Shown here: positions 1 to 64,000 of the stretch, one piece after another
Numbering within the stretch: position 1 is the first letter of the stretch
Layout of the letters: every line of letters starts with the position of its first letter
NCBI RefSeq assembly: GCF_003149145.1
Contig: NZ_QGDQ01000010.1
Coordinates: 62,001 to 126,000 of the forward strand
From: Quadrisphaera granulorum
GTDB lineage: Bacteria > Actinomycetota > Actinomycetes > Actinomycetales > Quadrisphaeraceae
Reading direction: 5' to 3'
Length of the DNA stretch: 64,000 nt
Position numbers and translations under genes: made by a program
Notes under the pieces: generated by a model
What the model was told of the DNA's origin: nothing
Database searches by the model: none
What the model saw: the letters and a program-made list of their open reading frames with translations, nothing else

Positions 1-833
1 TCCGCCTCCGTCGGGGCCGCGGGGATGCGTCCCGCGCCGTCGGGCACCGGGACGGCACCCAGCAGTGACCTGGTGTAGGGGTGCTGCGGGTCGTCCCAGA
101 GCAGCTCGGTGGGCCCCGACTCGACGATTCGGCCGGCGTGCATCACGAGCGTGCTATCGGCGATGCGTCGCACGACGGAGAGGTCGTGGGAGATGAAGAG
201 GAGCGCCGCGCCCACGGCGGTGGTCAGCGACCTCATGAGCGCGGCGACGGCGGTCTGCGTGGAGGCGTCCAGGGCCGAGATGGGCTCGTCGGCCACGAGC
301 AGGCGAGGAGCAGCCGCGAGGGCCCGAGCGATGGCGACCCGCTGCTTCTGCCCTCCGGAGAGCTGGTGCGGGTGCCGGGAGGTCCATGCCGGGTCGAGTC
401 CGACGCGCTCCAACCAGACCGCGGGCTCCGCCGTGGCGGAACCGCGGGCCCGGGCGACCGCGGCGCCGTCGTCGATCTGTGCGCCCAGGGAGCGCCGCGG
501 GTTCAGGGAGGTGCTCGGGTCCTGGAAGACCATCTGCACTCCCGTCTGCGCCAGCGGCCTGCGGCGCAGTCCGAGGGGTGCGACGGGGGCGCCGTCCACC
601 TCGACGGTGCCGGAGGCGCGGCGCTCCACCCCCATGACGGCACGGGCGAGGCTGGATTTGCCGCAGCCGCTCTCGCCGACGAGGGCCACCACCTCGCCCG
701 CGCCGATGCGCAGGGATACGCCGTCGACAGCGACCACGGGCGGCGGACCCGGGTAGCGCACGACCAGACCGTCGACGACAAGGACAGGTGCGGTTTCGGC
801 TGCGGCTGTGGGTGCGGGGTCGTCAGAGGCCAC
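1..833 (-). CDS. dppF: Oligopeptide/dipeptide ABC transporter ATPase (DppF/OppF type), 3' end outside the window
   Basis: This is one of two cytoplasmic ATPases that power peptide uptake by the operon 1-5240. Seen on the reverse strand: a Walker A motif GESGCGKSS at about residues 53-61, the signature LSGGQKQR, a Walker B LLVADEP and the switch-region His in LLFISHD. The C-terminal [13 protein letters not shown] stretch is typical of the OppD/OppF subfamily. The start is a GTG that follows the stop of the upstream ATPase by 5 bases, so the two are surely cotranscribed. Of the coding sequence, 277 codons are visible and the frame is still open at base 1. Peptide specificity cannot be read from the sequence; nickel or other opine-type substrates remain possible for this family. 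Confidence 0.93.
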
Positions 834-1635
834 GGGGTGCTTCCTCCAGGGACGAGCCGGGCAGCGCCGCCAGCAGCTGGCGCGTGTACGGGTGCTGCGG
901 TGCGGCGAACAGCTCCGCTCGGGATGCGCGCTCGACCACGCGACCCTGCTGCATGACGGCGACGTCGTCGGCCACCGCGCTCATCACGCCGAGGTCGTGC
1001 GTCACGAGCAGGACGGCCAGGCCACGCTCGGTGGCGACCTCGCGCAGGAGGTGGAGGATCCCCGCCTGCACGGTGACGTCCAGTGCGGTGGTGGGCTCGT
1101 CGGCGAGGAGCACCTCCGGGTCGCAGGCCAACGCCATGGCGATCGCGATGCGCTGGCGCTGTCCGCCGGAGAACTGGTGCGGGTAGCGGCCCAGGGCGCT
1201 AGCGGGTGCGGGGACCTGGACCCGCTCGAGCAGCTCGACGGCGCGGGCCCGCGCCTGCGCACGCCCGAGCCGCAGGTGGCGGCGCACGTGGTCCGTGAGC
1301 TGCTGGCCGACGGTGATCTGCGGGTGCAGGCTCGCCGAGGGGTCCTGGAACACCATCGCGATCCGCCGACCGCGCACGTCGCGCAGCTGCCGCTCGGTCA
1401 GGCCCAGCAGCTCCGTGCCTGCGAGGCTGATGGAGCCCGTCGTGGTGGCCGTGCGGGGCAGCAGTCCGAGCACGGCCATCGAGGTGAGCGTCTTGCCGGA
1501 GCCGGACTCCCCCGCGAGGCCCTGGATGCGTCCCGCGCGCAGCTCCAGGTCGACCCCGTGCACGAGGGGCCGGCCGATAGTGATGCCGAGGTCGCGAATG
1601 GTCAGCACCGGCGAACCGCCGGCAGGACGGCTCAC
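823..1635 (-). CDS. dppD: Oligopeptide/dipeptide ABC transporter ATPase (DppD/OppD type)
   Basis: This is the first of the paired ATPases of the peptide importer, 270 residues long. Walker A GESGSGKT lies at about residues 42-49, the signature FSGGQRQR and Walker B VLLADEP follow, and the C-terminal QHPYTRQLL motif marks the oligopeptide-type subfamily. The GTG start overlaps the stop of the upstream permease as GTGA. The longer open frame extending upstream to 2229 is out-of-frame permease sequence and was not used. It works as a heterodimer with the next ATPase, which begins 5 bases after it stops in the transcription direction. Confidence 0.93.
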
Positions 1636-2564
1636 GGTCGGTCCTCCTCGACGGGCAGCTCGACAGACTGTGGGGCCGAGGCCACACCGACGGCGGTGCG
1701 TTCGGTGCGCGACGTCGGGTCGACGGCGTCGCGCAGCGCGTCGCCGAGGAAGTTGAACGCCATGACGACGGTGAGGATGGCGAGACCGGGAAAGGTGCCG
1801 ATCCACCACGCATCGAAGTTCGCCAGCGCGCCGGAAATCATCGACCCCCACTCCGCGGTGGGCGGCTGGGCCCCGAGCCCGAGGAAGGACAAGCCGGACA
1901 GCAGCAGCACCGCGGCACCCACGTCGAGCGTGGCCAGCACGACGACGGGCCCGACGACGTTGGGGGCGACGTCGACGACGAGGGACGTCACCGGCGAGCG
2001 GCCCAGCAGGCGCCCCGCTACGACGTAGTTGAGCGTCCTCAGCCCCAGCACGAGGCTGCGGGTGACGCGGGCGTACTGCGGCCACGACACGACGACCGCC
2101 GCGATGACGGCGTTGTAGAGCGACGGCCCGAGCGAGGCCGCCACGACCATCGCCAGGATCACCGTGGGGAAGGCCATGACGAGGTCGGTGAGTCGCATGA
2201 GCGCCTCGTCGACCCAGCCTCCGAACCACCCGGCCACCGCCCCCACGACGACCCCGATCACCGCGGACGCCACGACGAGTCCGAGCGCGAGCGGGATGGT
2301 GGTGCTGGCGCCGGTCATCAGCCGGGAGAACACGTCACGGCCGAGCGCGTCGGTGCCGAGCAACGTCCCCTCCCCGGGCGGCGACAGCCGTGGGAGCTGC
2401 TGGGCATCGGGCGGGTAGGGCACCCACGCCGGTGCGGACACGGCAACGACGAGCCAGGCGACGGCGATGGCAGCACCGACCACCGCCAGCGGCGAGCGCC
2501 AGACCCGTGGCAACCGCAGCCACGCTCCGCGGGGTCGGCGCGTCAGGGCGCCGTCGAGGCTCAC
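1632..2564 (-). CDS. dppC: Peptide ABC transporter permease, DppC type
   Basis: This 310-residue inner-membrane permease belongs to the peptide/nickel import family. A first membrane segment lies at about residues 26-48, followed by the short extracellular stretch with LLGTDALGRDVFSRL that is diagnostic of DppC-type permeases. Several further membrane segments contain the EAA-type loop that contacts the ATPases. The ATG overlaps the stop of dppB as ATGA, and its own stop overlaps the start of dppD, so translation of the operon is coupled throughout. Confidence 0.93.
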   Translation of the reverse strand: MSLDGALTRRPRGAWLRLPRVWRSPLAVVGAAIAVAWLVVAVSAPAWVPYPPDAQQLPRLSPPGEGTLLGTDALGRDVFSRLMTGASTTIPLALGLVVASAVIGVVVGAVAGWFGGWVDEALMRLTDLVMAFPTVILAMVVAASLGPSLYNAVIAAVVVSWPQYARVTRSLVLGLRTLNYVVAGRLLGRSPVTSLVVDVAPNVVGPVVVLATLDVGAAVLLLSGLSFLGLGAQPPTAEWGSMISGALANFDAWWIGTFPGLAILTVVMAFNFLGDALRDAVDPTSRTERTAVGVASAPQSVELPVEEDRP

Positions 2565-3652
2565 GCGAGCCTCACGCGGGGATCGAGCACGCCGTAGAGC
2601 ACGTCGACGATGAGGTTGAGGACGAGGTAGATCACTCCGACGACGAGCCCGACGCCCATGATGCCCGGGAGGTCGAGGTTGCTGGCCGCCTGGTAGGCGT
2701 AGGTGCCCAGGCCGGGCCAGGCGAACACCGACTCGACCAGCACCGTCCCGGACAGCAGCGATCCGAAGGCGATGCCGACGACGGTGAGGATCGGCAGGGA
2801 CGCTCCGCGCAGCACGTAGCCGACGACGACGCGTCCGGGGCCGAGCCCCTTGGCGCGGGCCGCGCGCACGTACTCGCTGTCCAGCACTTCCAGCACCGAC
2901 GTGCGGATGAAGCGCGTGAGCAGGCCGATGGTGAACAGGCTGAGCACCCCGACCGGCAGCGCCAGGTGCGCGGCGGCGTCGACGAAGCCGACGCTGTCGC
3001 CGTCGAGCATGAAGTCGACGGTGTACAGCCCGGTGATGGTGGGCGGTGGTGTGAGCGACGGGGAGAGCCTGCCGGACCCGGGCGCGATGCCGAGGCGCCG
3101 GAAGAAGAGGTCGTAGGCGACGAGCGCGAGCCAGAACGTCGGCAGCGAGAGTCCGATCAGTGAGACCACCCGCACCACCTGGTCGGTGACGAGGTTGCGG
3201 CGGTGGGCGGCCACCGTGCCGAGTGCGGTCGCGACGAGCAGGCTGACCACCACCGCGCAGACGGCGATCTCGATCGTGGCGGGGACGGCGGTGGCCAGGT
3301 CGCTCGCCACGGGGCGCCCGGTGGCCAGAGAGCGGCCCAGGTCTCCGTGGGCGAGGTTGCCCAGGTAGGTGAGGTACTGGACGGGCAGCGGATCGTCCAG
3401 GCCGTACCGCTCGACGTAGGCCTGGACGGTCGCCGGGTTGGCTGCGGCACCCTCACCCAGGGCCGCGGCGATCGGATCGCCCGGCACGAGGTTGGTGAGG
3501 GTGAACGTCACGAGCGTGACCCCGAGGAGCAGCAGCACCGAGGTGGCGGTCCGGCGCAAAACGAACCGTGCCAGCGGTGACCGGCCCCCCAGCGCGCCCC
3601 GTCGCGGAGGCGACGGGGCGCGCTGGGGGGCCGGTGAGGCAGGAGCTGTCAC
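2561..3652 (-). CDS. dppB: Peptide ABC transporter permease, DppB type
   Basis: This 363-residue permease pairs with DppC to form the membrane channel. It has an N-terminal cytoplasmic tail of about 28 residues, a first membrane helix with LLLLGVTLVTFTLTNLVPGDP (the PGDP motif is typical of DppB), and five further helices. It also carries the C-terminal VESVFAWPGLGTYAYQA signature. The start is GTG, one base after the stop of the binding-protein gene. Length and topology are normal for the family. Confidence 0.94.
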   Translation of the reverse strand: MTAPASPAPQRAPSPPRRGALGGRSPLARFVLRRTATSVLLLLGVTLVTFTLTNLVPGDPIAAALGEGAAANPATVQAYVERYGLDDPLPVQYLTYLGNLAHGDLGRSLATGRPVASDLATAVPATIEIAVCAVVVSLLVATALGTVAAHRRNLVTDQVVRVVSLIGLSLPTFWLALVAYDLFFRRLGIAPGSGRLSPSLTPPPTITGLYTVDFMLDGDSVGFVDAAAHLALPVGVLSLFTIGLLTRFIRTSVLEVLDSEYVRAARAKGLGPGRVVVGYVLRGASLPILTVVGIAFGSLLSGTVLVESVFAWPGLGTYAYQAASNLDLPGIMGVGLVVGVIYLVLNLIVDVLYGVLDPRVRLA

Positions 3653-3653
3653 G

Positions 3654-5240
3654 TCAGGCGGTGGGCTTCAGCTCGGCGAGGTCGACCGTCCACACCGAGT
3701 TGTAGGCAGCACCCGTCACGGTGTTCGCGGTGGCGATGTTCGAGCCCGGGACGATGAGCGGCACGAACGGGCCCTGCTCCTGCAGCGCCTGTGCGAACGC
3801 CGCGAAGTCGCCCTCGCGAGCCGCCGGGTCGGTCGCGGAGCCGGCGGTGGTGGCCAGCTGGGCGATCTGCGGAGCCGCCTCGACGGTCCACCCGGCCCGC
3901 AGGCCGACCTTCAGGCCGGGGCCGAACGGCAGGAAGTTGGCGGAGTCGGCGTAGTCGGGACCCCAGAACCACATGCTGAAGCCCTCCTTGCCCGCCACGT
4001 AGGCGTCGAGCTCGGTGGCGATCGGTGCCGGGGCCAGCTCGACGTTGATGCCGGCGGCCTTGAGCTGGGACTGGACGCGCTCCGCGAGCGGGGTGAACTC
4101 GACACCGCCCACGGGGTAGTCGTTGGGGTACTGCAGGCGGATGGTGGAGCCGTCGTACCCGGACGCCGCGAGCGCTGCCTTGGAGGCGGCGAGGTCCTGC
4201 GTGGCACCGGTGGGTAGTGCCCCGGTGAAGCCGGGCGGGATGACGCCGGTGGCCTGGACGGCACCCGCCCCGGCCAGCTCGAGCAGTGAGCTGTAGTCGA
4301 GCGCGGAGCGCACCGCCGCGGCGAACTGCGCGTTGGCGGTGATTCCCCCGACGGCCGGGTCCTGGTTGACCAGCAGGAAGATCGTCGATGCCGACGGGAC
4401 GGAAGCGACGGTGAAGCCGTCCTTGAGCTGGGTGACCTGGTCGCCGTTGAGGTCGAGGGCCACCTGGGAGTCACCGCCCTGGAGGTTGATGAGCTGGGTG
4501 GCGCTCTCGCTGGTGTTCCGGACGACGACGCGGTCGTAGCCGGGGGCTTCGTCGCCCTCGTACTTCGGGTTGCGCTTCAGGACGACCTGCGAGGTGACGT
4601 CGAAGGCGTCGAGCACGAAGGGGCCGGACCCGGCAGACGCCGTGTCGAGGTAGGCCTTGGCCGTGTCGCTGCCGTCGGTGGTGCCGCCGTGCTCCTTGAC
4701 GACGTCGGCATTGACGATGCCGAGCGCGGGGTTGGCGAGGATGGCCGGCAGCTGCAGGGACGGGGTGGCGGAGGTGAAGCGGACCGTCGTGTCGTCGACC
4801 TGCTCGACGGTGATGCCGTTGAGCAGGAAGTTGGGCTTGGCCTCCTTCATGCCCTGGACGCGCTGCATGGTGAACACCACGTCGCTGGCCTCGACGGGGC
4901 TGCCGTCGGAGAAGGTGTGGCCGCCCTCGAGGGTGAAGGTGAACTGGGTGGCGTCGGCGTTCTGCGTCCAGGAGGCCAGGCCGGGCACGGGCGTGGAGAC
5001 GTCGGAGCCCTTGAAGTCAACCAGCGTCTCGTAGAGGGCCTTGGCGATGGTGTTGCCGGTCGGGTCATAGGTGTTGCCCGGATCGGCGGTCTCGAGGGAG
5101 AAGGCCGTGTCGACGACGAGCGAGCCCCCGCTGGTGGCGGTCCCCTCACCGCCCTGAGGTTGCGCCGAGTTCCCTCCCGAGCAGGCAGACAGGGCCAGCG
5201 CCGCGCCCAGGGCGAGGGCCAGCAGTCGGGGAGAGCGCAC
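3654..5240 (-). CDS. dppA: Peptide ABC transporter solute-binding lipoprotein (SBP_bac_5 family)
   Basis: This extracellular, lipid-anchored receptor delivers peptides to DppBC. I chose the GTG at 5240 because it gives a short signal peptide (RSPRLLALALGAALALSAC) with a lipobox LSAC, and because a purine-rich TGGAG lies just upstream. The longer in-frame start at 5366 would bury the signal peptide. The 528-residue length and the C-terminal half with YPNDYPVGG and FWGPDYADS-type stretches fit the family 5 extracellular binding proteins. It is the first gene of the operon, so the promoter should lie between 5241 and the divergent regulator. Confidence 0.93.
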   Translation of the reverse strand: MRSPRLLALALGAALALSACSGGNSAQPQGGEGTATSGGSLVVDTAFSLETADPGNTYDPTGNTIAKALYETLVDFKGSDVSTPVPGLASWTQNADATQFTFTLEGGHTFSDGSPVEASDVVFTMQRVQGMKEAKPNFLLNGITVEQVDDTTVRFTSATPSLQLPAILANPALGIVNADVVKEHGGTTDGSDTAKAYLDTASAGSGPFVLDAFDVTSQVVLKRNPKYEGDEAPGYDRVVVRNTSESATQLINLQGGDSQVALDLNGDQVTQLKDGFTVASVPSASTIFLLVNQDPAVGGITANAQFAAAVRSALDYSSLLELAGAGAVQATGVIPPGFTGALPTGATQDLAASKAALAASGYDGSTIRLQYPNDYPVGGVEFTPLAERVQSQLKAAGINVELAPAPIATELDAYVAGKEGFSMWFWGPDYADSANFLPFGPGLKVGLRAGWTVEAAPQIAQLATTAGSATDPAAREGDFAAFAQALQEQGPFVPLIVPGSNIATANTVTGAAYNSVWTVDLAELKPTA

Positions 5241-5347
5241 AGGTGACTCCAGGGTTCGGAAGCGGGAAGGAGCAGGGCGACCCGTGGACCGTGTGACGGA
5301 CCCCTCTGGACGCGATGGTGAGATTCCCACGATGCTCGATGATGCGT

Positions 5348-5388
5348 CTAGGCAGTTCGCCTGCACCCGGACAGAACGTCTGCCCTAG
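5348..5388. promoter_or_regulatory. Imperfect inverted repeat in the dpp/AsnC divergent promoter region
   Basis: The arms CTAGGCAG (5348-5355) and CTGCCCTAG (5380-5388) are reverse complements apart from one extra base, about 24 bases apart and just upstream of the regulator. It could be an autoregulatory operator. This is pattern evidence only. Confidence 0.3.
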
Positions 5389-5405
5389 CCGCCAGGAGGC
5401 GCGAA

Positions 5406-5999
5406 ATGTCTCAGATCCGGAGCAGCACCGGCGGCTCACCTGGACGAAGTGCACGCACCCTCGACGACGTCGACTACGGGATCCTCGCGGTGCTGCGCAC
5501 CGACGGCCGCATCTCCATGGCGGCGCTGGCCGCCCGGGTCGGGATCTCACGCGCCAACGCCTACGCCAGGGTCGAGGCCCTCGTGGCGGCCGGCGTCATC
5601 ACCGGCTTCAGTGCCCGCATCGACCCCGCCAGAGCAGGGCTGGCCATCGCAGCTCTCGTGTTCGTCACGGTGCACCCGCAGACGTGGCCCTCGTTCCGGC
5701 AGTCCGTGCTCCAGCTGCCCGACGTCGAGTACTGCGCCATCACGACCGGCGAGCACGACGCGATGATGCTGGTCAGGAGCACGGACGTGAGCGCCGTCCA
5801 CGACTTCGTCACGGGGGTCGTCTCGGTGCTGCCGCAGGTGCGCACCGTCGTCAGCGTCGTCGTCCTCGATGAGGTGGCGCGGGTGCCGTACCTGCTACCG
5901 GGAGACATCCCCGACCGTTCGTCCGCGCAGGCGCGCCTCGGCATGACGCGGTGGACGCCCGCCGCGTCAGGCCGGGACTCGATGCCGCCGCGCCCCTGA
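5406..5999 (+). CDS. Lrp/AsnC family transcriptional regulator
   Basis: This 197-residue regulator has an AsnC-type helix-turn-helix at about residues 17-65 (LDDVDYGILAVLRTDGR, then the recognition helix around GISRANAYARVEAL). A C-terminal RAM/ligand-sensing domain follows. The ATG is preceded by a strong AGGAGG at 5394-5399. It is transcribed divergently from the peptide transporter operon, so control of that operon in response to an amino acid is the simplest inference. The last 25 or so residues beyond the RAM domain have no recognisable motif. Confidence 0.9.
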   Translation: MSQIRSSTGGSPGRSARTLDDVDYGILAVLRTDGRISMAALAARVGISRANAYARVEALVAAGVITGFSARIDPARAGLAIAALVFVTVHPQTWPSFRQSVLQLPDVEYCAITTGEHDAMMLVRSTDVSAVHDFVTGVVSVLPQVRTVVSVVVLDEVARVPYLLPGDIPDRSSAQARLGMTRWTPAASGRDSMPPRP

Positions 6000-6029
6000 A
6001 CAGCGCGCGTCAGCGCCAGTCAGCGGAGT

Positions 6030-6392
6030 TCAGAGCAGCTCGACGCAGACGCTCTCGTGATCGACACCGTCGATCGCGAACGACTCACGCAGCAGGAGGC
6101 CACGCGGCCCCGGCTCGACCGTGCTCGTGCTGGTCCCGGTGACGACGGCGCCGCCCTCCTTGAGGACGTGCACGAAGGAGACGTTCAGCGCCGCACCCTC
6201 GCGGGTGCCGATGAACCGCCCCAGCACCACGGTGTCGCCCTCGTACTCGCCCCAGACCGCTCCGGCGGTCTCGTGGTAGGCGAAGCGCGTCGGGGCGTGC
6301 GGATCGACGGCGCTCGCCGTCGAGGACGCCATGACGAAGCGCCGCCCGTCGAGGGACAGCGGCGAGGTGGTCTGCAACGGCACGGCCCGCAT
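6030..6392 (-). CDS. Small conserved protein resembling those annotated as N-acetylglutamate synthase-like
   Basis: This is a 120-residue protein without signal peptide or membrane helix. The visible pattern (LDGRRFV, TRFAYHETAGAVWGEYEGDTVVLGRFIGTREG) resembles small beta-rich proteins often labelled N-acetylglutamate synthase in databases. It lacks any GNAT acetyltransferase motif, so that name is probably wrong. The ATG at 6392 is preferred because upstream in-frame sequence runs through a palindromic repeat. It is convergent with the AsnC regulator, 30 bases away. Function unknown. Confidence 0.65.
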   Translation of the reverse strand: MRAVPLQTTSPLSLDGRRFVMASSTASAVDPHAPTRFAYHETAGAVWGEYEGDTVVLGRFIGTREGAALNVSFVHVLKEGGAVVTGTSTSTVEPGPRGLLLRESFAIDGVDHESVCVELL

Positions 6393-6425
6393 GCTGCCAC
6401 TGCTCGTTCCCGCATCCGCCCGTGA

Positions 6426-6490
6426 GCGCACTTTCCGCGGCAAGTGCGCCATACGTCGCCGCGGTGGCGCACTTGCCGCGGAAAGTGCGG
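6426..6490. repeat. Inverted pair of the CACTTGCCGCGGAAAGTG palindromic repeat
   Basis: Two near-palindromic units, 6426-6450 and 6466-6490, lie in opposite orientation 15 bases apart, so the whole 65-base block can fold as one long hairpin. The same unit recurs at 25408-25432 and 25449-25474. It sits between divergent genes (6392 and 6577), so it is not simply a terminator at this place. Confidence 0.8.
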
Positions 6491-6576
6491 AACTCCCGGC
6501 GGCAGGAGGGTGGGGTTGTCCACAGGGCGGGGGTGGGCGCCAGCGGGCGAGGGCGCCGGGCGGGCAGGGTGGGCGC

Positions 6577-7149
6577 ATGGCTCAGACCTCGATGAACGGG
6601 CTGCGGCACGCCCGCACGGACTCACCTCTCGGCCCGCTGGTGGTGGTCGTCGACGACGACGGCGCCCTCGCCGGCCTCTACTACGCCGACGGGCACACCC
6701 CCGCCCCGCGACCGGCCGCACTCGGCAGCTGCGCCGACCCCGACGACCCGCAGATCGCCACCGTCACCTCGGCCGTCCTCGGCTACCTGCGCGGCGAGAC
6801 CGACGTCCTCGAGGTACCGCTGAGCTCGGCCGCGGTCCCAGCCGCCACCGACCTCCAGCGCGCCGTGTGGGCGCAGATCGCCGCCATCCCGCGGGGCGAG
6901 ACCCGGACCTACGGCGAGGTGGCCGCGGCCATCGGCAAGCCGACCGCGGTACGCGCCGTCGGGCAGGCCGTGGGGCGCAACCCGCACTCGCTCGTCGTCC
7001 CGTGCCACCGGGTGGTCGGCTCCGGCGGCAAGATCACCGGCTACGCGGGTGGGGTGGACGTCAAGCGCCGCCTGCTGGAGCTGGAGGGCGTCACGCTCGG
7101 CCCCGGACCGCTGGTGCCGGCTCCAGATGCACCGCCTTCAGCGCCGTGA
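6577..7149 (+). CDS. ogt: Methylated-DNA-[protein]-cysteine S-methyltransferase
   Basis: This suicide repair protein transfers alkyl groups from O6-alkylguanine to its own cysteine. The active-site motif PCHRVV is present in the C-terminal half, preceded by the arginine-finger/HTH region (IPRGETRTYGEVAAAIG) and the usual AVGQAVGRNP. The 190 residues match the Ogt/AGT family. The ATG at 6577 starts the recognisable domain (ARTDSPLGPLVVVV), and longer in-frame starts read through the palindromic repeat. Its last 59 bases overlap, tail to tail, the aldehyde dehydrogenase on the other strand. Confidence 0.93.
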   Translation: MAQTSMNGLRHARTDSPLGPLVVVVDDDGALAGLYYADGHTPAPRPAALGSCADPDDPQIATVTSAVLGYLRGETDVLEVPLSSAAVPAATDLQRAVWAQIAAIPRGETRTYGEVAAAIGKPTAVRAVGQAVGRNPHSLVVPCHRVVGSGGKITGYAGGVDVKRRLLELEGVTLGPGPLVPAPDAPPSAP

Positions 7150-8551
7150 GCTCCCCGATCAGGTCGGGTCCGTAGCCGCGGCCGCGCCCGGAGGAGCGGC
7201 GCGGGTCCGCCGATCCGCCGGGCGCCCCGCCCCACACGGCGTTGACCTTGACCGTGCCGACCTCCAGCTCGTCCGCGGCCTGCAGCGCGTGGGCCGTGTC
7301 GGGTGTGAGCACGGTCGCCGCGAGGCCGTAGGCGCCCGAGCCGGCCAGGCACAGGCCCTCCTCCCACGACTCCACCACCCGCACGGCGGCCACGGGTCCG
7401 AAGGTCTCCTCGGTCATGACGTCCATGTCGTCGGTGCAGCCGACGAGCACCGTCGGCGGGTACCAGGACCCGGGCCGGTCCAGCCGCTCCCCACCGGCGA
7501 GGGCCTTCGCCCCGGCCGCGAGCGCGCCCTCGACGTGCGAGGAGACCAGGGCGAGCTGCCGCTCGTCGACGAGCGGTCCCAGCTCGCTGGTCGTGTCGGT
7601 GGGGTCGGCGACGACGACGCCGCGGGCCAGCTCCACGAGCTCGTCGAGGACAGCGTCGGCGACGTCGGCGTGCAGGTAGACGCGCTCCACGGACGTGCAC
7701 AGCTGGCCGGTGTTGGTGAAGGCGCCCGCGGCGATCTGCGCGGCGGCCCAGGCGGGGTCGACGCCAGCATCGACCAGTAACGGGTCCTTGCCGCCGTTCT
7801 CCAGCAGCGCGATCGCGCCGCGAGCGCCGGTGACGGCGCCGATCCGCCGCCCGGTGGCGGTGGAGCCGACCTGGGCGACGACGTCGACGCGGTCGTCGGC
7901 GACCAGGGCTTCGCCCACCTCGCCGTCGCCGGTGACCACCTGGAGCACCCCCGGCGGCAGGGCCGCGGCGATGAGCGCGGCCATCGCGGCGCCCGGGGCG
8001 CTGGAGCGCTCCGACGGCTTGTGCACCACGGTGTTGCCGGCCACGAGCGCCGCGGCGAGCAGCCCGGCGGCCGCGGGGAACGGGTCGTTCCACGGCGTGA
8101 TGACGGCGACGGTGCCGCGCGGCTCGCGCCGCACCACGTCGATGGCGCCCGACGACCCCGCCAGGGAGCGGCCGGCGTCGAGCACGGCGGTGGTGGCGGC
8201 CTCCTCGAGCAGTTCGGCAGCGACGACGGCGGACCCGCGAGCCTGTCCGACGAGCCGGCCGGTGGTGGCGACGAGAAGGTCACCGAGGGCGTCAGCGTTC
8301 TCACGGACGGACGCGGCGGCGGCCCGCAGCGCGGCGGCGCGGGCGCCCGGCGTCGTCGTCCTCCAGCCGCGGCGGGCGGCGCGGGCGCCGGCGAGCGCCG
8401 CCTCCACCTGGTCCGGAGTGGCGCAGCGGACCTCTCCGGACGGCTCGCCCGTGGCGGGGTCGACCAGCGGCAGGGACCTGCCTGCGGCCTCGACGGGCTC
8501 ACCGTCCAGCCAGCATCCGGTGGCCAGGAGGGAGGTGGTGCTGGTGCTCAC
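7091..8551 (-). CDS. NAD(P)-dependent aldehyde dehydrogenase family protein
   Basis: This 486-residue protein has the ALDH fold: the NAD-binding ITPWNDPF region and GSTATGRRIG, a general-base Glu in LLENGGKDPL, and the catalytic Cys in TNTGQLCTSVERV. The Glu motif is unusual (ENGGKD instead of ELGGKD) and GSTATG is preceded by VAQV rather than the normal FTG. Substrate choice is therefore uncertain, though the chemistry should be intact. The start is GTG. It is divergent from the glycan operon (115-base gap) and shows no obvious functional link to it. Confidence 0.88.
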   Translation of the reverse strand: MSTSTTSLLATGCWLDGEPVEAAGRSLPLVDPATGEPSGEVRCATPDQVEAALAGARAARRGWRTTTPGARAAALRAAAASVRENADALGDLLVATTGRLVGQARGSAVVAAELLEEAATTAVLDAGRSLAGSSGAIDVVRREPRGTVAVITPWNDPFPAAAGLLAAALVAGNTVVHKPSERSSAPGAAMAALIAAALPPGVLQVVTGDGEVGEALVADDRVDVVAQVGSTATGRRIGAVTGARGAIALLENGGKDPLLVDAGVDPAWAAAQIAAGAFTNTGQLCTSVERVYLHADVADAVLDELVELARGVVVADPTDTTSELGPLVDERQLALVSSHVEGALAAGAKALAGGERLDRPGSWYPPTVLVGCTDDMDVMTEETFGPVAAVRVVESWEEGLCLAGSGAYGLAATVLTPDTAHALQAADELEVGTVKVNAVWGGAPGGSADPRRSSGRGRGYGPDLIGELTALKAVHLEPAPAVRGRA

Positions 8552-8644
8552 CGGACCTGTCTACCGGCCGGTGGGCGTGCGCGCGCTGCGAGCGCGTCGC
8601 ACGCGTGATCGACTTTCGAGGTGCTCCGGCCTGCCCTAGACAGC

Positions 8645-8678
8645 TCACCATGAAGGTCTTGTCACCATGAAGGTGTTG
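8645..8678 (+). repeat. 17-base tandem duplication of the carbamoyltransferase start region
   Basis: The segment TCACCATGAAGGTCTTG at 8645-8661 is repeated with one change at 8662-8678. The first copy creates a six-codon reading frame (ATG at 8650, TGA at 8668-8670) whose stop overlaps the real ATG at 8667 as ATGA. It could act as a coupled leader or be a neutral slip duplication. Confidence 0.75.
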
Positions 8679-10361
8679 GGCGTCAACGCGATCTTCCACG
8701 ACTCCTCCGCCGCGCTCGTGGTGGACGGCGTCGTGGTGGCCGCCGCGGAGGAGGAGCGCTTCTCCCGCCGCAAGCACGGCAAGCGTCCGGTGCCGTTCTC
8801 CGCGTGGGAGCTGCCCGAGCTGGCCATGCGCTGGTGTCTGGAGCACGCGGGCCTGACGCCCGGCGACCTCGACGCCGTCGCCTACGGCTACGACCCGTCG
8901 ATGGCGCTGTCCGAGGAGGAGGGGCACGAGCGCGGCCTGCGCGACCCGTGGGACCACCTGCGCACCACGTACGCCCAGCGCGCCGCCGGGTTTCTCGCGA
9001 CGGCGCTGCCGGGAGTGGATCGGGGCAAGGTCGTGTTCGTCCCTCACCACGTCGCGCACGCGGCGAGCTCAGGCCTGGCGGGTCCGTCGACCACGGGCAG
9101 CGTGCTCGTGCTGGACGGGCGCGGCGAGCGCGGCAGCCACCTGGCGGGCCGCTACGTCGACGGCAAGCTCGAGGTGCTCGCCACCACGGAGCTGCCGCAC
9201 TCCCTGGGGCTCGTCTATGAGTCGCTCACCGACCACCTGGGCTTCCTGCGATCCTCCGACGAGTTCAAGGTCATGGCGATGGCGTCCTACGGCACGCCGC
9301 GCCACCTCGAGGCGCTGCGCGAGCACGTGCACGCCACCGGCGACGGCCGGTTCGTGGCCACCGAGCCCGACTGGACACGCTTCGCACCCCGGCGCACGCC
9401 CGCCGAGGCCGCCGGCGCAGAGCTGCCGCAGGAGCACGCCGACCTCGCGGCCTCCGTCCAGGCGCTCACCGAGGAGGTCCTCGTCGACCTCGCGGTCTGG
9501 CTGCACGCACAGACCGGCGACACCCTGCTCACCATGGCCGGGGGCACCGCGCTGAACTGCTTGGCCAACACGAAGATCTGGCAGCGCACCCCGTTCGAGC
9601 GGGTCTGGGTGCAGCCGGCCGCCGGAGACTCCGGCACGGCCCTGGGCGCCGCGCTGCAGGTGGCCGCCGAGCACGGCGACGCGATCCGCCCCATGGGCAC
9701 CGCCGCGCTGGGCCGCGAGTGGAGCGACGAGCAGCTCGCCGACTGGCTGGGCGCCGCCAAGGTGCCGTACACCACGCCCGGCAGCCGCGAGGCGCTGGCC
9801 GAACAGGTCGCCGACGTGCTCGCCGCCGACGGCGTGGTGGCGTGGTTCGACGGGCGCAGCGAGTTCGGACCGCGTGCCCTGGGCCGCCGCTCCCTCATCG
9901 CCCACCCCGGCCACGCGCACAACGTCGAGCGGATGAACGACGTCAAGGGCCGCGAGCAGTTCCGCCCCATCGCCCCGATGGTGCTGGCCGAGCGCGCCAC
10001 CGACGTCTTCGAGAACGGGCCGTTCCCCAGCCCGTACATGCTCTTCGTCCACGACGTGAAGGCCGAGTGGCGCGAGAGGATCCCTGCCGTGACGCACGTC
10101 GACGGCACGGCCCGCATCCAGACCGTCAGCAACGGCACCGTCGGTGAGGACGAGAGCGCGAACCCCGGCGTCCACGCGCTCATCACCGCTTTCGAGAAGC
10201 GCACCGGCCTGCCCGTCGTCGTCAACACCAGTCTCAACACCGCCGGCCGTCCCATGGTCGACGACCCCCGCGACGCGCTCGAGCTGTTCGGGTCCGCCCC
10301 CGTCGACGTGCTGGTCCTCGGTCCGCACCTCGTGCGCCGGCAGTCGCTGTTCGCCTCGTGA
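8667..10361 (+). CDS. NodU/TobZ/CmcH-family O-carbamoyltransferase
   Basis: This enzyme is predicted to transfer a carbamoyl group from carbamoyl phosphate (via carbamoyl-AMP) to a hydroxyl, here probably on a sugar. The 564 residues show both family domains. The N-terminal YrdC-independent, ASKHA-type half carries the metal-binding VPHHVAHAAS motif and a GTALNCLANTK stretch. The C-terminal carbamoyltransferase domain has FGPRALGRRSLIAHP and VKGREQFRPIAPMV. It is the first gene of the overlapped glycan operon, and its stop overlaps the next start as GTGA. Clustering with heptose genes suggests a carbamoylated heptose or other sugar. An antibiotic-type acceptor is the alternative. Confidence 0.93.
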   Translation: MKVLGVNAIFHDSSAALVVDGVVVAAAEEERFSRRKHGKRPVPFSAWELPELAMRWCLEHAGLTPGDLDAVAYGYDPSMALSEEEGHERGLRDPWDHLRTTYAQRAAGFLATALPGVDRGKVVFVPHHVAHAASSGLAGPSTTGSVLVLDGRGERGSHLAGRYVDGKLEVLATTELPHSLGLVYESLTDHLGFLRSSDEFKVMAMASYGTPRHLEALREHVHATGDGRFVATEPDWTRFAPRRTPAEAAGAELPQEHADLAASVQALTEEVLVDLAVWLHAQTGDTLLTMAGGTALNCLANTKIWQRTPFERVWVQPAAGDSGTALGAALQVAAEHGDAIRPMGTAALGREWSDEQLADWLGAAKVPYTTPGSREALAEQVADVLAADGVVAWFDGRSEFGPRALGRRSLIAHPGHAHNVERMNDVKGREQFRPIAPMVLAERATDVFENGPFPSPYMLFVHDVKAEWRERIPAVTHVDGTARIQTVSNGTVGEDESANPGVHALITAFEKRTGLPVVVNTSLNTAGRPMVDDPRDALELFGSAPVDVLVLGPHLVRRQSLFAS

Positions 10362-12037
10362 CACCCGGTGGTGGCGGCCCGCGCTGGGCGGTGGTCGTCC
10401 CGTCGGTCGGCCGCCCCAGCCTGCAGGTGCTGCTCGACTCTCTCGCTCATCAGGACGGCGACGGCGACGGCGACAGCGGCTGCCGCCCGGCGCTCGTCGT
10501 CGTCGTCGACGACCGACAGCTCACCGACGGCGGCTCCGGACCGACAGCGCTGCGGCCGTCCCTGGCGCTCGATGGCGTCGAGCTGGTGATGGTGCGCTCG
10601 GGCGGCCGCGGCCCGGCGGCCGCCCGCAACCTCGGGTGGCGCACCGCCGCCGCCCGCGTCGACGGCCTGATGTGGGTGGCTTTCGTCGACGACGACGTCG
10701 AGCTGCCGCCGGCGTGGTCGCGCGAGCTGCGCGCTGACCTCGCTGCCGCGGACGGGGACGGCGGCGCGGGCGGTCGGCCTGTCGGCGGGTCGCAGGGGCG
10801 CCTGCTCGTGCCGCTGCCCGCCGGTCGGCGGCCGACGGACTGGGAGCGCGGCACCGCCGGCCTGCAGCACGCGGCGTGGGCGACCGCGGACATGGCCTAC
10901 CGCCTCGACGCGCTCGTGGCCGTGGGCGGGTTCGACGAGCGGTTCCCCCGGGCCTACCGGGAGGACGCCGACCTCGCCCTGCGCGTCGAGCGCGCCGGCT
11001 GGTCGCTGGTGCGCGGTGAGCGCACTGCGGTGCACCCCGTGCGCCCCGCGGACGACCTCGTGAGCCTGCGCGTGCAGCGCGGCAACGCCGACGACGTGCT
11101 CATGGCGGCCCTGCACGGCCCGACGTGGCGTCGCGATGCGCAGGCCCCGCCCGGGCGGCTGCGCTGGCACGTCGCGACGACGGCGGCGCTGGCCCTCGCG
11201 GGTCTCGGTGCGCTGGCGGGGCGGCGCCGCACCGCGGCGCTCGGCGCCCTGGCGTGGGTGGGGCTCACCGCCGACTTCGCGTGGCGGCGCATCGCCCCCG
11301 GTCCGCGCGACGCCGCCGAGGTGCGCCGGATGGTGGTGACGTCGGCCGCGATCCCGGTGGCCGCCGTCCGGCACCGGCTGGCCGCGCTGTGGCGCTGGCA
11401 CCGGCCGGGCGCCCGGCCACCGGCGCCGTGGCCGGCCGCGCAGCGCGACGAGCCGCTGGCCGCCGTCCTCTTCGACCGGGACGGCACGCTCGTGCACGAC
11501 GTCCCCTACAACGGCGACCCCGCGCAGGTGCGCCTCGTCGACGGCGCCGTCGAGGCGCTCGACCGCGTGCGGGCAGCCGGGCTGCGGACCGGCCTGGTCA
11601 CCAACCAGTCCGGCATCGCCCGCGGGATCATCACGCGCGATGCGGCCGACGCCGTCACCGCCGAGGTGGTCCGCCAGGTGGGCGGGCTCGACGTGGTGAT
11701 GACCTGTCCGCACGGCCCCGACCGTCTCGAGGGGGCGTGCGCGTGCCGCAAACCCGGCCCCGGGATGGTGCTCGAGGCCGCCCGGCTGCTCGGGGTGCCC
11801 ACCTCGCGCGTCGCGGTGGTCGGGGACATCGCCGCCGACGTGGGCGCCGCGGTGGCCGCCGGCGCTCGAGGGGTGCTCGTCCCGACGCCCGTGACACGCT
11901 CCACCGAAGTCACCGCGGCGCGCGCCGCGGCCGCCAGCGGCGGCCCCGTGCTCGGGGTGACCACCGACCTGACCAGCGCCGTCGACCTGCTGCTCGGCGC
12001 CCGGACCCGCCCCTCGACGTCCGGAAGGACCGCATGA
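10358..12037 (+). CDS. Fusion: GT2 glycosyltransferase plus HAD-IIIA heptose-bisphosphate phosphatase (GmhB-like)
   Basis: Residues about 8-240 form a GT-A glycosyltransferase (VVVPSVGRPSLQVLL, then the metal-binding FVDDDVELP, then GGFDERFPRAYREDADLALR). Residues about 265-320 are hydrophobic and may lie on or in the membrane. Residues about 365-540 are a HAD-IIIA phosphatase with the nucleophile motif FDRDGTLVHD, the Thr motif LVTNQSGIARG, the zinc-binding CPH...CACRKPGPGM and VVGDIAADV. That set matches GmhB, which removes the 7-phosphate of heptose 1,7-bisphosphate. The GTG start overlaps the previous stop, and its own stop overlaps the GT9 gene. A transferase and a sugar-nucleotide pathway enzyme on one chain is unusual. 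Confidence 0.88.
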   Translation: MTPGGGGPRWAVVVPSVGRPSLQVLLDSLAHQDGDGDGDSGCRPALVVVVDDRQLTDGGSGPTALRPSLALDGVELVMVRSGGRGPAAARNLGWRTAAARVDGLMWVAFVDDDVELPPAWSRELRADLAAADGDGGAGGRPVGGSQGRLLVPLPAGRRPTDWERGTAGLQHAAWATADMAYRLDALVAVGGFDERFPRAYREDADLALRVERAGWSLVRGERTAVHPVRPADDLVSLRVQRGNADDVLMAALHGPTWRRDAQAPPGRLRWHVATTAALALAGLGALAGRRRTAALGALAWVGLTADFAWRRIAPGPRDAAEVRRMVVTSAAIPVAAVRHRLAALWRWHRPGARPPAPWPAAQRDEPLAAVLFDRDGTLVHDVPYNGDPAQVRLVDGAVEALDRVRAAGLRTGLVTNQSGIARGIITRDAADAVTAEVVRQVGGLDVVMTCPHGPDRLEGACACRKPGPGMVLEAARLLGVPTSRVAVVGDIAADVGAAVAAGARGVLVPTPVTRSTEVTAARAAAASGGPVLGVTTDLTSAVDLLLGARTRPSTSGRTA

Positions 12038-13224
12038 GCGCCACCCAGCAGGACCCCCAGCAAGACCCCCAGCAGGACCCGAGGCGCGTGCTCGCCGTCC
12101 GCCTGGACAGCGACGGCGACGTCCTCATGACAGGCCCCGCCATCGCCGCCCTGCGGTGCGGCCCGCGCGGCACCGAGGTCGAGCAGCTCGACCTGCTCGC
12201 CGCGCCCGGCGGCGCGGGCGCCGCGCGCCTGCTGCCCGGCATCGACGAGGTGCTCGTCGCCGACGTCCCGTGGTCGGGCTACCAGCCTCCGGCCCCGGAC
12301 GCCGAGGCGCTCACCGCCCTCGTCGAGCAGCTGCGCCAGCGCTCCTACGACGAGGTGGTCGTCTTCACGTCCTTCCACCAGAGCCCGCTGCCGATGGCGC
12401 TCATCGCCCGGCTGGCGGGGGTGCCCCGCGTCATCGCCGCCAGCGACGACTACCCCGGCTCCCTGCTCGACCTGCGACACAAGCGCCCCGGCAACCCTGA
12501 CGGCACCGGCGGCGAGCACGAGGTGATCGCGAGCCTCGGGCTGGTCGCCGCCAGTGGCCGTGCCATCCCGGACGACCCGCGGATGGCCCTGCGCCGCCCG
12601 CTGCCGGAGGTTCCGGCCTGGCTCCTGGAGCGCGGCCCGTCGGCCGCCACTGGTCAGGGCGCCGGTCAGCAGGGTGCGCTGGTGGTCGTTCACCCGGGCG
12701 CCTCGGTGCCGGCGCGCGCGGCCCGGCCCGACGTCGTCGCCCGCGCCACCCGCGCCCTCGTCGAGGCCGGGCACCACGTGGTGGTGACCGGCGGCCCGGG
12801 CGAGGTGGAGCTCACGGGCCGCGTCGCGGCGGCGGCACCGGGCGCCGTCGACTCCGGCGGTCGCACATCCCTCGCAGAGCTGGCCGCGCTGCTGGACGCC
12901 GCGGACGTCGTCGTCGTCGGCAACACCGGTCCCGCGCACCTCGCCGCGGCGGTCGGCACCCCGGTGGCCAGCCTGTTCTCCGCGGTGATGCCCGTGGAGC
13001 GGTGGGCGCCGTTCGGGGTGCCGGTCGTCATCCTCGGTGACCTCGACGCCCCCTGCCGCCTCACGCGCGCCCAGCGCTGTCCGGTCGGTGACGGCACGGC
13101 CCACCCGTGTCTCGACGTCTCCCCGCAGGCCGTCGTGGCGGCCGTGGCGGACCTCGCCTCCGGACGCGTGCCCGTGCCTGCTCCCGCGCGACCGATCCGC
13201 GTCGAGGCAGGTCAGGCGCTGTGA
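12034..13224 (+). CDS. GT9 family glycosyltransferase (ADP-heptose:heptosyltransferase-like)
   Basis: This 396-residue protein has the GT-B fold of lipopolysaccharide heptosyltransferases: an N-terminal RVLAVRLDSDGDVLMTGPAI stretch, then VVHPGASVPARAARPD at the start of the nucleotide-binding half. The diagnostic VGNTGPAHLAAAVGTPV follows. A Gln/Asp-rich N-terminal tail (QQDPQQDPQQDP) is low complexity. Because the pathway genes for ADP-heptose are in the same operon, ADP-heptose is the expected donor. The acceptor cannot be lipid A in this lineage and is unknown. Both ends overlap the neighbouring genes by four bases. Confidence 0.9.
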   Translation: MSATQQDPQQDPQQDPRRVLAVRLDSDGDVLMTGPAIAALRCGPRGTEVEQLDLLAAPGGAGAARLLPGIDEVLVADVPWSGYQPPAPDAEALTALVEQLRQRSYDEVVVFTSFHQSPLPMALIARLAGVPRVIAASDDYPGSLLDLRHKRPGNPDGTGGEHEVIASLGLVAASGRAIPDDPRMALRRPLPEVPAWLLERGPSAATGQGAGQQGALVVVHPGASVPARAARPDVVARATRALVEAGHHVVVTGGPGEVELTGRVAAAAPGAVDSGGRTSLAELAALLDAADVVVVGNTGPAHLAAAVGTPVASLFSAVMPVERWAPFGVPVVILGDLDAPCRLTRAQRCPVGDGTAHPCLDVSPQAVVAAVADLASGRVPVPAPARPIRVEAGQAL

Positions 13225-14276
13225 GGGGCGGCGCGCGACCCCTGAGGGTGCTGATCTGGCACGTCCACGGCTCGTGGACGACGGCTTTCGTGCAGGGTCG
13301 CCACACCTACCTCGTGCCCGTGCTCCCCGACCGCGGCCCCGACGGACGCGGCCGCGCCCGCACCTGGGACTGGCCGGCTTCCGTGCGCGAGGTCACGCCC
13401 GAGCAGCTCGGGGCGTCGGCGACGGGGGGTGGCGACGTGCGCCCCGACGTCGTTGTCCTCCAACGCCCCCACGAGGCGGCGCTGCTCCGGGAGTGGACGG
13501 GGCTGCGGGCCGGGGTCGACGTGGCCGCCGTCTACGTCGAGCACGACTCCCCCCGCGAGCACGCCGTCCGCTCCCGCCACCCCCTCGCCGGGGGTCTGGT
13601 GCACGACGACGACGGCAGCGGTGGGCGGCCGGTGCCCGTCCCCGTGGTGCACGTCACGCACTTCAACGCACTCATGTGGGACTGCGGCGACGCCCCGACC
13701 CGGGTGGTCGAGCACGGCGTCGTCGACCCCGGGCACCTCGCCACCGGGGAGCGCGCCTCGCTCGCCGTGGTGGTCAACGAGCCGGTGCGCCGCTGGCGCG
13801 TGGCCGGCACCGACCTCGTGGTGGACCTCGCCCGGCGGGTGCCGCTGGACGTGTACGGCATGGGGATGGATGCGCTGCAGCAGGCGGCGCCCCACCTCGC
13901 CGGACACCTCCACGAGGACCTGCCGCAGGCACGGATGCACGCCGAGGTGGCCCGCCACCGCGCGTACTTCCACCCCTATCGGTGGACGAGCCTCGGGCTG
14001 GCGCTCGTGGAGGCCATGACGATGGGGCTGCCCGTGCTGGCCCTGGCGACCACGGCGGCGCCGGAGTCGGTGCCGCCGGAGGCGGGGTTCCTGAGCACGG
14101 ATCCCGCCGCGCTGGAGCGGACGGCGCAGCGCTGGCTGGCCGACCCCGCCGAAGCGCGAGAGCGTGGGCTGGCCGCCCGCGAGCACGCTCTGCGCCGCTT
14201 CGGGCTGGCGCGCTTCCTTGCCGACTGGGACGACGTCCTCGACGACATCACGGGAGGCGCCGGGGTCCAGCAGTAG
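13221..14276 (+). CDS. GT4-like glycosyltransferase
   Basis: This 351-residue protein starts at a GTG that overlaps the GT9 stop. The C-terminal half carries the retaining GT-B pattern (YFHPYRWTSLGLALVEAMTMGLPVLAL), with the EX7E-like Glu in LALVEAM. The N-terminal domain (VLIWHVHGSWTTAFVQGRHTY) resembles transferases found in actinobacterial heptose/carbamoyltransferase loci. It probably adds one sugar of the same glycan. The donor is not predictable. The segment between the two halves is shorter than in typical GT4 enzymes. Confidence 0.83.
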   Translation: MRGGARPLRVLIWHVHGSWTTAFVQGRHTYLVPVLPDRGPDGRGRARTWDWPASVREVTPEQLGASATGGGDVRPDVVVLQRPHEAALLREWTGLRAGVDVAAVYVEHDSPREHAVRSRHPLAGGLVHDDDGSGGRPVPVPVVHVTHFNALMWDCGDAPTRVVEHGVVDPGHLATGERASLAVVVNEPVRRWRVAGTDLVVDLARRVPLDVYGMGMDALQQAAPHLAGHLHEDLPQARMHAEVARHRAYFHPYRWTSLGLALVEAMTMGLPVLALATTAAPESVPPEAGFLSTDPAALERTAQRWLADPAEARERGLAAREHALRRFGLARFLADWDDVLDDITGGAGVQQ

Positions 14277-14328
14277 GCCCCCGGGGTCGAACCCACGGCC
14301 CCTCCTGGCTCTACCCAGGAGACACCGC

Positions 14329-15648
14329 ATGAGGATCGCGATGGTCTCCGAGCACGCCAGCCCGCTGGCCGTCCTCGGAGGGGTCGACGCCGGCGGCCAG
14401 AACGTGCACGTCGCCGCACTGGCGCAGGCGCTGGCCGCCCGTGGACACGAGGTGGAGGTGTACACGCGCCGCGACGCGCCGGACCTGCCACCGCGCGTGG
14501 CCATGGGACCGGGCGTGGAGGTGGTCCACGTCGACGCCGGACCCGCCCGGCCGGTACCCAAGGACGACCTGCTGCCGTGGATGCCGGCGTTCGCCGCGTG
14601 GCTGCAGCGCGCCTGGTCTCCCCGGGGCGGCAGAGGGCTCGGCGGCAGACGGCCCGATGTCGTGCACGGCCACTTCTGGATGTCCGGCCTGGCGTCGCTG
14701 GAGGCGGGCCGCGCGCTCGGTGTGCCCGTGGTGCAGACCTTCCACGCGCTCGGGTCGGTGAAGCGTCGCCACCAGGGCGACCACGACACTTCCCCGCCGC
14801 AGCGCGTCGCACTGGAGGCGTCGCTGGTCCGCGACGTCGACCTGGTGGTGGCGACCTGCCGCGACGAGGTGGCCGAACTGGACGCCCTGGCCACGCCGCG
14901 GCGCCGCCCCGCGGTGGTGCCGTGCGGGGTGGACGTCCAGCACTTCACCCCCGACGGGCTCGCCGAGCCGCGCGCCGCCGGCAGCCCCCGGTTCCGCATG
15001 GTGAGTGTCGGCCGGCTCGTGGAGCGCAAGGGCGTCGAGACCGCCGTCCGGGCCCTCGCCGTGCTGCCCGACGTCGAGCTCGTGGTGGCCGGCGGTCCCC
15101 CGCCGCACGAGCTGCACCTCGACCCCGAGGCCGTGCGTTTGCGCAGTGTTGCGCGCTCGCTGGGCGTGGCCGACCGGCTGCTGCTCGTGGGTCAGGTGGA
15201 GCAGCCCGACGTGCCCCGGCTGCTGCGCTCGGCCGATGTGTCCGTCAACGTGCCCTGGTACGAGCCGTTCGGCATCGCCCCCCTGGAGGCCATGGCGTGC
15301 GGCCTCCCGGTGGTCGGTACGGCGGTGGGCGGCCTTCTCGACACCGTCACCGAGGGCGCCACCGGCGCGCTCGTGGAACCGCGTGACACCGCCGCGCTCG
15401 CCGCCGTCATCCGTGACCTCCTCGACGACCCGGCCCGTCGCCGCCGCTGGGGACGAGCAGGACGACGACGGGCCGTCGCGCACTACGGCTGGGACCGCGT
15501 GGCGGCATCGACCGAGGACGCTTACGGTCGAGCGCAGCGGGGCTCTGCCCGGCGATCTGCGCCAATGCCCTCGACCACTCCCACCCGCCGGGTGCCGTCG
15601 GTGATGGGTGCCTCGGCGCTGCACTTCGACGAGCAGGAGGCGGTGTGA
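14329..15648 (+). CDS. GT4 family glycosyltransferase
   Basis: This 439-residue GT-B transferase resembles MshA/SucP-type GT4 enzymes: MVSEHASPL...GGVDAGGQNVHVAALAQALAARGH at the N terminus, and SVGRLVERKGVETAVRAL and VNVPWYEPFGIAPLEAMACG in the C-terminal domain. The last carries the catalytic EX7E pair. The ATG is preceded by CCAGGAGA. The last 40 residues are low-complexity Ser/Pro/Arg sequence and may be disordered. A 52-base gap separates it from the previous gene, the only real gap in the operon, and its stop overlaps the next start. Confidence 0.92.
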   Translation: MRIAMVSEHASPLAVLGGVDAGGQNVHVAALAQALAARGHEVEVYTRRDAPDLPPRVAMGPGVEVVHVDAGPARPVPKDDLLPWMPAFAAWLQRAWSPRGGRGLGGRRPDVVHGHFWMSGLASLEAGRALGVPVVQTFHALGSVKRRHQGDHDTSPPQRVALEASLVRDVDLVVATCRDEVAELDALATPRRRPAVVPCGVDVQHFTPDGLAEPRAAGSPRFRMVSVGRLVERKGVETAVRALAVLPDVELVVAGGPPPHELHLDPEAVRLRSVARSLGVADRLLLVGQVEQPDVPRLLRSADVSVNVPWYEPFGIAPLEAMACGLPVVGTAVGGLLDTVTEGATGALVEPRDTAALAAVIRDLLDDPARRRRWGRAGRRRAVAHYGWDRVAASTEDAYGRAQRGSARRSAPMPSTTPTRRVPSVMGASALHFDEQEAV

Positions 15649-17822
15649 GCACCACGGACGCTCCCGACCACGGCATGGACCCCACCCCCGCGGCTGACTG
15701 GCTCACCGCCCACCGCGGTGAGGTCGAGGCGACCCTCGGCGGGCTGCTCGGTGCGGCGGAGCAGCTCAACGCGTGGGGCCGCCACCTCGCCGCCGTCCTC
15801 GGCGGTGGCGGTCGCCTGCTCGCGGCCGGCAATGGCGGCAGCGCCGCCGAGGCGCAGCACCTCACGGCCGAGCTGGTCGGCAGGTTCGTCGCCGAGCGCC
15901 GGCCGCTGTCGGCCATCGCCCTGCACGCCGAGACGTCCTCCACGACCGCCATCGGCAACGACTACGGCGCCGCCGAGGTCTTCGCGCGCCAGGTGCAGGC
16001 CCACGGCCGCCCCGGTGACGTGCTGCTGCTGCTCTCGACGTCGGGACGCAGCGAGAACGTCGTGCGCGCCGCTCAGGCCGGTCGCCGCGCCGGGCTGCGG
16101 GTGTGGGCGCTCACCGGCCCCGGCGTCAGCCCGCTCGGCGAGGCCAGTGACGACGTGCTGCGCGTCGGCGCGCCCGGTGCGTCGACGTCGGCGGTGCAGG
16201 AGGGCCACCTCGTGGCCGTGCACGCGCTGTGCGCCGCCGTCGATGCGCACCTGCTGGGCACCACTGCGACGGCGAAGATCGCGGAGACGCCCGCCCCGGC
16301 TACCGCTGTTGCAGCACCGGCGGTGACCTCGGAACCGCTCGACCTCCGCACTCCCGCCGACCGCCGCCCTCGCGCCGCGGGAGCGCGCCGGCCGCGGCCG
16401 CGCGTCGTCGTCGTCGGTGACGCCGTGCTCGACAGGGACCTCCTCGGGCGCAGCGACCGGGTGGCACCCGACGCGCCCGTGCCTGTCGTCGACCTGCACG
16501 GCGTCGACGAGAGCCCCGGCGGCGCCGGGCTCACCGCGCTGCTGGTGGCGGGTCTCGCCCAGACCACGCTGGTCGCCCCGGTCGCCGACGACGACGCGGG
16601 CCGCCGCCTGCGCGACGCCCTGACCGGCTTCGCCGGAGCCGACGGCGGGGTGGAGGTGCTTCATCTCGGTCACGCCGGTGGCACCCGCACCAAGACCCGC
16701 GTCAGGGTGGCCGGCCAGTCGCTGGTCCGCCTCGACGAGGGCGGCCCCGGCACCCCCACCGACGTCGACGCCGCCCAGCTCACCGCGGTGCTGGCTCAGG
16801 CCGACGTCGTGCTGGTCAGCGACTACGGGGCGGGCACCACCCGCGACCCGGTGGTGCGCGCCGCGCTGACCGATGTCGCCCGCCGGGTGCCCGTCGTGTG
16901 GGACCCACACCCCCGCGGTGGCGTTCCGGTGCCCGGCTGCGCACTGGTCACCCCGAACCTCGCCGAGGCGCGCGCTGCGGCGTCGCCCGCGGTGGCCGGT
17001 GCCTCGCCCGACATCCTCGCCGAGCACCTCGCCTCCACATGGGGCGTGCGCGGTGTGGTGGTGACCACCGGCGCGCAGGGTGCGTGGCTGGCCTCCCCCG
17101 GCACCGAAGCGATGTTCGCGCCGGCCGCTGTGGTGGCCGGCGGCGACCCGTGCGGCGCGGGCGACAGGTTCGCTGCGTCCGCCGCGGTGTCGCTGGCCAG
17201 CGGCCGGGTGCCGTCCGAGGCCGTCGTGGCGGCCGTCGCCGACGCGTCCGCGTGGGTCGCGGCGGGCGGGGCGTCCGGCTGGCGCGCAGCGCAGCGAGAA
17301 GCCGCCTCCCTGGACGATGCTGCCGCCGCGGCCGGCGACGGCGGAATCGCAGCGCCGCGCACCGCGGCCGACGTCGTCGCCCGGGTCCGCGCCACCGGCG
17401 GCACGGTGGTCGCCACGGGCGGCTGCTTCGACGTGCTGCACGCCGGGCACGTCGCCACGCTGGAGGCAGCGCGCCGACTGGGCGACGCCCTCGTCGTCCT
17501 GCTCAACGCCGACTCCTCCGTGCGCCGGCTCAAGGGCCCCACCCGGCCCGTCAACGACGAGGTGGACCGGGCCCGCGTGCTCGCGGCGCTCGACTGCGTG
17601 GACGCCGTCGTCGTCTTCTCCGAGGACGACCCCCGCGCGGCACTGGCCGAGCTGCGCCCGGACGTGTGGGCCAAGGGCGGTGACTACGGCGGCGCCGAGC
17701 TGCCCGAGGCGCCGCTCGTGCGCAGCTGGGGTGGCCGCGTGGTGCTGCTGCCGTACCTCGACGGACGCTCCACCACGTCCATCCTCGCCCGTGGTGCCGT
17801 CCCCGCGGCGGCGGCCGACTAG
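15645..17822 (+). CDS. Three-domain fusion GmhA-HldE: sedoheptulose-7-phosphate isomerase, heptose-7-P kinase, heptose-1-P adenylyltransferase
   Basis: The 725-residue chain carries three consecutive enzymes of ADP-D-glycero-beta-D-manno-heptose synthesis. Residues about 20-200 are a SIS-domain GmhA (AAGNGGSAAEAQHL, LLLLSTSGRSENVV, and a late His in QEGHLVAVHALC). A Pro/Ala linker spans about 205-245. Residues about 248-565 are a PfkB-type kinase (VVVGDAVLDRDLLG, SPGGAGLTALL, DPCGAGDRFAASAAV). Residues about 585-715 are a nucleotidyltransferase with GGCFDVLHAGHVATLEAARR and a KGGDYG motif. HldE kinase-transferase fusions are known, but having GmhA on the same chain is less usual. With the GmhB domain two genes upstream, the set is complete except for an HldD epimerase. 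The 6-epimerised L-glycero form is thus not expected from this locus. Confidence 0.92.
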   Translation: MSTTDAPDHGMDPTPAADWLTAHRGEVEATLGGLLGAAEQLNAWGRHLAAVLGGGGRLLAAGNGGSAAEAQHLTAELVGRFVAERRPLSAIALHAETSSTTAIGNDYGAAEVFARQVQAHGRPGDVLLLLSTSGRSENVVRAAQAGRRAGLRVWALTGPGVSPLGEASDDVLRVGAPGASTSAVQEGHLVAVHALCAAVDAHLLGTTATAKIAETPAPATAVAAPAVTSEPLDLRTPADRRPRAAGARRPRPRVVVVGDAVLDRDLLGRSDRVAPDAPVPVVDLHGVDESPGGAGLTALLVAGLAQTTLVAPVADDDAGRRLRDALTGFAGADGGVEVLHLGHAGGTRTKTRVRVAGQSLVRLDEGGPGTPTDVDAAQLTAVLAQADVVLVSDYGAGTTRDPVVRAALTDVARRVPVVWDPHPRGGVPVPGCALVTPNLAEARAAASPAVAGASPDILAEHLASTWGVRGVVVTTGAQGAWLASPGTEAMFAPAAVVAGGDPCGAGDRFAASAAVSLASGRVPSEAVVAAVADASAWVAAGGASGWRAAQREAASLDDAAAAAGDGGIAAPRTAADVVARVRATGGTVVATGGCFDVLHAGHVATLEAARRLGDALVVLLNADSSVRRLKGPTRPVNDEVDRARVLAALDCVDAVVVFSEDDPRAALAELRPDVWAKGGDYGGAELPEAPLVRSWGGRVVLLPYLDGRSTTSILARGAVPAAAAD

Positions 17823-17857
17823 ACCGCGAGCGTCGCTCGCGCAGGTACCGTGATCCG

Positions 17858-18334
17858 ATGCACCAGACCGACGAGGCTGCCACGCAGACCGCTGAGGCAC
17901 ACGTGATCCCCCTCCGCGAGATGCTGTGCCTAGCCCTGCATCGCGCCTCGCGGGCGATGACGGCCCAGTACCGGCCGCTGCTCGCGGCTCACGGCATCAC
18001 GTACCCGCAGTACCTCGTCATCGCGCTGCTGCACCAGGAGGGAACCCTCACGGTCGGCGGTGTCGGGGACGAGCTCGGCCTGGAGTCGAGCACGCTCTCG
18101 CCGCTGCTGTCGCGTCTGGCGGAGCGCGGTCTGGTGACGCGCACGCGCTCCACGGACGACGAGCGCCGCGTCGAGGTCTCGCTGACCGCCGAGGGGCGCG
18201 AGCTCGGTGAGCAGCTCGAGGTGGTGCCGTTCCAGGTGTGCCAGGCCACGGGGCTGACGCCGACGCAGGCCCGCGAGGTGGTCGCGCAGCTGTCGGGCCT
18301 TGTCGACCAGCTGGAGCGCGCCGCCGCCGTCTGA
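17858..18334 (+). CDS. MarR family regulator, OhrR-like
   Basis: This 158-residue winged-helix repressor has the LCLALHRASRAMTAQYRPLL opening and GITYPQYLV motif typical of OhrR. The peroxide-sensing cysteine is at residue 24 (EMLC). The HTH spans about residues 60-105 with DDERRVEVSLT in the wing. No ohr peroxidase gene is adjacent, so either the target lies elsewhere or the sensing role has diverged. It follows the heptose operon by 35 bases and could be cotranscribed with it. Start at the ATG 17858. Confidence 0.9.
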   Translation: MHQTDEAATQTAEAHVIPLREMLCLALHRASRAMTAQYRPLLAAHGITYPQYLVIALLHQEGTLTVGGVGDELGLESSTLSPLLSRLAERGLVTRTRSTDDERRVEVSLTAEGRELGEQLEVVPFQVCQATGLTPTQAREVVAQLSGLVDQLERAAAV

Positions 18335-18397
18335 CCCCTGCCCCTCACCGGCCCGGGAACCGCAGCCGAGCGCCTGGTCGCGGTAGGGGGGCGGGAA

Positions 18398-19186
18398 TCA
18401 GGGGGCGGTGAGGACGACGGGGCCGTCGTCCGTGACCGCCACCGTGTGCTCCACGTGCGCCGCACGGCGGCGGTCACGCGTGACCACCGACCAGCCGTCG
18501 CGCGCCGTGCGGTACTCCGGCGAGCCGGCCAGGAGCATCGGCTCGATGGCGATCGTGTGCCCGGCCTCCAGGCGCACGTCCTGCGACCACGCCAGCGGCT
18601 GGTTGGGCACAAAAGGCGCCTCGTGCATGGCCCGGCCGATGCCGTGGCCACCATGGTCGGGCAGGTGCGCGAAGCCGTGCTTCTTGGCCACCGCGTCGAT
18701 GGCGGTGGCGACGTCGAGCAGCGTCGCGCCCGGCACCGCAGCGGCGATGCCCGCCGCGAGCGCCTCCTCGGTGGCCGCGACGAGGCGACGGTCTTCCTCG
18801 GTGGAGGTCCCGGCGATGACGGTGATCGCCGCGTCACCGTGCCACCCGTCGACGGCGGCACCGAAGTCGATGCTCAGCACGTCACCGTCGGCCACCTTGC
18901 GGCCCGTCGGCGGGCCGTGCACCACCACCTCGTTGGGTGACAGGCACAGCACGCCCTTGTACGGCGTCGGCGCCCATGCCGGGGCGTAGCCGAAGAAGCT
19001 GCTCTCGGCGCCGGCCTCGTGCAGGGCCGTCCTGGCGATGTCGTCGAGGTCGCGCAGCTTCACGCCGGGCACCGCGGCAGCCTTGACGGCCTGCAGGGCG
19101 AGGGCGACGACGCGGCCCGCCTCCCGCATGGTCTCCAGCTCCGCGGCGGATCTGACGGGGTGCTCTGCCGTGGACGTGCTGGCCAT
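18398..19186 (-). CDS. map: Methionine aminopeptidase, type I
   Basis: This 262-residue cytosolic enzyme removes the initiator Met from nascent proteins. The pita-bread fold metal ligands are visible as DFGAAVDGWHGDAA (two Asp), GHGIGRAMHE (His), IEPML (Glu) and HVEHTVAVT (Glu). The substrate His lies in VVVHGPP. It stands as a single gene, convergent with the MarR regulator. A second, N-terminally extended Map is encoded at 35964. Confidence 0.94.
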   Translation of the reverse strand: MASTSTAEHPVRSAAELETMREAGRVVALALQAVKAAAVPGVKLRDLDDIARTALHEAGAESSFFGYAPAWAPTPYKGVLCLSPNEVVVHGPPTGRKVADGDVLSIDFGAAVDGWHGDAAITVIAGTSTEEDRRLVAATEEALAAGIAAAVPGATLLDVATAIDAVAKKHGFAHLPDHGGHGIGRAMHEAPFVPNQPLAWSQDVRLEAGHTIAIEPMLLAGSPEYRTARDGWSVVTRDRRRAAHVEHTVAVTDDGPVVLTAP

Positions 19187-19210
19187 ACCCCCAGATTACG
19201 CGGCCTCCAC

Positions 19211-19256
19211 CCCCTCCCCGTGATCACGACCCCTCCAGCGGTGATCATGGACTTCC
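19211..19256. repeat. Short repeats with the core GTGATCATGG/GTGATCACG
   Basis: A CCCCTCCCCGTGATCACG block (19211-19228) and GTGATCATGGACTTCC (19241-19256) occupy the gap between map and the glycosylase gene. Close variants occur at 20203-20232 and 23814-23829. They resemble, but are not identical to, the GACGATCAAGGAAG repeat arms elsewhere in the window. Confidence 0.5.
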
Positions 19257-19299
19257 GCCACCCTCGCCGAGCGCGCACCCGGCTGGCAGGCTCTCAGCG

Positions 19300-20217
19300 G
19301 TGGACCTTCCCTTCACGCCGCCGCTTCACGCCGATCAGCTCTTCGGCCACCTCGCGGCAACGGCCGTGCCCGGCGTCGAGGAGTGGCTGCCGGCCGGCCC
19401 GGCAACGGGGGGCGGCGCGCTGCGGCGCAGCCTGCGCCTGCCGGGCGGGCCCGGCGTCGTCGTCGTCCACGTCCCAGCTCCGGAGGCGACGTCGGTGCGC
19501 GCCGAGATCACCACCACCGACCCCGCCGACGAGCCGCTGGCCGCCGTGCTGTGCCGGAGGCTGCTCGACCTGGACCTCGACCCGGCCCTCCCCGACGCGG
19601 CGCTGGCGCACGACCCCGTGCTCGCGCCGCTGGTCGGCGCCGTCCCCGGGCGCCGCAGCCCCGGAGCCCCCAGCGCGGAGGAGATCGCGCTGCGCGCCGT
19701 GCTCGGGCAGCAGGTGTCGACGGCGGCGGCGCGCACGCACGCTGCGCGGCTCGTGGCGGCCCTCGGTGAACGCGCCGGGTCCAGCGGACTGCGCCTGTTC
19801 CCCAGCGCGGAATCCGTGGCCGCTCTCGACGACGACGACGCGACGCGCCTGCTCGCCCTGCCCGTCCGGCGCCGCGAGACGCTGCGGAACCTCGCGCGGG
19901 TGCTGGCAGGAGGCACGCTCGACCTGCGCCACGTCGACGACGGCGGCGACCCGGCGCGGGCTCGTGCCCAGCTGCTGGCGCTGCCGGGCATCGGTCCGTG
20001 GACGGCGCAGACGGTGACGATGCGCGCCCTCGGTGACACCGACGCGTTCCTCGCGAGCGACCTCGGCGTGCTCGCGGCGGCGCGGGTACTCGGACTGCCC
20101 GGTGACGCGCGGCCGCTGGACCGTGCGGCGGCGGCGTGGGCGCCGTGGCGCTCCTACGCGGTGCAGCACCTGTGGGGCGTGCTGCCGCACGCCATCAACA
20201 CGCTCCCCTCTCCATGA
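19300..20217 (+). CDS. AlkA-type DNA-3-methyladenine glycosylase II
   Basis: This 305-residue base-excision repair enzyme has an HhH-GPD fold: LRAVLGQQVSTAAARTHAARL starts the domain, LLALPGIGPWTAQTVTMRA is the helix-hairpin-helix, and the catalytic Asp follows in DAFLASDLGV. The N-terminal 100 residues resemble the AlkA N-terminal domain; an Ada regulatory domain is absent. The start is GTG. It is convergent with the 2H phosphoesterase, and both stop codons lie in one TGATCA hexamer. Confidence 0.9.
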   Translation: MDLPFTPPLHADQLFGHLAATAVPGVEEWLPAGPATGGGALRRSLRLPGGPGVVVVHVPAPEATSVRAEITTTDPADEPLAAVLCRRLLDLDLDPALPDAALAHDPVLAPLVGAVPGRRSPGAPSAEEIALRAVLGQQVSTAAARTHAARLVAALGERAGSSGLRLFPSAESVAALDDDDATRLLALPVRRRETLRNLARVLAGGTLDLRHVDDGGDPARARAQLLALPGIGPWTAQTVTMRALGDTDAFLASDLGVLAAARVLGLPGDARPLDRAAAAWAPWRSYAVQHLWGVLPHAINTLPSP

Positions 20218-20232
20218 TCACGGAGAGGGGAG
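20203..20232. terminator. Bidirectional hairpin carrying both stop codons in its loop
   Basis: A perfect 11-base stem (CTCCCCTCTCC at 20203-20213 with its complement at 20222-20232) encloses an 8-base loop that contains TGATCA. That hexamer supplies the plus-strand stop (20215-20217) and the minus-strand stop (20218-20220). It probably terminates transcription from both sides, although there is no T-tract. Confidence 0.65.
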
Positions 20233-20775
20233 GTGGAGGGTCTCCACCGGCGACCACGGGCCACCGTCGTAGCGCCACAGTTCCAGGGCGGCAGCGCGCG
20301 CCGTCCACGGGCTCACCTCCACCTCGAGCCGCTCAGCGAGCGCCCTCGCCCGCGCCGGGTCGACCTTGTTCTGCACGGTGACGTGGGGGCGCAGCCGGTG
20401 CCGGTCCTGAGCGGTGAGTGCGTCGTCGCCGAGTTCGGTGCGCAGCCGTGACAGCAGCCGCGCGTGCAGGGCCTCCAGCTCACCGGACGCGAGCCGCAGC
20501 GCGGTGCCGCGTCCCAGCCTCATGACCTCGCCGACACGCACGTCGAACGACCCCACCTCCTGCGCGGCGTCCGCCAGCAGGTGACGCACGCTGCGGACGC
20601 GCCGCCCCGGCAGGGCGTGGAACAGCGTCACGTGCGCGGGCAGGTGGTTGCGGTCAGCGGGGAAGTGCGCCCGGCGCAGCCCGTCGAGGCGCTGCTGGCT
20701 GACGTCGTCGAGAGCCAGGGTCACCACCAGCGGGCGCTCGTCGTCCCCAACAGCCTGGGCGAGCTCGGCGCTCAC
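20218..20775 (-). CDS. 2'-5' RNA ligase / 2H phosphoesterase family protein
   Basis: This 185-residue protein has the two H-x-T motifs of the family: [11 protein letters not shown] in the first half and [10 protein letters not shown] in the second. The fold acts on cyclic or 2'-5' phosphodiesters in RNA, and the cellular substrate of such bacterial proteins is usually unknown. The GTG at 20775 overlaps the stop of the upstream SDR gene as GTGA, which decides this start over the longer frame. It is cotranscribed with that gene without an obvious shared pathway. Confidence 0.87.
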
Positions 20776-21794
20776 GCGGCCTGCCGCAGCCCCGCGAAGA
20801 AGTCGACGGTGCTCGCCAGCCCCTGCTGCCACGGGACCCGAGGCTCCCAGCCGAGCACGGTGCGCGCCAGCGTGGTGTCGGGGCGGCGGACCTGCGGGTC
20901 GTCGACGGGACGCTCCACGAACTCCACCCGCGAGCGCGAGCCGGTGGCGGCGACGACGTCCTCGGCGATCTGCTTCACGGTCATCTCGTGCGGGTTGCCC
21001 ACGTTGACGGGGCCGGGGTGGCCGCTGCCGGCCAGCGCGAGGATGCCGCGGACCAGGTCGTCGACGTAGCAGACCGACCGCGTCTGCAGCCCGTCCCCGG
21101 CCACCGTGATCGGCTCCCCCGCGAGCGCCTGGCGGATGAACGTGGGGATGGCGCGGCCGTCGTGCGGGCGCATCCGCGGCCCGTAGGTGTTGAAGATCCG
21201 GACGATGGCGGTGTCGACGTCGTGGGTGGTGCGGTACGCCGTCGTCATCGCTTCGCCGTACCGCTTGGCTTCGTCATACACCCCGCGCGGGCCGACCGGG
21301 TTGACGTGGCCCCAGTAGTCCTCCGGCTGCGGGTGCACCTGCGGGTCTCCGTAGACCTCGCTGGTGGACGCCAGCAGGAACCGCGCGCCCTTCTCCTTAG
21401 CCAGCCCGAGCGCGTGCAGTGTGCCGATCGCGCCGACCTTGAGGGTCTCGATGGGCAGCTGCAGGTAGTCGATCGGCGAGGCCGGCGAGGCGAAGTGCAG
21501 GACGAGGTCGACGTCGCCCGGGACGTGCACGAAGTCGGTGATGTCGCAGCGCACCACCCGGAACTGCGACGACGGATACCGCTCCGCCAGGTGCGCCACG
21601 TTGCCCGGCCCGCCGGTGAGGAAGGAGTCCAGGCACACCACCTGGGTGCCGCGGGCCAGCAGCTCCTCGCACAGGTGGCTGCCGAGGAACCCCGCGCCGC
21701 CGGTCACCACCGCACGACGGAAGCCGCGCTGGGGCAGCACGGTCGAGGGGGTGGCACTGAGCTGGCTGTTGAGCTGGCTGCTGGGCTGGGTCAC
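20772..21794 (-). CDS. NAD-dependent sugar-nucleotide epimerase/decarboxylase, UDP-xylose synthase-like
   Basis: This 340-residue extended SDR has [10 protein letters not shown] for NAD binding, the catalytic YDEAK preceded by STSEVYGDP, and [19 protein letters not shown]. The combination [18 protein letters not shown] followed by [10 protein letters not shown] is the pattern of UDP-glucuronate decarboxylases, which make UDP-xylose. It is not a good match to HldD, the ADP-heptose epimerase. A Gln/Ser-rich tail of about 25 residues precedes the fold. It is divergent from the GT2 pair, so a pentose may be part of the same glycan. Confidence 0.85.
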
Positions 21795-21921
21795 GGTGTG
21801 GCTCCCCGATCACGGCACCCCGCAGCCGCTGTGCTCGACCGGGACGGCGCCACCGCACGCCAGTTGACCCCACTCCCGCTGAGCGCGCGAACCGAGCCCG
21901 GCGAGGGCAGGATCGGCGGGG

Positions 21922-22917
21922 ATGTCCAGCACCGCCCCCTCCCGGGCAGAGACGCACCCCTCCCCCACCGATCAGGACGACGACGACGCGCGCCTCGACC
22001 CGCGCACCGGCGTCGTGGTCATCACGTGGCAGCGCCGCGAGGAGGCGCTGGCCGCGGTCGCGCGGCTGCTGGCGCTGCCGGAGCGGCCCCGCGTCGTCGT
22101 CGTCGACAACGGCTCCACGGACGGCACGGCCGGCGCGCTGCGCCGGGCCCACCCCGCCGCTGTGACCTCCGGGCGGCTGGAGGTGGTGGCGCTGGCTCAC
22201 AATGCGGGCGCGGTGGGGCGCAACGTCGGGGTGGCGCGCCTGGCGGAGCTGGGCCTGCGGTACGCGGCGTTCTGCGACGACGACACCTGGTGGGAGCCCG
22301 GCAGCCTCGCCCGCGCCGCGGACGTGCTGGACGCGCATCCCGACGTCGCCGTGCTGACGGCGCGGATCGTCGTGGAGCCGCGCGGCGTGGAAGACCCGAT
22401 CGTCGCGGAGCTGCGTGACTCGCCCGTGGTCGGTGCGCGGCTGGGGCTGCCGGGCCCGGCGCTGGGGAGCTTCCTCGCGGGGGCGTCGGTGGTGAGAGTC
22501 TCCGCGTTCCAGCAGGTCGGGGGCTTCTCCGCGCGGCTGTGGCTCGGCGGGGAGGAGGAGCTGTGCGCGGCCGACCTCGCCGCCGCCGGCTGGGAGCTGT
22601 GCTACCTGCCCGACCTGGTGGTGCACCACCACGCCTCGACGCTGCGGGACTCCTCCCTGCGCCGCCGCCACGGCATCCGCAACACCGTCTGGTTCACCCT
22701 GCTGCGCCGCCCCTGGCCTGCGGCGCTGCGGCGGCTGTGGGTGCTGGCGCGGCAGGTCCCCAAGGACCGGACGACGGCGCTGGCCGTGGGTGACGCGCTG
22801 CGCGGCCTGCCGTGGGTGCTGCGCGAGCGCCGGCCGCTGCCGCCGCACGCCGAGGCGCGCTTCCTGGCCCTGGAAGACGCCCAGACCCGCTCGACGGCGC
22901 GGAGGTACGTCGGATGA
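21922..22917 (+). CDS. GT2 family glycosyltransferase (first of a tandem pair)
   Basis: This 331-residue GT-A transferase shows VVVITWQRREEAL, VVVVDNGSTDGTAGAL, the metal-binding AFCDDDTWWEPGSL, and a late GEEELCAADLAAAGW with a HHH stretch (LVVHHHAST). The N-terminal 30 residues are Asp/Pro-rich. The ATG of the following paralogue overlaps its stop. The pair shares TWWEPGS/SWWAPGS and the late VHHH motif, which indicates a gene duplication. It probably transfers a sugar of the same glycan as the operon at 8667. Confidence 0.9.
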   Translation: MSSTAPSRAETHPSPTDQDDDDARLDPRTGVVVITWQRREEALAAVARLLALPERPRVVVVDNGSTDGTAGALRRAHPAAVTSGRLEVVALAHNAGAVGRNVGVARLAELGLRYAAFCDDDTWWEPGSLARAADVLDAHPDVAVLTARIVVEPRGVEDPIVAELRDSPVVGARLGLPGPALGSFLAGASVVRVSAFQQVGGFSARLWLGGEEELCAADLAAAGWELCYLPDLVVHHHASTLRDSSLRRRHGIRNTVWFTLLRRPWPAALRRLWVLARQVPKDRTTALAVGDALRGLPWVLRERRPLPPHAEARFLALEDAQTRSTARRYVG

Positions 22918-23798
22918 GTGCCCCGACTCAGACGACGCCGACTGCCTGGCAGGAGGCCGTGACCGTCGTCGTCGCGAGCATGGACCGCCGGGAAGAGCTG
23001 CTGGCATCCCTGCCGCGCCACCTCGAGCAGGGCGTGCGCGTGCTGCTGGTGGACAACGGCAGCCGCGACGGCACGGTGGCGGCCGTGCGGGAGGCGCTGC
23101 CGGAGGTCGAGGTGGTGCCGCTGCCGGCCAACCGCGGGGCGGCGGCGCGCACCCTCGGGGTGGAGCGCGCGTCCACGCGGTATGTGGCCTTCGCCGACGA
23201 CGACTCCTGGTGGGCACCCGGCTCGCTGCAGCGCGCCGTGGAGCTGCTCGACGCGCACCCGCGGGCGGCGCTGCTCACCGCGCGGATCCTCGTGGGTGAG
23301 GCAGAACGACCCGACCCCTTCAACGACGTCCTGGCCGCCGCGCCGCTGGGCGTCGAGCCGGACCTGCCCGGGCCGTCGACGTTGGGCTTCATCGCGTGCG
23401 CCGCGGTGGTGCGGCGGTCGGCGTTCCTCGCGGTGGGTGGGTTCGACGACGTCGTCGTGTTCCCCGGTGAGGAAGAGCGGGTCGCGTTGGACCTCGCGCG
23501 GGACGGGTGGGGCAGCGCCTACGTGCCGGAGTTGACGGTGCACCACCACCCGAAGGTCTCGGCCTCGCGCGACACCTACGAGCGCCGCCGCACCCGCATC
23601 ACGCGCTCGGCGCTGCTCACGGCCCTCATGCGGCGGCCGTGGCCGGTGGTGGCTGCGCGCGTCTCGCGGGCGTGGCGGGCGGGCGGGCCGGAGCGGGCGG
23701 CACTGCTGCCGGCGCTACGCGACGCCCCGCGCGCCCTGCGGGCGCGTCGTGTGGTGCCGCCGCCGCTGGAGGCCCTGGCCCGCTCCCTGGGCCAGTAA
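22914..23798 (+). CDS. GT2 family glycosyltransferase (second of a tandem pair)
   Basis: This 294-residue paralogue of the preceding protein has VTVVVASMDRREELL, LLVDNGSRDGTVAAV, AFADDDSWWAPGSLQRA, GFDDVVVFPGEEERVALDLA and LTVHHHPKVSASRDTYERR. The start ATG overlaps the previous stop as ATGA. The conserved Arg-rich RRRTRITRSALL segment near the C terminus may contact the membrane or acceptor. Donor and acceptor are unknown. Confidence 0.9.
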   Translation: MSAPTQTTPTAWQEAVTVVVASMDRREELLASLPRHLEQGVRVLLVDNGSRDGTVAAVREALPEVEVVPLPANRGAAARTLGVERASTRYVAFADDDSWWAPGSLQRAVELLDAHPRAALLTARILVGEAERPDPFNDVLAAAPLGVEPDLPGPSTLGFIACAAVVRRSAFLAVGGFDDVVVFPGEEERVALDLARDGWGSAYVPELTVHHHPKVSASRDTYERRRTRITRSALLTALMRRPWPVVAARVSRAWRAGGPERAALLPALRDAPRALRARRVVPPPLEALARSLGQ

Positions 23799-23813
23799 TC
23801 CCACCTCCCCTCC

Positions 23814-23829
23814 GTGATCATGGACCTCC
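23814..23829 (+). repeat. GTGATCATGGACCTCC short repeat
   Basis: This is a near copy of 19241-19256, preceded by the same CCTCCCCTCC run, located between the second GT2 gene and the 46-residue gene. Confidence 0.45.
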
Positions 23830-23857
23830 AAAGCACTTTCCGACCGAGGATGGACCG

Positions 23858-23998
23858 ATGAGCACGAGCGACGAGGTGCGGCTGGTCAGCGAGGGCGTCG
23901 TCGACGGCGTGGAGCTGTTCACCTGGTACGACGGCGAAGGCCGCGTCATCGCCGAGCACGCCCCGCTCGACCCGACGCTGAAGAACTGCGGCTGCTGA
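23858..23998 (+). CDS. 46-residue protein ending in Asn-Cys-Gly-Cys
   Basis: The small frame has an ATG with GAGGA about 8 bases upstream and keeps the G+C codon pattern of a real gene. The sequence is acidic, has no signal peptide or membrane helix, and ends with PTLKNCGC, the only cysteines in the chain. It directly follows the GT2 pair. I do not recognise the family. The Cys-Gly-Cys tail could bind metal, be a modification site, or belong to a modified-peptide precursor, but no maturation enzyme is next to it. Confidence 0.6.
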   Translation: MSTSDEVRLVSEGVVDGVELFTWYDGEGRVIAEHAPLDPTLKNCGC

Positions 23999-24009
23999 CC
24001 CCCCCCTCC

Positions 24010-24036
24010 GCGACGATCAAGGAAGGTCTGCACGCC
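24010..24036 (+). repeat. Left arm of the GACGATCAAGGAAG palindromic element (split copy A)
   Basis: This 27-base arm starts GCGACGATCAAGG and ends TGCACGCC, preceded by a CCCCTCC run. Its reverse-complement partner is at 24616-24642, about 580 bases away. In copies C and D the partner is only 3-23 bases away. Confidence 0.8.
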
Positions 24037-24570
24037 GCCGTCGCCTGGCTCTCGGTGTGGGGAGCGGCCCAGCTCACGCCCGCTCACCAGGCACTCATCG
24101 AGGCGATGCCGGACAGTGTGACCCTTGAGGTCGACGGCTTTGGCGAGGTCTTCTTCTCCCACGCCACGCCCCGCAGCGACGAGGAAGTGGTCCTCGTCGA
24201 CAGCCGGGCGGAGCGTTGGGCAGAGGTCTACGGCGGTCTGCCCGACACCGTCCAGACCGTCGTCTGCGGTCACACGCACATGCCTTTCGTTCGGCTCGTC
24301 AACGGTCGGCTGGTGGTAAACCCCGGCAGCGTGGGCCTGCCCTACGGCCGCCCCGGCGCTCACTGGGCCACGCTCGACCGTGGCGCCGTAGCACTGCACC
24401 GGACCCTCATCGACGCGACGGAGCTCGTCGAGCGCACGGCCGCGTCGAGCACCTTCCCCGGCGCGCGGGCTTGGCTCGACGATGCAGTCCGGGCACCCGC
24501 GAGCGATGTCGAAGCCCTCGCTGCGTTCGGCCGACGTGACGGACGTCCTCCGTCTGCGTCGGGGACGTGA
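24037..24570 (+). pseudogene. C-terminal remnant of a YfcE/MPP-type metallophosphoesterase
   Basis: The frame is open from the edge of the left repeat arm. It encodes about 175 residues with the C-terminal metal-binding VVCGHTHMPF and NPGSVGLPYG motifs and the VFFSHATPRSDEE strand of phosphoesterases. The N-terminal half, which should carry DxHxN, GD and GNHD motifs and most metal ligands, is absent. The loss point coincides with the repeat arm. The codon pattern is slightly less G+C-rich than in neighbours. A GTG at 24055 could give a 171-residue product, but it would lack half the active site. Probably a decayed, possibly translocated gene. Confidence 0.75.
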
Positions 24571-24615
24571 TGGCCGTCGTCGTCCTCCAGCCCGCGCAGC
24601 GGACTTCGTCCACCG

Positions 24616-24642
24616 GGCGTGCAGAACTTCCTTGATCGTCGC
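24616..24642 (-). repeat. Right arm of the GACGATCAAGGAAG palindromic element (split copy A)
   Basis: This is the reverse complement of the left arm at 24010-24036 with few changes, followed by GCGGAGGGG, which mirrors the CCCCTCC that precedes the left arm. The two arms enclose the phosphoesterase remnant. Confidence 0.8.
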
Positions 24643-24653
24643 GGAGGGGCGGG

Positions 24654-25343
24654 TCAGAAGGCGGTCGAGGGGACCTCGCGCTCGTCGTCGACGAGGGCCT
24701 GCACGAGACGCGCGGCGACGTCGTCCGGGTGCTTCCCGTGCGGGAGCTTCGGCGCGGTGCCGGTCAGCGGCCTGTCGGCGAGGCCCGTCTCGGTGTGCGG
24801 CGGGCGGGCGTCGACCACGCGTACGCCGGAGCGCCGCAGCTCCTTGGCGGCCGCGCCGACGTAGCTGGAAAGCGCCGCCTTCGCCGCGCCGTACGCGGCC
24901 ATGCCTGCCACCGGCCCCTCAGCGAGCACCGCGGTCACCACCAGCGCGGTTCCCTTGGTCTCGCGCAGCGCCGGTAGGGCCGCGCGCAGCAGGCGCACCG
25001 GGGCCAGGTAGTCGATGAGGAGGAGCTCGTCGAGGGCGTCGTCGTCCTCGGTTCCCACGGAGGCGAAGCCCGACGCGCCCGCCAGGTGGACGACGACATC
25101 GAGCGCGCCGAGGTGTTCCACCGCCGCGTCCACCACGGCCTGCGGCTGGTCGGGGAGGGTGAGATCGGCGGGGACGACGAGCGGCGGTTCATTCCCCAGA
25201 GAACCGGCCAGCTCCGCCAGGCGAGCCTCGTCACGGGCTGTGAGCGCCAGGCGCGCGCCCGCCGCCGCGAGGCGGGCGACGGTCGGCCGTCCGAGCCCTC
25301 CCGTCGCACCCGTCACCAGCACCCGAGCGTTCTGCAGGTCCAC
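24654..25343 (-). CDS. Short-chain dehydrogenase/reductase family protein
   Basis: This is a 229-residue classical SDR with the cofactor motif VTGATGGLGRPTVARL near the N terminus, the HLAGASGF strand (an NNAG variant) and the catalytic YGAAK. The usual catalytic Ser before Tyr is not evident: the strand reads ALVVTAVLAEGPVAGMAAY. Activity may therefore be altered. The GTG at 25343 begins the fold, whereas a longer start would read through the two repeats at 25408-25474. The substrate is unknown. The gene is alone, between the phosphoesterase remnant and glnE. Confidence 0.85.
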   Translation of the reverse strand: MDLQNARVLVTGATGGLGRPTVARLAAAGARLALTARDEARLAELAGSLGNEPPLVVPADLTLPDQPQAVVDAAVEHLGALDVVVHLAGASGFASVGTEDDDALDELLLIDYLAPVRLLRAALPALRETKGTALVVTAVLAEGPVAGMAAYGAAKAALSSYVGAAAKELRRSGVRVVDARPPHTETGLADRPLTGTAPKLPHGKHPDDVAARLVQALVDDEREVPSTAF

Positions 25344-25407
25344 GCGCCCGAGCCTGCCCCGGCGACCGGATGGCCGCACTCCGACGCCCACCCTCCCTCC
25401 CCGTATT

Positions 25408-25474
25408 CCGCACTTGCCGCGGAAAGTGCGCCAACGGCGGCGCGGGTTCCGCACTTGCCGCGGAAAGTGCGGAA
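25408..25474. repeat. Two direct copies of the CACTTGCCGCGGAAAGTG repeat
   Basis: Units at 25408-25432 and 25449-25474 have the same orientation. Each is near-palindromic on its own, and the second also has TTCC/GGAA flanks that extend its stem. They lie between glnE (3' end) and the SDR start. The second unit, a short hairpin ending in GGAAAGGG, might serve as the glnE terminator. The same unit occurs as an inverted pair at 6426-6490. Confidence 0.78.
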
Positions 25475-25496
25475 AGGGTGGGGCAGGGGCAGGAAG

Positions 25497-28400
25497 TCAG
25501 CCGTAGAAGACGCGCTCCACCACCGTGCGGGCACGGCGGCCCCAGCGGCGCAGGTCGTCCTCGACGGCGGTGGCCGACCCCACCGGGTACCCCATGAGCC
25601 GCGCCGCGGCGTCGAGGTCGCGCGCCTCGCGCGGCAGCACGTCGGTCGGCCGTCCGCTGTGCAGCACCAGCGCGTCGCGCAGTCGCGAGGCGAACTCCCA
25701 CGCCCCCACGAGCACGTCGACGTCGCCGGCGTCCACCAGCCCGGCCTCCGCCGCGGCGCGCAGCGCACCGGTCGTCGAAGGCGTCCGCAGCGAGGGCAGC
25801 TCTCCGGAGTGCCGCAGCTGCAGCAGCTGCGCGGTCCATTCGACGTCGGCCAGCCCGCCCGGTCCGAGCTTGAGGTGGCGGCGTGGGTCGATGCCGCGCG
25901 GCAGCCGCTCGCCCTCCACGCGCGCCTTGACGCGACGCACCTCACGCAGCACCGCCTCGTCGGCACCGCCGTCGGGGTGGCGCAGCGGGTCGACCAGGGA
26001 GCAGAACGCGCGCCCCACGGCCAGGTCACCGGCGGTCGGCACGGCCCGCAGCAGCGCCTGCGCCTCCCACGGCTCCGACCAGCGTCGGTAGTACTCCCGG
26101 CAGGAGCCCAGCGAACGGGCCAGCGGCCCGTTGCGGCCCTCGGGCCGCAACCGCGCGTCGACCTCCAGCGCCGGCTCCGGGCCGGGCGCCGTGAGGATGC
26201 GCGTCAGCTCCGACGCCAGCGCCAGGGCCTGGTCCTGCGCGTCGGCGCCGCGCACGCCGGGCAGCGGGTCGTGGACGAAGACGACGTCGGCGTCCGACCC
26301 GTACCCCATCTCCGCCCCACCGAGGCGGCCCATGCCGACGACGGCGAACCGCGTCAGCCGCTCCCCGCCTCCGGCTGCCATCACCGTCGGCGCCCGCCAG
26401 GCCACCTCCAGCGCCGCGTCGAGCACGGCACCCGTGGAGGTGCTCAGCGCCTCCCGCACGGTGGGCGCGTCGACAAGCCCCAGCACGTCGGCCAGCGCGG
26501 TCCGCAGCATCTCCCGGCCGCGCAGGCGGCGCACGAGGGCGGCGGCGTCGGCGAGGTCGTCCTGGCGGGCGGTGGCACGTGTGACCTCCGCGCGCAGCGC
26601 GGACCGCGAGCGCGGGGCGAGCTCGGTGTCGTCCCCGAGCCAGCGCACGGCTTCGCCGTCGCGTTCCAGCCCGTCGGCCACGAGCCGTGACGACGACGTC
26701 GCCACGGCCACCCGCTGCGCCGCCGCGCCTTCGTCGCGCAGCATCTTGAGGTACCAGTGCGAGCCGCCGAGCTTCTCGCTGATCCGCCGGAAGCTCAGCA
26801 GCCCCTCGTCGGGTCCGGCGCCTTCGGCGAACCACCCCAGCATCACGGGCAGGAGCTGCCGCTGGATCGCCGCGCGGCGGCTCACGCCCGAGCTCAGCGC
26901 GGCGATGTGGCGCAGCGCGCCCGCCGGGTCGCGGTAACCGAGCGCACCCAGCCGCGCCTGTGCCGCCGCGGGCGAGAGGCGCACCTCGTCGGGCTTGAGC
27001 GCGGCGACGGCGGCGAGCAGCGGCCGGTAGAACAGCGCCTCGTGCAGCCGTCGCACGCGGCGGCGCACCACCGCGAGCTCCCGCTGCAGCCCCTCCACCC
27101 CGCCGGGGATGCCCGCGGCGCGGCCGAGGCGGCGCAGGTCGGCCTCGGCGGTGGGCAGCAGGTGCGTGCGCTGCACGGCCTTGAGCTGCAGCCGGTGCTC
27201 GAGGACCCGCAGGAAGCGGTAGTCGTGGTCGAGCTCGGCAGCGTCGTGGCGCCCGACGTACCCGTACGCGGCCAGTCGCTGCAGCGCGTCGAGCGTGTTG
27301 GAGGTTCGCAGCGCCGGGTCGGTGCGTCCGTGCACGAGCTGCAGCAGCTGCACGCTGAACTCGACGTCGCGCAGACCACCGCGGCCGAGCTTGAGCTGGC
27401 GGTCGCGCTCGCGCGCGGGCACGTGCTCCTCCACCCGCCGGCGCATCGCCTGGGCACCCGGCACGAGGTCGGGGCGGTCGGCGGCGCGCCACACGAGGTC
27501 GGCCGTGGCCGCGGCGTACGCGATCCCCAGGCCGTGGTCTCCGGCGGCCGGGCGGGCCTTGAGCAGCGCCTGGAACTCCCACGTCTTCGCCCACCGGCGG
27601 TAGTACTGCAGGTGGCTCTCCAGGGTGCGCACGAGCGGACCGTCGCGCCCCTCCGGGCGCAGGTTCGGGTCCACCGGCCACAGCACGCCCTCGGCGGTGG
27701 TGGCCGAGCACGCCAGCGCCAGCTCGCTGGCGAGCTTGGTGCCGACGGCGATGGCGGTGGCCTCGTCGGCGCCCGGCACGTCGAGGTTGGGGGCCACCAC
27801 GTACACGACGTCGACGTCGCTGACGTAGTTCAGCTCCCGCGCCCCGCACTTGCCCATGGCGATGACGGCGAACCGGCACCCCAGCGACCCGTCGACGACG
27901 GCGCGGGCCAGCGCGAGCGCCGTCTCCAGCGCCGCGTCGGCGAGGTCCGACAGGGACCGGGTGACCGCGTCGACGGCGAGCAGCGGCGCGCTGCTCGCGA
28001 GGTCGGCTGCGGCGATCGCGAGCAGCCGCTGCCGGTAGGCGACGCGCAGCGCGTCGCGGCCGACGTCACCGGACACGGTCGCGACGGGGACGGCGGCGGC
28101 CGGGTCGGCGCCCACGGCCCGCAGCAGCAGCGCGCGGACGGCGGCCCGGTCGCCGGCGCGGTCGGCGTCGTCGTCGTCCCCGATGCCGTCGACGTCGTCG
28201 TCGACCGGGGGCACCAGCGGGTCGGTGCGCACCGCGCGCCAGTGTTCGGGGTGACGCACGAGGTGCTCTCCGAGCACCACCGAGCCACCGAGCACGGCGA
28301 GCAGCCGGGCGCGCACGGGCGAGGGCTCGGCGAGGACGGCGAGCAGCTCACGGTCCTGCGTGCGCTCCAGCAGCCGCACGAGGGCCAGCAGGGCACGGTC

Positions 28401-28619
28401 GGGGTCGGCCGTGGCACCGAGCGCCGTGATGATCTCGTCCAGGTCGCCGGCGCGCCGGGCCAGCGGTGCGAGGGCACGGTCGGACAGGAGCTTGACCGCG
28501 CTGCGCCCGCCGGTGAAACCGGTGCGCAGGAGCTGCGCCGCGGCGCTGTCGAGGCGGGCGCCCGGGTCTTGCGTGGCGGTGGCGCTGCGGGTGTTGCCCG
28601 AGCCGGTGGTCGGGCTCAT
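25497..28619 (-). CDS. glnE: Bifunctional glutamine synthetase adenylyltransferase/deadenylylase
   Basis: This 1040-residue protein adenylylates and deadenylylates glutamine synthetase in response to nitrogen status. It has two nucleotidyltransferase domains. The N-terminal one carries GKCGARELNYVSDVDVVYV, and the C-terminal one GMGRLGGAEMGYGSDADVVFV, each followed by a PEGRxGPL-type motif and a helical GlnD-like linker region. Length is normal. The ATG at 28619 overlaps the stop of the amidotransferase gene. The neighbourhood glnA2-amidotransferase-glnE recalls the glnA2-glnE arrangement of mycobacteria. Confidence 0.96.
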   Translation of the reverse strand: MSPTTGSGNTRSATATQDPGARLDSAAAQLLRTGFTGGRSAVKLLSDRALAPLARRAGDLDEIITALGATADPDRALLALVRLLERTQDRELLAVLAEPSPVRARLLAVLGGSVVLGEHLVRHPEHWRAVRTDPLVPPVDDDVDGIGDDDDADRAGDRAAVRALLLRAVGADPAAAVPVATVSGDVGRDALRVAYRQRLLAIAAADLASSAPLLAVDAVTRSLSDLADAALETALALARAVVDGSLGCRFAVIAMGKCGARELNYVSDVDVVYVVAPNLDVPGADEATAIAVGTKLASELALACSATTAEGVLWPVDPNLRPEGRDGPLVRTLESHLQYYRRWAKTWEFQALLKARPAAGDHGLGIAYAAATADLVWRAADRPDLVPGAQAMRRRVEEHVPARERDRQLKLGRGGLRDVEFSVQLLQLVHGRTDPALRTSNTLDALQRLAAYGYVGRHDAAELDHDYRFLRVLEHRLQLKAVQRTHLLPTAEADLRRLGRAAGIPGGVEGLQRELAVVRRRVRRLHEALFYRPLLAAVAALKPDEVRLSPAAAQARLGALGYRDPAGALRHIAALSSGVSRRAAIQRQLLPVMLGWFAEGAGPDEGLLSFRRISEKLGGSHWYLKMLRDEGAAAQRVAVATSSSRLVADGLERDGEAVRWLGDDTELAPRSRSALRAEVTRATARQDDLADAAALVRRLRGREMLRTALADVLGLVDAPTVREALSTSTGAVLDAALEVAWRAPTVMAAGGGERLTRFAVVGMGRLGGAEMGYGSDADVVFVHDPLPGVRGADAQDQALALASELTRILTAPGPEPALEVDARLRPEGRNGPLARSLGSCREYYRRWSEPWEAQALLRAVPTAGDLAVGRAFCSLVDPLRHPDGGADEAVLREVRRVKARVEGERLPRGIDPRRHLKLGPGGLADVEWTAQLLQLRHSGELPSLRTPSTTGALRAAAEAGLVDAGDVDVLVGAWEFASRLRDALVLHSGRPTDVLPREARDLDAAARLMGYPVGSATAVEDDLRRWGRRARTVVERVFYG

Positions 28620-29431
28620 CGCCGCCGCCCTCCCCCGATAGTCGTCTGGCGGCGGGTCTGCTCCAGCAGCACCCGCGCGTGCACCGACGCCAGCTCCGCC
28701 AACGAGGGCTCGGCGTCCGCCACGGCCACCCTCTCGGCCTCCAGGGTGCTGCCGCGGGCGGCGAGCTGCTCGGTGTGCCCGTCCCGCAGCCACCGCAGCA
28801 GGTCGGCCGGGACCACCTCCGGGTGGTACTGCACGCCCCAGGCCCGCTCCCCCACGCGCAGGGCCTGCACCGGGTAGAGGTCGCTGGAGGCCAGCAGCTC
28901 GGCGTCGGCGGGCAGCGCGGTGATGGCGTCACCGTGCGACTGCGCCGCCGTCCACTCCTGCCCGAGGGAGGCGACGACGGCGCCCACCAGCGCGTCGGAG
29001 CGGCCTGCGGCGCTGGCGCGCACCGGCAGCAGCCCCGCTTCGGGCCCGACCGCGCCACGCTCGACGCGCCCGCCGGTGGCCAGCGCGAGCAGCTGGGCCC
29101 CCAGGCACAGCCCCAGCGCCGGCACCCCGCCGGACGCCGCGCGCGCGAGCAGCGCACGGGTGGCCGGCAGCCACGGCGCGACGTCGTCGTCCCAGGCGGC
29201 CATCTCACCGCCGAGGACGACGAGCGCGTCGACGCCGTCCAGCGCGTCGCGCCCGCTGGGCAGCGGATCGCCCGCCCAGGGACGGCGGATGTCGAGCCTG
29301 GCCTCCGCCAGAAGTGGCTCCAGCCGCCCCAGCGGGCACCCCACCTCGTGCTCGACGACGAGCACGACCGTCTCCCGTTCGATCTCCACCGCGGTCTCCT
29401 CACGAGCGCCGACCCCCACGGCGTTGCTCAC
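28616..29431 (-). CDS. Class I glutamine amidotransferase-like protein
   Basis: This 271-residue protein has the amidotransferase triad: the Cys nucleophile in ALGLCLGAQLLALATGG, and the His and Glu in WGVQYHPEVV. It resembles stand-alone GMP-synthase-like amidotransferases, some of which act as gamma-glutamyl hydrolases. It sits between glnA2 and glnE, overlapping both by four bases (GTGA, ATGA). A role in glutamine or gamma-glutamyl compound turnover is a reasonable inference. Confidence 0.88.
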   Translation of the reverse strand: MSNAVGVGAREETAVEIERETVVLVVEHEVGCPLGRLEPLLAEARLDIRRPWAGDPLPSGRDALDGVDALVVLGGEMAAWDDDVAPWLPATRALLARAASGGVPALGLCLGAQLLALATGGRVERGAVGPEAGLLPVRASAAGRSDALVGAVVASLGQEWTAAQSHGDAITALPADAELLASSDLYPVQALRVGERAWGVQYHPEVVPADLLRWLRDGHTEQLAARGSTLEAERVAVADAEPSLAELASVHARVLLEQTRRQTTIGGGRRR

Positions 29432-30774
29432 AGGACGGGCAGGTGCCGTCGCAGCTCGTACGGCGTGACCTGCGCGCGGTACTGGCTCCACTCGTCACGC
29501 TTGTCGCGCAGGAGGTAGTCGACGACGTGCTCGCCGAGGGTGTCCGCCACGAGCTCGGAGTTCTCCAGCACCGTCAGCGCCCGGTCGAGGCTGGAGGGCA
29601 GGGGCGTGATGCCCATGACGCGGCGCTCGGCGTCGGTCATCTTCGTCACGTCCTCGTCGGTGGGCTCGGGCAGCTCGTAGCCCTCCTCGACGCCCTTGAG
29701 GCCGGCCGCCAGCAGCAGCGCGAACGACAGGTAGGGGTTGGCGGCCGAGTCCAGCGCCCGGTACTCCACGCGCGCGGCACCCGCCTTGCGCGGCTTGTAC
29801 ATCGGCACGCGCACCAGGGCGGAGCGGTTGTTGTGGCCCCAGCAGACGTACGACGGCGCCTCGTCACCGCCCCACAGGCGCTTGTAGGAGTTGACGTACT
29901 GGTTGGTGACGGCGGTGACCTCGTGCGCGTGGCGCAGCAGACCCGCGATGAACGCGCGCCCGGTCTTGGAGAGCCCGTACTGGCCGCCCGGGTCGTGGAA
30001 GGCGTTGCGGTCACCCTCGAACAGCGACATGTGCGTGTGCATGCCCGAGCCGGGCTGACCGGCGATGGGCTTGGGCATGAAGGTCGCGTAGACGCCCTGC
30101 TGGATCGCGACCTCCTTGATCACCGTGCGGAAGGTCATGATGTTGTCGGCCGTCGAGAGGGCGTCGGCGTAGCGCAGGTCGATCTCGTTCTGCCCGGGGC
30201 CGGCCTCGTGGTGGCTGAACTCCACGGAGATGCCCATCGCCTCCAGCATGGAGATCGCCTGGCGGCGGAAGTCCTGCCCCTCGCCGCGGGCCACGTGGTC
30301 GAAGAAGCCGCCGGAGTCGATCGGCACCGGGACGCCGGTGTGGCGGGCATCGTCCTGCAGCAGGTAGAACTCGATCTCGGGGTGCGTGTAGAAGGTGAAT
30401 CCGGCGTCGGCGGCCTTCGCCAGCACCCGCTTGAGCACCTGACGGGAGTCGGAGGCAGCGGGCGTGCCCTCCGGGGTGAGGATGTCGCAGAACATCCTCG
30501 CGGTGCCCTGGCCCGAGACGGAGTCGGTGCGCCACGGCAGCACCTGGTACGTGGCCGGGTCGGGCCGCATGAGCATGTCTGCCTCGGACACCCGGGTGAG
30601 GCCCTCGATGGCGCTCCCGTCGAAGCCGATGCCCTCCGCGAAGGCACCCTCCAGCTCCGCGGGCGCCACGGCCACCGACTTGAGCGCGCCGTTGACGTCG
30701 GTGAACCAGAGCCGGATGAACCGGATGTCGCGCTCCTCCACCGAGCGGAGCACGAACTCCTGTTGCCTGTCCAT
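29428..30774 (-). CDS. glnA: Glutamine synthetase, GlnA2 type
   Basis: This 448-residue type I glutamine synthetase makes glutamine or a gamma-glutamyl amide from glutamate, ATP and an amine. Seen: MDRQQEFVLRSVEERDIRF at the start, the FDGSAIEG ATP-site stretch, NEIDLRYADAL, the metal-binding GSGMHTHMSL, and NRSALVRVP. Where adenylylated enzymes have the NLY tyrosine motif, this chain reads TDEDVTKMT. It is therefore probably not a GlnE target and is not the main housekeeping GlnA1. The ATG at 30774 is the family start. Confidence 0.93.
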   Translation of the reverse strand: MDRQQEFVLRSVEERDIRFIRLWFTDVNGALKSVAVAPAELEGAFAEGIGFDGSAIEGLTRVSEADMLMRPDPATYQVLPWRTDSVSGQGTARMFCDILTPEGTPAASDSRQVLKRVLAKAADAGFTFYTHPEIEFYLLQDDARHTGVPVPIDSGGFFDHVARGEGQDFRRQAISMLEAMGISVEFSHHEAGPGQNEIDLRYADALSTADNIMTFRTVIKEVAIQQGVYATFMPKPIAGQPGSGMHTHMSLFEGDRNAFHDPGGQYGLSKTGRAFIAGLLRHAHEVTAVTNQYVNSYKRLWGGDEAPSYVCWGHNNRSALVRVPMYKPRKAGAARVEYRALDSAANPYLSFALLLAAGLKGVEEGYELPEPTDEDVTKMTDAERRVMGITPLPSSLDRALTVLENSELVADTLGEHVVDYLLRDKRDEWSQYRAQVTPYELRRHLPVL

Positions 30775-30829
30775 GGACGCATCATGCCGAACGCGCGCGC
30801 AACGCTCCGCGCGCTCAGGATGGTGCGTC

Positions 30830-32296
30830 GTGGCTACCGACTCCCACGCCGTCTCACCTTCGCACCACAGCGGCGACGCCGGGGTCGACCCGAACCGCTG
30901 GCGCGTGCTCTGGGTGTGCCTGGTCACCGGCTTCATGACCTTGCTCGACGTCAGCATCGTCAACGTCGCGCTGCCGTCGATCAGCTCCGGTCTCGGCGCC
31001 TCCGGCAGCCAGCTGCAGTGGGTGGTCACCGGCTACGCCGTCGTCTTCGGACTGGCGCTGGTGCCCGCCGGGCGCCTGGGTGACTCCTTCGGCCGCAAGA
31101 AGATCTTCCTCGTGGGCCTGGTGCTGTTCGCCCTCGGCTCCCTCGCCTGCGGCCTCGCGCCGAACCCCGAGGCGCTCATCGCCGCTCGCATCGCGCAGGG
31201 CCTCGGCGCGGGCGTGCTCAACCCCCAGATCACGGCGATCATCAACTCGGAGTTCCGCGGCGCCGAACGCGGTCGCGCCTTCGGCAGGTTCGGGGCGACG
31301 GTGGGACTGTCGACGGCGGTCGGCCCGCTGCTCGGTGGCGTGATCATCACGCTGGTGCCGTGGGAGGAGTCCTGGCGGCTGGTCTTCCTCGTCAACCTGC
31401 CGGTGGCGGCGGTGGCCTTCGTGCTGGGCCTGAAGCTCATCTCCGACCGGGCCAGCGCCGAGCGCGCCCGGCTCGACTGGGTGGGCACGGTGCTGCTTGC
31501 CGTCGCCGTCGGCCTGGTGCTGGGCGCGGTGCAGGAGCGGGAGGTGCTCGGCCCGCTACTCGTGGTGGTGGCGCTCGGCGTGGCCGCGGCCAGCGGCTGG
31601 GCGTTCGTGCAGTGGGAGCGCCGGTACGCCGCCGCCGGTCACCTGCCATTGGCGCGCCCGGGGCTGCTCAAGGCGCCGGGCTTCGGGCCCGGCGTGCTGC
31701 TGGGCTCGCTGTACTTCGGCGGGTTCATCGCGATCTTCTTCACGGTCACGCTGTACCTGCAGGACGCGCTGCGCTACTCCGCCCTCGAGGCGGGCCTCAC
31801 GCAGACGCCCTTCGCTCTGGCCTCCGCGGTGGCCGCGCCCTGGGCCGGCCGCCGGGTGGCGGCGCAGGGGCGGCACCTGGTGGTGCGCGGGCTGGTCGCC
31901 GTCGTCGTCGGCCTGCTCGCGGTGATCGCGGTCGTGGAACTGGTGGCGCCCGCCGTGGGCGTCGAATGGACCGGGCTGCTGCTCCTGGTGCCGTTCCTCG
32001 TGGCCGGGTTCGGCAGCGGCATCGTCATCGGGCCCAACGTCAACCTCTCGCTGGCCAACATCGACGGCCGCGACGCCGGCAGCGCCTCGGGCGTGTTCCA
32101 GACCTTCCAGCGGGTGGGCTCGGGGATCGGGCTGGCAGTGGTGAGCGCGGTGTTCCTCGCGGTGAGCGACGCCGGCGACCCGCGCGACGGCCTCTCCGCT
32201 GCCCTGGGCATGAGCGTGCTGCTGATGCTGGCCGCGCTCGTGGTGGCCCTCGTGGACGTGCGCCGCAGCGGCGCGGGCGGCGGGTCCACCGACTGA
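30830..32296 (+). CDS. MFS transporter, DHA2/EmrB-QacA-like exporter
   Basis: This 488-residue membrane protein has about 14 predicted helices. It carries the family motif A (GRLGDSFGRKK), motif C in the fifth helix region (GPLLGGVII), and the opening TGFMTLLDVSIVNVALPSI with the membrane-embedded Asp of this family. It is likely a proton-driven efflux pump for hydrophobic cations or drugs. The GTG at 30830 is preceded by AGGA. It is divergent from glnA2, with a 55-base gap. The last 11 codons and stop lie inside a 53-base tandem duplication. Confidence 0.92.
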   Translation: MATDSHAVSPSHHSGDAGVDPNRWRVLWVCLVTGFMTLLDVSIVNVALPSISSGLGASGSQLQWVVTGYAVVFGLALVPAGRLGDSFGRKKIFLVGLVLFALGSLACGLAPNPEALIAARIAQGLGAGVLNPQITAIINSEFRGAERGRAFGRFGATVGLSTAVGPLLGGVIITLVPWEESWRLVFLVNLPVAAVAFVLGLKLISDRASAERARLDWVGTVLLAVAVGLVLGAVQEREVLGPLLVVVALGVAAASGWAFVQWERRYAAAGHLPLARPGLLKAPGFGPGVLLGSLYFGGFIAIFFTVTLYLQDALRYSALEAGLTQTPFALASAVAAPWAGRRVAAQGRHLVVRGLVAVVVGLLAVIAVVELVAPAVGVEWTGLLLLVPFLVAGFGSGIVIGPNVNLSLANIDGRDAGSASGVFQTFQRVGSGIGLAVVSAVFLAVSDAGDPRDGLSAALGMSVLLMLAALVVALVDVRRSGAGGGSTD

Positions 32297-32366
32297 GGTG
32301 CTCAGCGGTCGGGCGCCGCAGCGGCGCGGGCGGCGGGTCCACCGACTGAGGTGCTCAGCGGTCGGG
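32261..32366. repeat. Perfect 53-base tandem duplication across the MFS stop codon
   Basis: Positions 32261-32313 and 32314-32366 are identical. The first copy contains the last codons and stop of the MFS gene, and the second is untranslated downstream DNA. The absence of any mismatch suggests a recent slip or a collapse-prone repeat. Confidence 0.9.
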
Positions 32367-32386
32367 CGGCCGGGGTCGTCGTCGGA

Positions 32387-32456
32387 GAGCTGTGCAGCGT
32401 TGGCCCCTTGGGAGTGACGGATCCGTCACTCCCAAGGGGCCAACGCTGCACAGCTC
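32387..32456. terminator. Perfect 70-base palindrome, GCGTTGGCCCCTT family
   Basis: Every base pairs about a centre between 32421 and 32422 (GGATCC core). The RNA would form a 35-base stem with almost no loop. It lies between the MFS gene and nadE, both on the plus strand. A related but imperfect copy is at 37763-37836. It may be a terminator or a mobile palindrome. Confidence 0.8.
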
Positions 32457-32532
32457 CGCGCGACGGCACCCACACCCGCCGCCCGGGCGAATGCGCCGCG
32501 AGGGGAGGAGACACGCTGGTTAGGCTCGCCGC

Positions 32533-34353
32533 ATGACGCAGCTGCGCCTCGCGCTGGCCCAGGTCAACGCCACGGTCGGAGACCTCACCGCCAACGCGGC
32601 CCTGGTCCGGGAGCACGCCGCGAGCGCCGCGGCCGCCGGCGCCGACCTGGTGGCCTTCCCCGAGATGGTGCTGACCGGCTACCCGGTGGAAGACCTGTCG
32701 CTGAGGACGTCGTTCGTCGAGGCGTCGCGCACCGCGGTGCAGCAGCTTGCGCGCGATCTCGCGGCGGACGGGCTGGGTGAGCTGCCCGTCGTCGTCGGCT
32801 ACCTCGACCGGGTCACCGACCCCGAAACCCAGCTCGACGCCGAAGCGGCGGCCCGCGCCGGGTCCGGCCGTGACGAGCGGGGCGTGGTGGGCATGCCGAA
32901 GGGGCTGCCGCAGAACTGCGCGGCGGTGCTGCACCGCGGTCAGGTCGTGGCGCGGTACGCCAAGCACCACCTGCCGAACTACGGCGTCTTCGACGAGTTC
33001 CGCTTCTTCGTGCCGGGGCGTGACCTGCTGGTCGCGCGCATCGGCGGCGTGGACGTGGCGGTGGTCATCTGCGAGGACCTCTGGCAGGACGGCGGCCCCG
33101 TCGAGCGTGCCCGGGAGGCCGGCGCGGAGCTGCTGCTGGTGCTCAACGGCTCGCCGTGGGAGCGCGACAAGGACGACACGCGCCTGGCCCTCGCGCAGCG
33201 CCGCGCCGCCGAGGCCGGGTGCCCGCTGGCGTTCCTCAACCTCGTCGGTGGCCAGGACGACCTGGTCTTCGACGGCGACTCCCTCGTGGTGGCCGCCGAC
33301 GGCGAGCTGCTGGCCCGCGGGGCGCAGTTCGCGGAGGACCTGCTGGTGCTGGACCTCGACCTCCCGCAGAACGGGCTCGACCCGCAGGCGCTCCCCGCGG
33401 GCGTGCAGCACGTCGTCGTCAGGGACCGGCCGGCGTCGCCGGGCAGCAAGCGTCCCGCCGTCGCCGTGGTGGAGCGCGAGCGCCTCGACCCGGTGGGCGA
33501 GGTGTGGGCGGCACTCCAGCTGGGCCTGGGCGACTACGTCCGTAAGAACGGCTTCCGGAAGGTCGCGCTGGGGCTGTCCGGCGGCATCGACTCCGCGCTC
33601 GTGGCGGCCATCGCCGTCGACGCGCTGGGGCCGGAGGCCGTCACGGGCATCTCGCTGCCGTCGTCGTACTCCTCCGAGCACTCCCGCACCGACGCCGACG
33701 ACCTCGCCGAGCGCACCGGGCTGGACTACCGGACGATCCCCATCGCACCGATGGTCGACGCGTTCACCGCTGGCCTGAGCGACGCGATGAAGCTCTCGCC
33801 GGTGGCCGAGGAGAACCTGCAGGCGCGCGTGCGCGGCACCACGCTCATGGCGCTGAGCAACTCCGAGGGCCACCTCGTGCTGGCGACGTCGAACAAGTCC
33901 GAGCTGAGCGTGGGCTACTCCACGCTCTACGGAGACTCCGTGGGCGGCTACGCGCCGCTCAAGGACGTGCCGAAGATGCTCGTCTGGGAGCTGGCCCGGT
34001 GGCGCAACGCGCAGGCCGAGGCCCGCGGTGAGGTGCCGCCGATCCCGGAGAACTCCATCTCGAAGGTGCCCTCGGCGGAGCTGCGGCCCGGTCAGACCGA
34101 CCAGGACTCCCTGCCCCCCTACGAGGTGCTCGACGACATGCTGGAGCACTACGTGGTGGGCGCGCAGGGCCGCAGCGAGCTGCTCGCGGCGGGCTTCGAG
34201 GCCGAGGTCGTCGACGAGGTCGTCGGGCTCGTCGACCGCGCGGAGTGGAAGCGGCGGCAGTTCGCCCCCGGCGTGAAGATCAGCTCGGTGGCGTTCGGGC
34301 GCGACCGGCGCCTGCCCATCACCACCCATTGGCGCGAGCAGCAGTCCCGATGA
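32533..34353 (+). CDS. nadE: Glutamine-dependent NAD+ synthetase
   Basis: This 606-residue enzyme converts nicotinate adenine dinucleotide to NAD+ using glutamine. The N-terminal nitrilase-type glutaminase shows the triad Glu in VAFPEMVLTGYP, Lys in YAKHHLPNYGVFDE and Cys in VVICEDLW. The synthetase domain, from about residue 320, has the P-loop LGLSGGIDSALVAAIA, then LATSNKSELSVGYSTLYGD. Length is typical of the two-domain form. Its stop overlaps the panB start, so the two cofactor genes form an operon. Confidence 0.96.
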   Translation: MTQLRLALAQVNATVGDLTANAALVREHAASAAAAGADLVAFPEMVLTGYPVEDLSLRTSFVEASRTAVQQLARDLAADGLGELPVVVGYLDRVTDPETQLDAEAAARAGSGRDERGVVGMPKGLPQNCAAVLHRGQVVARYAKHHLPNYGVFDEFRFFVPGRDLLVARIGGVDVAVVICEDLWQDGGPVERAREAGAELLLVLNGSPWERDKDDTRLALAQRRAAEAGCPLAFLNLVGGQDDLVFDGDSLVVAADGELLARGAQFAEDLLVLDLDLPQNGLDPQALPAGVQHVVVRDRPASPGSKRPAVAVVERERLDPVGEVWAALQLGLGDYVRKNGFRKVALGLSGGIDSALVAAIAVDALGPEAVTGISLPSSYSSEHSRTDADDLAERTGLDYRTIPIAPMVDAFTAGLSDAMKLSPVAEENLQARVRGTTLMALSNSEGHLVLATSNKSELSVGYSTLYGDSVGGYAPLKDVPKMLVWELARWRNAQAEARGEVPPIPENSISKVPSAELRPGQTDQDSLPPYEVLDDMLEHYVVGAQGRSELLAAGFEAEVVDEVVGLVDRAEWKRRQFAPGVKISSVAFGRDRRLPITTHWREQQSR

Positions 34354-35165
34354 GCGAGCTGATCGCACCGAAGCGCGTGCGGGTCCACCACCTGCGAGAG
34401 ATGAAGGCGGCCGGGCAGCCCATCACGATGCTCACCGCCTACGACGCGGTAACGGCCGACATCTTCGCCGAGGCCGGCGTCGACGTGCTGCTCGTGGGCG
34501 ACTCCGTCGGTGACAACCTCCACGGCCACGCCACCACGCTCCCGGTCACCGTGGAGGACCTGCTCCCCCACGTGCGGGCAGTCGCGTCGCGGGGTGGGCG
34601 GCCGTTCGTCGTCGCCGACCTGCCGTTCGGCTCGTACGAGGAAGGGCCGGCACAGGCGCTGCGGACGGGCGTGCGGATGCTCAAGGAGGGCCTCGCCCAC
34701 GGCGTGAAGCTGGAGGGCGGCCGACGGGTGGCGGCATCCGTCAAGGCGCTGGTCGAGGCGGGCATCCCCGTCATGGGGCACCTCGGCTTCACGCCGCAGT
34801 CGGTCAATGCCATGGGCGGCCCGCGCGTGCAGGGCCGCGGAGCCGCCGCCGACGCGCTGCTCGCCGACGCGCTCGCGCTCCAGGAGGCCGGCGCGTTCGC
34901 CGTCGTCCTGGAGGTGGTGCCGGGACCGGTGGCCGAGCGGGTCACCGCGGCGCTGGACATCCCCACCATCGGGATCGGGGCCGGTGCGGGCTGCGACGGG
35001 CAGGTGCTCGTGTGGCTGGACATGGCGGGCCTGTCGGCGCGCTCACCGAAGCTGGCCAAGGCCTACGCGGACCTGCGCACGGCGCTGCGCGAGGCGGCGC
35101 AGGAGTACGCGGCGGAGGTCCGCTCGCGCGCCTTCCCCGGCCCGGAGCACACCTTCCCCGAGTAG
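34350..35165 (+). CDS. panB: 3-methyl-2-oxobutanoate hydroxymethyltransferase
   Basis: This 271-residue enzyme makes ketopantoate, the first step of pantothenate and coenzyme A synthesis. The magnesium and substrate motifs are visible: MLTAYDAVTADIFAEAGVD, LLVGDSVGDNLHGH, VKLEGG, PVMGHLGFTPQSVN, and IGIGAGAGCDGQVLVW. The ATG overlaps the nadE stop as ATGA. A separate upstream frame reaching back to 34245 is not coding. Confidence 0.96.
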   Translation: MSELIAPKRVRVHHLREMKAAGQPITMLTAYDAVTADIFAEAGVDVLLVGDSVGDNLHGHATTLPVTVEDLLPHVRAVASRGGRPFVVADLPFGSYEEGPAQALRTGVRMLKEGLAHGVKLEGGRRVAASVKALVEAGIPVMGHLGFTPQSVNAMGGPRVQGRGAAADALLADALALQEAGAFAVVLEVVPGPVAERVTAALDIPTIGIGAGAGCDGQVLVWLDMAGLSARSPKLAKAYADLRTALREAAQEYAAEVRSRAFPGPEHTFPE

Positions 35166-35175
35166 GTCCCCTCCC

Positions 35176-35202
35176 GCGACGATCAAGGAAGCTGTGCACG
35201 CC
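35176..35202 (+). repeat. Single arm of the GACGATCAAGGAAG palindromic element (copy B)
   Basis: This 27-base arm is preceded by CCCCTCCC, between panB and the VOC gene. The facing arm is missing; instead a G/C run (CCCCCCGGGGGCGG) follows. It may be a half-lost element. Confidence 0.7.
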
Positions 35203-35223
35203 CCCCGGGGGCGGCGGGCGGTG

Positions 35224-35682
35224 TCAGCTGACGCAGAGCTCGTTGCCCTCGGGGTCGGTCATGACCACCCAGCGCTGCGGGCCCTGCCGGCCCTCGCCCG
35301 CGCGGGCAGCCCCCAGTGCCTCCAGGCGGGACACCTCGGCGTCCACGCGCTCCGGCCCCACGTGCAGGTCGAGATGCACCCGGTTCTTCACCGACTTCGG
35401 CTCGGGAACCCGCTGCAGATACAGCCGCGGCCGCATCCCGCCGGGGTCACGGGCCGCCGCGGCGTCGCGCCAGACCAGCACGCCCCCGCGCTCCAGGACG
35501 TCAGCGTCGGTGGCGTAGCCGGCCTCCAGCATGCGCCGGGCCAGCGGCTCGACGTCTTCCACCTCGTAGCCCAGGGCCGCGGCCCAGAACTCCGCCTGCG
35601 CGTGGGGATCAGCGCAGTCGATGACCACCTGCACGCCCGGCACGGCCCTCGGCGCCGTGGAAGCGCCTTCCTCGTCGCTCAT
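35224..35682 (-). CDS. VOC (glyoxalase/dioxygenase fold) family protein
   Basis: This 152-residue protein has two beta-alpha-beta-beta-beta modules: VQVVIDCADPHAQAEFWAAALGYEVE in the first and HLDLHVGPERVDAEVSRLEALGA, then VMTDPEGNELCV, in the second. This is the common glyoxalase-like pattern of uncharacterised actinobacterial proteins. Metal ligands would be His and Glu in these strands. The substrate cannot be inferred. The ATG at 35682 begins MSDEEG; the longer frame is less likely. Confidence 0.83.
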   Translation of the reverse strand: MSDEEGASTAPRAVPGVQVVIDCADPHAQAEFWAAALGYEVEDVEPLARRMLEAGYATDADVLERGGVLVWRDAAAARDPGGMRPRLYLQRVPEPKSVKNRVHLDLHVGPERVDAEVSRLEALGAARAGEGRQGPQRWVVMTDPEGNELCVS

Positions 35683-35737
35683 GACGACGACGCTAGACGC
35701 CGCCCCCGACACGCGCCGCCGCACAAGCCTCCCCGGG

Positions 35738-35911
35738 TCAGTCCTCCTCGGCGCGGTCCCACGCCTCGGACTTCTCGCGGGCCGTCTGCAGCGCCCGCTC
35801 CGCCTGCTCGCGGGTGGCGTAGGGGCCCATGAGGGTGGCGCCGGGCTTGAGGTGGCCGACGTCGACCTGCCCGGTCTTGGTGTTGAACCAGTACTGCTGC
35901 CCGTCGCTCAT
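35738..35911 (-). CDS. Small SPOR-like domain protein
   Basis: This 57-residue protein ([18 protein letters not shown], then [19 protein letters not shown]) resembles short conserved actinobacterial proteins that carry a SPOR-like half-repeat and lie beside map. Such proteins are sometimes mislabelled methionine aminopeptidase because of this position. It is cytoplasmic, with no signal peptide. It is divergent from map with a 52-base gap. Function unknown. Confidence 0.75.
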
Positions 35912-35963
35912 GCGCGTGATCGTCCTCCGGGTGCCTGCAGCGCGCGACCTAGACTCCCCCGCC

Positions 35964-36839
35964 GTGCCGCAGCGCGCCCCCTTCCTCACGGCCGGTCGTG
36001 TCAGTCCCCGCCGGCCGGTGCCCGCGGGCATCGATCGCCCCGAGTACGTCGACAAGCCGCGTCCAGCGCCGTATCGCGGTTCCCACGTGCAGCCCGCGGA
36101 GGTGGTCGAGCGCATGCGAACGGCCTGCCGGATCGCGGCCCAGGCGGCACAGGCGGGCGGCCGGCACGTGCAGCCCGGCACCACGACGGACGCGATCGAC
36201 GCCGTCGTCCACGAGTTCCTCCTCGACCACGGCGCCTACCCGTCCACGCTCGGCTATCGCGGCTTCCCCAAGTCGTGCTGCACGAGCGTCAACGAGGTGG
36301 TCTGCCACGGCATCCCCGACGACAGGCCGCTCGCCGAGGGCGATGTGTGCAGCATCGACGTCACCGCGTACGTCGTCCTCGATGGCATCGGGGTGCACGG
36401 CGACACGTGCGTGACGTTCGGCGCCGGCGAGCTCGACGACGCCAGCGCGCTGCTCATGGAACGCGCCCGCGCCGCCACCGACCGCGGCATAGCGGCGGTG
36501 CGCCCAGGCCGGGAGGTCAACGTCATCGGCAGGGTGGTCGAGACGTTCGCACGCCGGCACGGCTACGGCTCGGTGAAGGAGTACACCGGTCACGGCATCG
36601 GCACGGCGTTCCACTCCGGCTTGGTCATCCCCCATCACGACGCCGCTCCCGCCCACGCAGACGTCATCGAGACCGGCATGACCTTCACCGTCGAACCCAT
36701 GATCACCGAGGGCAGCGCCGCGGTGGAGGTCTGGGACGACGGCTGGACCGTGGTCACCCGCGACCGCGGCCGCGTGGCCCAGTTCGAGCACACGGTGCTG
36801 GTCACCGAGACCGGAGCTGAGGTCCTGACGCTGCCGTGA
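35964..36839 (+). CDS. map: Methionine aminopeptidase, extended type (MetAP1c)
   Basis: This 291-residue enzyme carries an N-terminal extension with a Pro-rich segment ([17 protein letters not shown]) typical of the MapB/MetAP1c enzymes of actinobacteria. The metal ligands are seen in [34 protein letters not shown] and QFEHTVLVT. The substrate His lies in VVCHGIPD. The GTG at 35964 is chosen because it starts just before the extension. The gene precedes ppgK by 28 bases, so they probably share a transcript. Confidence 0.94.
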
Positions 36840-36867
36840 GTCGGAGGTCCGGCTAGCCTGCGGCACC

Positions 36868-37728
36868 GTGGCACCCGAGACCTCCACCGAGCCGACGACG
36901 CAGCCCACCACCGACGCGGGCTCCGCGCCCGGCAGCGCCGCAGGCGCGCTGACCGGCACCGGGATCGGCATCGACATCGGAGGGTCCGGCATCAAGGGCG
37001 CTCCCGTGGACCTCGCGACCGGTGAGTTCTCCGGTGAGCGGATCCGCATCCCCACCCCGCAGCCGTCCACGCCGGACGCCGTCTCCCGGGTGGTCAAGGA
37101 CATCGTCGACCAGATCAGCGCGCAGCTGCCCGAGGGCGGCGCCGGGATCCCCGTGGGCATCACGTTCCCCGCCGTCATCCAGCACGGCGTGGCCCGCACC
37201 GCCGCCAACGTCGACAAGAGCTGGATCGACTTCGACGTCGCCACCCTCATGACGGCGGTCACCGGCCACCCGGTGCATGTCGTCAACGACGCCGACGCCG
37301 CCGGCATCGCCGAGGCCCGCTACGGCGCCGCGAAGGGCGTCAAGGGCGTCGTCGTCCTCGCCACCCTGGGCACGGGCATCGGCACCGCGGTGATGGTCGA
37401 CGGCGTGTTGCTGCCCAACACCGAGCTGGGTCACCTCGAGGTGGACGGGCACGACGCCGAGACCCGCGCCTCCGACGCCGCCCGCGAGCGCGACGACCTT
37501 TCCTGGTCGCACTGGGCCAAGCGCCTCAACAGGTACTTCTCCAGCCTCGAGGCGCTGCTGTGGCCCGATCTCATCGTCGTCGGTGGTGGGGTCTCCAAGA
37601 AGTCGGAGAAGTTCCTGCCCGAGCTGAGCCTGCGCACGCCGATCGTGCCGGCGCAGCTGCTGAACTCCGCGGGCATCGTCGGCGCCGCGGCGCTGGCCAG
37701 CGAGCAGCAGCGCTCGTCGGGCAGCTAG
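36868..37728 (+). CDS. ppgK: Polyphosphate glucokinase
   Basis: This 286-residue ROK-fold kinase phosphorylates glucose with polyphosphate or ATP. The phosphate-1 motif [18 protein letters not shown], the catalytic Asp in [16 protein letters not shown], and [14 protein letters not shown] followed by [11 protein letters not shown] are all seen. The Lys/Arg-rich stretch near [20 protein letters not shown] is typical of the polyphosphate-using branch. A low-complexity Thr/Pro/Ala tail of about 30 residues precedes the domain from the GTG at 36868. Confidence 0.94.
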
Positions 37729-37762
37729 CCCGACACCCTCGCCGGCGGGGCGGCTCCGTGCC

Positions 37763-37836
37763 GGGAGCTGTGCAGCGTTGGCCCCTTCAGCGTGAGCAGT
37801 CGCTCACGCTGAAGGGGCCAACAGAACGCAGCTCCC
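37763..37836. terminator. Imperfect long hairpin, GCGTTGGCCCCTT family
   Basis: Two 35-base arms around a 4-base centre share the outer GGGAGCTG and inner TTGGCCCCTTCAGCGTGAGC sequences, with a few mismatches in the right arm. The outer two thirds match the 70-base palindrome at 32387-32456 while the centre differs. It follows ppgK and faces the convergent gene at 37904, so it may terminate both. Confidence 0.75.
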
Positions 37837-37903
37837 ATCAGGCGCTCTCCCAACACTGCGACGGCCGCTGAGGCCCCGCGTCGGCGATCCCGGAGTGACC
37901 GAT

Positions 37904-38908
37904 CTAGCGAGAGGCGCTGGCGTCCGCGCTCGCCTGCGGCGCCGAGCCGGTCAGTGCCTGCGGTACTGAGGACGACGACGGGGACGACGGCGCCGCCGCG
38001 CCGTCTCCGACGGACGAGGTGTCGGTGGGGGCCGGCGCCGAGAGCGTCGAGGTCCCCGACCGCGACGACGAGCCGTTCACCGCACCGCTCGTCGAGCCAG
38101 TCGCTGCGGACGGCCCCGTCGAGGACTCGCTCGGCGCTGCACTCGACGGGGCCGTCGAGGACGCAGGGTCCGAGGCCCCCGCACCCGGCCCGGTGGAGCT
38201 GCCGTCCGGCCCGCCAGAGCCGGTGGAGGGCTGGCCGTCGGGAGACGGCGTGGCGGTGGCACTGCTGCTCTGGCCCTCACCCGGACCCACCAGCGAGCCG
38301 TCGGAGGCACCGGCACTGCCGGAGGGGCCAGTACTCCCGGAAGTGCCAGCGCTCCCGGAGCCGTCACCGGACGAGCCGCCCAGGGTGCGGCCGGAGCTGA
38401 CGTCCAGCGCGCCGTCGTCGTAGCTGCCGTCATCGAGGACGGCGGCAGGGTCGGTGGCCTCGACGCGCAGCCCCTTCGGGTCGAGCACGACGCCGGCGCC
38501 GGGCAGGATCGGCCCCTCGGGGTCGACGGCGGTCAGGGGAGCCTGGACCTCCACGACGGTCGCCAGGCGCGCCGCCTGGATGGAGCTGAAACGATTCCGC
38601 ACCGCGCGGGACGCTTCCGCGGCGCCCGGCTGAGCTCCCGCGCCGGCGGCCTGCGCGCCGTCGGAGCCCTGCACGGCGGACCCTGCGGCGACCGATCCGC
38701 CGCCGGAGTTCGAGCCACCGCCCGGGACGAGAGCGTCGGGCACTCCGCCCAGCGAGATGGTCAGCGTGGCCGCGACGAGCAAGCCCGCCACCCCCAGGGC
38801 GATGCCCTCGGCGGGGTGCGCAAGGCGGAGGCCGGAGCCTCGTTTCGCCCGTCGACCCACCGTGCTCCTCCGCGTCGCCACCGCGCGGGCGGTCGCCGCG
38901 CTGCGCAC
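37904..38908 (-). CDS. Membrane-anchored Ser/Gly/Pro-rich protein of unknown function
   Basis: This 334-residue protein has a basic N terminus (RRSTVGRRAKRGSGL), one membrane helix at about residues 35-55 (GIALGVAGLLVAATLTISL), a short structured region at about 95-150 (VRNRFSSIQAARLATVVEVQ), and then nearly 180 residues of Ser, Gly, Pro, Ala, Thr. The topology suggests an anchored extracellular stalk, perhaps glycosylated. The structured part is not one I recognise. An alternative GTG start at 38881 would shorten it by 9 residues. Confidence 0.65.
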   Translation of the reverse strand: MRSAATARAVATRRSTVGRRAKRGSGLRLAHPAEGIALGVAGLLVAATLTISLGGVPDALVPGGGSNSGGGSVAAGSAVQGSDGAQAAGAGAQPGAAEASRAVRNRFSSIQAARLATVVEVQAPLTAVDPEGPILPGAGVVLDPKGLRVEATDPAAVLDDGSYDDGALDVSSGRTLGGSSGDGSGSAGTSGSTGPSGSAGASDGSLVGPGEGQSSSATATPSPDGQPSTGSGGPDGSSTGPGAGASDPASSTAPSSAAPSESSTGPSAATGSTSGAVNGSSSRSGTSTLSAPAPTDTSSVGDGAAAPSSPSSSSVPQALTGSAPQASADASASR

Positions 38909-39058
38909 CCACGGTAGTCAGCAGATGCGCACCCCAGCGGAAGTTCACCGGATCGGCGCCGGTCGCGGCGGAGTGTCGCCCTGACTAGCGTGGCGCTCTG
39001 CAGCGGGTGCGAGCGCCCGCGCGGCCCACCGAGCCCGCCCCTCCCGGAGGAGTCACAC

Positions 39059-39478
39059 GTGCGCATGTCCCACCTGCCGGCCCGCATCGCCAGCGGCGCT
39101 TACATTCTCAACTCGGGCCTGTCCAAGCGGAACGCCTCACCGGAGACGGCGGCTGGTCTGCACGGCTTCGCGACCACTGCCTACCCGTTCCTGCAGCAGG
39201 TGGAGGCCCAGAAGTTCGTCAAGGCGCTCTCCACCGCGGAGATCGCACTCGGCGCGGCGCTGCTGGTGCCGTTCGTGCCCACGCGTCTGGCCGCCGCCGG
39301 TCTGGCGGCGTTCAGCGGTGGCCTGCTGGGGCTCTACCTGCGGGTGCCGGGCATGCGCGAGCCGGGCAGCCTGCGCTGGACCGAGCAGGGCCAGGCCATC
39401 GCGAAGGACGTCTTCCTCGCCGGCATCGCCGGCACCCTTCTGGCAGACACCGATCGACGTGCGAAGGACGCCTCGTGA
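39059..39478 (+). CDS. DoxX-like small membrane protein
   Basis: This 139-residue protein has about three or four hydrophobic segments (AEIALGAALLVPFVPTRLAAAGLAAFSGGLLGLYL) and the AYILNSGLSKRNASPETAAGLHGFA opening of DoxX-like proteins of actinobacteria. GGAGGAG lies 6 bases before the GTG at 39059; an ATG two codons later is also possible. It heads a group of stress-type genes (CsbD, DUF2382). Function unknown. Confidence 0.72.
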   Translation: MRMSHLPARIASGAYILNSGLSKRNASPETAAGLHGFATTAYPFLQQVEAQKFVKALSTAEIALGAALLVPFVPTRLAAAGLAAFSGGLLGLYLRVPGMREPGSLRWTEQGQAIAKDVFLAGIAGTLLADTDRRAKDAS

Positions 39479-39513
39479 GCTGAGGATCGGAGCACCCCAC
39501 GGAAGGAGGGCGC

Positions 39514-39687
39514 ATGTCCGCCATCGACAAGGTCAAGAATGCCGCTCAGGAGGCCGCCGGCAAGGTCAAGGAGGCGGTCGGTGAGAAGTCCGGCAACCGA
39601 GACCTGCAGGCCGAGGGCCAGCGCGACCAGGTCGCCGGTGACCTGAAGCAGCGCGGCGAGCACGTCAAGGACGCGTTCACGCGCTGA
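39514..39687 (+). CDS. CsbD family general stress protein
   Basis: This 57-residue hydrophilic protein is predicted to be wholly helical. The pattern KVKNAAQEAAGKVKEAVGEKSGNRDLQAEGQ is the CsbD domain, known from stress-induced proteins of Bacillus and E. coli (YjbJ). A strong GGAAGGAGGG lies just before the ATG, which suggests high expression. It is followed at once by a strong hairpin terminator. Confidence 0.9.
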   Translation: MSAIDKVKNAAQEAAGKVKEAVGEKSGNRDLQAEGQRDQVAGDLKQRGEHVKDAFTR

Positions 39688-39698
39688 CATCTCAGGCC

Positions 39699-39738
39699 GC
39701 TGAGGGCGCCCACTCCGAACGGGGTGGGCGCCCTCAGC
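39699..39738 (+). terminator. Hairpin terminator after the CsbD gene
   Basis: A perfect 15-base stem (GCTGAGGGCGCCCAC, 39699-39713, with its complement at 39724-39738) and a 10-base loop start 12 bases after the csbD-like stop. There is no T-tract, as is common at this G+C content. Confidence 0.8.
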
Positions 39739-39954
39739 ACGTCCGGGCCGGGTCCAGTGCGTCCCCGCGCGGCTCATGCGTGATCGGTTCGCGGTGAGGG
39801 GCACGCGCTGCAACCGTGGAGCCACGTCGGGTGGCGCCGCAGAACCCTGGTGGTCCCGACGCGGGAACGGTGAATGTCGCCGTCTCCACCCGGTCGGCGT
39901 TCGCCCCGACGCCCTGTGGCGCCATTCGCCGGCCGGTGGCTCCGAGGAGGATCC

Positions 39955-40941
39955 ATGGCCAGCGGAAGCAGCTTCGACGTCGACACCCTGCGACGGGCCA
40001 CCGTCGTCGCCTCAGACAGCTCCAAGATCGGCAGGGTCGGCGAGGTCTACCTCGACGACGCCACCGACAAGCCCGAGTGGGTCACCGTACGCACCGGTCT
40101 GTTCGGCACCTCCGAGACGTTCGTGCCGCTCGCCGGCGCGACGTCGGAGGGTGACGACCTGCGGGTGCCGCACACCAAGGACGTCGTCAAGGACGCCCCG
40201 CGCACGGACGCCGACGGCGAGCTGACCCCCGAGGAGGAGCAGCGGCTGTACCGCCACTACGGGATGGCCGACGACACGACGGCGAGGACGACGGCTGAGA
40301 CCACGGCTGAGACCACGGCGGGGACCACGGGCGCCGAGCACCTGCGAGGTGAGGGCGCTGGCTACGCGGACGGGTCGGGCCAGCACCGCGGCGAGTACGA
40401 GGGCCTCGACGAGCTCGGGGCCGCCCAGGGCACCGCGGGCACCGGCACGGGGACGGCCAGAGACACAGGCGCGGGCATAGGCACGACCGGCCCCAGGTCA
40501 GCGCGGGGTCACGACACCTCCGGCCCGAGCACCGACGACGCGATGACCCGCTCCGAGGAGCGGATGCACGTCGCCACCGAGCGCCGGGAATCCGGCCGCG
40601 CCCGTCTGCGCAAGCACGTCGTCACCGAGACGCAGACCCGGCAGGTGCCCACCAGCCACGAGGAGGTCACGCTCGAGCGCGAGCCGATCACCGCTGGCAA
40701 CCGCGAGTCGGCGACGTCCGGGCCGGAGCTCAGCGAGGAGGAGCACGAGGTGGTGCTCCACGAGGAGGTGCCGGTGGTCTCCACCACCGTGGAGCCCGTC
40801 GAGAGGGTCCGCGTGGGCACCGAGGAGGTGCGCGAGGAGCGCCCTGTCTCCGCTGACGTCCGCAAGGAGGAGATCGACCTCGACGCCGACGCTCCCCGCG
40901 CCGAAGCCGGCCGCGCGGACACCCGTCGCGACCGCCGCTGA
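39955..40941 (+). CDS. PRC-barrel plus DUF2382 stress-response protein
   Basis: This 328-residue protein has an N-terminal PRC-barrel (residues about 8-75: ATVVASDSSKIGRVGEVYLDD, WVTVRTGLFG). A low-complexity Thr/Glu/Ala/Gly linker follows (about 105-205; note TAETTAETTAGTT). The C terminus is a DUF2382 domain (about 215-310: RKHVVTETQTRQVPTSHEEV, then EEVREERPVSADVRKEEID). GAGGAGG precedes the ATG. The domain pair is common in radiation- and desiccation-tolerant actinobacteria, where its role is not established. Confidence 0.88.
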   Translation: MASGSSFDVDTLRRATVVASDSSKIGRVGEVYLDDATDKPEWVTVRTGLFGTSETFVPLAGATSEGDDLRVPHTKDVVKDAPRTDADGELTPEEEQRLYRHYGMADDTTARTTAETTAETTAGTTGAEHLRGEGAGYADGSGQHRGEYEGLDELGAAQGTAGTGTGTARDTGAGIGTTGPRSARGHDTSGPSTDDAMTRSEERMHVATERRESGRARLRKHVVTETQTRQVPTSHEEVTLEREPITAGNRESATSGPELSEEEHEVVLHEEVPVVSTTVEPVERVRVGTEEVREERPVSADVRKEEIDLDADAPRAEAGRADTRRDRR

Positions 40942-40988
40942 GCCCCGCTGACCACGAGACCGAGAACGCGTCTCGCCGGCGGCTCCCC

Positions 40989-41444
40989 GTGACAGCCCCC
41001 CACGATCCAGGCGACTCCGGTGACTTCGATGACTCAGCCGAGGTCGTGCTGTCGGCCGAGGGCATCCACCTCGCGGTGCGGCGCGTGCCCCGTGAGCGCG
41101 TGCGGGTGCGGCGGGAGGTCGTCACCGAGGAGGTGCTCCTGCGGGTGGAGGTGCGCCGGGAGGTGCTCCGCGTCGAGCGGGAGCCGGTAGAGGACTCCAC
41201 CGTCGGGGTCGGTGGGGCGCCGCCGGCCCCGTCGGTGGAGCTCGTGCTGTCCGAGGAGCGGCCGGTGGTGCACCTGGAGGTGGTCCCGTACGAGCGGGTC
41301 CGCGTCGGGGTGAGGTCCGTGCCGGGCACCGCCACCGTCACGACGCCCCGCCGGCGTGAGGTCGTCGACATCAGCACCGACGACGCCGGCACCGACGAGA
41401 CCGACGCAGACCCGGCCGGCACGGACCCGACGAGTGAACCGTGA
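40989..41444 (+). CDS. DUF2382-like protein without PRC-barrel
   Basis: This 151-residue protein has two DUF2382-type half-repeats (VPRERVRVRREVVTEEVLLRVEVRREVLRVEREPV and VVPYERVRVGVRSVPG), with alternating charged strands. It lacks the PRC-barrel of its upstream neighbour and looks like a duplication of that protein's C-terminal domain. An Asp/Thr-rich tail ends the chain. The start is GTG, 47 bases after the previous stop. Confidence 0.78.
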   Translation: MTAPHDPGDSGDFDDSAEVVLSAEGIHLAVRRVPRERVRVRREVVTEEVLLRVEVRREVLRVEREPVEDSTVGVGGAPPAPSVELVLSEERPVVHLEVVPYERVRVGVRSVPGTATVTTPRRREVVDISTDDAGTDETDADPAGTDPTSEP

Positions 41445-41478
41445 GCCCCGGCCCAGCGAGAACCCCGCCGAGGCGGTG

Positions 41479-43551
41479 TCAGACCTCGATGCGCGAGCCC
41501 ATCACCACGGTGCGGGCCGCGGGCAGGTCGAAGGAGCGGGCCGCGTCGGTGGTGAGCCGCGCGGTAGCGGTGAACAGGCCCCGCTGCCAGCGCGGCAGGT
41601 GCACCTGGGGCACTCCGTGGCCGTCGCCGTCGTCGTCCCCGGAGGCCCTGCGCAGTTCGATGGTGGACAGGAACCACGAGGCGCCCTCGAGGTCGAGGTC
41701 GAGGCCCTCACGCTCCCGCAGCACCGCGAGCGCGTCGGGCACGTCGGTGCGCTGCATGTAGCCGAAGCGGAGCACCACCTGCAGGGGGTCGCCGGGGCGG
41801 CCGGGTCGGCCGGGGGCCTCTTCGTGGCCGGCGTCGTCGTGAGGCGGAGGGAGCACTCGGGCGACCTCGTCCAGGGGCACGTAGGGAGACTGCGCGGTCT
41901 CCACCGCCACGAGCACCACCTGCTCGTGCAGCACGTGGAGGTGCTCCACGGTGGCGCGCATGGCCAGCGGGGCGGTGCTGGTGCCGTCGTCGGAGGCGCG
42001 GTTGAGGTAGATGGCAGTGCCGGGCACCCGGGCCACGCCCGCCTCGTGCACCTGGGTGAGCAGAGCCGAGAGCGGCCCCTCGTGGTGGGTGCGCAGGCGG
42101 GTGACCACCACGCGGCCACGCGCCCACGTGCTCATGACGGTGAACAGCGCCGCGCCGATGACCAGCGGCACCCAGGCACCGTGGGCGAGCTTGCTCAGGC
42201 CCGCGGCGAGGAACAGGAGCATGAGCAGCGCCATCGCACCGCCGCCGAGGTAGACCACCGGCCGCGGCCAGGACCACTGGTGCGCCGCCACCACCGTGAT
42301 GATCGAGGTGGTGATGAGGATGGTGCCGGTCACCGACATCCCGTACGCGAAGGCCAGCGCCGCCGACGACTCGAAGGCCGCGACGAGCAGCACCACGGCC
42401 ACCATGAGCGCCCAGTTCACCCACGGCACGTAGATCTGGCCGATGGTGTGCGCGGACGTGTGGGTGATCCGCAGCCGCGGCAGGTAGCCCAGCCGCACCG
42501 CCTGCCGCACGGCCGAGAACGCGCCGGTGATGACGGCCTGGGAGGCGATGACGGTGGCCGCCGTGGCGAGCACGACGACGGGCAGCAGCGCCCAGGAGGG
42601 CATCGACCTGAAGAACGGGGCTGTCACCGGACCGTCGGCAGACAGGTCGCCCAGGAGCAGCGCACCCTGGCCGGCGTAGGAGAGCAGCAGGGCCGGGTAG
42701 ACGAGGAACAGCCACGCCCGCGAGATGGCGGGGCGGCCGAAGTGGCCGAGGTCGGCGTAGAGGGCTTCGGCGCCGGTCACCGACAGCACGACGGTCGCGA
42801 GCGCGAAGAACGCGATGCCCGGCTCGGCCAGGAAGAACCCGACCGCGTACGTGGGCGAGAGGGCCCGCAGCACGCCGGGGTTGCCGACCACCTGGGCCAG
42901 ACCGGCGACGCCGATCACCGTGAACCACAGGGCCATGACGGGTCCGAACGCCGCGCCGACCTTGGCGGTACCGAACCGCTGCACCGCGAACAGCACCACG
43001 ATGATCACCATGGTGACCGGGACGACGAAGGCCTTGAGGCCCGGGTTGACCACCTCCATGCCCTCGACGGCCGAGAGCACGGACACCGCAGGAGTGATCA
43101 TGCTGTCGGCGAGGAACAGCGACGCCCCGGCGATGCCGGCCGCCGTGAGGCCCGCCACGAGGCGCGGGGAGAGCCTGCTGCCGTCGCGGCCGCGCCGGCC
43201 GAGCAGCGTGATCAGCGACATGAGGCCGCCCTCGCCGTGGTTGTCGGCGCGCAGCACCACGCCCACGTAGAGCACGGTCACCACCAGGGTCACCGACCAG
43301 AACACCATCGAGACGAGCCCGAGCACGTTGTCGGCGCTCAGCGGCACCGGATGGGGGTCGTCGGGGCTGAAGAGCGTCTGGATCGTGTAGATGGGGCTGG
43401 TGCCGATGTCGCCGAACACCACCCCCAGGGCGCCGAGCACGAGAGCGCTGCGGCCGGGGCCGTGCAGGCGCTCCCCGGACAGGCCGTGGGTGGCGGCGCG
43501 GTCCGTGCCCGAGGGGGCGGGGACCGCAGCGGCCGACGCGGAGGTGGTCAC
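41479..43551 (-). CDS. kup: KUP-type potassium transporter
   Basis: This 690-residue potassium-proton symporter begins with ALGVVFGDIGTSPIYTIQTLF, the family hallmark, and has about 12 membrane helices to residue 460. These include LFLADSMITPAVSVLSAVEG and LSVTGAEALYADLGHFGR. The cytoplasmic C-terminal domain is present (PGTAIYLNRASDDGTSTAPLA, then FGYMQRTDVPDAL). The start is GTG. The 104 bases upstream show no c-di-AMP (ydaO) riboswitch-like architecture that I could recognise. Confidence 0.95.
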   Translation of the reverse strand: MTTSASAAAVPAPSGTDRAATHGLSGERLHGPGRSALVLGALGVVFGDIGTSPIYTIQTLFSPDDPHPVPLSADNVLGLVSMVFWSVTLVVTVLYVGVVLRADNHGEGGLMSLITLLGRRGRDGSRLSPRLVAGLTAAGIAGASLFLADSMITPAVSVLSAVEGMEVVNPGLKAFVVPVTMVIIVVLFAVQRFGTAKVGAAFGPVMALWFTVIGVAGLAQVVGNPGVLRALSPTYAVGFFLAEPGIAFFALATVVLSVTGAEALYADLGHFGRPAISRAWLFLVYPALLLSYAGQGALLLGDLSADGPVTAPFFRSMPSWALLPVVVLATAATVIASQAVITGAFSAVRQAVRLGYLPRLRITHTSAHTIGQIYVPWVNWALMVAVVLLVAAFESSAALAFAYGMSVTGTILITTSIITVVAAHQWSWPRPVVYLGGGAMALLMLLFLAAGLSKLAHGAWVPLVIGAALFTVMSTWARGRVVVTRLRTHHEGPLSALLTQVHEAGVARVPGTAIYLNRASDDGTSTAPLAMRATVEHLHVLHEQVVLVAVETAQSPYVPLDEVARVLPPPHDDAGHEEAPGRPGRPGDPLQVVLRFGYMQRTDVPDALAVLREREGLDLDLEGASWFLSTIELRRASGDDDGDGHGVPQVHLPRWQRGLFTATARLTTDAARSFDLPAARTVVMGSRIEV

Positions 43552-43616
43552 GATCTGCCAGTCAACTCCTCCTCGGGCCCCTCGCGCACGGTCTTGACGG
43601 TCTCCTGACCCTGCCC

Positions 43617-43669
43617 CGCTCGATCAGACCAGCGCCCGATCCGACCAGCGCTGATTCAGACCAGCGCGC
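43617..43669. repeat. Three degenerate GAYYnGACCAGCGC repeats
   Basis: CGATCAGACCAGCGC, CGATCCGACCAGCGC and TGATTCAGACCAGCGC follow each other, and the last includes the stop codon of the cardiolipin synthase gene. They probably arose by replication slippage of the gene end. Confidence 0.6.
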
Positions 43670-45158
43670 TGGCCAGGCGGGCGAGCCCGTCGGCGGTGCG
43701 GGCGACGAGGTCGCGCCGTCCCCACTCGGCGGAGGTGAGTTCGCGACTGCGGGAGCGGTAGAGGTCCTCCACGGACCGAAGCTGCCGGGAGAAGTCGGCG
43801 CCCCGCACGAGCACGGTCACCTCGAGGTTGAGCTCGAAGGAGCGCATGTCGAGGTTGGAGGAGCCGATGACGCCGATCTCGTCGTCCACGGACAGGGTCT
43901 TGGCGTGCAGCACGAACGGCGGCGGGTACATGAAGATCCGCACGCCGGAGCGCAGCAGCGCGTCGTAGTAGCTGCGCTGGGCGTGGTGCACGAGGGCTTG
44001 GTCGCCGCGCTCGGAGACGAACAGCTGCACGTCCAGGCCGCGCTCGGCGGCGCTGCGCATGGCCAGCAGCAGAGACTCGTCGGGCACGAAGTACGGGCTG
44101 ACCACCACCGCCCGCTCCTGCGCCGCGTGCAGCAGCGACACGAACAGGCGCAGGTTGTTCTCCTGCTCGTACCCGGGGCCGCTGGGCACCACCTGCGCCT
44201 GCAGCGCACGGCGCGCGTCCGGGGCGGGCGGCACGTCGGTGCGCAGCCTGTCGTCGAGCAGCTCCCCCGTCTCGGAGAACCAGTCCGCGACGAAGACGGC
44301 GTCGAGCGCGGTGACGACAGGCCCCTCGAACCGGGCCATGACGTCCACCCAGCGGCGCCCCTTGCGGCGGTTGCTGCGCTTGCCGTAGGCGGCGTCGACG
44401 ACGTTCTGACTACCGGTGAACGCGACGGCACCGTCCACCACGAGCAGCTTGCGGTGGTTGCGCAGGTCGATGCGCAGGGGCTCGGGTGTGGTGGGGAACA
44501 CCGGCAGCATCCGCCGCCACAGCACCCCGGAGCTCTGCAACCGGCGCACCATCGCCCGATACCCCTTGACCCGCAGGCTCGCCAGGTGGTCGAACAGCAC
44601 CCTCACCACGACGCCGCGGGCCGCCGCCCGCTCCAGCGCCGCGAAGAACGGCTCGGTGGTCTCGTCGAGGGCCAGGATGTAGAACTCGGCGTGCACGGAG
44701 TGCTGCGCGGCCTCCACCTCGGCGGTCATCGCCCACAGCGAGCCGACGTAGTCCTCCAGCAGGTCGGCGGTGTTCCCGGACAGCACCGGCATGGCGCCGA
44801 GACGCCGGTTCATGGCGTGGATGGTGCGCAGTACCGGCAGCTGCTCGTGCTCCGGCGTGAGGTGCACGGGCCGCTGGGCGGTGGTGCGTTCCAGCACCAG
44901 CTCGTCGAAGCGGCGCTGCTTCTCGCGCCGAGCGCGCGGCAGCTTGGGGCTGCCGATGAGCAGGAACGCCAGCAGCCCCAGGTAGGGGATGAGGACGACG
45001 GCGAGCACCCAGCCGAGCGCGGCCGAGGGCCGACGGTCGTTGGCGATGACGGCCGCGACCACCAGCCCGACGAGCACGCCGACGGCCACGACGAGCCACA
45101 CCGCCCACTCGGGCAGGGAGTCGGGCAGGACCTCCGAGATCGGCAGCACGGACACCAC
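43656..45158 (-). CDS. cls: Cardiolipin synthase (phospholipase D superfamily)
   Basis: This 500-residue membrane enzyme joins two phosphatidylglycerols to cardiolipin. Two N-terminal helices (residues about 18-38 and 46-68) precede two HKD motifs: NHRKLLVVDGAVAFTGSQN in the first half and LHAKTLSVDDEIGVIGSSN in the second. The PLDc_N region with YLGLLAFLLIGSPKLPRARR is present. Start is a GTG preceded by GAGGTGGAG. It is not obviously coupled to kup, 104 bases downstream. Confidence 0.93.
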   Translation of the reverse strand: MVSVLPISEVLPDSLPEWAVWLVVAVGVLVGLVVAAVIANDRRPSAALGWVLAVVLIPYLGLLAFLLIGSPKLPRARREKQRRFDELVLERTTAQRPVHLTPEHEQLPVLRTIHAMNRRLGAMPVLSGNTADLLEDYVGSLWAMTAEVEAAQHSVHAEFYILALDETTEPFFAALERAAARGVVVRVLFDHLASLRVKGYRAMVRRLQSSGVLWRRMLPVFPTTPEPLRIDLRNHRKLLVVDGAVAFTGSQNVVDAAYGKRSNRRKGRRWVDVMARFEGPVVTALDAVFVADWFSETGELLDDRLRTDVPPAPDARRALQAQVVPSGPGYEQENNLRLFVSLLHAAQERAVVVSPYFVPDESLLLAMRSAAERGLDVQLFVSERGDQALVHHAQRSYYDALLRSGVRIFMYPPPFVLHAKTLSVDDEIGVIGSSNLDMRSFELNLEVTVLVRGADFSRQLRSVEDLYRSRSRELTSAEWGRRDLVARTADGLARLASALV

Positions 45159-45186
45159 TCCACCTCATCCAGCCGGTGCGAGACAG

Positions 45187-45236
45187 CCCAGTGCCGGACA
45201 GCCAGTGCCGGACAGCCAGCGCCGGACAGCCAGCGC
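45187..45236. repeat. 14-base tandem repeats (CAGYGCCGGACAGC), about 3.5 copies
   Basis: Two identical units, one unit with a single change, and a partial unit stand head to tail between the cardiolipin synthase and hydrolase genes. There are no spacers, so this is not a CRISPR array. A slippage origin is likely. Confidence 0.75.
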
Positions 45237-45243
45237 GGTGCTG

Positions 45244-46155
45244 CTAGGCGAGGCGTTCCCGGACGATCCGCAGCGCGGCCTTCGACTCCGGCAGGAAGGG
45301 CACGGCGGCGAAGACGTGGAACGCGCCGGTGAACTCCGCGTGCCGCAGGTCCGCTCCCGCGGCCTCGGCCCGGTCGGCGAAGTCGCGGCAGTCGGCGAGG
45401 AACAGGTCGTGCGTGCCGATGAGCACGGTGGTGGGCGGCAGGGCTGCGAGGTCACCGTGCAGTGGGCTGACCCGGGGGTCGTCGAGCGGCAGGTTCCCCG
45501 CCCAGGCCCGGCCCGCCCACTGCAGACCGGGGACCGCCAGGCTCGGGTCGACCCTGTCCACCGCGGGGATCCCCGGGTTGTCCGTGCTCACGTCGAGCCA
45601 CGGCGAGAAGAGCACCGCGTGCGCGACGATCCCCTGCCCGGCCAGCTGGAGCGCCACCGCCGCGGCGAGCCCACCACCGGCGGAGTCTCCGGCCACCACC
45701 ACCGCACCGCCCGCCTCCTGCGCGGCGTCGCGGACGAACCGGACCGCCCAGTCCACCTCGGTCTCCGCGGTGGTCTGCGGGGCCAGTCGGTAGGCGGGCA
45801 CGAGCACCCGGGCGTGGTTCTGGAGGGCGAGGGCAGCCACGAGGTCCCACTGCTCGGTCACCATGGGGTTGATGTAGGCCCCGCCGTGGAAGTAGACGAT
45901 CGTCGTCGTCCTCGGTCCCTTCCTCGGGACAACGGCGACGACGTCGCGCTCCTCGTGCGACGACCGCGTGGTCACCACGGACCTCAGCACGCGCCTCGGC
46001 GGCGGCGCCTCACCGGCCGCCACGTTGACGAGTCGGTCCGCCTGAGTGGCCTCGACGCTCATCAGGGTCCGCTTGACCCCGCGCCGCCGCAGCACCACGT
46101 GCGCGACCCACCGCAGCAGTGAGGGACGGCTCCAGGTGGATCTGCTGACGCTCAT
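45244..46155 (-). CDS. Alpha/beta hydrolase fold-3 (hormone-sensitive lipase family) esterase
   Basis: This 303-residue hydrolase shows the oxyanion-hole motif YFHGGAYINP, the nucleophile GDSAGGGLAAAVALQ, the catalytic Asp in GTHDLFLADC and His in FTGAFHVFA. The ATG at 46155 overlaps the stop of the upstream aldehyde dehydrogenase. It ends a four-gene minus-strand operon (amine oxidase, SRPBCC protein, aldehyde dehydrogenase, hydrolase). A second fold-3 esterase is encoded across the divergent promoter at 50296. Confidence 0.9.
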   Translation of the reverse strand: MSVSRSTWSRPSLLRWVAHVVLRRRGVKRTLMSVEATQADRLVNVAAGEAPPPRRVLRSVVTTRSSHEERDVVAVVPRKGPRTTTIVYFHGGAYINPMVTEQWDLVAALALQNHARVLVPAYRLAPQTTAETEVDWAVRFVRDAAQEAGGAVVVAGDSAGGGLAAAVALQLAGQGIVAHAVLFSPWLDVSTDNPGIPAVDRVDPSLAVPGLQWAGRAWAGNLPLDDPRVSPLHGDLAALPPTTVLIGTHDLFLADCRDFADRAEAAGADLRHAEFTGAFHVFAAVPFLPESKAALRIVRERLA

Positions 46156-47576
46156 CGAGCCAGCATCTCGACCACGGCCCGCCCGAGGGGCCCGAACGGC
46201 GGACTGAGCAGTCGCGTCGTGTCGGGGCGGGTCGGCTTGGAGAAGACGGCCTTCTCGTGGCTGAACGCGACCACCGACCGACGGCCGTGGTAGCTGCCCA
46301 TCCCCGACGCGCCGACACCCCCGAAGGGGATGCCCGGCACGGCGAGGTGCAGCAGCGGCCCGTCGAAGCAGATCGCTCCCGAGCTCGTCTGCTCCGACCA
46401 CGTGCGCCGCGACGCGGCGGACGCGGTGAAGACGTAGAGCGCCAGCGGCTTGTCACCCGCGGCCACCCGGGCAATGGCCTCCTCCTCGCCACTGACCTCG
46501 ACGACCGGCAGGACGGGCCCGAAGACCTCCTCCTGCAGCAGCGGGTCGGTGTCGTCACGCACGACCACCGCTGTCGGGGCGATCCGCCGCTCGCCGCGGT
46601 CGGCGGTGCCCCCGAAGGCGGGGGCGTGCCCCGCGAGCAGGGACGTGAGCCTGTCGAAGTGCCGCTCGCTGACGATGCGGCAGTAGTCCTGCGACCGGAT
46701 CGGCGCGGGTCCGTACATCCTGCGTGCTGCCGCCTCGATCTTGGGCAGAAGCTGCTCGAGGACGGCGGGCGTGGCGAGCAGGTAGTCCGGCGCGACGCAC
46801 GTCTGCCCGGCGTTGGTGAACTTGCCCCACGCGATGCGGTCCGCGGCGACGTCGAGGTCCGCCGAGGCGTCCACGTACACCGGGCACTTGCCGCCCAGCT
46901 CCAGGACCACGGGCGTGAGGTGCTCAGCGGCCGCGGCCATGACCACGCGACCCACCCGGCCACTGCCGGTGTAGAAGATGACGTCGAACCGCTCCCGCAG
47001 CACGTCCGTCGTCTCCGGCACCCCACCTTCGACGACGACGACGGCACGCCGGTCGAGCGCCTCCGGCAGCAGCTCGGCGAGCAGGCGGGAGGTCGCCGGA
47101 GCCAGCTCGCTGGGCTTGAGCACGGCGCAATCGCCGGCTGCAAGCGCCCCCACCAGGGGCGAGAGCGTCAGGAGCAGCGGGTAGTTCCACGCGCCGATGA
47201 TCAGCGCTACCCCCAGCGGTTCCAGCACCGTGCTCGCCGAGGCCGGCTGGAGGGCCAGCGGCACGCCGGAGCGCACGGGACGCAGCCAGCGCCGCAGGTG
47301 CCGCCTCGTGTGCTTGACCTCCATCTGGAGGAGCGCCACCTCGGTGGTCCGCGTCTCGAGGGGTGCCTTGCCGAGGTCGCGGCGGACGGCCTCCTCGAGG
47401 ACGTCCCGGTGCTCCACGAGCATCCTCGAGAGGGCGTCGAGCTGTGCCAGGCGCCACCCAACGGGACGCGTGATTCCGGAGGCGAAGGTGCCGCGCAGCG
47501 CGGCGACCGTGGCCGCCGCGCTGCCTGACGCCACCCCGGTGACCCCGGTGACGTCGGTGACGTCAGGAGCCGGCAC
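46152..47576 (-). CDS. Class 3-like aldehyde dehydrogenase
   Basis: This 474-residue NAD(P)-dependent aldehyde dehydrogenase has IIGAWNYPLLLTLSPLVGA, FYTGSGRVGRVVM, the general-base VLELGGKCPVYVD and the catalytic Cys in KFTNAGQTCVAPDYLL. The residues around it and the short length match ALDH3-type (fatty or benzaldehyde) enzymes. The GTG at 47576 overlaps the SRPBCC gene by 14 bases. It could oxidise the aldehyde released by the adjacent amine oxidase. Confidence 0.9.
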   Translation of the reverse strand: MPAPDVTDVTGVTGVASGSAAATVAALRGTFASGITRPVGWRLAQLDALSRMLVEHRDVLEEAVRRDLGKAPLETRTTEVALLQMEVKHTRRHLRRWLRPVRSGVPLALQPASASTVLEPLGVALIIGAWNYPLLLTLSPLVGALAAGDCAVLKPSELAPATSRLLAELLPEALDRRAVVVVEGGVPETTDVLRERFDVIFYTGSGRVGRVVMAAAAEHLTPVVLELGGKCPVYVDASADLDVAADRIAWGKFTNAGQTCVAPDYLLATPAVLEQLLPKIEAAARRMYGPAPIRSQDYCRIVSERHFDRLTSLLAGHAPAFGGTADRGERRIAPTAVVVRDDTDPLLQEEVFGPVLPVVEVSGEEEAIARVAAGDKPLALYVFTASAASRRTWSEQTSSGAICFDGPLLHLAVPGIPFGGVGASGMGSYHGRRSVVAFSHEKAVFSKPTRPDTTRLLSPPFGPLGRAVVEMLAR

Positions 47577-48033
47577 GGTCGCCCTGCTCGGCGGTGGCGG
47601 GAGCGGAGCCGGCCCGCTCCGCGAGCGCGTTCGTGACGACCAGACGCACCACCTCGGGCAGCCCACGGGCGATGCCGTTGCCCACGAGCACGCCGAACAG
47701 CGGCGCCAGCAGACCGCGCAGCTCCACGGCGTGCGTGACCTGCAGCCCGTGCTCGGTCTCGGTCATGGAGTGCGGGAACGACAGCCGCGCCAGCGGGAGG
47801 TTGATGACGAACTCCATCGCCCTCCCGGGCACGAGGCGCGTGAAGGTGATCGTCTGCCGGGGCGTGCCGTGGTTCTTCACCGTGCCGCGGGAGCCGACGC
47901 GCAGGTCGCTCGGGAGCTCAGCTGCGGCGAGGGACGGGTCGTCCTCCACCCACGCCGAGGCCGTGGTCCAGCGTCGCCACACGGCGTCGCGGGAGGCGGT
48001 GGTCAGTTCGGTGTGCTCGCGGCGCCAGGTCAT
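47563..48033 (-). CDS. SRPBCC (START-like) family protein
   Basis: This 156-residue protein has the polyketide-cyclase/START-like pattern: an N-terminal strand REHTELTTASRDAVWRRWTT, then GSRGTVKNHGTPRQTITF, and a long C-terminal helix (GLPEVVRLVVTNALAERAG). Such proteins bind hydrophobic ligands. Translational overlap with the amine oxidase (ATGA) and with the aldehyde dehydrogenase places it in the same pathway. The ligand is unknown. Confidence 0.82.
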   Translation of the reverse strand: MTWRREHTELTTASRDAVWRRWTTASAWVEDDPSLAAAELPSDLRVGSRGTVKNHGTPRQTITFTRLVPGRAMEFVINLPLARLSFPHSMTETEHGLQVTHAVELRGLLAPLFGVLVGNGIARGLPEVVRLVVTNALAERAGSAPATAEQGDRAGS

Positions 48034-49433
48034 GCGGGGGCTCCTTCGGTGGTGGGGTCGGCCTGGGTGGAGTCGGCCTGGGTGGAGATCGAGCGCAGCA
48101 CCTCGACGGCGGCGCGCTCCCCGGCACGCACGGCGCCGTCCATGAAGCCGCTCCAGCGGTCAGCGGTCTCGGTGCCGGCCCAGTGGAGGGGCCCCACGGG
48201 CGTGGCGAGGTGGGAGTAGTAGGGGACGACGGCGCCCGCGGACGGCGCCGCGCAAGGGCCACCGCCGGTCCACGGGTCGGCGCCCCACTTCTGGTCGATG
48301 TAGCCGATGGGCTCCAGGGCCTTCGGTCCGTAGAGGTCGGCGAAGGAGGCGAGGGCTCGCACGCGCCGCTCGGCCTCAGGCAGCTCGTCCCAGGCGCGGC
48401 CCTGGGGGCCGCCGACAAAGCCGAGCAGCACGCCCTCGCGACTCTGGTGAGGGCTGGCGTCGAAGGTGATGAACACGGGGCCGCGGTCGGACAGCCCCTG
48501 GCCGGACAGACCCTGCTCGCGCCAGAACGGCGTCTCGTACACGGCGTACGCCTTGGACAGCACGCCACCGGGCCAGCGCTGCGCCATCTGCTCGTGCGCG
48601 GCGGGCAGCTCGGGGTTGAAACGGATCTTGCGGCGCATCGTCGGGGCGACGGCCAGCACGACGCGGCGTGCGCGGCAGCTGCCCCGGTCGGTGTGGACGA
48701 GCGCGCCGTCGTCGTCCCAATCGATGCGGGTCACCGGCTCGTCGGTGCGCACCGCGTCACCGAGCTGCTCGGCGACGCGCACCGCCACCTCGTGGGAACC
48801 CTGCACGAAGTGCGACTCCTGCGCGCCCCCGGCGGTGTCGAGCATGGAGGAGAGGCCACCGCACAGGTGGATGTAGTGGAGCACGTGGAGCAGCGAGACA
48901 TGGTCGGCGTCGCAGCCCCACGTGGTGCGGCTGACCAGGTCGAACAGGTCGCGTGCGGTGCGGGAGGCGTGCTGTTGGCGCAGCCAGCCGCCGAGGGTCT
49001 GGGCGTCGAGGGCCGCGGCGCCGGGGGCGTCCTGCGGCCTGCCGCACGGCACCTGCCGGGCGGCCCGCTCGATCGTCGCTTGGATCCTGGCGACGTCCAG
49101 CAGGGCCGCGCCCAGCGGCGGGACGGTGCCCCGGTACCGCTTCACCTGGCTGCGCCAGCGCACGACGTTGGCGCCGGTGTCGTAGGTGTCGTAGAGGCTC
49201 ACGCCCACCTCGGCGGCGAGGGCCACGATGCGGTCCTGGCCCGGTCCGACGAAGGTGCCACCGAGGTCGACGTGGACACCGGCCACGGTGGTGGACCAGA
49301 CGCGTCCGCCGACGCGGTCGGCGGCCTCGTAGACCCGGGTGGTCAGGCCCAGTTGAGTGGCGCGGCGGGCGGCCGTCAGACCTGACAGGCCGGCACCGAC
49401 GACGACGACGTCAACAAGGGGCGGTGTGCTCAT
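48030..49433 (-). CDS. Flavin-containing monoamine oxidase family protein
   Basis: This 467-residue FAD enzyme has the dinucleotide-binding VVVVGAGLSGLTAARRATQLG, the GG-motif YEAADRVGGRVWSTT, and the C-terminal FAD stretch PLHWAGTETADRWSGFMDGAVRAGERAA. It probably oxidises a primary amine to an aldehyde. It is the first gene of the minus-strand operon and is divergent from a TetR regulator 95 bases away, which is the likely controller. The substrate amine is not known. Confidence 0.91.
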   Translation of the reverse strand: MSTPPLVDVVVVGAGLSGLTAARRATQLGLTTRVYEAADRVGGRVWSTTVAGVHVDLGGTFVGPGQDRIVALAAEVGVSLYDTYDTGANVVRWRSQVKRYRGTVPPLGAALLDVARIQATIERAARQVPCGRPQDAPGAAALDAQTLGGWLRQQHASRTARDLFDLVSRTTWGCDADHVSLLHVLHYIHLCGGLSSMLDTAGGAQESHFVQGSHEVAVRVAEQLGDAVRTDEPVTRIDWDDDGALVHTDRGSCRARRVVLAVAPTMRRKIRFNPELPAAHEQMAQRWPGGVLSKAYAVYETPFWREQGLSGQGLSDRGPVFITFDASPHQSREGVLLGFVGGPQGRAWDELPEAERRVRALASFADLYGPKALEPIGYIDQKWGADPWTGGGPCAAPSAGAVVPYYSHLATPVGPLHWAGTETADRWSGFMDGAVRAGERAAVEVLRSISTQADSTQADPTTEGAPA

Positions 49434-49528
49434 GCGGTGTGCTCCTCAGGGACGATGCCGGAACTGACGATGACGTGGTGGTCAGCGGTGCAGATGCGGT
49501 TCGGAAAGACCGGGGAGAGGGGTGCGGC

Positions 49529-50155
49529 GTGGAGCCTGCGCAGAGGAACCTCCGCGCCCGCGGCCTGGCGCGGCGCACGCTGCTGCTCGAGGCGGCCGTG
49601 CGCGTGGTGAGCGCGAAGGGCGTCGGCGGGGTGACCCACCGGGCGGTCGCGGCCGAGGCGGGCGTGCCGGCGTCGTCGACGACGTACTTCTTCGAGTCTC
49701 TCGACGACCTCATCGGCGAGGCCGTGGCCCACGCCATGGAGGGTGAGTTGGGACGGCTGGAAGACCTGCGACGGCGGCTGCACGAGGAGCACCAGTCGGG
49801 GGCCTCCGCCATCGACCAGTTCGTGGAGCTGGTGCGCGTCGCCGAGGAGCAGCACACGGTGGCGCAGTTCGAGATGTACCTGTTCGCCTCGCGCCACCCG
49901 GCACTGCAGAAGCACGTGACGCGGATCCTGGAGGCGACCCGGTCGCTGGCCCGGGAGATGTGGGAGCTGGGCGGGGTGCAGGACCCGTCGGCCTCGACCG
50001 CGGCCGTGGCGATGATCGACGGGATGGCCCTGCACGGCATTGCCGGGGCGGGCCAGCAAGACTTCGCGGCGCTGGCGCGCGGGCTGCGCGCCCTGCTGGT
50101 CGGCTACGTGGCGTTGAACGCCGCCGACGGGCAGGCGCGCACTGATCGATCGTGA
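49529..50155 (+). CDS. TetR family transcriptional regulator
   Basis: This 208-residue regulator has an N-terminal helix-turn-helix at about residues 10-60 (LLLEAAVRVVSAKGVGGVTHRAVAAEAGVPASSTTYFF) and a ligand-binding C-terminal domain. The GTG at 49529 gives the normal position of the HTH, with GGGGAGAGG upstream. Standing between the amine-oxidase operon and the esterase-MFS pair, it probably controls both. Confidence 0.9.
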   Translation: MEPAQRNLRARGLARRTLLLEAAVRVVSAKGVGGVTHRAVAAEAGVPASSTTYFFESLDDLIGEAVAHAMEGELGRLEDLRRRLHEEHQSGASAIDQFVELVRVAEEQHTVAQFEMYLFASRHPALQKHVTRILEATRSLAREMWELGGVQDPSASTAAVAMIDGMALHGIAGAGQQDFAALARGLRALLVGYVALNAADGQARTDRS

Positions 50156-50295
50156 GGTCCCCACAGGCAGATACTTGCACGCTTGTCCCACAAAGTTGAA
50201 TCCGCCGAGGGAATCCCCCCGACTGCCTTCCAGAATCTGCACATCTGTGCCATAAATGCCGGACCAGTCGAGCACGACCACGTTCGGAGGCCCCT
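50156..50295 (+). promoter_or_regulatory. AT-richer intergenic region before the esterase gene
   Basis: These 140 bases are visibly richer in A+T than their surroundings. They contain CAGATACTTGCACGC and the imperfect dyad CAGAATCTGCACATCTGTG near CCATAAATG, so a promoter and a TetR-type operator are plausible. No -35/-10 pair can be set with confidence. A GGAGG ribosome-binding site stands before the GTG at 50296. Confidence 0.4.
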
Positions 50296-51378
50296 GTGCT
50301 GGAGCGCCCGTCCCTGACAGACCACGCCCTGCGCACCGCCGCGCGCCTCCTCGGGCGGCTCCCTGAACCCGCGGTGCGACGCCTCGCCGGCCCGGCCGTG
50401 TCCGTGGAGGGCGTGCCGCTGGACCCCACGGTCCAGGTGTCCCTCAAGGTCATGAACTCCTCCCCGGGAGCGCACTTCGAGACGATGCCCGTGGCCGAGG
50501 CCCGCGCGGTCATCGAGGAGGAGGCCTGGACGTTCGCGAGCTCACTACAGCTTCCGGGCATCGAAGAGATCGACATCCCGACCCGCGGGGGCAGCGTGCG
50601 GGCCAGGGTCTACCCCGGCGCCGGGCAGGACCGCCCGAACGGCGTGCTCGTCTACTTCCACGGCGGCGGCTGGGTGCTGGGCTCCCTGGCCAGCGGTGAC
50701 TCCGTCTGCCGCACCCTCGCCGCACGGGCGCGCGTCACCGTCGTCTCGGTCGACTACCGCCTCGCCCCCGAGCATCCCTTCCCCGCGGGTGTCAACGACT
50801 GCCTCGACGCGTTCCGGTGGGTCCGCGACCACGCCGCCACCTTCGGCTCCACGCCCGACCGGGTGGCCGTGGGCGGGGAGAGCGCCGGCGGGAACACCGC
50901 TGCCGTCGTCGCCCTCGACACCCGCGACGACGGCGGCAGCGGCAGCGGCCCCGCCTTCCAGCTGCTGTTCTTCCCGGTGACCGACCTTTCGCGCAAGTCC
51001 CGTTCCTACGAGCTGTTCTCCGACGGTTTCTTCCTCACCGAGGCGCAGATGGACTGGTACGCCGAGCACTACACCAGCGGCGGCGACTCCCTGGCCGACC
51101 CGCGCATCTCCCCGCTGCTCACCGACGACCTCTCCGACGCGGCGCCGGCGTACGTGGCTGTCGCCGGGTTCGACCCGCTGCGCGACGAGGGCGTCGCCTA
51201 CGCCTCACGCCTGCGGGAGGCCGGAGTGCCGGTGGCGCTGGTCGAGCACCGCCACCAGATCCACGGCTTCGTCAATGCGTGCGGCGTCACCCGCGAGGGA
51301 CTGGCCGCCGTCCACGACGCCGCAGACCACCTGCTCGCCGCGCTGACCTCGCCCACCGCCCCGCTGGCCTCCCGATGA
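50296..51378 (+). CDS. Alpha/beta hydrolase fold-3 esterase
   Basis: This 360-residue hormone-sensitive-lipase-family esterase has VYFHGGGWVLGSL (oxyanion hole), GGESAGGNTAAVVAL (Ser nucleophile), FDPLRDEGV (Asp) and HQIHGFVNACG (His). The N-terminal 90 residues are a cap-like region. Its stop overlaps the MFS start as ATGA. It may release an amine or acid from an ester taken up by that transporter. Confidence 0.91.
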   Translation: MLERPSLTDHALRTAARLLGRLPEPAVRRLAGPAVSVEGVPLDPTVQVSLKVMNSSPGAHFETMPVAEARAVIEEEAWTFASSLQLPGIEEIDIPTRGGSVRARVYPGAGQDRPNGVLVYFHGGGWVLGSLASGDSVCRTLAARARVTVVSVDYRLAPEHPFPAGVNDCLDAFRWVRDHAATFGSTPDRVAVGGESAGGNTAAVVALDTRDDGGSGSGPAFQLLFFPVTDLSRKSRSYELFSDGFFLTEAQMDWYAEHYTSGGDSLADPRISPLLTDDLSDAAPAYVAVAGFDPLRDEGVAYASRLREAGVPVALVEHRHQIHGFVNACGVTREGLAAVHDAADHLLAALTSPTAPLASR

Positions 51379-52670
51379 GCGCGGCAGCAGGGGTGGAGAT
51401 CGGGACGACGACGACGGCGGCGGCCGCAACGGCTGCTGCGCTCCCCCGCGTCCGTGCGGGGTGGATCGCGGCGTTCGCCACCGCGTGGCTGGGCGCCTGG
51501 ATGGGCCAGATGGTTCCGCTGCAGCTGCTGCTTCCGCTGCAGATCGCCACGCAGAACCGCCAGGACGACTGGATCCGCTCGCTGGTGGCGTTCGGCGCGG
51601 TGACCGCGGTGGCCGGCGCGTTCGCCGTCGTCGCCTATCCCGTGGTCGGGGCTCTCAGCGACCGCACGACGTCACGGTTCGGGCGGCGGCGGCCGTGGGT
51701 GCTCGCCGGTGCGGTGCTGTCAGGGGTGGGCCTCGTCGGCCTCGGGCAGGCCCACCACGTGGTCGGCACCACGGTCTTCTGGACGCTCGCCGTGGTCGGG
51801 TTCTGCACGGCGTCGGCAGCGCTGTCCGCCGTCCTCGGAGACCGGGTGCCCGAGCACCAGCGCGGCCTCGTCTCGGGGTGGATCTCCGCACCCAACGCCG
51901 TCGGCCTGCTGCTCGGGCTGGTGCTGGCCACCACCGTGTTCACGACCATCCCCTCGGGCTACACCGCCATGGGCGTGGCCGCGGTGGTGCTGACGGTGCC
52001 GTTCCTGCTCATGATGCGCGAACGGCCACTGAGCGCGGCCGAGGCCGCGCAGCTGCCGCGGCTGCGCGGGCGGGTGCTGCTGGAGTCGCTGTGGGTCAAT
52101 CCGCGCCGCCATCCCGACTTCGCGTGGACCATCACCAGCCGGGTGCTCGTCAACCTCGGCAACGCCTGCGCCACGACGATGCTCATCTACTTCTTCACCT
52201 ACCAGCTGCACCTGGCTGACCCGGCCGGCTTCCTCGTAGCCACCACGCTGCTCTACATGGTGCTGACGTTCACCGCGTCCATCGCCTTCGGCAAGCTCAG
52301 CGACGTCATCGGCCGCCGGCGCCTGTTCGTGTGCTGGGCCGGGGTGGCGCAGGGCCTGTCGGCGGTGATCCTCGTGTTCTGGCCGTCGACCACCACGGCG
52401 TGGGTGGGTGCGGTGCTGCTGGGCCTGGGGCAGGGCTGCTTCTTCGCGGTCGACCAGGCGCTGGTCACCGACGTGCTGCCGTCGGCGCTCTCGCGCGGCA
52501 AGGACGTCGGCATCATGAACATCGCCTTCGCCGTGCCGCAGGCGCTGGGCCCGCTCGTGGGAGCCGGCGCCGTCGTCCTCTTCGGGGGTTTCGCAGGGCT
52601 GTTCATCGCCAGCGGCCTACTGGGCCTGCTCGGCGGGTTCGCGGTCTACCGCGTCAGGTCCGTCCCCTGA
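51375..52670 (+). CDS. MFS transporter
   Basis: This 431-residue transporter has 12 predicted helices. The cytoplasmic loop 2-3 reads GALSDRTTSRFGRRRPWVLAG, as in sugar-cation (GPH-like) or related MFS importers, and loop 8-9 carries GKLSDVIGRRRLF. The translational overlap with the esterase suggests uptake of the ester or its product. The N-terminal Thr/Ala-rich tail (TTTTAAAATAAA) is low complexity. Confidence 0.9.
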   Translation: MSAAAGVEIGTTTTAAAATAAALPRVRAGWIAAFATAWLGAWMGQMVPLQLLLPLQIATQNRQDDWIRSLVAFGAVTAVAGAFAVVAYPVVGALSDRTTSRFGRRRPWVLAGAVLSGVGLVGLGQAHHVVGTTVFWTLAVVGFCTASAALSAVLGDRVPEHQRGLVSGWISAPNAVGLLLGLVLATTVFTTIPSGYTAMGVAAVVLTVPFLLMMRERPLSAAEAAQLPRLRGRVLLESLWVNPRRHPDFAWTITSRVLVNLGNACATTMLIYFFTYQLHLADPAGFLVATTLLYMVLTFTASIAFGKLSDVIGRRRLFVCWAGVAQGLSAVILVFWPSTTTAWVGAVLLGLGQGCFFAVDQALVTDVLPSALSRGKDVGIMNIAFAVPQALGPLVGAGAVVLFGGFAGLFIASGLLGLLGGFAVYRVRSVP

Positions 52671-52686
52671 CCCCACCCCCTCCCCC

Positions 52687-52762
52687 GTGACGATCAAGGA
52701 AGTTCTGCACGCCGGACCAGGGAGCGTGACGTGTCAGCGTGCACGACTTCCTTGATCGTCGC
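52687..52762. repeat. Paired GACGATCAAGGAAG palindromic element (copy C)
   Basis: Arms at 52687-52713 and 52737-52762 face each other across 23 bases and are flanked by CCCC-rich and GGGG-rich runs. The element sits between convergent genes (MFS and aldolase) and may terminate both. Confidence 0.8.
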
Positions 52763-52821
52763 GAAGGGGTAGGAGCGACGTCGCGAAGGTGGGGCCGCGC
52801 TCGTGCGTACCGGTCGGGAGG

Positions 52822-53484
52822 TCAGGAACCGTCGACGGTGCGCGTGGTGCCGTAGCCGGTGCTGGCTGCGGCGACGACGACGGCGAGCTGCTCCTCCTCG
52901 GACAGCTCGCGCGGCGGCGCCACCGCGCGGGCGCGGAGGAAGATGTCGGCAGCCCACTCGAGCAGCTCGGTGTTGAGCACCGCGGAGGCGAGGTCGGCGC
53001 CGGTGGTCACTGCCCCGTGGTGGGCGAGGATCACGGCGTTCTTGTCGGCCAGGGCTTCGGTCACGGAGGCCGCGAGCTCGGCGGAGCCGAAGACGGCGAA
53101 CGGCACCACCGGCACCTCCCCGCCCAGCGACAGCTGCTGGTAGTGCAGGCAGGGCAGGCGGTCGGTCACGAGCGAGAGCGCCACCGACGCGCTGGCGTGG
53201 GTGTGGACGACGGCGCCGACCGCCTCGTCGTCGTAGGCACCGAGGTGCAGCTGCAGCTCCGAACTCGGGACCAGCGTGCCCGCGATCACGCGCCCGGAAG
53301 CATCGACGACGGTGACGTCCTCCGGGCGGGCGTCGGCAAGCACCACGCCGGTGCCGGTGATCGCGATGCCGCCAGCCACGCGGGCACTGACGTTGCCGCC
53401 GGAACCCTTCACGAGACCGCATTGCGCCAGGTCACGGCACACCCCGACCACCTGGGCCCGGACGCTGTCAACGTCGGCGCTCAC
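52822..53484 (-). CDS. Class II aldolase/adducin family protein (fuculose-phosphate aldolase-like)
   Basis: This 220-residue protein has the catalytic Glu in PSSELQLHLG, the zinc-binding VVHTHASASVAL, a later HHGAV, and the SGGNVSARV substrate-phosphate loop. It probably cleaves a phosphorylated ketose or decarboxylates an acid sugar. The GTG start overlaps the stop of the sugar kinase, and the pair suggests kinase then aldolase action on one substrate. The C-terminal STGYGTTRTVDGS has no known role. Confidence 0.88.
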   Translation of the reverse strand: MSADVDSVRAQVVGVCRDLAQCGLVKGSGGNVSARVAGGIAITGTGVVLADARPEDVTVVDASGRVIAGTLVPSSELQLHLGAYDDEAVGAVVHTHASASVALSLVTDRLPCLHYQQLSLGGEVPVVPFAVFGSAELAASVTEALADKNAVILAHHGAVTTGADLASAVLNTELLEWAADIFLRARAVAPPRELSEEEQLAVVVAAASTGYGTTRTVDGS

Positions 53485-54419
53485 ACCCGGCTCCCCAGCG
53501 CGAGCGCCACCGCCTCGACGCGGGCGTAGTCGTAGTCGCCGTGGTCGGTGCCGATCCCCGCCACGACGTGCGACGCCGTGGCGGAGCCGAAGCGCGCGGC
53601 CTCCTCCGCGGAGTGCCCGGCCAGGCTGGCCATGAGGAAGCCCGCGGAGAAGGCGTCGCCGCCGCCGCTGGTGTCGACCACCTCGGCCGGGGCGATCGGC
53701 ACCTCGCTGACGCGACCGTCGTCGAGCACCAGCGTGGCCTCGCCGCCGTTCGTGATCGCCGCGCAGCGCGCGCCGAGGTCCGCGAGCGCCGTCGCGGCCT
53801 CGTGCAGCGTCGCGGCGCCGGTCCAGCCGAGCACCTGCTCAGCGTTGGGGAGCACCTGGTCGACCTCGGGCAGGAGCGGTCTGATGAGGCCGAAGAAGCC
53901 GGGGTCTCCGCCGATGAGGAAGTCGACGGAGGTCGTGGTGCCGTGGGCGCGGGCGAAGCGGAGCAGCTCCACGACGTTCTCCGGTCCGAGTAGCTCCGGG
54001 GCGCCGACGTGCAGGTGGTCGCTGGTGGCGATGAGGTCCCACGGCACCTCGTCGGCGGAGAACGGGGTCGCCCCGACCACGTGCAGCGCCGGGCGGGATC
54101 CGTCGGTGCGGATCGGCAGCACCGAGGCGGACGTGGGCAGCTCGCAGGTGCGCAGGTGGGTGGTGTCGACGCCGGCGCGAGCCAGCAGGTCGCTCAGGAG
54201 GCGACCGGCGGCGTCGTCGCCGATCGCCCCGACCGTGTGCACGCGCGCACCGAGCTTGGCCAGGACGACGGCGGTGCCGCCGGCCGGGCCGGCTGCGCAG
54301 ACGTGGATCTCGTCGACAAGGGCGAAGCCCTGGCCTGGCGGGATCTCGTCGACCGGGAGCACCACGGTGTCGAGCACGTGCGCGCCGAGCGTGACGACCT
54401 GGGGATGGGTAGGCGCCAA
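53481..54419 (-). CDS. PfkB family sugar kinase
   Basis: This 312-residue ribokinase-type kinase has the first signature region (HVCAAGPAGGTAVVLAKLGARV) and the C-terminal ATP/anion-hole motif DTSGGGDAFSAGFLMA with the catalytic Asp. The start is a TTG, which the perfectly placed GAAGGAG at 54426-54432 supports. With the overlapping aldolase gene it forms a two-gene operon for breakdown of an unknown sugar or polyol. No transporter for the sugar is adjacent. Confidence 0.88.
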   Translation of the reverse strand: MAPTHPQVVTLGAHVLDTVVLPVDEIPPGQGFALVDEIHVCAAGPAGGTAVVLAKLGARVHTVGAIGDDAAGRLLSDLLARAGVDTTHLRTCELPTSASVLPIRTDGSRPALHVVGATPFSADEVPWDLIATSDHLHVGAPELLGPENVVELLRFARAHGTTTSVDFLIGGDPGFFGLIRPLLPEVDQVLPNAEQVLGWTGAATLHEAATALADLGARCAAITNGGEATLVLDDGRVSEVPIAPAEVVDTSGGGDAFSAGFLMASLAGHSAEEAARFGSATASHVVAGIGTDHGDYDYARVEAVALALGSRV

Positions 54420-54425
54420 CGGGAT

Positions 54426-54432
54426 CTCCTTC
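54426..54432 (-). promoter_or_regulatory. Ribosome-binding site that decides a TTG start
   Basis: GAAGGAG on the minus strand lies 6 bases before TTG at 54419. No in-frame ATG or GTG nearby has comparable spacing, so TTG is taken as the start of the PfkB kinase. Confidence 0.7.
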
Positions 54433-54561
54433 GATCACGTTCAGTGGGTCATCAGTACAGCTTCAGGACGGCGATGGCGCCATTCTCTTGCCATACGCGA
54501 CAGATGTTAGTACGAATGCCCAATAAAGCCCCCAGCGTCATCCGTTCGCGAAGGAGCGACC

Positions 54562-54786
54562 ATGACCCCCCGCTACGACCTGTCAAAGATCAAGCTTGGC
54601 AAGCTGCTGACCGACCCGGAGGCCGAGGCGATCGTGCTCGACGTCATCCCCGACCTGCGCAAGAGCCCGACCTTCCTGGTGGCCAAGACCCTCACCGCCA
54701 GCGCGGCGCTCACGCTGGCGCAGGCCCAGATCGGCGCCGAGAAGACCGAGGAGCTGCGCCGCCGCGTCACCGCCCTGGAGGCGTGA
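54562..54786 (+). CDS. Small helical protein of unknown function
   Basis: This 74-residue protein starts at an ATG preceded by GAAGGAG. The pattern KLGKLLTDPEAEAIVLDVIPDLRKSP recalls the short helical bundle found at the C terminus of some actinobacterial glycosidases, and the tail (GAEKTEELRRRVTAL) looks like a short coiled coil. There is no signal peptide. It stands alone between divergent and convergent neighbours. Function unknown. Confidence 0.7.
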   Translation: MTPRYDLSKIKLGKLLTDPEAEAIVLDVIPDLRKSPTFLVAKTLTASAALTLAQAQIGAEKTEELRRRVTALEA

Positions 54787-54829
54787 GGCAGGTGAGCCGC
54801 GTGCACATGGCGGCGCACCCCTCGCCGCC

Positions 54830-55804
54830 TCAGGTGTTGGCGCCGCGCGCGGCCACCGGCCAGCGGTCCACGATCGAGCCGCCGGCGACGGCGACCAGCT
54901 CGTCGGCGAGGTTCACCGCGACGCACACGTGGTTGGGCACCACCCTCACGACGTCGCCGACCGCGGGCACCACGGCGCCGTCGGGGAACTGCGCTGTCGC
55001 ATGGTGCTCCGAGAGCGCCACGATCCTGGCGTCGAGGTGGTCCAGCAGCCGTCCGCCGCCGCTGACCCACCCGGGCTGGTCTCCGCCGAGCACCTTGCTG
55101 CCCGCGTCGAGCACGATGCGCTGCCCACGGCGGCTCACCACCGTGGAGTGCGCCCACAGCGCAACGTCGCCCCAGTCGCAGGTGCCGAGCTCGGCCTGCT
55201 GGGCGTCGTTGAAGAGGTAGACGCCGGGGCGCACCTCGGTGAGCGCTCCGGGGTCGGCGCTGGCTGCCGTCGGAGTGGAACCCCCGCTGACGACGGCGAC
55301 GGTCAGGCCCGCGCGACGCAGACCGTCGACCGCGAGACTCAGCGCCACGGCCTCGTCGGCGGCTGCCTGGGCGCGCGCCCCGGGTGAGTAGCCGTGCCCG
55401 GGGAAGGTGAAGACTCCGGCCACCCGCAGCCCGACGCGGGCAGCTGCGAGCGCGACCTCTGCTGCCGCGCCTGGCTCCACGCCACTGCGGTGGTGCCCGC
55501 TGTCGACCTCGACGAGCACCTGCGCCGCCGTCCCCGCCAACGCGGCGCCCAGCGCGCGGGCGCCCTCGGCGGTGTCGACGCCGACGCGCAGACTCGCCCG
55601 CTCCGCCACGGCCCGCAGCCGCCGTCCACGAGACGCCGAGGCCCACAGGGGGTAGGCGATGAACAGGTCGTCGAAGCCGGCTGCGGCGAAGATCTCGGCC
55701 TCGCTGACGGTGGCCACCGTCAGGCCGACGGCCCCCGCGGCCAGCTGCCGCTGCGCGAGCTGCAGGCACTTGTGCGTCTTGGCGTGCGGCCGCAACGCAG
55801 CCAA
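54830..55804 (-). CDS. D-threonine aldolase/D-serine dehydratase-like PLP enzyme, probably 5'-truncated
   Basis: This 324-residue alanine-racemase-fold protein begins almost directly at the PLP-lysine motif (LRPHAKTHK). Family members usually have 30-40 residues before it, including the first TP..V-DLDAL strand. A stop codon lies two codons before the TTG used here, so the missing part cannot be read in frame. The rest is intact: [30 protein letters not shown], and the C-terminal domain with EHHA and PNHVC metal/PLP contacts. Either the N terminus was lost beside the chemoreceptor gene or this is a pseudogene. Confidence 0.75.
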
Positions 55805-55906
55805 GGCTCAGTCTTCGTGCCCCCAGACTCAAGGTCGACGTATCCCGGTCGATGGGCACGGAGAACCGCTGACCCCGCTGACACCCTGAGCCTCCGGGAG
55901 GCCCCC

Positions 55907-57493
55907 GTGCTCCGCCTGTTCGCCGACCTCAAGGTCGCCCACAAGCTCTACGCCGGCTTCGCCGTCGTCTGCCTCCTGCTGGGAGTGATCAGCACCGTCG
56001 CGCTGGTCCGCCTCAACCAGGCCCAGGACAACCTCAAGGTCCTTTCCGAGAGCGGCGTCGCGTCCGTGGACGCCTCCGGAGACACCATTGCGGCGTTCCG
56101 CCTGGTGCGTCTGGACATCGTGGCTGTCGCACTCGCCCCGGACGAAGCGAGCACCGCGCAGGCTGTGAAGGACGCCCAGGCCGCGGAAGTCGCACTGGAC
56201 CAGCAGTGGAAGGACTACCTGGCCACCTTCCCCGCCAGCACCCCCACCCAACAGCAGGCCTACACGTCCGCACTGGCGACCTACCGCAAGATCGCCGAGG
56301 AGCTCATGCCTGCCGCCGAGGCCAGCGACCTCGCGACCTTCACGGCGGGCCGAAAGGCGAAGCTGACCCCCGCCGCGAAGGTGGTGGAGGCCGCGCTCCA
56401 GGACATCCAGAAGACCGAGAACGACGCCGCTGACCAGATGGCCGCCGACGGTGAGGCCGCGTACAAGTCGGCCGTGGCCGTGCTCGTGGGCTGCTCGGTG
56501 CTGGCGCTGCTGCTGGCGGTGGCCATCGCCGTGGTGGTGGCCCGCTCGGTGACCAAGCCCCTGGCGGCAGTGGTCCGGATCATGGGCGGCATGGCCGCCG
56601 GCCGCCTCAACGAACGCCTGGGCATGACCCGCAAGGACGAACTAGGTCAGCTGGCCGCCTCGACCGACGCCTCCCTGGACGCCCTCGCAGGCGCCGTGCG
56701 AGAGATCCGCGACGAGGCCGCCGCGCTGGCGTCGTCGTCGTCATCGCTGAGCAGCGTGTCGTCGCAGCTGTCCGCCAGCGCCGAGGAGGCCGCCGCACAG
56801 ACCGTGCTGGTCTCGGCGGCCACGGAGGAGGTCAGCGCGTCGATCGCCACGGTCGCTGCCGCCGGCGAGGAGATGACCGCCGCGATCACCCAGATCGCGA
56901 CCGCCACCAGCGAGGCCTCCCAGATGGCGTCCTCCGCCGTCAACGCCGCGGGCTCGGCCGGCGGCGCGATCGAGCGGCTCGGGGTGTCCAGCAAGGAGAT
57001 CGGCGACGTCGTCAAGCTCATCACCTCCATCGCCGAGCAGACCAACCTCCTCGCCCTCAACGCCACCATCGAGGCCGCACGCGCCGGTGAGCTGGGCAAG
57101 GGCTTCGCCGTCGTCGCCGGTGAGGTCAAGGAACTGGCCCGCCAGACCGCGCAGGCCACCGACGAGATCATCGGCAAGGTCACCGCCACGCAGGGCGACG
57201 CCTCCGCCGCCGCGGCGGCCGTCACCGAGATCGGTGACGTCATCGGCCGGATCGACGCCGTGCAGGCCACCATCGCCGCCGCTGTGGAGGAACAGTCCGC
57301 CACGACCTCGGAGATGGTCCGCAACGTCACCGAGATCTCCACCGGCAGCAACGAGATCTCCGCGAACATCTCCAGCATCGCGGCGGGCACGCAGCAGAAC
57401 CGCGAGGGCGCCGGCAACACGGCCTCCACCGCGGAGTCGCTGGCCGGCTCGGCCGCGCGGCTGCAGGAGCTGACGGGTCGCTTCACCCTCTGA
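55907..57493 (+). CDS. Methyl-accepting chemotaxis protein
   Basis: This 528-residue chemoreceptor has a first membrane helix at about residues 14-35. A helical periplasmic four-helix-bundle sensor follows, with a second helix at about 190-212 and a HAMP domain ([20 protein letters not shown]). The long signalling coiled coil has the hairpin tip [21 protein letters not shown]. The GTG start is preceded by GGGAGG. No chemotaxis kinase genes are in the window. The organism is thus probably motile or uses a remote array. The neighbouring amino-acid-degrading genes make an amino acid ligand possible. Confidence 0.94.
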
Positions 57494-57497
57494 CGCA

Positions 57498-57549
57498 CGG
57501 GGCGCCGCCCCGGAATCATCAGGATCTCTGACGACAGACTCCAGAGATC
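57498..57549 (+). promoter_or_regulatory. Small hairpin and an 8-base dyad between the chemoreceptor and the oxidoreductase
   Basis: CGGGGC/GCCCCG (57498-57512) follows the chemoreceptor stop and may weakly terminate. GATCTCTG (57523-57530) and CAGAGATC (57542-57549) form a dyad 4 bases before the oxidoreductase start, a candidate repressor site. Confidence 0.4.
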
Positions 57550-57553
57550 ATCG

Positions 57554-58792
57554 ATGGTGCCTGATGCTGGGGAGCTGCATGCTGATGCCGTGCAGCTCCC
57601 CACATCAGCCCAGGTCGTCGTGATCGGCGGCGGGGCCCTCGGGCTCGCCGCGGCCGACGAGATGGCGCGCGCCGGGCTCGACGTCCTCGTCCTGGAGCGT
57701 GACCAGCTCGGCTCCGGTTCCTCGGCCAAGCCGTACGGCGGCGTGCGCGCCACCTTCTCCGACCCCGGCAACATCGCCCTCGGCCAGCGGGGCCTGGAGA
57801 AGTACGCCCGCCTGCACGAGGCCACCCCGGGCGGCGTCGGCCTGGCCCGCGTGGGTTACCTCTTCTGCGCCCGCACCGAGGCCGAGGCACTGGCCCTGGA
57901 GGTCAGCACCGAGCTGCAGCGCTCCATGGGATCCGACGCGGAGGTCATCAGCCCGGCGCGTGCCGCCGAGCTGAACCCCTACCTCGACCCGTCGGTGCTG
58001 GTGTCGGCGTCGTTCTCCCCGCAGGACGGCTACGCCCAGCCTTCCCTGGCCGTCGCCGCGTGGGCTGCCAGCGCCCGGGCGCTCGGCGCGCGCGTCGTCG
58101 AGGGCGTCAAGGTCACCGGCATCGAGACGATCGACGACGGCAATCACCGCCGCGTGGTCGGCGTGACCACCACCGCCGGTCCCACCAGCTCGACAAGCAC
58201 CGTGCGCTGCGAGCACGTCATCGTCGCTGCTGGTGCCTGGTCGCGCAGCGTGGGAGAGATGGCCGGCATCGACGTCCCCGTCGAGCCCGTCCGGCGCCAG
58301 ATCGCCTTCGCCGACGTGCCCGCGGGCACCCCTGGCGGCGCGGGCGGACGTCCACTGCCCTTCACCCTCGACCTGTCGACCACCTTCTACGTGCACGGCT
58401 CCCCCGAGGGCCTGCTGCTCGGCATCTCCGACGCCGGGCAGGTCCCCGGCTTCGGCCGCGACTACGACGACTCCTGGGTCCCCGTCTTCGACGCCGCTGC
58501 CGCCGTCGTCGCCCCATCCCTGGTGGGGCTGCCTCTGCGCGACGGCTGGGCGGGCCTGTACGAGAACACCCCCGACCACAACGCCCTCATCGGTGAGTCC
58601 GCCCACGTGGCCGGACTCGTGCTCGCGACAGGCTTCTCCGGGCACGGCTTCCTGCAGGCGCCGGCGGTCGGGGAGGTGGTGCGCGACATCGTGCTCGGGC
58701 ACACGCCCGAGCTTGACGTGTCCGGGTTCTCACCGGAGCGCTTCGCGCCGCAGTCGGCAGCCCCCCTGCTGCGCGAAGTGCACATCATCTGA
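57554..58792 (+). CDS. FAD-dependent amine/amino acid oxidoreductase (DAO family), candidate pipecolate oxidase
   Basis: This 412-residue flavoprotein has VVVIGGGALGLAAADEMARAG for FAD binding, GVRATFSDPGNIALG typical of sarcosine-oxidase-like enzymes, and a C-terminal GLYENTPDHNALIGES and ATGFSGHGFLQAP. It begins a plus-strand cluster with 2-oxoadipate dioxygenase and aminoadipate-semialdehyde dehydrogenase. Oxidation of L-pipecolate, like AmaA of Pseudomonas, is the best inference. Sarcosine or another secondary amine is the alternative. A hairpin (57569-57601) covers its first codons, so the true start could be the GTG at 57590. Confidence 0.85.
   Translation: MVPDAGELHADAVQLPTSAQVVVIGGGALGLAAADEMARAGLDVLVLERDQLGSGSSAKPYGGVRATFSDPGNIALGQRGLEKYARLHEATPGGVGLARVGYLFCARTEAEALALEVSTELQRSMGSDAEVISPARAAELNPYLDPSVLVSASFSPQDGYAQPSLAVAAWAASARALGARVVEGVKVTGIETIDDGNHRRVVGVTTTAGPTSSTSTVRCEHVIVAAGAWSRSVGEMAGIDVPVEPVRRQIAFADVPAGTPGGAGGRPLPFTLDLSTTFYVHGSPEGLLLGISDAGQVPGFGRDYDDSWVPVFDAAAAVVAPSLVGLPLRDGWAGLYENTPDHNALIGESAHVAGLVLATGFSGHGFLQAPAVGEVVRDIVLGHTPELDVSGFSPERFAPQSAAPLLREVHII
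57569..57601 (+). promoter_or_regulatory. Stable hairpin over the first codons of the oxidoreductase gene
   Basis: GGGGAGCTGCA (57569-57579) and its exact complement (57591-57601) enclose 11 bases. Either it limits translation from the ATG at 57554, or it is a leader hairpin and translation begins at the GTG at 57590. Confidence 0.5.
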
Positions 58793-58823
58793 TGGGCTGG
58801 GTCATGAGTCTGGGAGGACACCG

Positions 58824-60272
58824 ATGACGACGACGACGACGCTGGTGCGCGGTACCGAGCTGCGCGCGCGCTTCGCGGTGGCGCTCGCGGAGATGTACGG
58901 CGCGGAGGTCCCCGCCTACACCACGCTGGTCGAGGTCAGCCGTGCGGTGAACGCCGACGTGGCTGCGGCCCGCGGCGCGGACGCCGAGAGGCTGGGGTCG
59001 CTGGAGCGCGTCACCGCGGAGCGTCACGGCGCCATCCGCGTCGGCTCCCCCCGTGAGCTGGAGCAGGTGGGCCGGGTCTTCGCGGCGTTCGGCATGCACC
59101 CGGTGGGCTTCTACGACCTGCGCGACGCCTCGGCCTCGTCCGTGCCGGTGGTGTCGACGGCGTTCCGGCCCGTCGACCCTGCCGAGCTGGCCGAGAACCC
59201 GTTCCGCGTGTTCACCTCGATGCTCGCCGTCGACGACGCCCGCTTCTTCGACGCGCCCACGCGGCAGCGCCTCGAGCGCTTCGTCGAGGAACGGCACCTG
59301 TTCAGCGACGAGCTGCTGGCCCTGGCCGACCGCGCCGCCGCCGAGGGCGGCCTGCCCACGGCCGAGGCTGACGAGCTGCTGCGCCTGGCCACCGACGCCT
59401 TCCGACTGTCCACTGAGCCGGTGGACCGTGCCTGGTACACCCACCTGGAGAAGATCTCCGCGGTAGCCGCGGACATCGGCGGCGTGCCCGCCACCCACAT
59501 CAACCACCTCACGCCGCGCGTGCTGGACATCGACGAGCTGTACCGGCGGATGTCCGAGCGCGGCATCACGATGATCGACGAGGTGCAGGGCCCGCCCGCG
59601 TGGGAGGGCCCCGACGTACTGCTGCGCCAGACGTCCTTCCGGGCGCTGGCCGAGGAGCGGACCTTCCGCGAGGCAGACGGCTCGGTGGTGACCGGTGCGC
59701 TGCGGGTGCGCTTCGGTGAGGTGGAGCAGCGCGGCATCGCGCTGACCGCGGCCGGGCGCGACCTGTACGACAGGCTCGTGGCCGAGGTCGACGCCCGCCG
59801 CGCGGGCCTGGTGCCCGGTCACGAGAGCGACGGCCATGAGAACGACAGCCAGCGCACCCGGGTCGAGGTCGCCCTCGACGTGTGGCGCCGGCACCTACCG
59901 CGCGCTGAAGCCGACCTCGTGCTCGCCGGCCTGGCGTGCGGCGAGGTGCGGCTCGTCGAGGGCGCGCTGCTGCCCGCATGCGAGGCCGACCGTTCGTTCT
60001 CGCTGGCCGCGCTGGTGGAAGCCGGCGCCGTCGTCGTCGACCCGATCGTCTACGAGGACTTCCTGCCGCGCAGCGCGGCCGGGATCTTCCAGTCCAACCT
60101 CACCGACGCCGGCACCAAGGACGTCGAGCTGGACGGCGCCGACTACGACGCCGACCGCCTCTCCGCGATCCTCGGGAAGACCGTGCTCGACCCGATCGAG
60201 CTCGCCACCGCGCAGATGCAGCGCTCGGTGGACGCCCTGTCCGCCCAGCTGAAGACCCCCATCACCCACTGA
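58824..60272 (+). CDS. hglS: 2-oxoadipate dioxygenase/decarboxylase (HglS/YdcJ, DUF1338 family)
   Basis: This 482-residue member of the DUF1338 family is an iron enzyme that converts 2-oxoadipate to D-2-hydroxyglutarate in the D-lysine/pipecolate route. Family landmarks are visible: ERHGAIRVG with His68 and Arg72, GFYDLRDASASSVPVVSTAFRP, the THINHLTPRVLDID segment with His225, and the later LLRQTSFRALAEER with the Glu expected as third iron ligand. YEDFLPRSAAGIFQSNL lies near the C terminus. Residue roles are by analogy with Pseudomonas HglS. GGGAGG precedes the ATG. It follows the FAD oxidoreductase by 31 bases. Confidence 0.92.
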   Translation: MTTTTTLVRGTELRARFAVALAEMYGAEVPAYTTLVEVSRAVNADVAAARGADAERLGSLERVTAERHGAIRVGSPRELEQVGRVFAAFGMHPVGFYDLRDASASSVPVVSTAFRPVDPAELAENPFRVFTSMLAVDDARFFDAPTRQRLERFVEERHLFSDELLALADRAAAEGGLPTAEADELLRLATDAFRLSTEPVDRAWYTHLEKISAVAADIGGVPATHINHLTPRVLDIDELYRRMSERGITMIDEVQGPPAWEGPDVLLRQTSFRALAEERTFREADGSVVTGALRVRFGEVEQRGIALTAAGRDLYDRLVAEVDARRAGLVPGHESDGHENDSQRTRVEVALDVWRRHLPRAEADLVLAGLACGEVRLVEGALLPACEADRSFSLAALVEAGAVVVDPIVYEDFLPRSAAGIFQSNLTDAGTKDVELDGADYDADRLSAILGKTVLDPIELATAQMQRSVDALSAQLKTPITH

Positions 60273-60283
60273 CCCCCTCCCCC

Positions 60284-60339
60284 GCGACGATCAAGGAAGT
60301 TGTGCACGCCGTCGTGTGCAGAACTTCCTTGATCGTCGC
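60284..60339. repeat. Paired GACGATCAAGGAAG palindromic element (copy D) inside the lysine cluster
   Basis: Arms at 60284-60310 and 60314-60339 are almost in contact, so the RNA would fold as a long hairpin between hglS and amaB. It lies 24 bases before the amaB start and could affect relative expression of the two genes. Confidence 0.82.
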
Positions 60340-60363
60340 CGGGAGTTCTCGAGAGGACCTGAC

Positions 60364-61902
60364 ATGACTGCCCTGACCGGAACCATCCCCGCCGCCGGCA
60401 CGCTCGCTGCGGACGTCGCCGCGGCGCTCGACGCGCTCGGCGTGGACAAGGCCCTGCTGTCCGGCGCCCACGAGTGCCGCTCGCCCATCACCGGCGAGGT
60501 GCTCGCCCACACCCCCGAGCACACCGCCGCCGACGTCGAGGCCGCCATCACCACCGCCGCCGAGACGTTCCTGACCTGGCGTGACGTGCCCGCCCCCGTG
60601 CGCGGCCAGCTCATCAAGCGCTGGGGCGAGCTGCTCACCGAGCACAAGGAGCACCTGGCCACCCTCGTGCAGGCCGAGGTCGGCAAGATCCGCTCCGAGG
60701 CCCTCGGCGAGGTCCAGGAGATGATCGACATCTGCGACCTGGCCGTCGGCCAGAGCCGCCAGCTGTTCGGCAAGACCCTGCCGTCCGAGCGCCCCGGTCA
60801 CCGCCTCGCCGAGACGTGGCACCCGCTGGGCGTGGTCGGCGTCATCAGCGCCTTCAACTTCCCCGTGGCCGTCTACGCCTGGAACACCGCTCTCGCGCTG
60901 GTCTGCGGCGACACCGTGGTGTGGAAGCCCGCCGAGACCGCCTACCTGTGCGCCCTGGGCACCGACGCGCTGCTCGCCAAGGCCGCGGCCGAGGTCGGCG
61001 CCCCCGCCGGCCTGCACCCGCTGGTGCTGGCTGACCGTGTCGCCGGGCAGGCGCTGGTCGACGACGAGCGCGTCGCGCTGGTCTCGGCCACCGGCTCGGT
61101 CCGCATGGGCCGCGAGGTCGCCCCCCGCGTCGCCGCCCGCTTCGGGCGTGCGCTGCTGGAGCTGGGCGGCAACAACGCCGCCATCGTCGCCCCGAGCGCC
61201 GACCTCGACCTGGCGCTGCGCGGCATCGTCTTCGCCGCCGCCGGCACCGCCGGTCAGCGCTGCACCACGCTGCGCCGCCTCATCGTGCACCGCTCCATCG
61301 CGGACGACCTGGTCAAGCGCATCGCCGCGACCTACGAGGGCCTGCCGATCGGCAGCCCCACCGCCCCCGGCGTGCTCGTCGGCCCGCTCGTCTCGCAGGC
61401 CGCCTACGCCGCCCAGCAGGACGCGCTGGAGCAGGCTGTGGCCCAGGGCGGCGAGGTCGTCGCGGGCGGCAAGCGTGTGCTGGCCGACGAGGCCCCCGGC
61501 GCCTTCTACGTGGAGCCCGCCGTCGTGCGGATGCCCGCGCAGACCTCGGTGGTGCAGGAGGAGACCTTCGCGCCGATCGTGTACGTGCTCACCTACGACA
61601 CCTTCGACGAGGCCATCGCCCTCAACAACGGCGTGCGCCAGGGCCTGTCCAGCGCCGTCTTCACCCGTGACCTGGAGGAGGCCGAGCGCTTCCTCTCGGC
61701 CGGCGGGTCCGACTGCGGCATCGCCAACGTCAACATCGGCACCTCCGGCGCCGAGATCGGCGGCGCCTTCGGTGGGGAGAAGGAGACCGGCGGCGGCCGC
61801 GAGTCCGGCACCGACTCCTGGCAGGCGTACATGCGCCGCGCCACCAACACGGTCAACGCCTCCGGCCAGCTGCCACTGGCTCAGGGCGTCGAGTTCGTCT
61901 GA
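60364..61902 (+). CDS. amaB: L-aminoadipate-semialdehyde dehydrogenase (ALDH7 family)
   Basis: This 512-residue enzyme oxidises 2-aminoadipate 6-semialdehyde to 2-aminoadipate with NAD(P)+. The ALDH7-specific features are clear: FNFPVAVYAWNTALALVCGD, ATGSVRMGREVAPRV, the general-base Glu in LLELGGNNAAIV, the Cys in AGTAGQRCTTLRRL, and the C-terminal NIGTSGAEIGGAFGGEKETG...GTDSWQAYMRR aminoadipate-binding stretch. The ATG is preceded by GAGAGGA. The adjacency of hglS and amaB parallels Pseudomonas putida and supports a lysine catabolic role. A strong hairpin follows. Confidence 0.95.
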   Translation: MTALTGTIPAAGTLAADVAAALDALGVDKALLSGAHECRSPITGEVLAHTPEHTAADVEAAITTAAETFLTWRDVPAPVRGQLIKRWGELLTEHKEHLATLVQAEVGKIRSEALGEVQEMIDICDLAVGQSRQLFGKTLPSERPGHRLAETWHPLGVVGVISAFNFPVAVYAWNTALALVCGDTVVWKPAETAYLCALGTDALLAKAAAEVGAPAGLHPLVLADRVAGQALVDDERVALVSATGSVRMGREVAPRVAARFGRALLELGGNNAAIVAPSADLDLALRGIVFAAAGTAGQRCTTLRRLIVHRSIADDLVKRIAATYEGLPIGSPTAPGVLVGPLVSQAAYAAQQDALEQAVAQGGEVVAGGKRVLADEAPGAFYVEPAVVRMPAQTSVVQEETFAPIVYVLTYDTFDEAIALNNGVRQGLSSAVFTRDLEEAERFLSAGGSDCGIANVNIGTSGAEIGGAFGGEKETGGGRESGTDSWQAYMRRATNTVNASGQLPLAQGVEFV

Positions 61903-61908
61903 CGGTCA

Positions 61909-61953
61909 GGTTCCTGCTGACCGCGGCGCCTTCCGCCGCGGTCAGCAGGAACC
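61909..61953 (+). terminator. Strong hairpin after amaB
   Basis: A perfect 20-base stem (61909-61928 with 61934-61953) and a 5-base loop begin 7 bases after the amaB stop. It probably ends or strongly attenuates the transcript, which suggests a separate promoter for the next gene. Confidence 0.82.
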
Positions 61954-62054
61954 ACCCGCCACGGGCGGCACGCGAGAGCGATGCGGGCCCGGCTTCTGCC
62001 CTGCCGTGACACCGCACAGCCCCTCGCAGCAGCCTCAGCCCGAAGGAGACCGCC

Positions 62055-63203
62055 GTGTCCGACGCCCTGTCCCTCATCGACGAGTGGGGACCGGAGAGGG
62101 TGGTGGTCGTCTCCGACCGTCGCACCGGCATGCGCGGGGTGCTCGTCATCGACAACACCGCCCGGGGCACCGGCAAGGGCGGCACCCGGATGAGCCCCAC
62201 GCTGACCGTCAGCGAGGTGGCCCGCCTGGCGCGCACCATGACGTGGAAGTGGGCCGCCGTCGACCTATTCCACGGCGGAGCCAAGGCCGGCATCCTCGGC
62301 GACCCCCGCGGCCGGGACAAGGAGGCCGTGCTGCGCGCCTTCGCGCGGGCGCTGGCCCGGGAAGTCCCTGCCGACTACGTCTTCGGTCTCGACCTGGGAC
62401 TGTCCGAGGACGACGCCGCGGTGCTCGTCGACGAACTGGGCAGCCGCGGGGTGGCCACCGGACTGCCCCGTTCCCTGGGGGGACTCCCCTACGACGAACT
62501 CGGCGTGACCGGCTACGGCGTGGCCGAGGTGACCGACGAGGCCTGTGCCATCTCGGGTACGCCCCTGGACGGCGCTCGGGTCGCCATTCAGGGCTTCGGG
62601 GCGGTCGGGCGCGCCGCTGCACGGCGCTTCACCGAGCTGGGCGCCGTCGTCGTCGCCGTCTCTACGGCCAGCGGTTGGGCTCACGACCCGGACGGGCTCG
62701 ACGTCCCGGACCTCGTGGCGGGGGCTCAGGCGCACGGTGACGACGTGGTGCGCCTGCACCGGTCGTTCTCCGCGCAGGCCCACGAGCTGCTGCTCGTCGA
62801 CACCGACGTGCTCGTCCCGGCAGCGCGTGAGGACACCGTGGGTGTCGAGATCGCGCGAGCCACCGCTGCGCGGCTGGTGGTAGAGGGCGCCAACCTGCCG
62901 ACCTCGCCGGCAGCGCGGGAGGTGCTCCACGCCCGAGGCGTGGTGGTGGTGCCCGACTTCATCGCCAACGCCGGCGGCATCGTGGCAGCCGCCCACTCCA
63001 CAGACGCTCGCCTCTCGCCCTTCGTCGTCGAACCCGAGCGCGTCTTCACCATGATCTCCCGGCGCCTGCGCGACAACACCCGCCGCACGCTGTCCGACGC
63101 CCAGCACCGCGACGTCACCCCGCGCCAGGCGGCGCTGGACCTGGCCCAGTCACGCGTGCTGGCGGCGATGACGGCGCGCCGTTCCCTGGCAGGGCAAGGG
63201 TGA
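62055..63203 (+). CDS. Glu/Leu/Phe/Val dehydrogenase family amino acid dehydrogenase
   Basis: This 382-residue oxidative deaminase has the substrate-binding [26 protein letters not shown], the catalytic Lys in FHGGAKAGI, and an Asp in [13 protein letters not shown] in place of the usual PAPDVGT context. The NAD-binding [17 protein letters not shown] and [13 protein letters not shown] are also seen. The departure around the catalytic Asp suggests a substrate other than glutamate. In this cluster 2-aminoadipate to 2-oxoadipate is the missing step, so an aminoadipate dehydrogenase is a testable inference. GAAGGAG precedes the GTG start. Confidence 0.88.
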
Positions 63204-64000
63204 GCGCCCTCAGCAGCACCGCCCAGCGGTCAGATCCTGTGCCGCCGCACCTGGCTGAGCTCGTCGGTGAACTCGTCGGTGAGCTGGGGCCACGCGTGCT
63301 GCTGGACCCCGCCCAGCTCGCCGAGCACAGCCGCGACGCCTCCCGCGCCCAACCTGTCGGCGCAGCGCTGGCCGTGGTGGCTGCCACCTGCACTGACGAC
63401 GTCTCCGCTGCGCTGCGGTGGGCGAGCCGCCACCGCGTGAAGGTCTCGGTGCGCGGCGCAGGCAGCGGGCTGGCCGGTGGAGCCGTGGCCTACCCGGACG
63501 GGCTCGTCATCTCCACCGCGGCGATGCGCCGGATCGTGCACCTGGACCCCGAGGCCATGCTGGTCGACGTCGAGGCAGGGGTCGTGACGGCCGATGTCGA
63601 TGCCGCAGCCGCGGAGCACGGTCTGATGTACGCCCCCGACCCGGCCAGCCACCGCTGGTCGACCATCGGAGGCAACATCGCCACCAATGCGGGTGGCCTG
63701 CGCTGTGTTCGCCACGGGGTAACAGCCGACCATGTCGCAGCCCTGGAGGTGGTGCTCGCCAGCGGCGACGTCATCCGCACCGGGGCCCGCACCCGCAAGG
63801 ACGTCGTCGGCTACGACCTCACCCGACTCTTCGTCGGGTCGGAGGGGACCCTCGGTGTCGTCACCGGCGCCACCCTGCGCCTCCGGCCCCGCCCCACCGG
63901 ACCCGAACGGACCTTCCGGGCCGTCTTCGGGTCGCTCGTCGACGCCGGGCGGGCCGTGACGGCCCTCGCCGCGAGCGGCGCCCGCCCCGAGGTGCTGGAG
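63200..64000 (+). CDS. FAD-linked oxidase (GlcD/D-2-hydroxyacid dehydrogenase type), 3' end outside the window
   Basis: The visible 267 codons form the FAD-binding (PCMH-type) half: [73 protein letters not shown] and [25 protein letters not shown]. This is the pattern of glycolate, D-lactate and D-2-hydroxyglutarate dehydrogenases. As HglS makes D-2-hydroxyglutarate, a D-2-hydroxyglutarate dehydrogenase closing the route to 2-oxoglutarate is the best guess. The GTG overlaps the previous stop. The frame is open at base 64000. Confidence 0.9.

Follow-up and report, generated by a model that had tools for sequence, protein, structure and literature searches.

MITEs and other cargo-carrying non-autonomous elements have inverted ends, a short interior, cargo variants and copies distributed genome-wide. 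Among palindromic repeats with a known partner, RAYT genes are described as always flanked by two inverted REPs, with which they co-evolve, REP abundance tracking the gene (PMC2817692), and REPINs are presented as inverted doublets (PMC3116915). CGTC-tagged REPs, as described in PMC3733652, have stems of 8-9 bp with an unpaired CGTC tag and apparently lack a dedicated transposase. A Vsr-type nuclease domain, MTES_1575, has been defined (PMC3710099), and among the papers that searches of the open-licence PMC literature listed, none links DUF559/MTES_1575 nucleases to palindromic repeats in its title or abstract opening.

Here we analyse a window of 64,000 nucleotides from the actinobacterium Quadrisphaera granulorum that contains an armed element of 647 bp (24003-24649). 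We see about an even chance that it belongs to a REPIN-like family, was inserted recently and bears cargo, the likely partner of the family being a Vsr-like nuclease instead of a RAYT. Its repeats, hereafter A units, resemble those of a REPtron in being short and inverted and in occurring as singlets and doublets. As in a REPtron, a nuclease gene lies between two inverted units, although in 36 of 51 cases and not always, as is described for RAYTs (PMC2817692); the arms co-diverge with the nuclease (0 of 2000 permutations), and unit abundance follows the cognate enzyme in two arm families, with an imperfect fit in two genomes (G002 and G011). Unlike in a REPtron, the partner, a Vsr-like nuclease whose N-terminal part is AbiEi-like, is not an HUH/Y1 transposase, the unit is 34 nt long, and the doublet is able to hold a probably foreign gene fragment. 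Since three RAYT features thus recur, less strictly, with an unrelated enzyme, the system appears REPtron-like in its working but is not a REPtron by its enzyme.

The palindromes share a CGTC motif with the CGTC-tagged REPs, for which an unpaired tag is described (PMC3733652), whereas here CGTC is paired inside the doublet stem made by two units. The Vsr-fold homing endonuclease of PDB entry 3r3p ('mobile intron protein') offers another likeness, namely a domain related by profile and a gene placed between the halves of a repeated site; unlike in that case, no intron was seen, and many unoccupied hairpins exist beside the nuclease gene in one genome. With MITEs, the A elements have in common inverted ends, a short interior, a cargo variant and dispersed copies, but they differ in that no target duplication was seen, the spacers being too divergent, and that the Y1 search met no end-sharing transposase. 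A RAYT as the mover was considered and rejected, the PF01797 (Y1) profile having 0 matches in the own genome while the control set was positive in 5 of 14.

A gene fragment between near-identical arms

The initial annotation had noticed matching arms and flanks at 24010-24642, facing each other across about 580 bases. Flanks included, they form an inverted repeat of 42 nt (23995-24036 and 24616-24657, host stop codons included) around a loop that measures 579 bp (Table 1). The arms have an exact 14-mer core (24012-24025 on the plus and 24627-24640 on the minus strand), for which the window contains 7 matches with at most two mismatches, whereas 100 shuffles gave 0.15 on average. They are alike at 33 of 34 positions, compared with a mean of 26.2 (range 22-30) in 26 ordinary short hairpin pairs and, as a fairer comparison, with 24-30 in the nine short pairs that have two exact cores; arbitrary arm pairs have a mean of 25.5/34, and 33 is attained by 0.27% of them (these counts cover 48 loci and the window). 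Such identity means that either the element is young or its arms were homogenised recently.

The reading of the enclosed DNA as the C-terminal half of a metallophosphoesterase agrees with a match to Pfam Metallophos_2 (E = 4.7e-11) that begins at residue 14 and covers positions 52-150 of the 154 in the profile. We confirmed 284 relatives in named genomes and kept 80 loci, with a best identity of 67%. In an alignment that took in 7 of these 80 loci, homology sets in at, or within a few codons of, the arm's inner end, and the N-terminal ~96 residues are missing, including the DxH and GNxD of the relatives (~251 aa where the start is clear), which we take to be the N-terminal metal-binding motifs of calcineurin-like metallophosphoesterases. 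The open frame had also been said to begin right at the left arm; this is true of the homology, but the stop-free frame opens at 23818, ~185 bp upstream, and its sole listed in-frame start is internal (24055). Judged from these sequence features, the cargo is a gene fragment and not a working member of its family. Its third-position G+C is 0.82, versus 0.90-0.96 in four neighbouring genes, a difference compatible with foreign DNA without being proof of it, and the piece is probably foreign in origin. A full-length phosphoesterase, sought elsewhere in the genome as the annotation had proposed, was not found there, where this fragment alone turned up; one of the five sister species (G003) has a relative of 39% identity at another locus.

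Table 1. Features of the window discussed in the text, in order of position.
Feature	Coordinates	Strand	Evidence or remark
Hairpin, CGCACTTTCCGCGG family	6427..6489	.	matches arms of nuclease gene G000:C39:7388 (L243)
Solitary unit of another arm family (GTGATCATGG..., the type framing other nuclease genes)	23814..23838	+	right limit approximate
46-aa conserved ORF, left neighbour of armed element	23858..23998	+	
Left arm (A unit), CCCCTCC + GCGACGATCAAGGAAG...GCACGCC	24003..24036	+	arm search
Cargo between arms, 579 bp	24037..24615	+	missing at matching site in 5/5 sister species searched
C-terminal ~155 codons of calcineurin-like metallophosphoesterase; SHATPR, CGHTHMP and natural stop kept	24049..24570	+	alignment, Pfam
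Cargo after stop, 45 bp	24571..24615	+	no nucleotide match to relatives extends beyond 24555
Right arm (A unit), 33/34 identical to left arm	24616..24649	-	arm comparison
SDR-family gene, convergent right neighbour of armed element	24654..25343	-	
Solitary A unit	35169..35202	+	
Ordinary A doublet, gap 22 nt, arms 27/34	52680..52769	.	no orthologous locus recognised in sisters
Ordinary A doublet, gap 2 nt, arms 27/34	60277..60346	.	G001-G004 matches leave only 14-19 bases (sequence viewed for G001 and G002 only)

The corresponding site in sister species

An empty site was found in 5 of 5 sister species, all of which have both convergent neighbours without the phosphoesterase or A arms between them (no arm scoring at least 12 in the five loci). 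An intact phosphoesterase at this place, which the initial annotation had named as the sign of simple decay, was not seen in any of these five. The neighbours are separated by 13, 18, 39 and 68 bp in four sisters and by 406 bp in G003, versus 655 bp here. No target duplication was seen at the armed element; one is not demonstrable because the sister spacers are too divergent.

Both G003 and G002 have additional sequence in the vicinity. In the G003 spacer (L116:1141-1441), the 46-aa ORF is partly duplicated, and two hairpins belonging to other families are present. G002 has a ~300-bp stretch (L114:979-1305) between a glycosyltransferase gene and the 46-aa ORF that is unmatched at window 23796-23857, and its place is occupied in the window by the solitary GTGATCATGG unit.

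The A arm family

The A unit is the 34-nt arm itself, and the usual element consists of two facing units in a hairpin of ~70 bp. The own genome (G000) contains 55 exact A arms (reversed control 0), or 90 when up to three mismatches are allowed in a 22-mer (control 0), and among the 13 family genomes A arms number 55 in G000, 12 in G003, 4 in G002 and 0 in the other 10. The 90 arms form 31 facing pairs, 29 of them with gaps of at most 28 nt and two enclosing gene-sized DNA, of 585 (the armed element) and 1000 (a Vsr-like nuclease gene) as measured from the 22-mer; 28 of the 90 are without a facing partner at up to three mismatches. When 36 arms were placed at random in 2000 trials, at least one facing gap of <1100 bp arose in 8% and at least two in 0.5%. 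The short gaps originally ascribed to two other copies in the window amount to 22 nt (52680) and 2 nt (60277) between the 34-nt arms. Two more A pairs, whose right arms are degenerate, enclose other palindromes (143 bp in locus L155 and 212 bp in locus L025). At L025:1492-1771 the nesting is threefold, with a GATGGCCCCATC hairpin innermost, GACGATCAAGCG... arms next and A arms outermost.

An A-armed nuclease gene between clpX and valS

A check for other genes framed by A arms, also proposed at the outset, yielded one, the Vsr-like nuclease. The 1000-bp A pair holds its intact gene of 312 aa (L023:494-1429, minus strand) between clpX and valS (neighbours named from translations), and the arms of this gene are degenerate (24/34). 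The C-terminal part of the protein matches PF18741 and DUF559 (Vsr-like), at scores under the curated Pfam cut-offs, and the N-terminal part matches PADLOC AbiEi models (best E = 6.7e-12); in the comparison with the AbiE type IV toxin-antitoxin system, this AbiEi-like N-terminal part alone was matched. We saw the A-armed nuclease in G000 and G003 only, the G003 relative (77% identity) having A arms and lying at the same clpX-valS place. This orthologous position in two species indicates that the nuclease itself has made no recent jump.

The clpX-valS comparison covered G001-G004, G005 being at a contig end. In G001 and G002, a different gene occupies the site with hairpins of another family on both sides, and that of G001 matches DUF559/PF18741; G004 has only a spacer of ~185 bp. 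The clpX-valS spacer (L023, L197, L198, L199) is filled with different genes and palindrome families in different species, in the manner of an insertion hot spot. Derivation of the phosphoesterase element from the nuclease element is unsupported: compared by eye, the two interiors have no stretch in common beside the arms.

Clade-specific nucleases and their palindromes

All 13 family genomes contain relatives of the A-armed nuclease, in 59 rows, of which 51 were scored after four rows had been merged as pieces of the same gene and two at contig starts and two with short flanks at contig ends had been left out. Their flanks, taken as 415 bases except for the right flank of L258 (151) and the left flank of L261 (385), make the association of nuclease and arms evident: facing inverted arms scoring at least 16, a threshold chosen after the scores had been seen, frame 36 of the 51 nuclease genes, whereas none of 129 control genes, drawn from the window and eight 20-kb stretches, reached this score (control maximum 15). 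At a score of at least 14, the figures are 41/51 and 7/129, and 15 of the 51 nucleases score within or under the control range. Mismatched left and right flanks reach 16 in 3 of 196 cases within a genome and in 102 of 2354 between genomes, an excess expected if related nucleases have common arms. Direct-repeat matches of at least 16, present in 25 of the 51, are consistent with self-complementary arms on both sides.

Among the 36 positives, median distances are 85 bp between the upstream arm and the start codon and ~25 bp between the stop codon and the downstream arm, and arm similarity tracks nuclease phylogeny (rho 0.27, 0/2000 permutations in a Mantel-type test). Common arms (score at least 12) were found in 25/40 comparisons at 55-90% protein identity, in 9/64 at 40-55%, in 0/100 at 30-40% and in 1/406 at 20-30%. 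Counts over the 13 genomes, made for two arm families, show that copy number, too, goes broadly with the cognate nuclease. Arms of the second family, CGAGTCCGACGTC, counted together with the copies beside nucleases, number 13, 21, 8 and 24 in the g4 genomes G009-G012 and 1-7 in the nine others. Two genomes fit poorly, G002 having 4 exact A arms while an A-armed nuclease was not found there, and G011 having 8 CGAGTCC copies while its nuclease scores only 13 and has other arms.

The aligned nucleases (alignment A1, 27 of 46 intact genes, picked for spread) have 7 invariant columns, among them E204, D236 and E247, which are putative catalytic residues, and all 27 match PF18741 at E ≤ 0.01. Profile matches include 3hrl, 3r3p (E = 2.1e-4), PvuRts1I (E = 0.011) and, weakly, Vsr (E = 0.89). 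Outside the family, facing palindromes frame two of three relatives, both of them records of Tsukamurella tyrosinosolvens (scores 44 and 25), whose palindromes match 7 and 4 records of the collection searched at E ≤ 0.001, all from Tsukamurella; the third, from Nonomuraea, scores 11 and is without arms. Three plasmid records contain nuclease relatives, and in viral contigs 6 pattern matches included 0 confirmed ones.

Origin of the armed element

In the place of a RAYT, the likely partner of the A family would be the Vsr-like nuclease, which combines the AbiEi-like N-terminal part with a PD-(D/E)XK-type domain. The co-divergence of arms and enzyme suggests that the nuclease recognises inverted A units. 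It would cut at or near these units, the unit pair being copied or moved into intergenic spacers, and the DNA between facing units, normally <30 nt or the nuclease gene, might sometimes be foreign and would then travel as dead cargo. A passenger "inserted into, or mobilised with" the palindrome, as initially proposed, is the best-supported class of explanation, given the sisters without the insert, the truncated cargo and the near-identical arms. To account for the phosphoesterase piece between two arms, we prefer mobilisation as a unit over capture into a young hairpin. The near-identity of the arms (33/34) favours recent movement as a unit; against it counts that neither a transposition intermediate nor a second cargo copy was seen.

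Capture would involve no movement of a unit: a young ordinary A hairpin already in the spacer would have broken at its tip, for example through SbcCD or the Vsr-like nuclease, and foreign DNA would have been taken up by end joining. Both arms are complete to the hairpin tip, where the cargo starts, a single cargo copy was found, and the two A pairs that enclose palindromes (212 bp in L025, 143 bp in L155) also agree with such an event. However, since the arms of ordinary hairpins are only 22-30/34 alike, the hairpin that was split must have been unusually young, and we regard this course of events as rather unlikely. Two solitary A units might also have arrived independently of each other, one on each flank of an acquired phosphoesterase fragment. 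Solitary units do exist (the 28 unpaired arms among 90), and one chance enclosure of <1100 bp is expected in 8% of random placements; nevertheless, the rarity of 33/34 identity among arm pairs (0.27%) and the start of the cargo homology at the inner end of the arm make independent landing very improbable.

AbiEi antitoxins bind inverted repeats in their own promoter, and the arms could be operators for the AbiEi-like DNA-binding part of the nuclease, serving autoregulation with no role in mobility, the phosphoesterase piece having been enclosed by chance. The match of PADLOC AbiEi models to the N-terminal half of the nuclease (best E = 6.7e-12) is in line with such a function, to which we nonetheless give little credence, as in the 36 positive genes arms are found downstream of the stop codon besides upstream of the gene, and A arms are scattered over the whole genome. 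The assembly is a draft in 86 contigs, which leaves room for an assembly error, but the junctions lie well within a 147-kb contig; simple decay of a resident phosphoesterase is at odds with its lack here in all five sisters, and either explanation seems extremely improbable.

On a wider scale, we assign slightly less than an even chance to a more tentative proposal: that Actinobacteria have a second, independently evolved REP-mobilising system, in which Vsr-type nucleases, differing between clades and lying each between units of its own, write and move dispersed palindromes, and which can enclose and carry foreign gene pieces such as the phosphoesterase fragment. REP-like palindromes are found in many genomes, and the nuclease family with its clade-specific palindromes is a candidate for a new type of mover of them. 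If true, this would provide a role for DUF559/MTES_1575-type proteins and would make REP-like repeats able to carry foreign gene pieces between genes.

Other palindromes and nuclease genes

Four contig ends of the own genome (C2, C12, C33 and C34; L238, L265, L263 and L264) are assembly breaks within nuclease genes, and these pieces have GTGATCATGG arms on their readable sides. The inner ends of the broken genes look near-identical, which suggests recombination or gene conversion between copies. In the window, facing GTGATCATGG units at 19241 (+) and 20212 (-) bracket an ORF (19300-20217) with a flank score of 13, inside the control range. Two near-perfect hairpins, at 32387-32456 and 37777-37822, both contain GTTGGCCCCTT.
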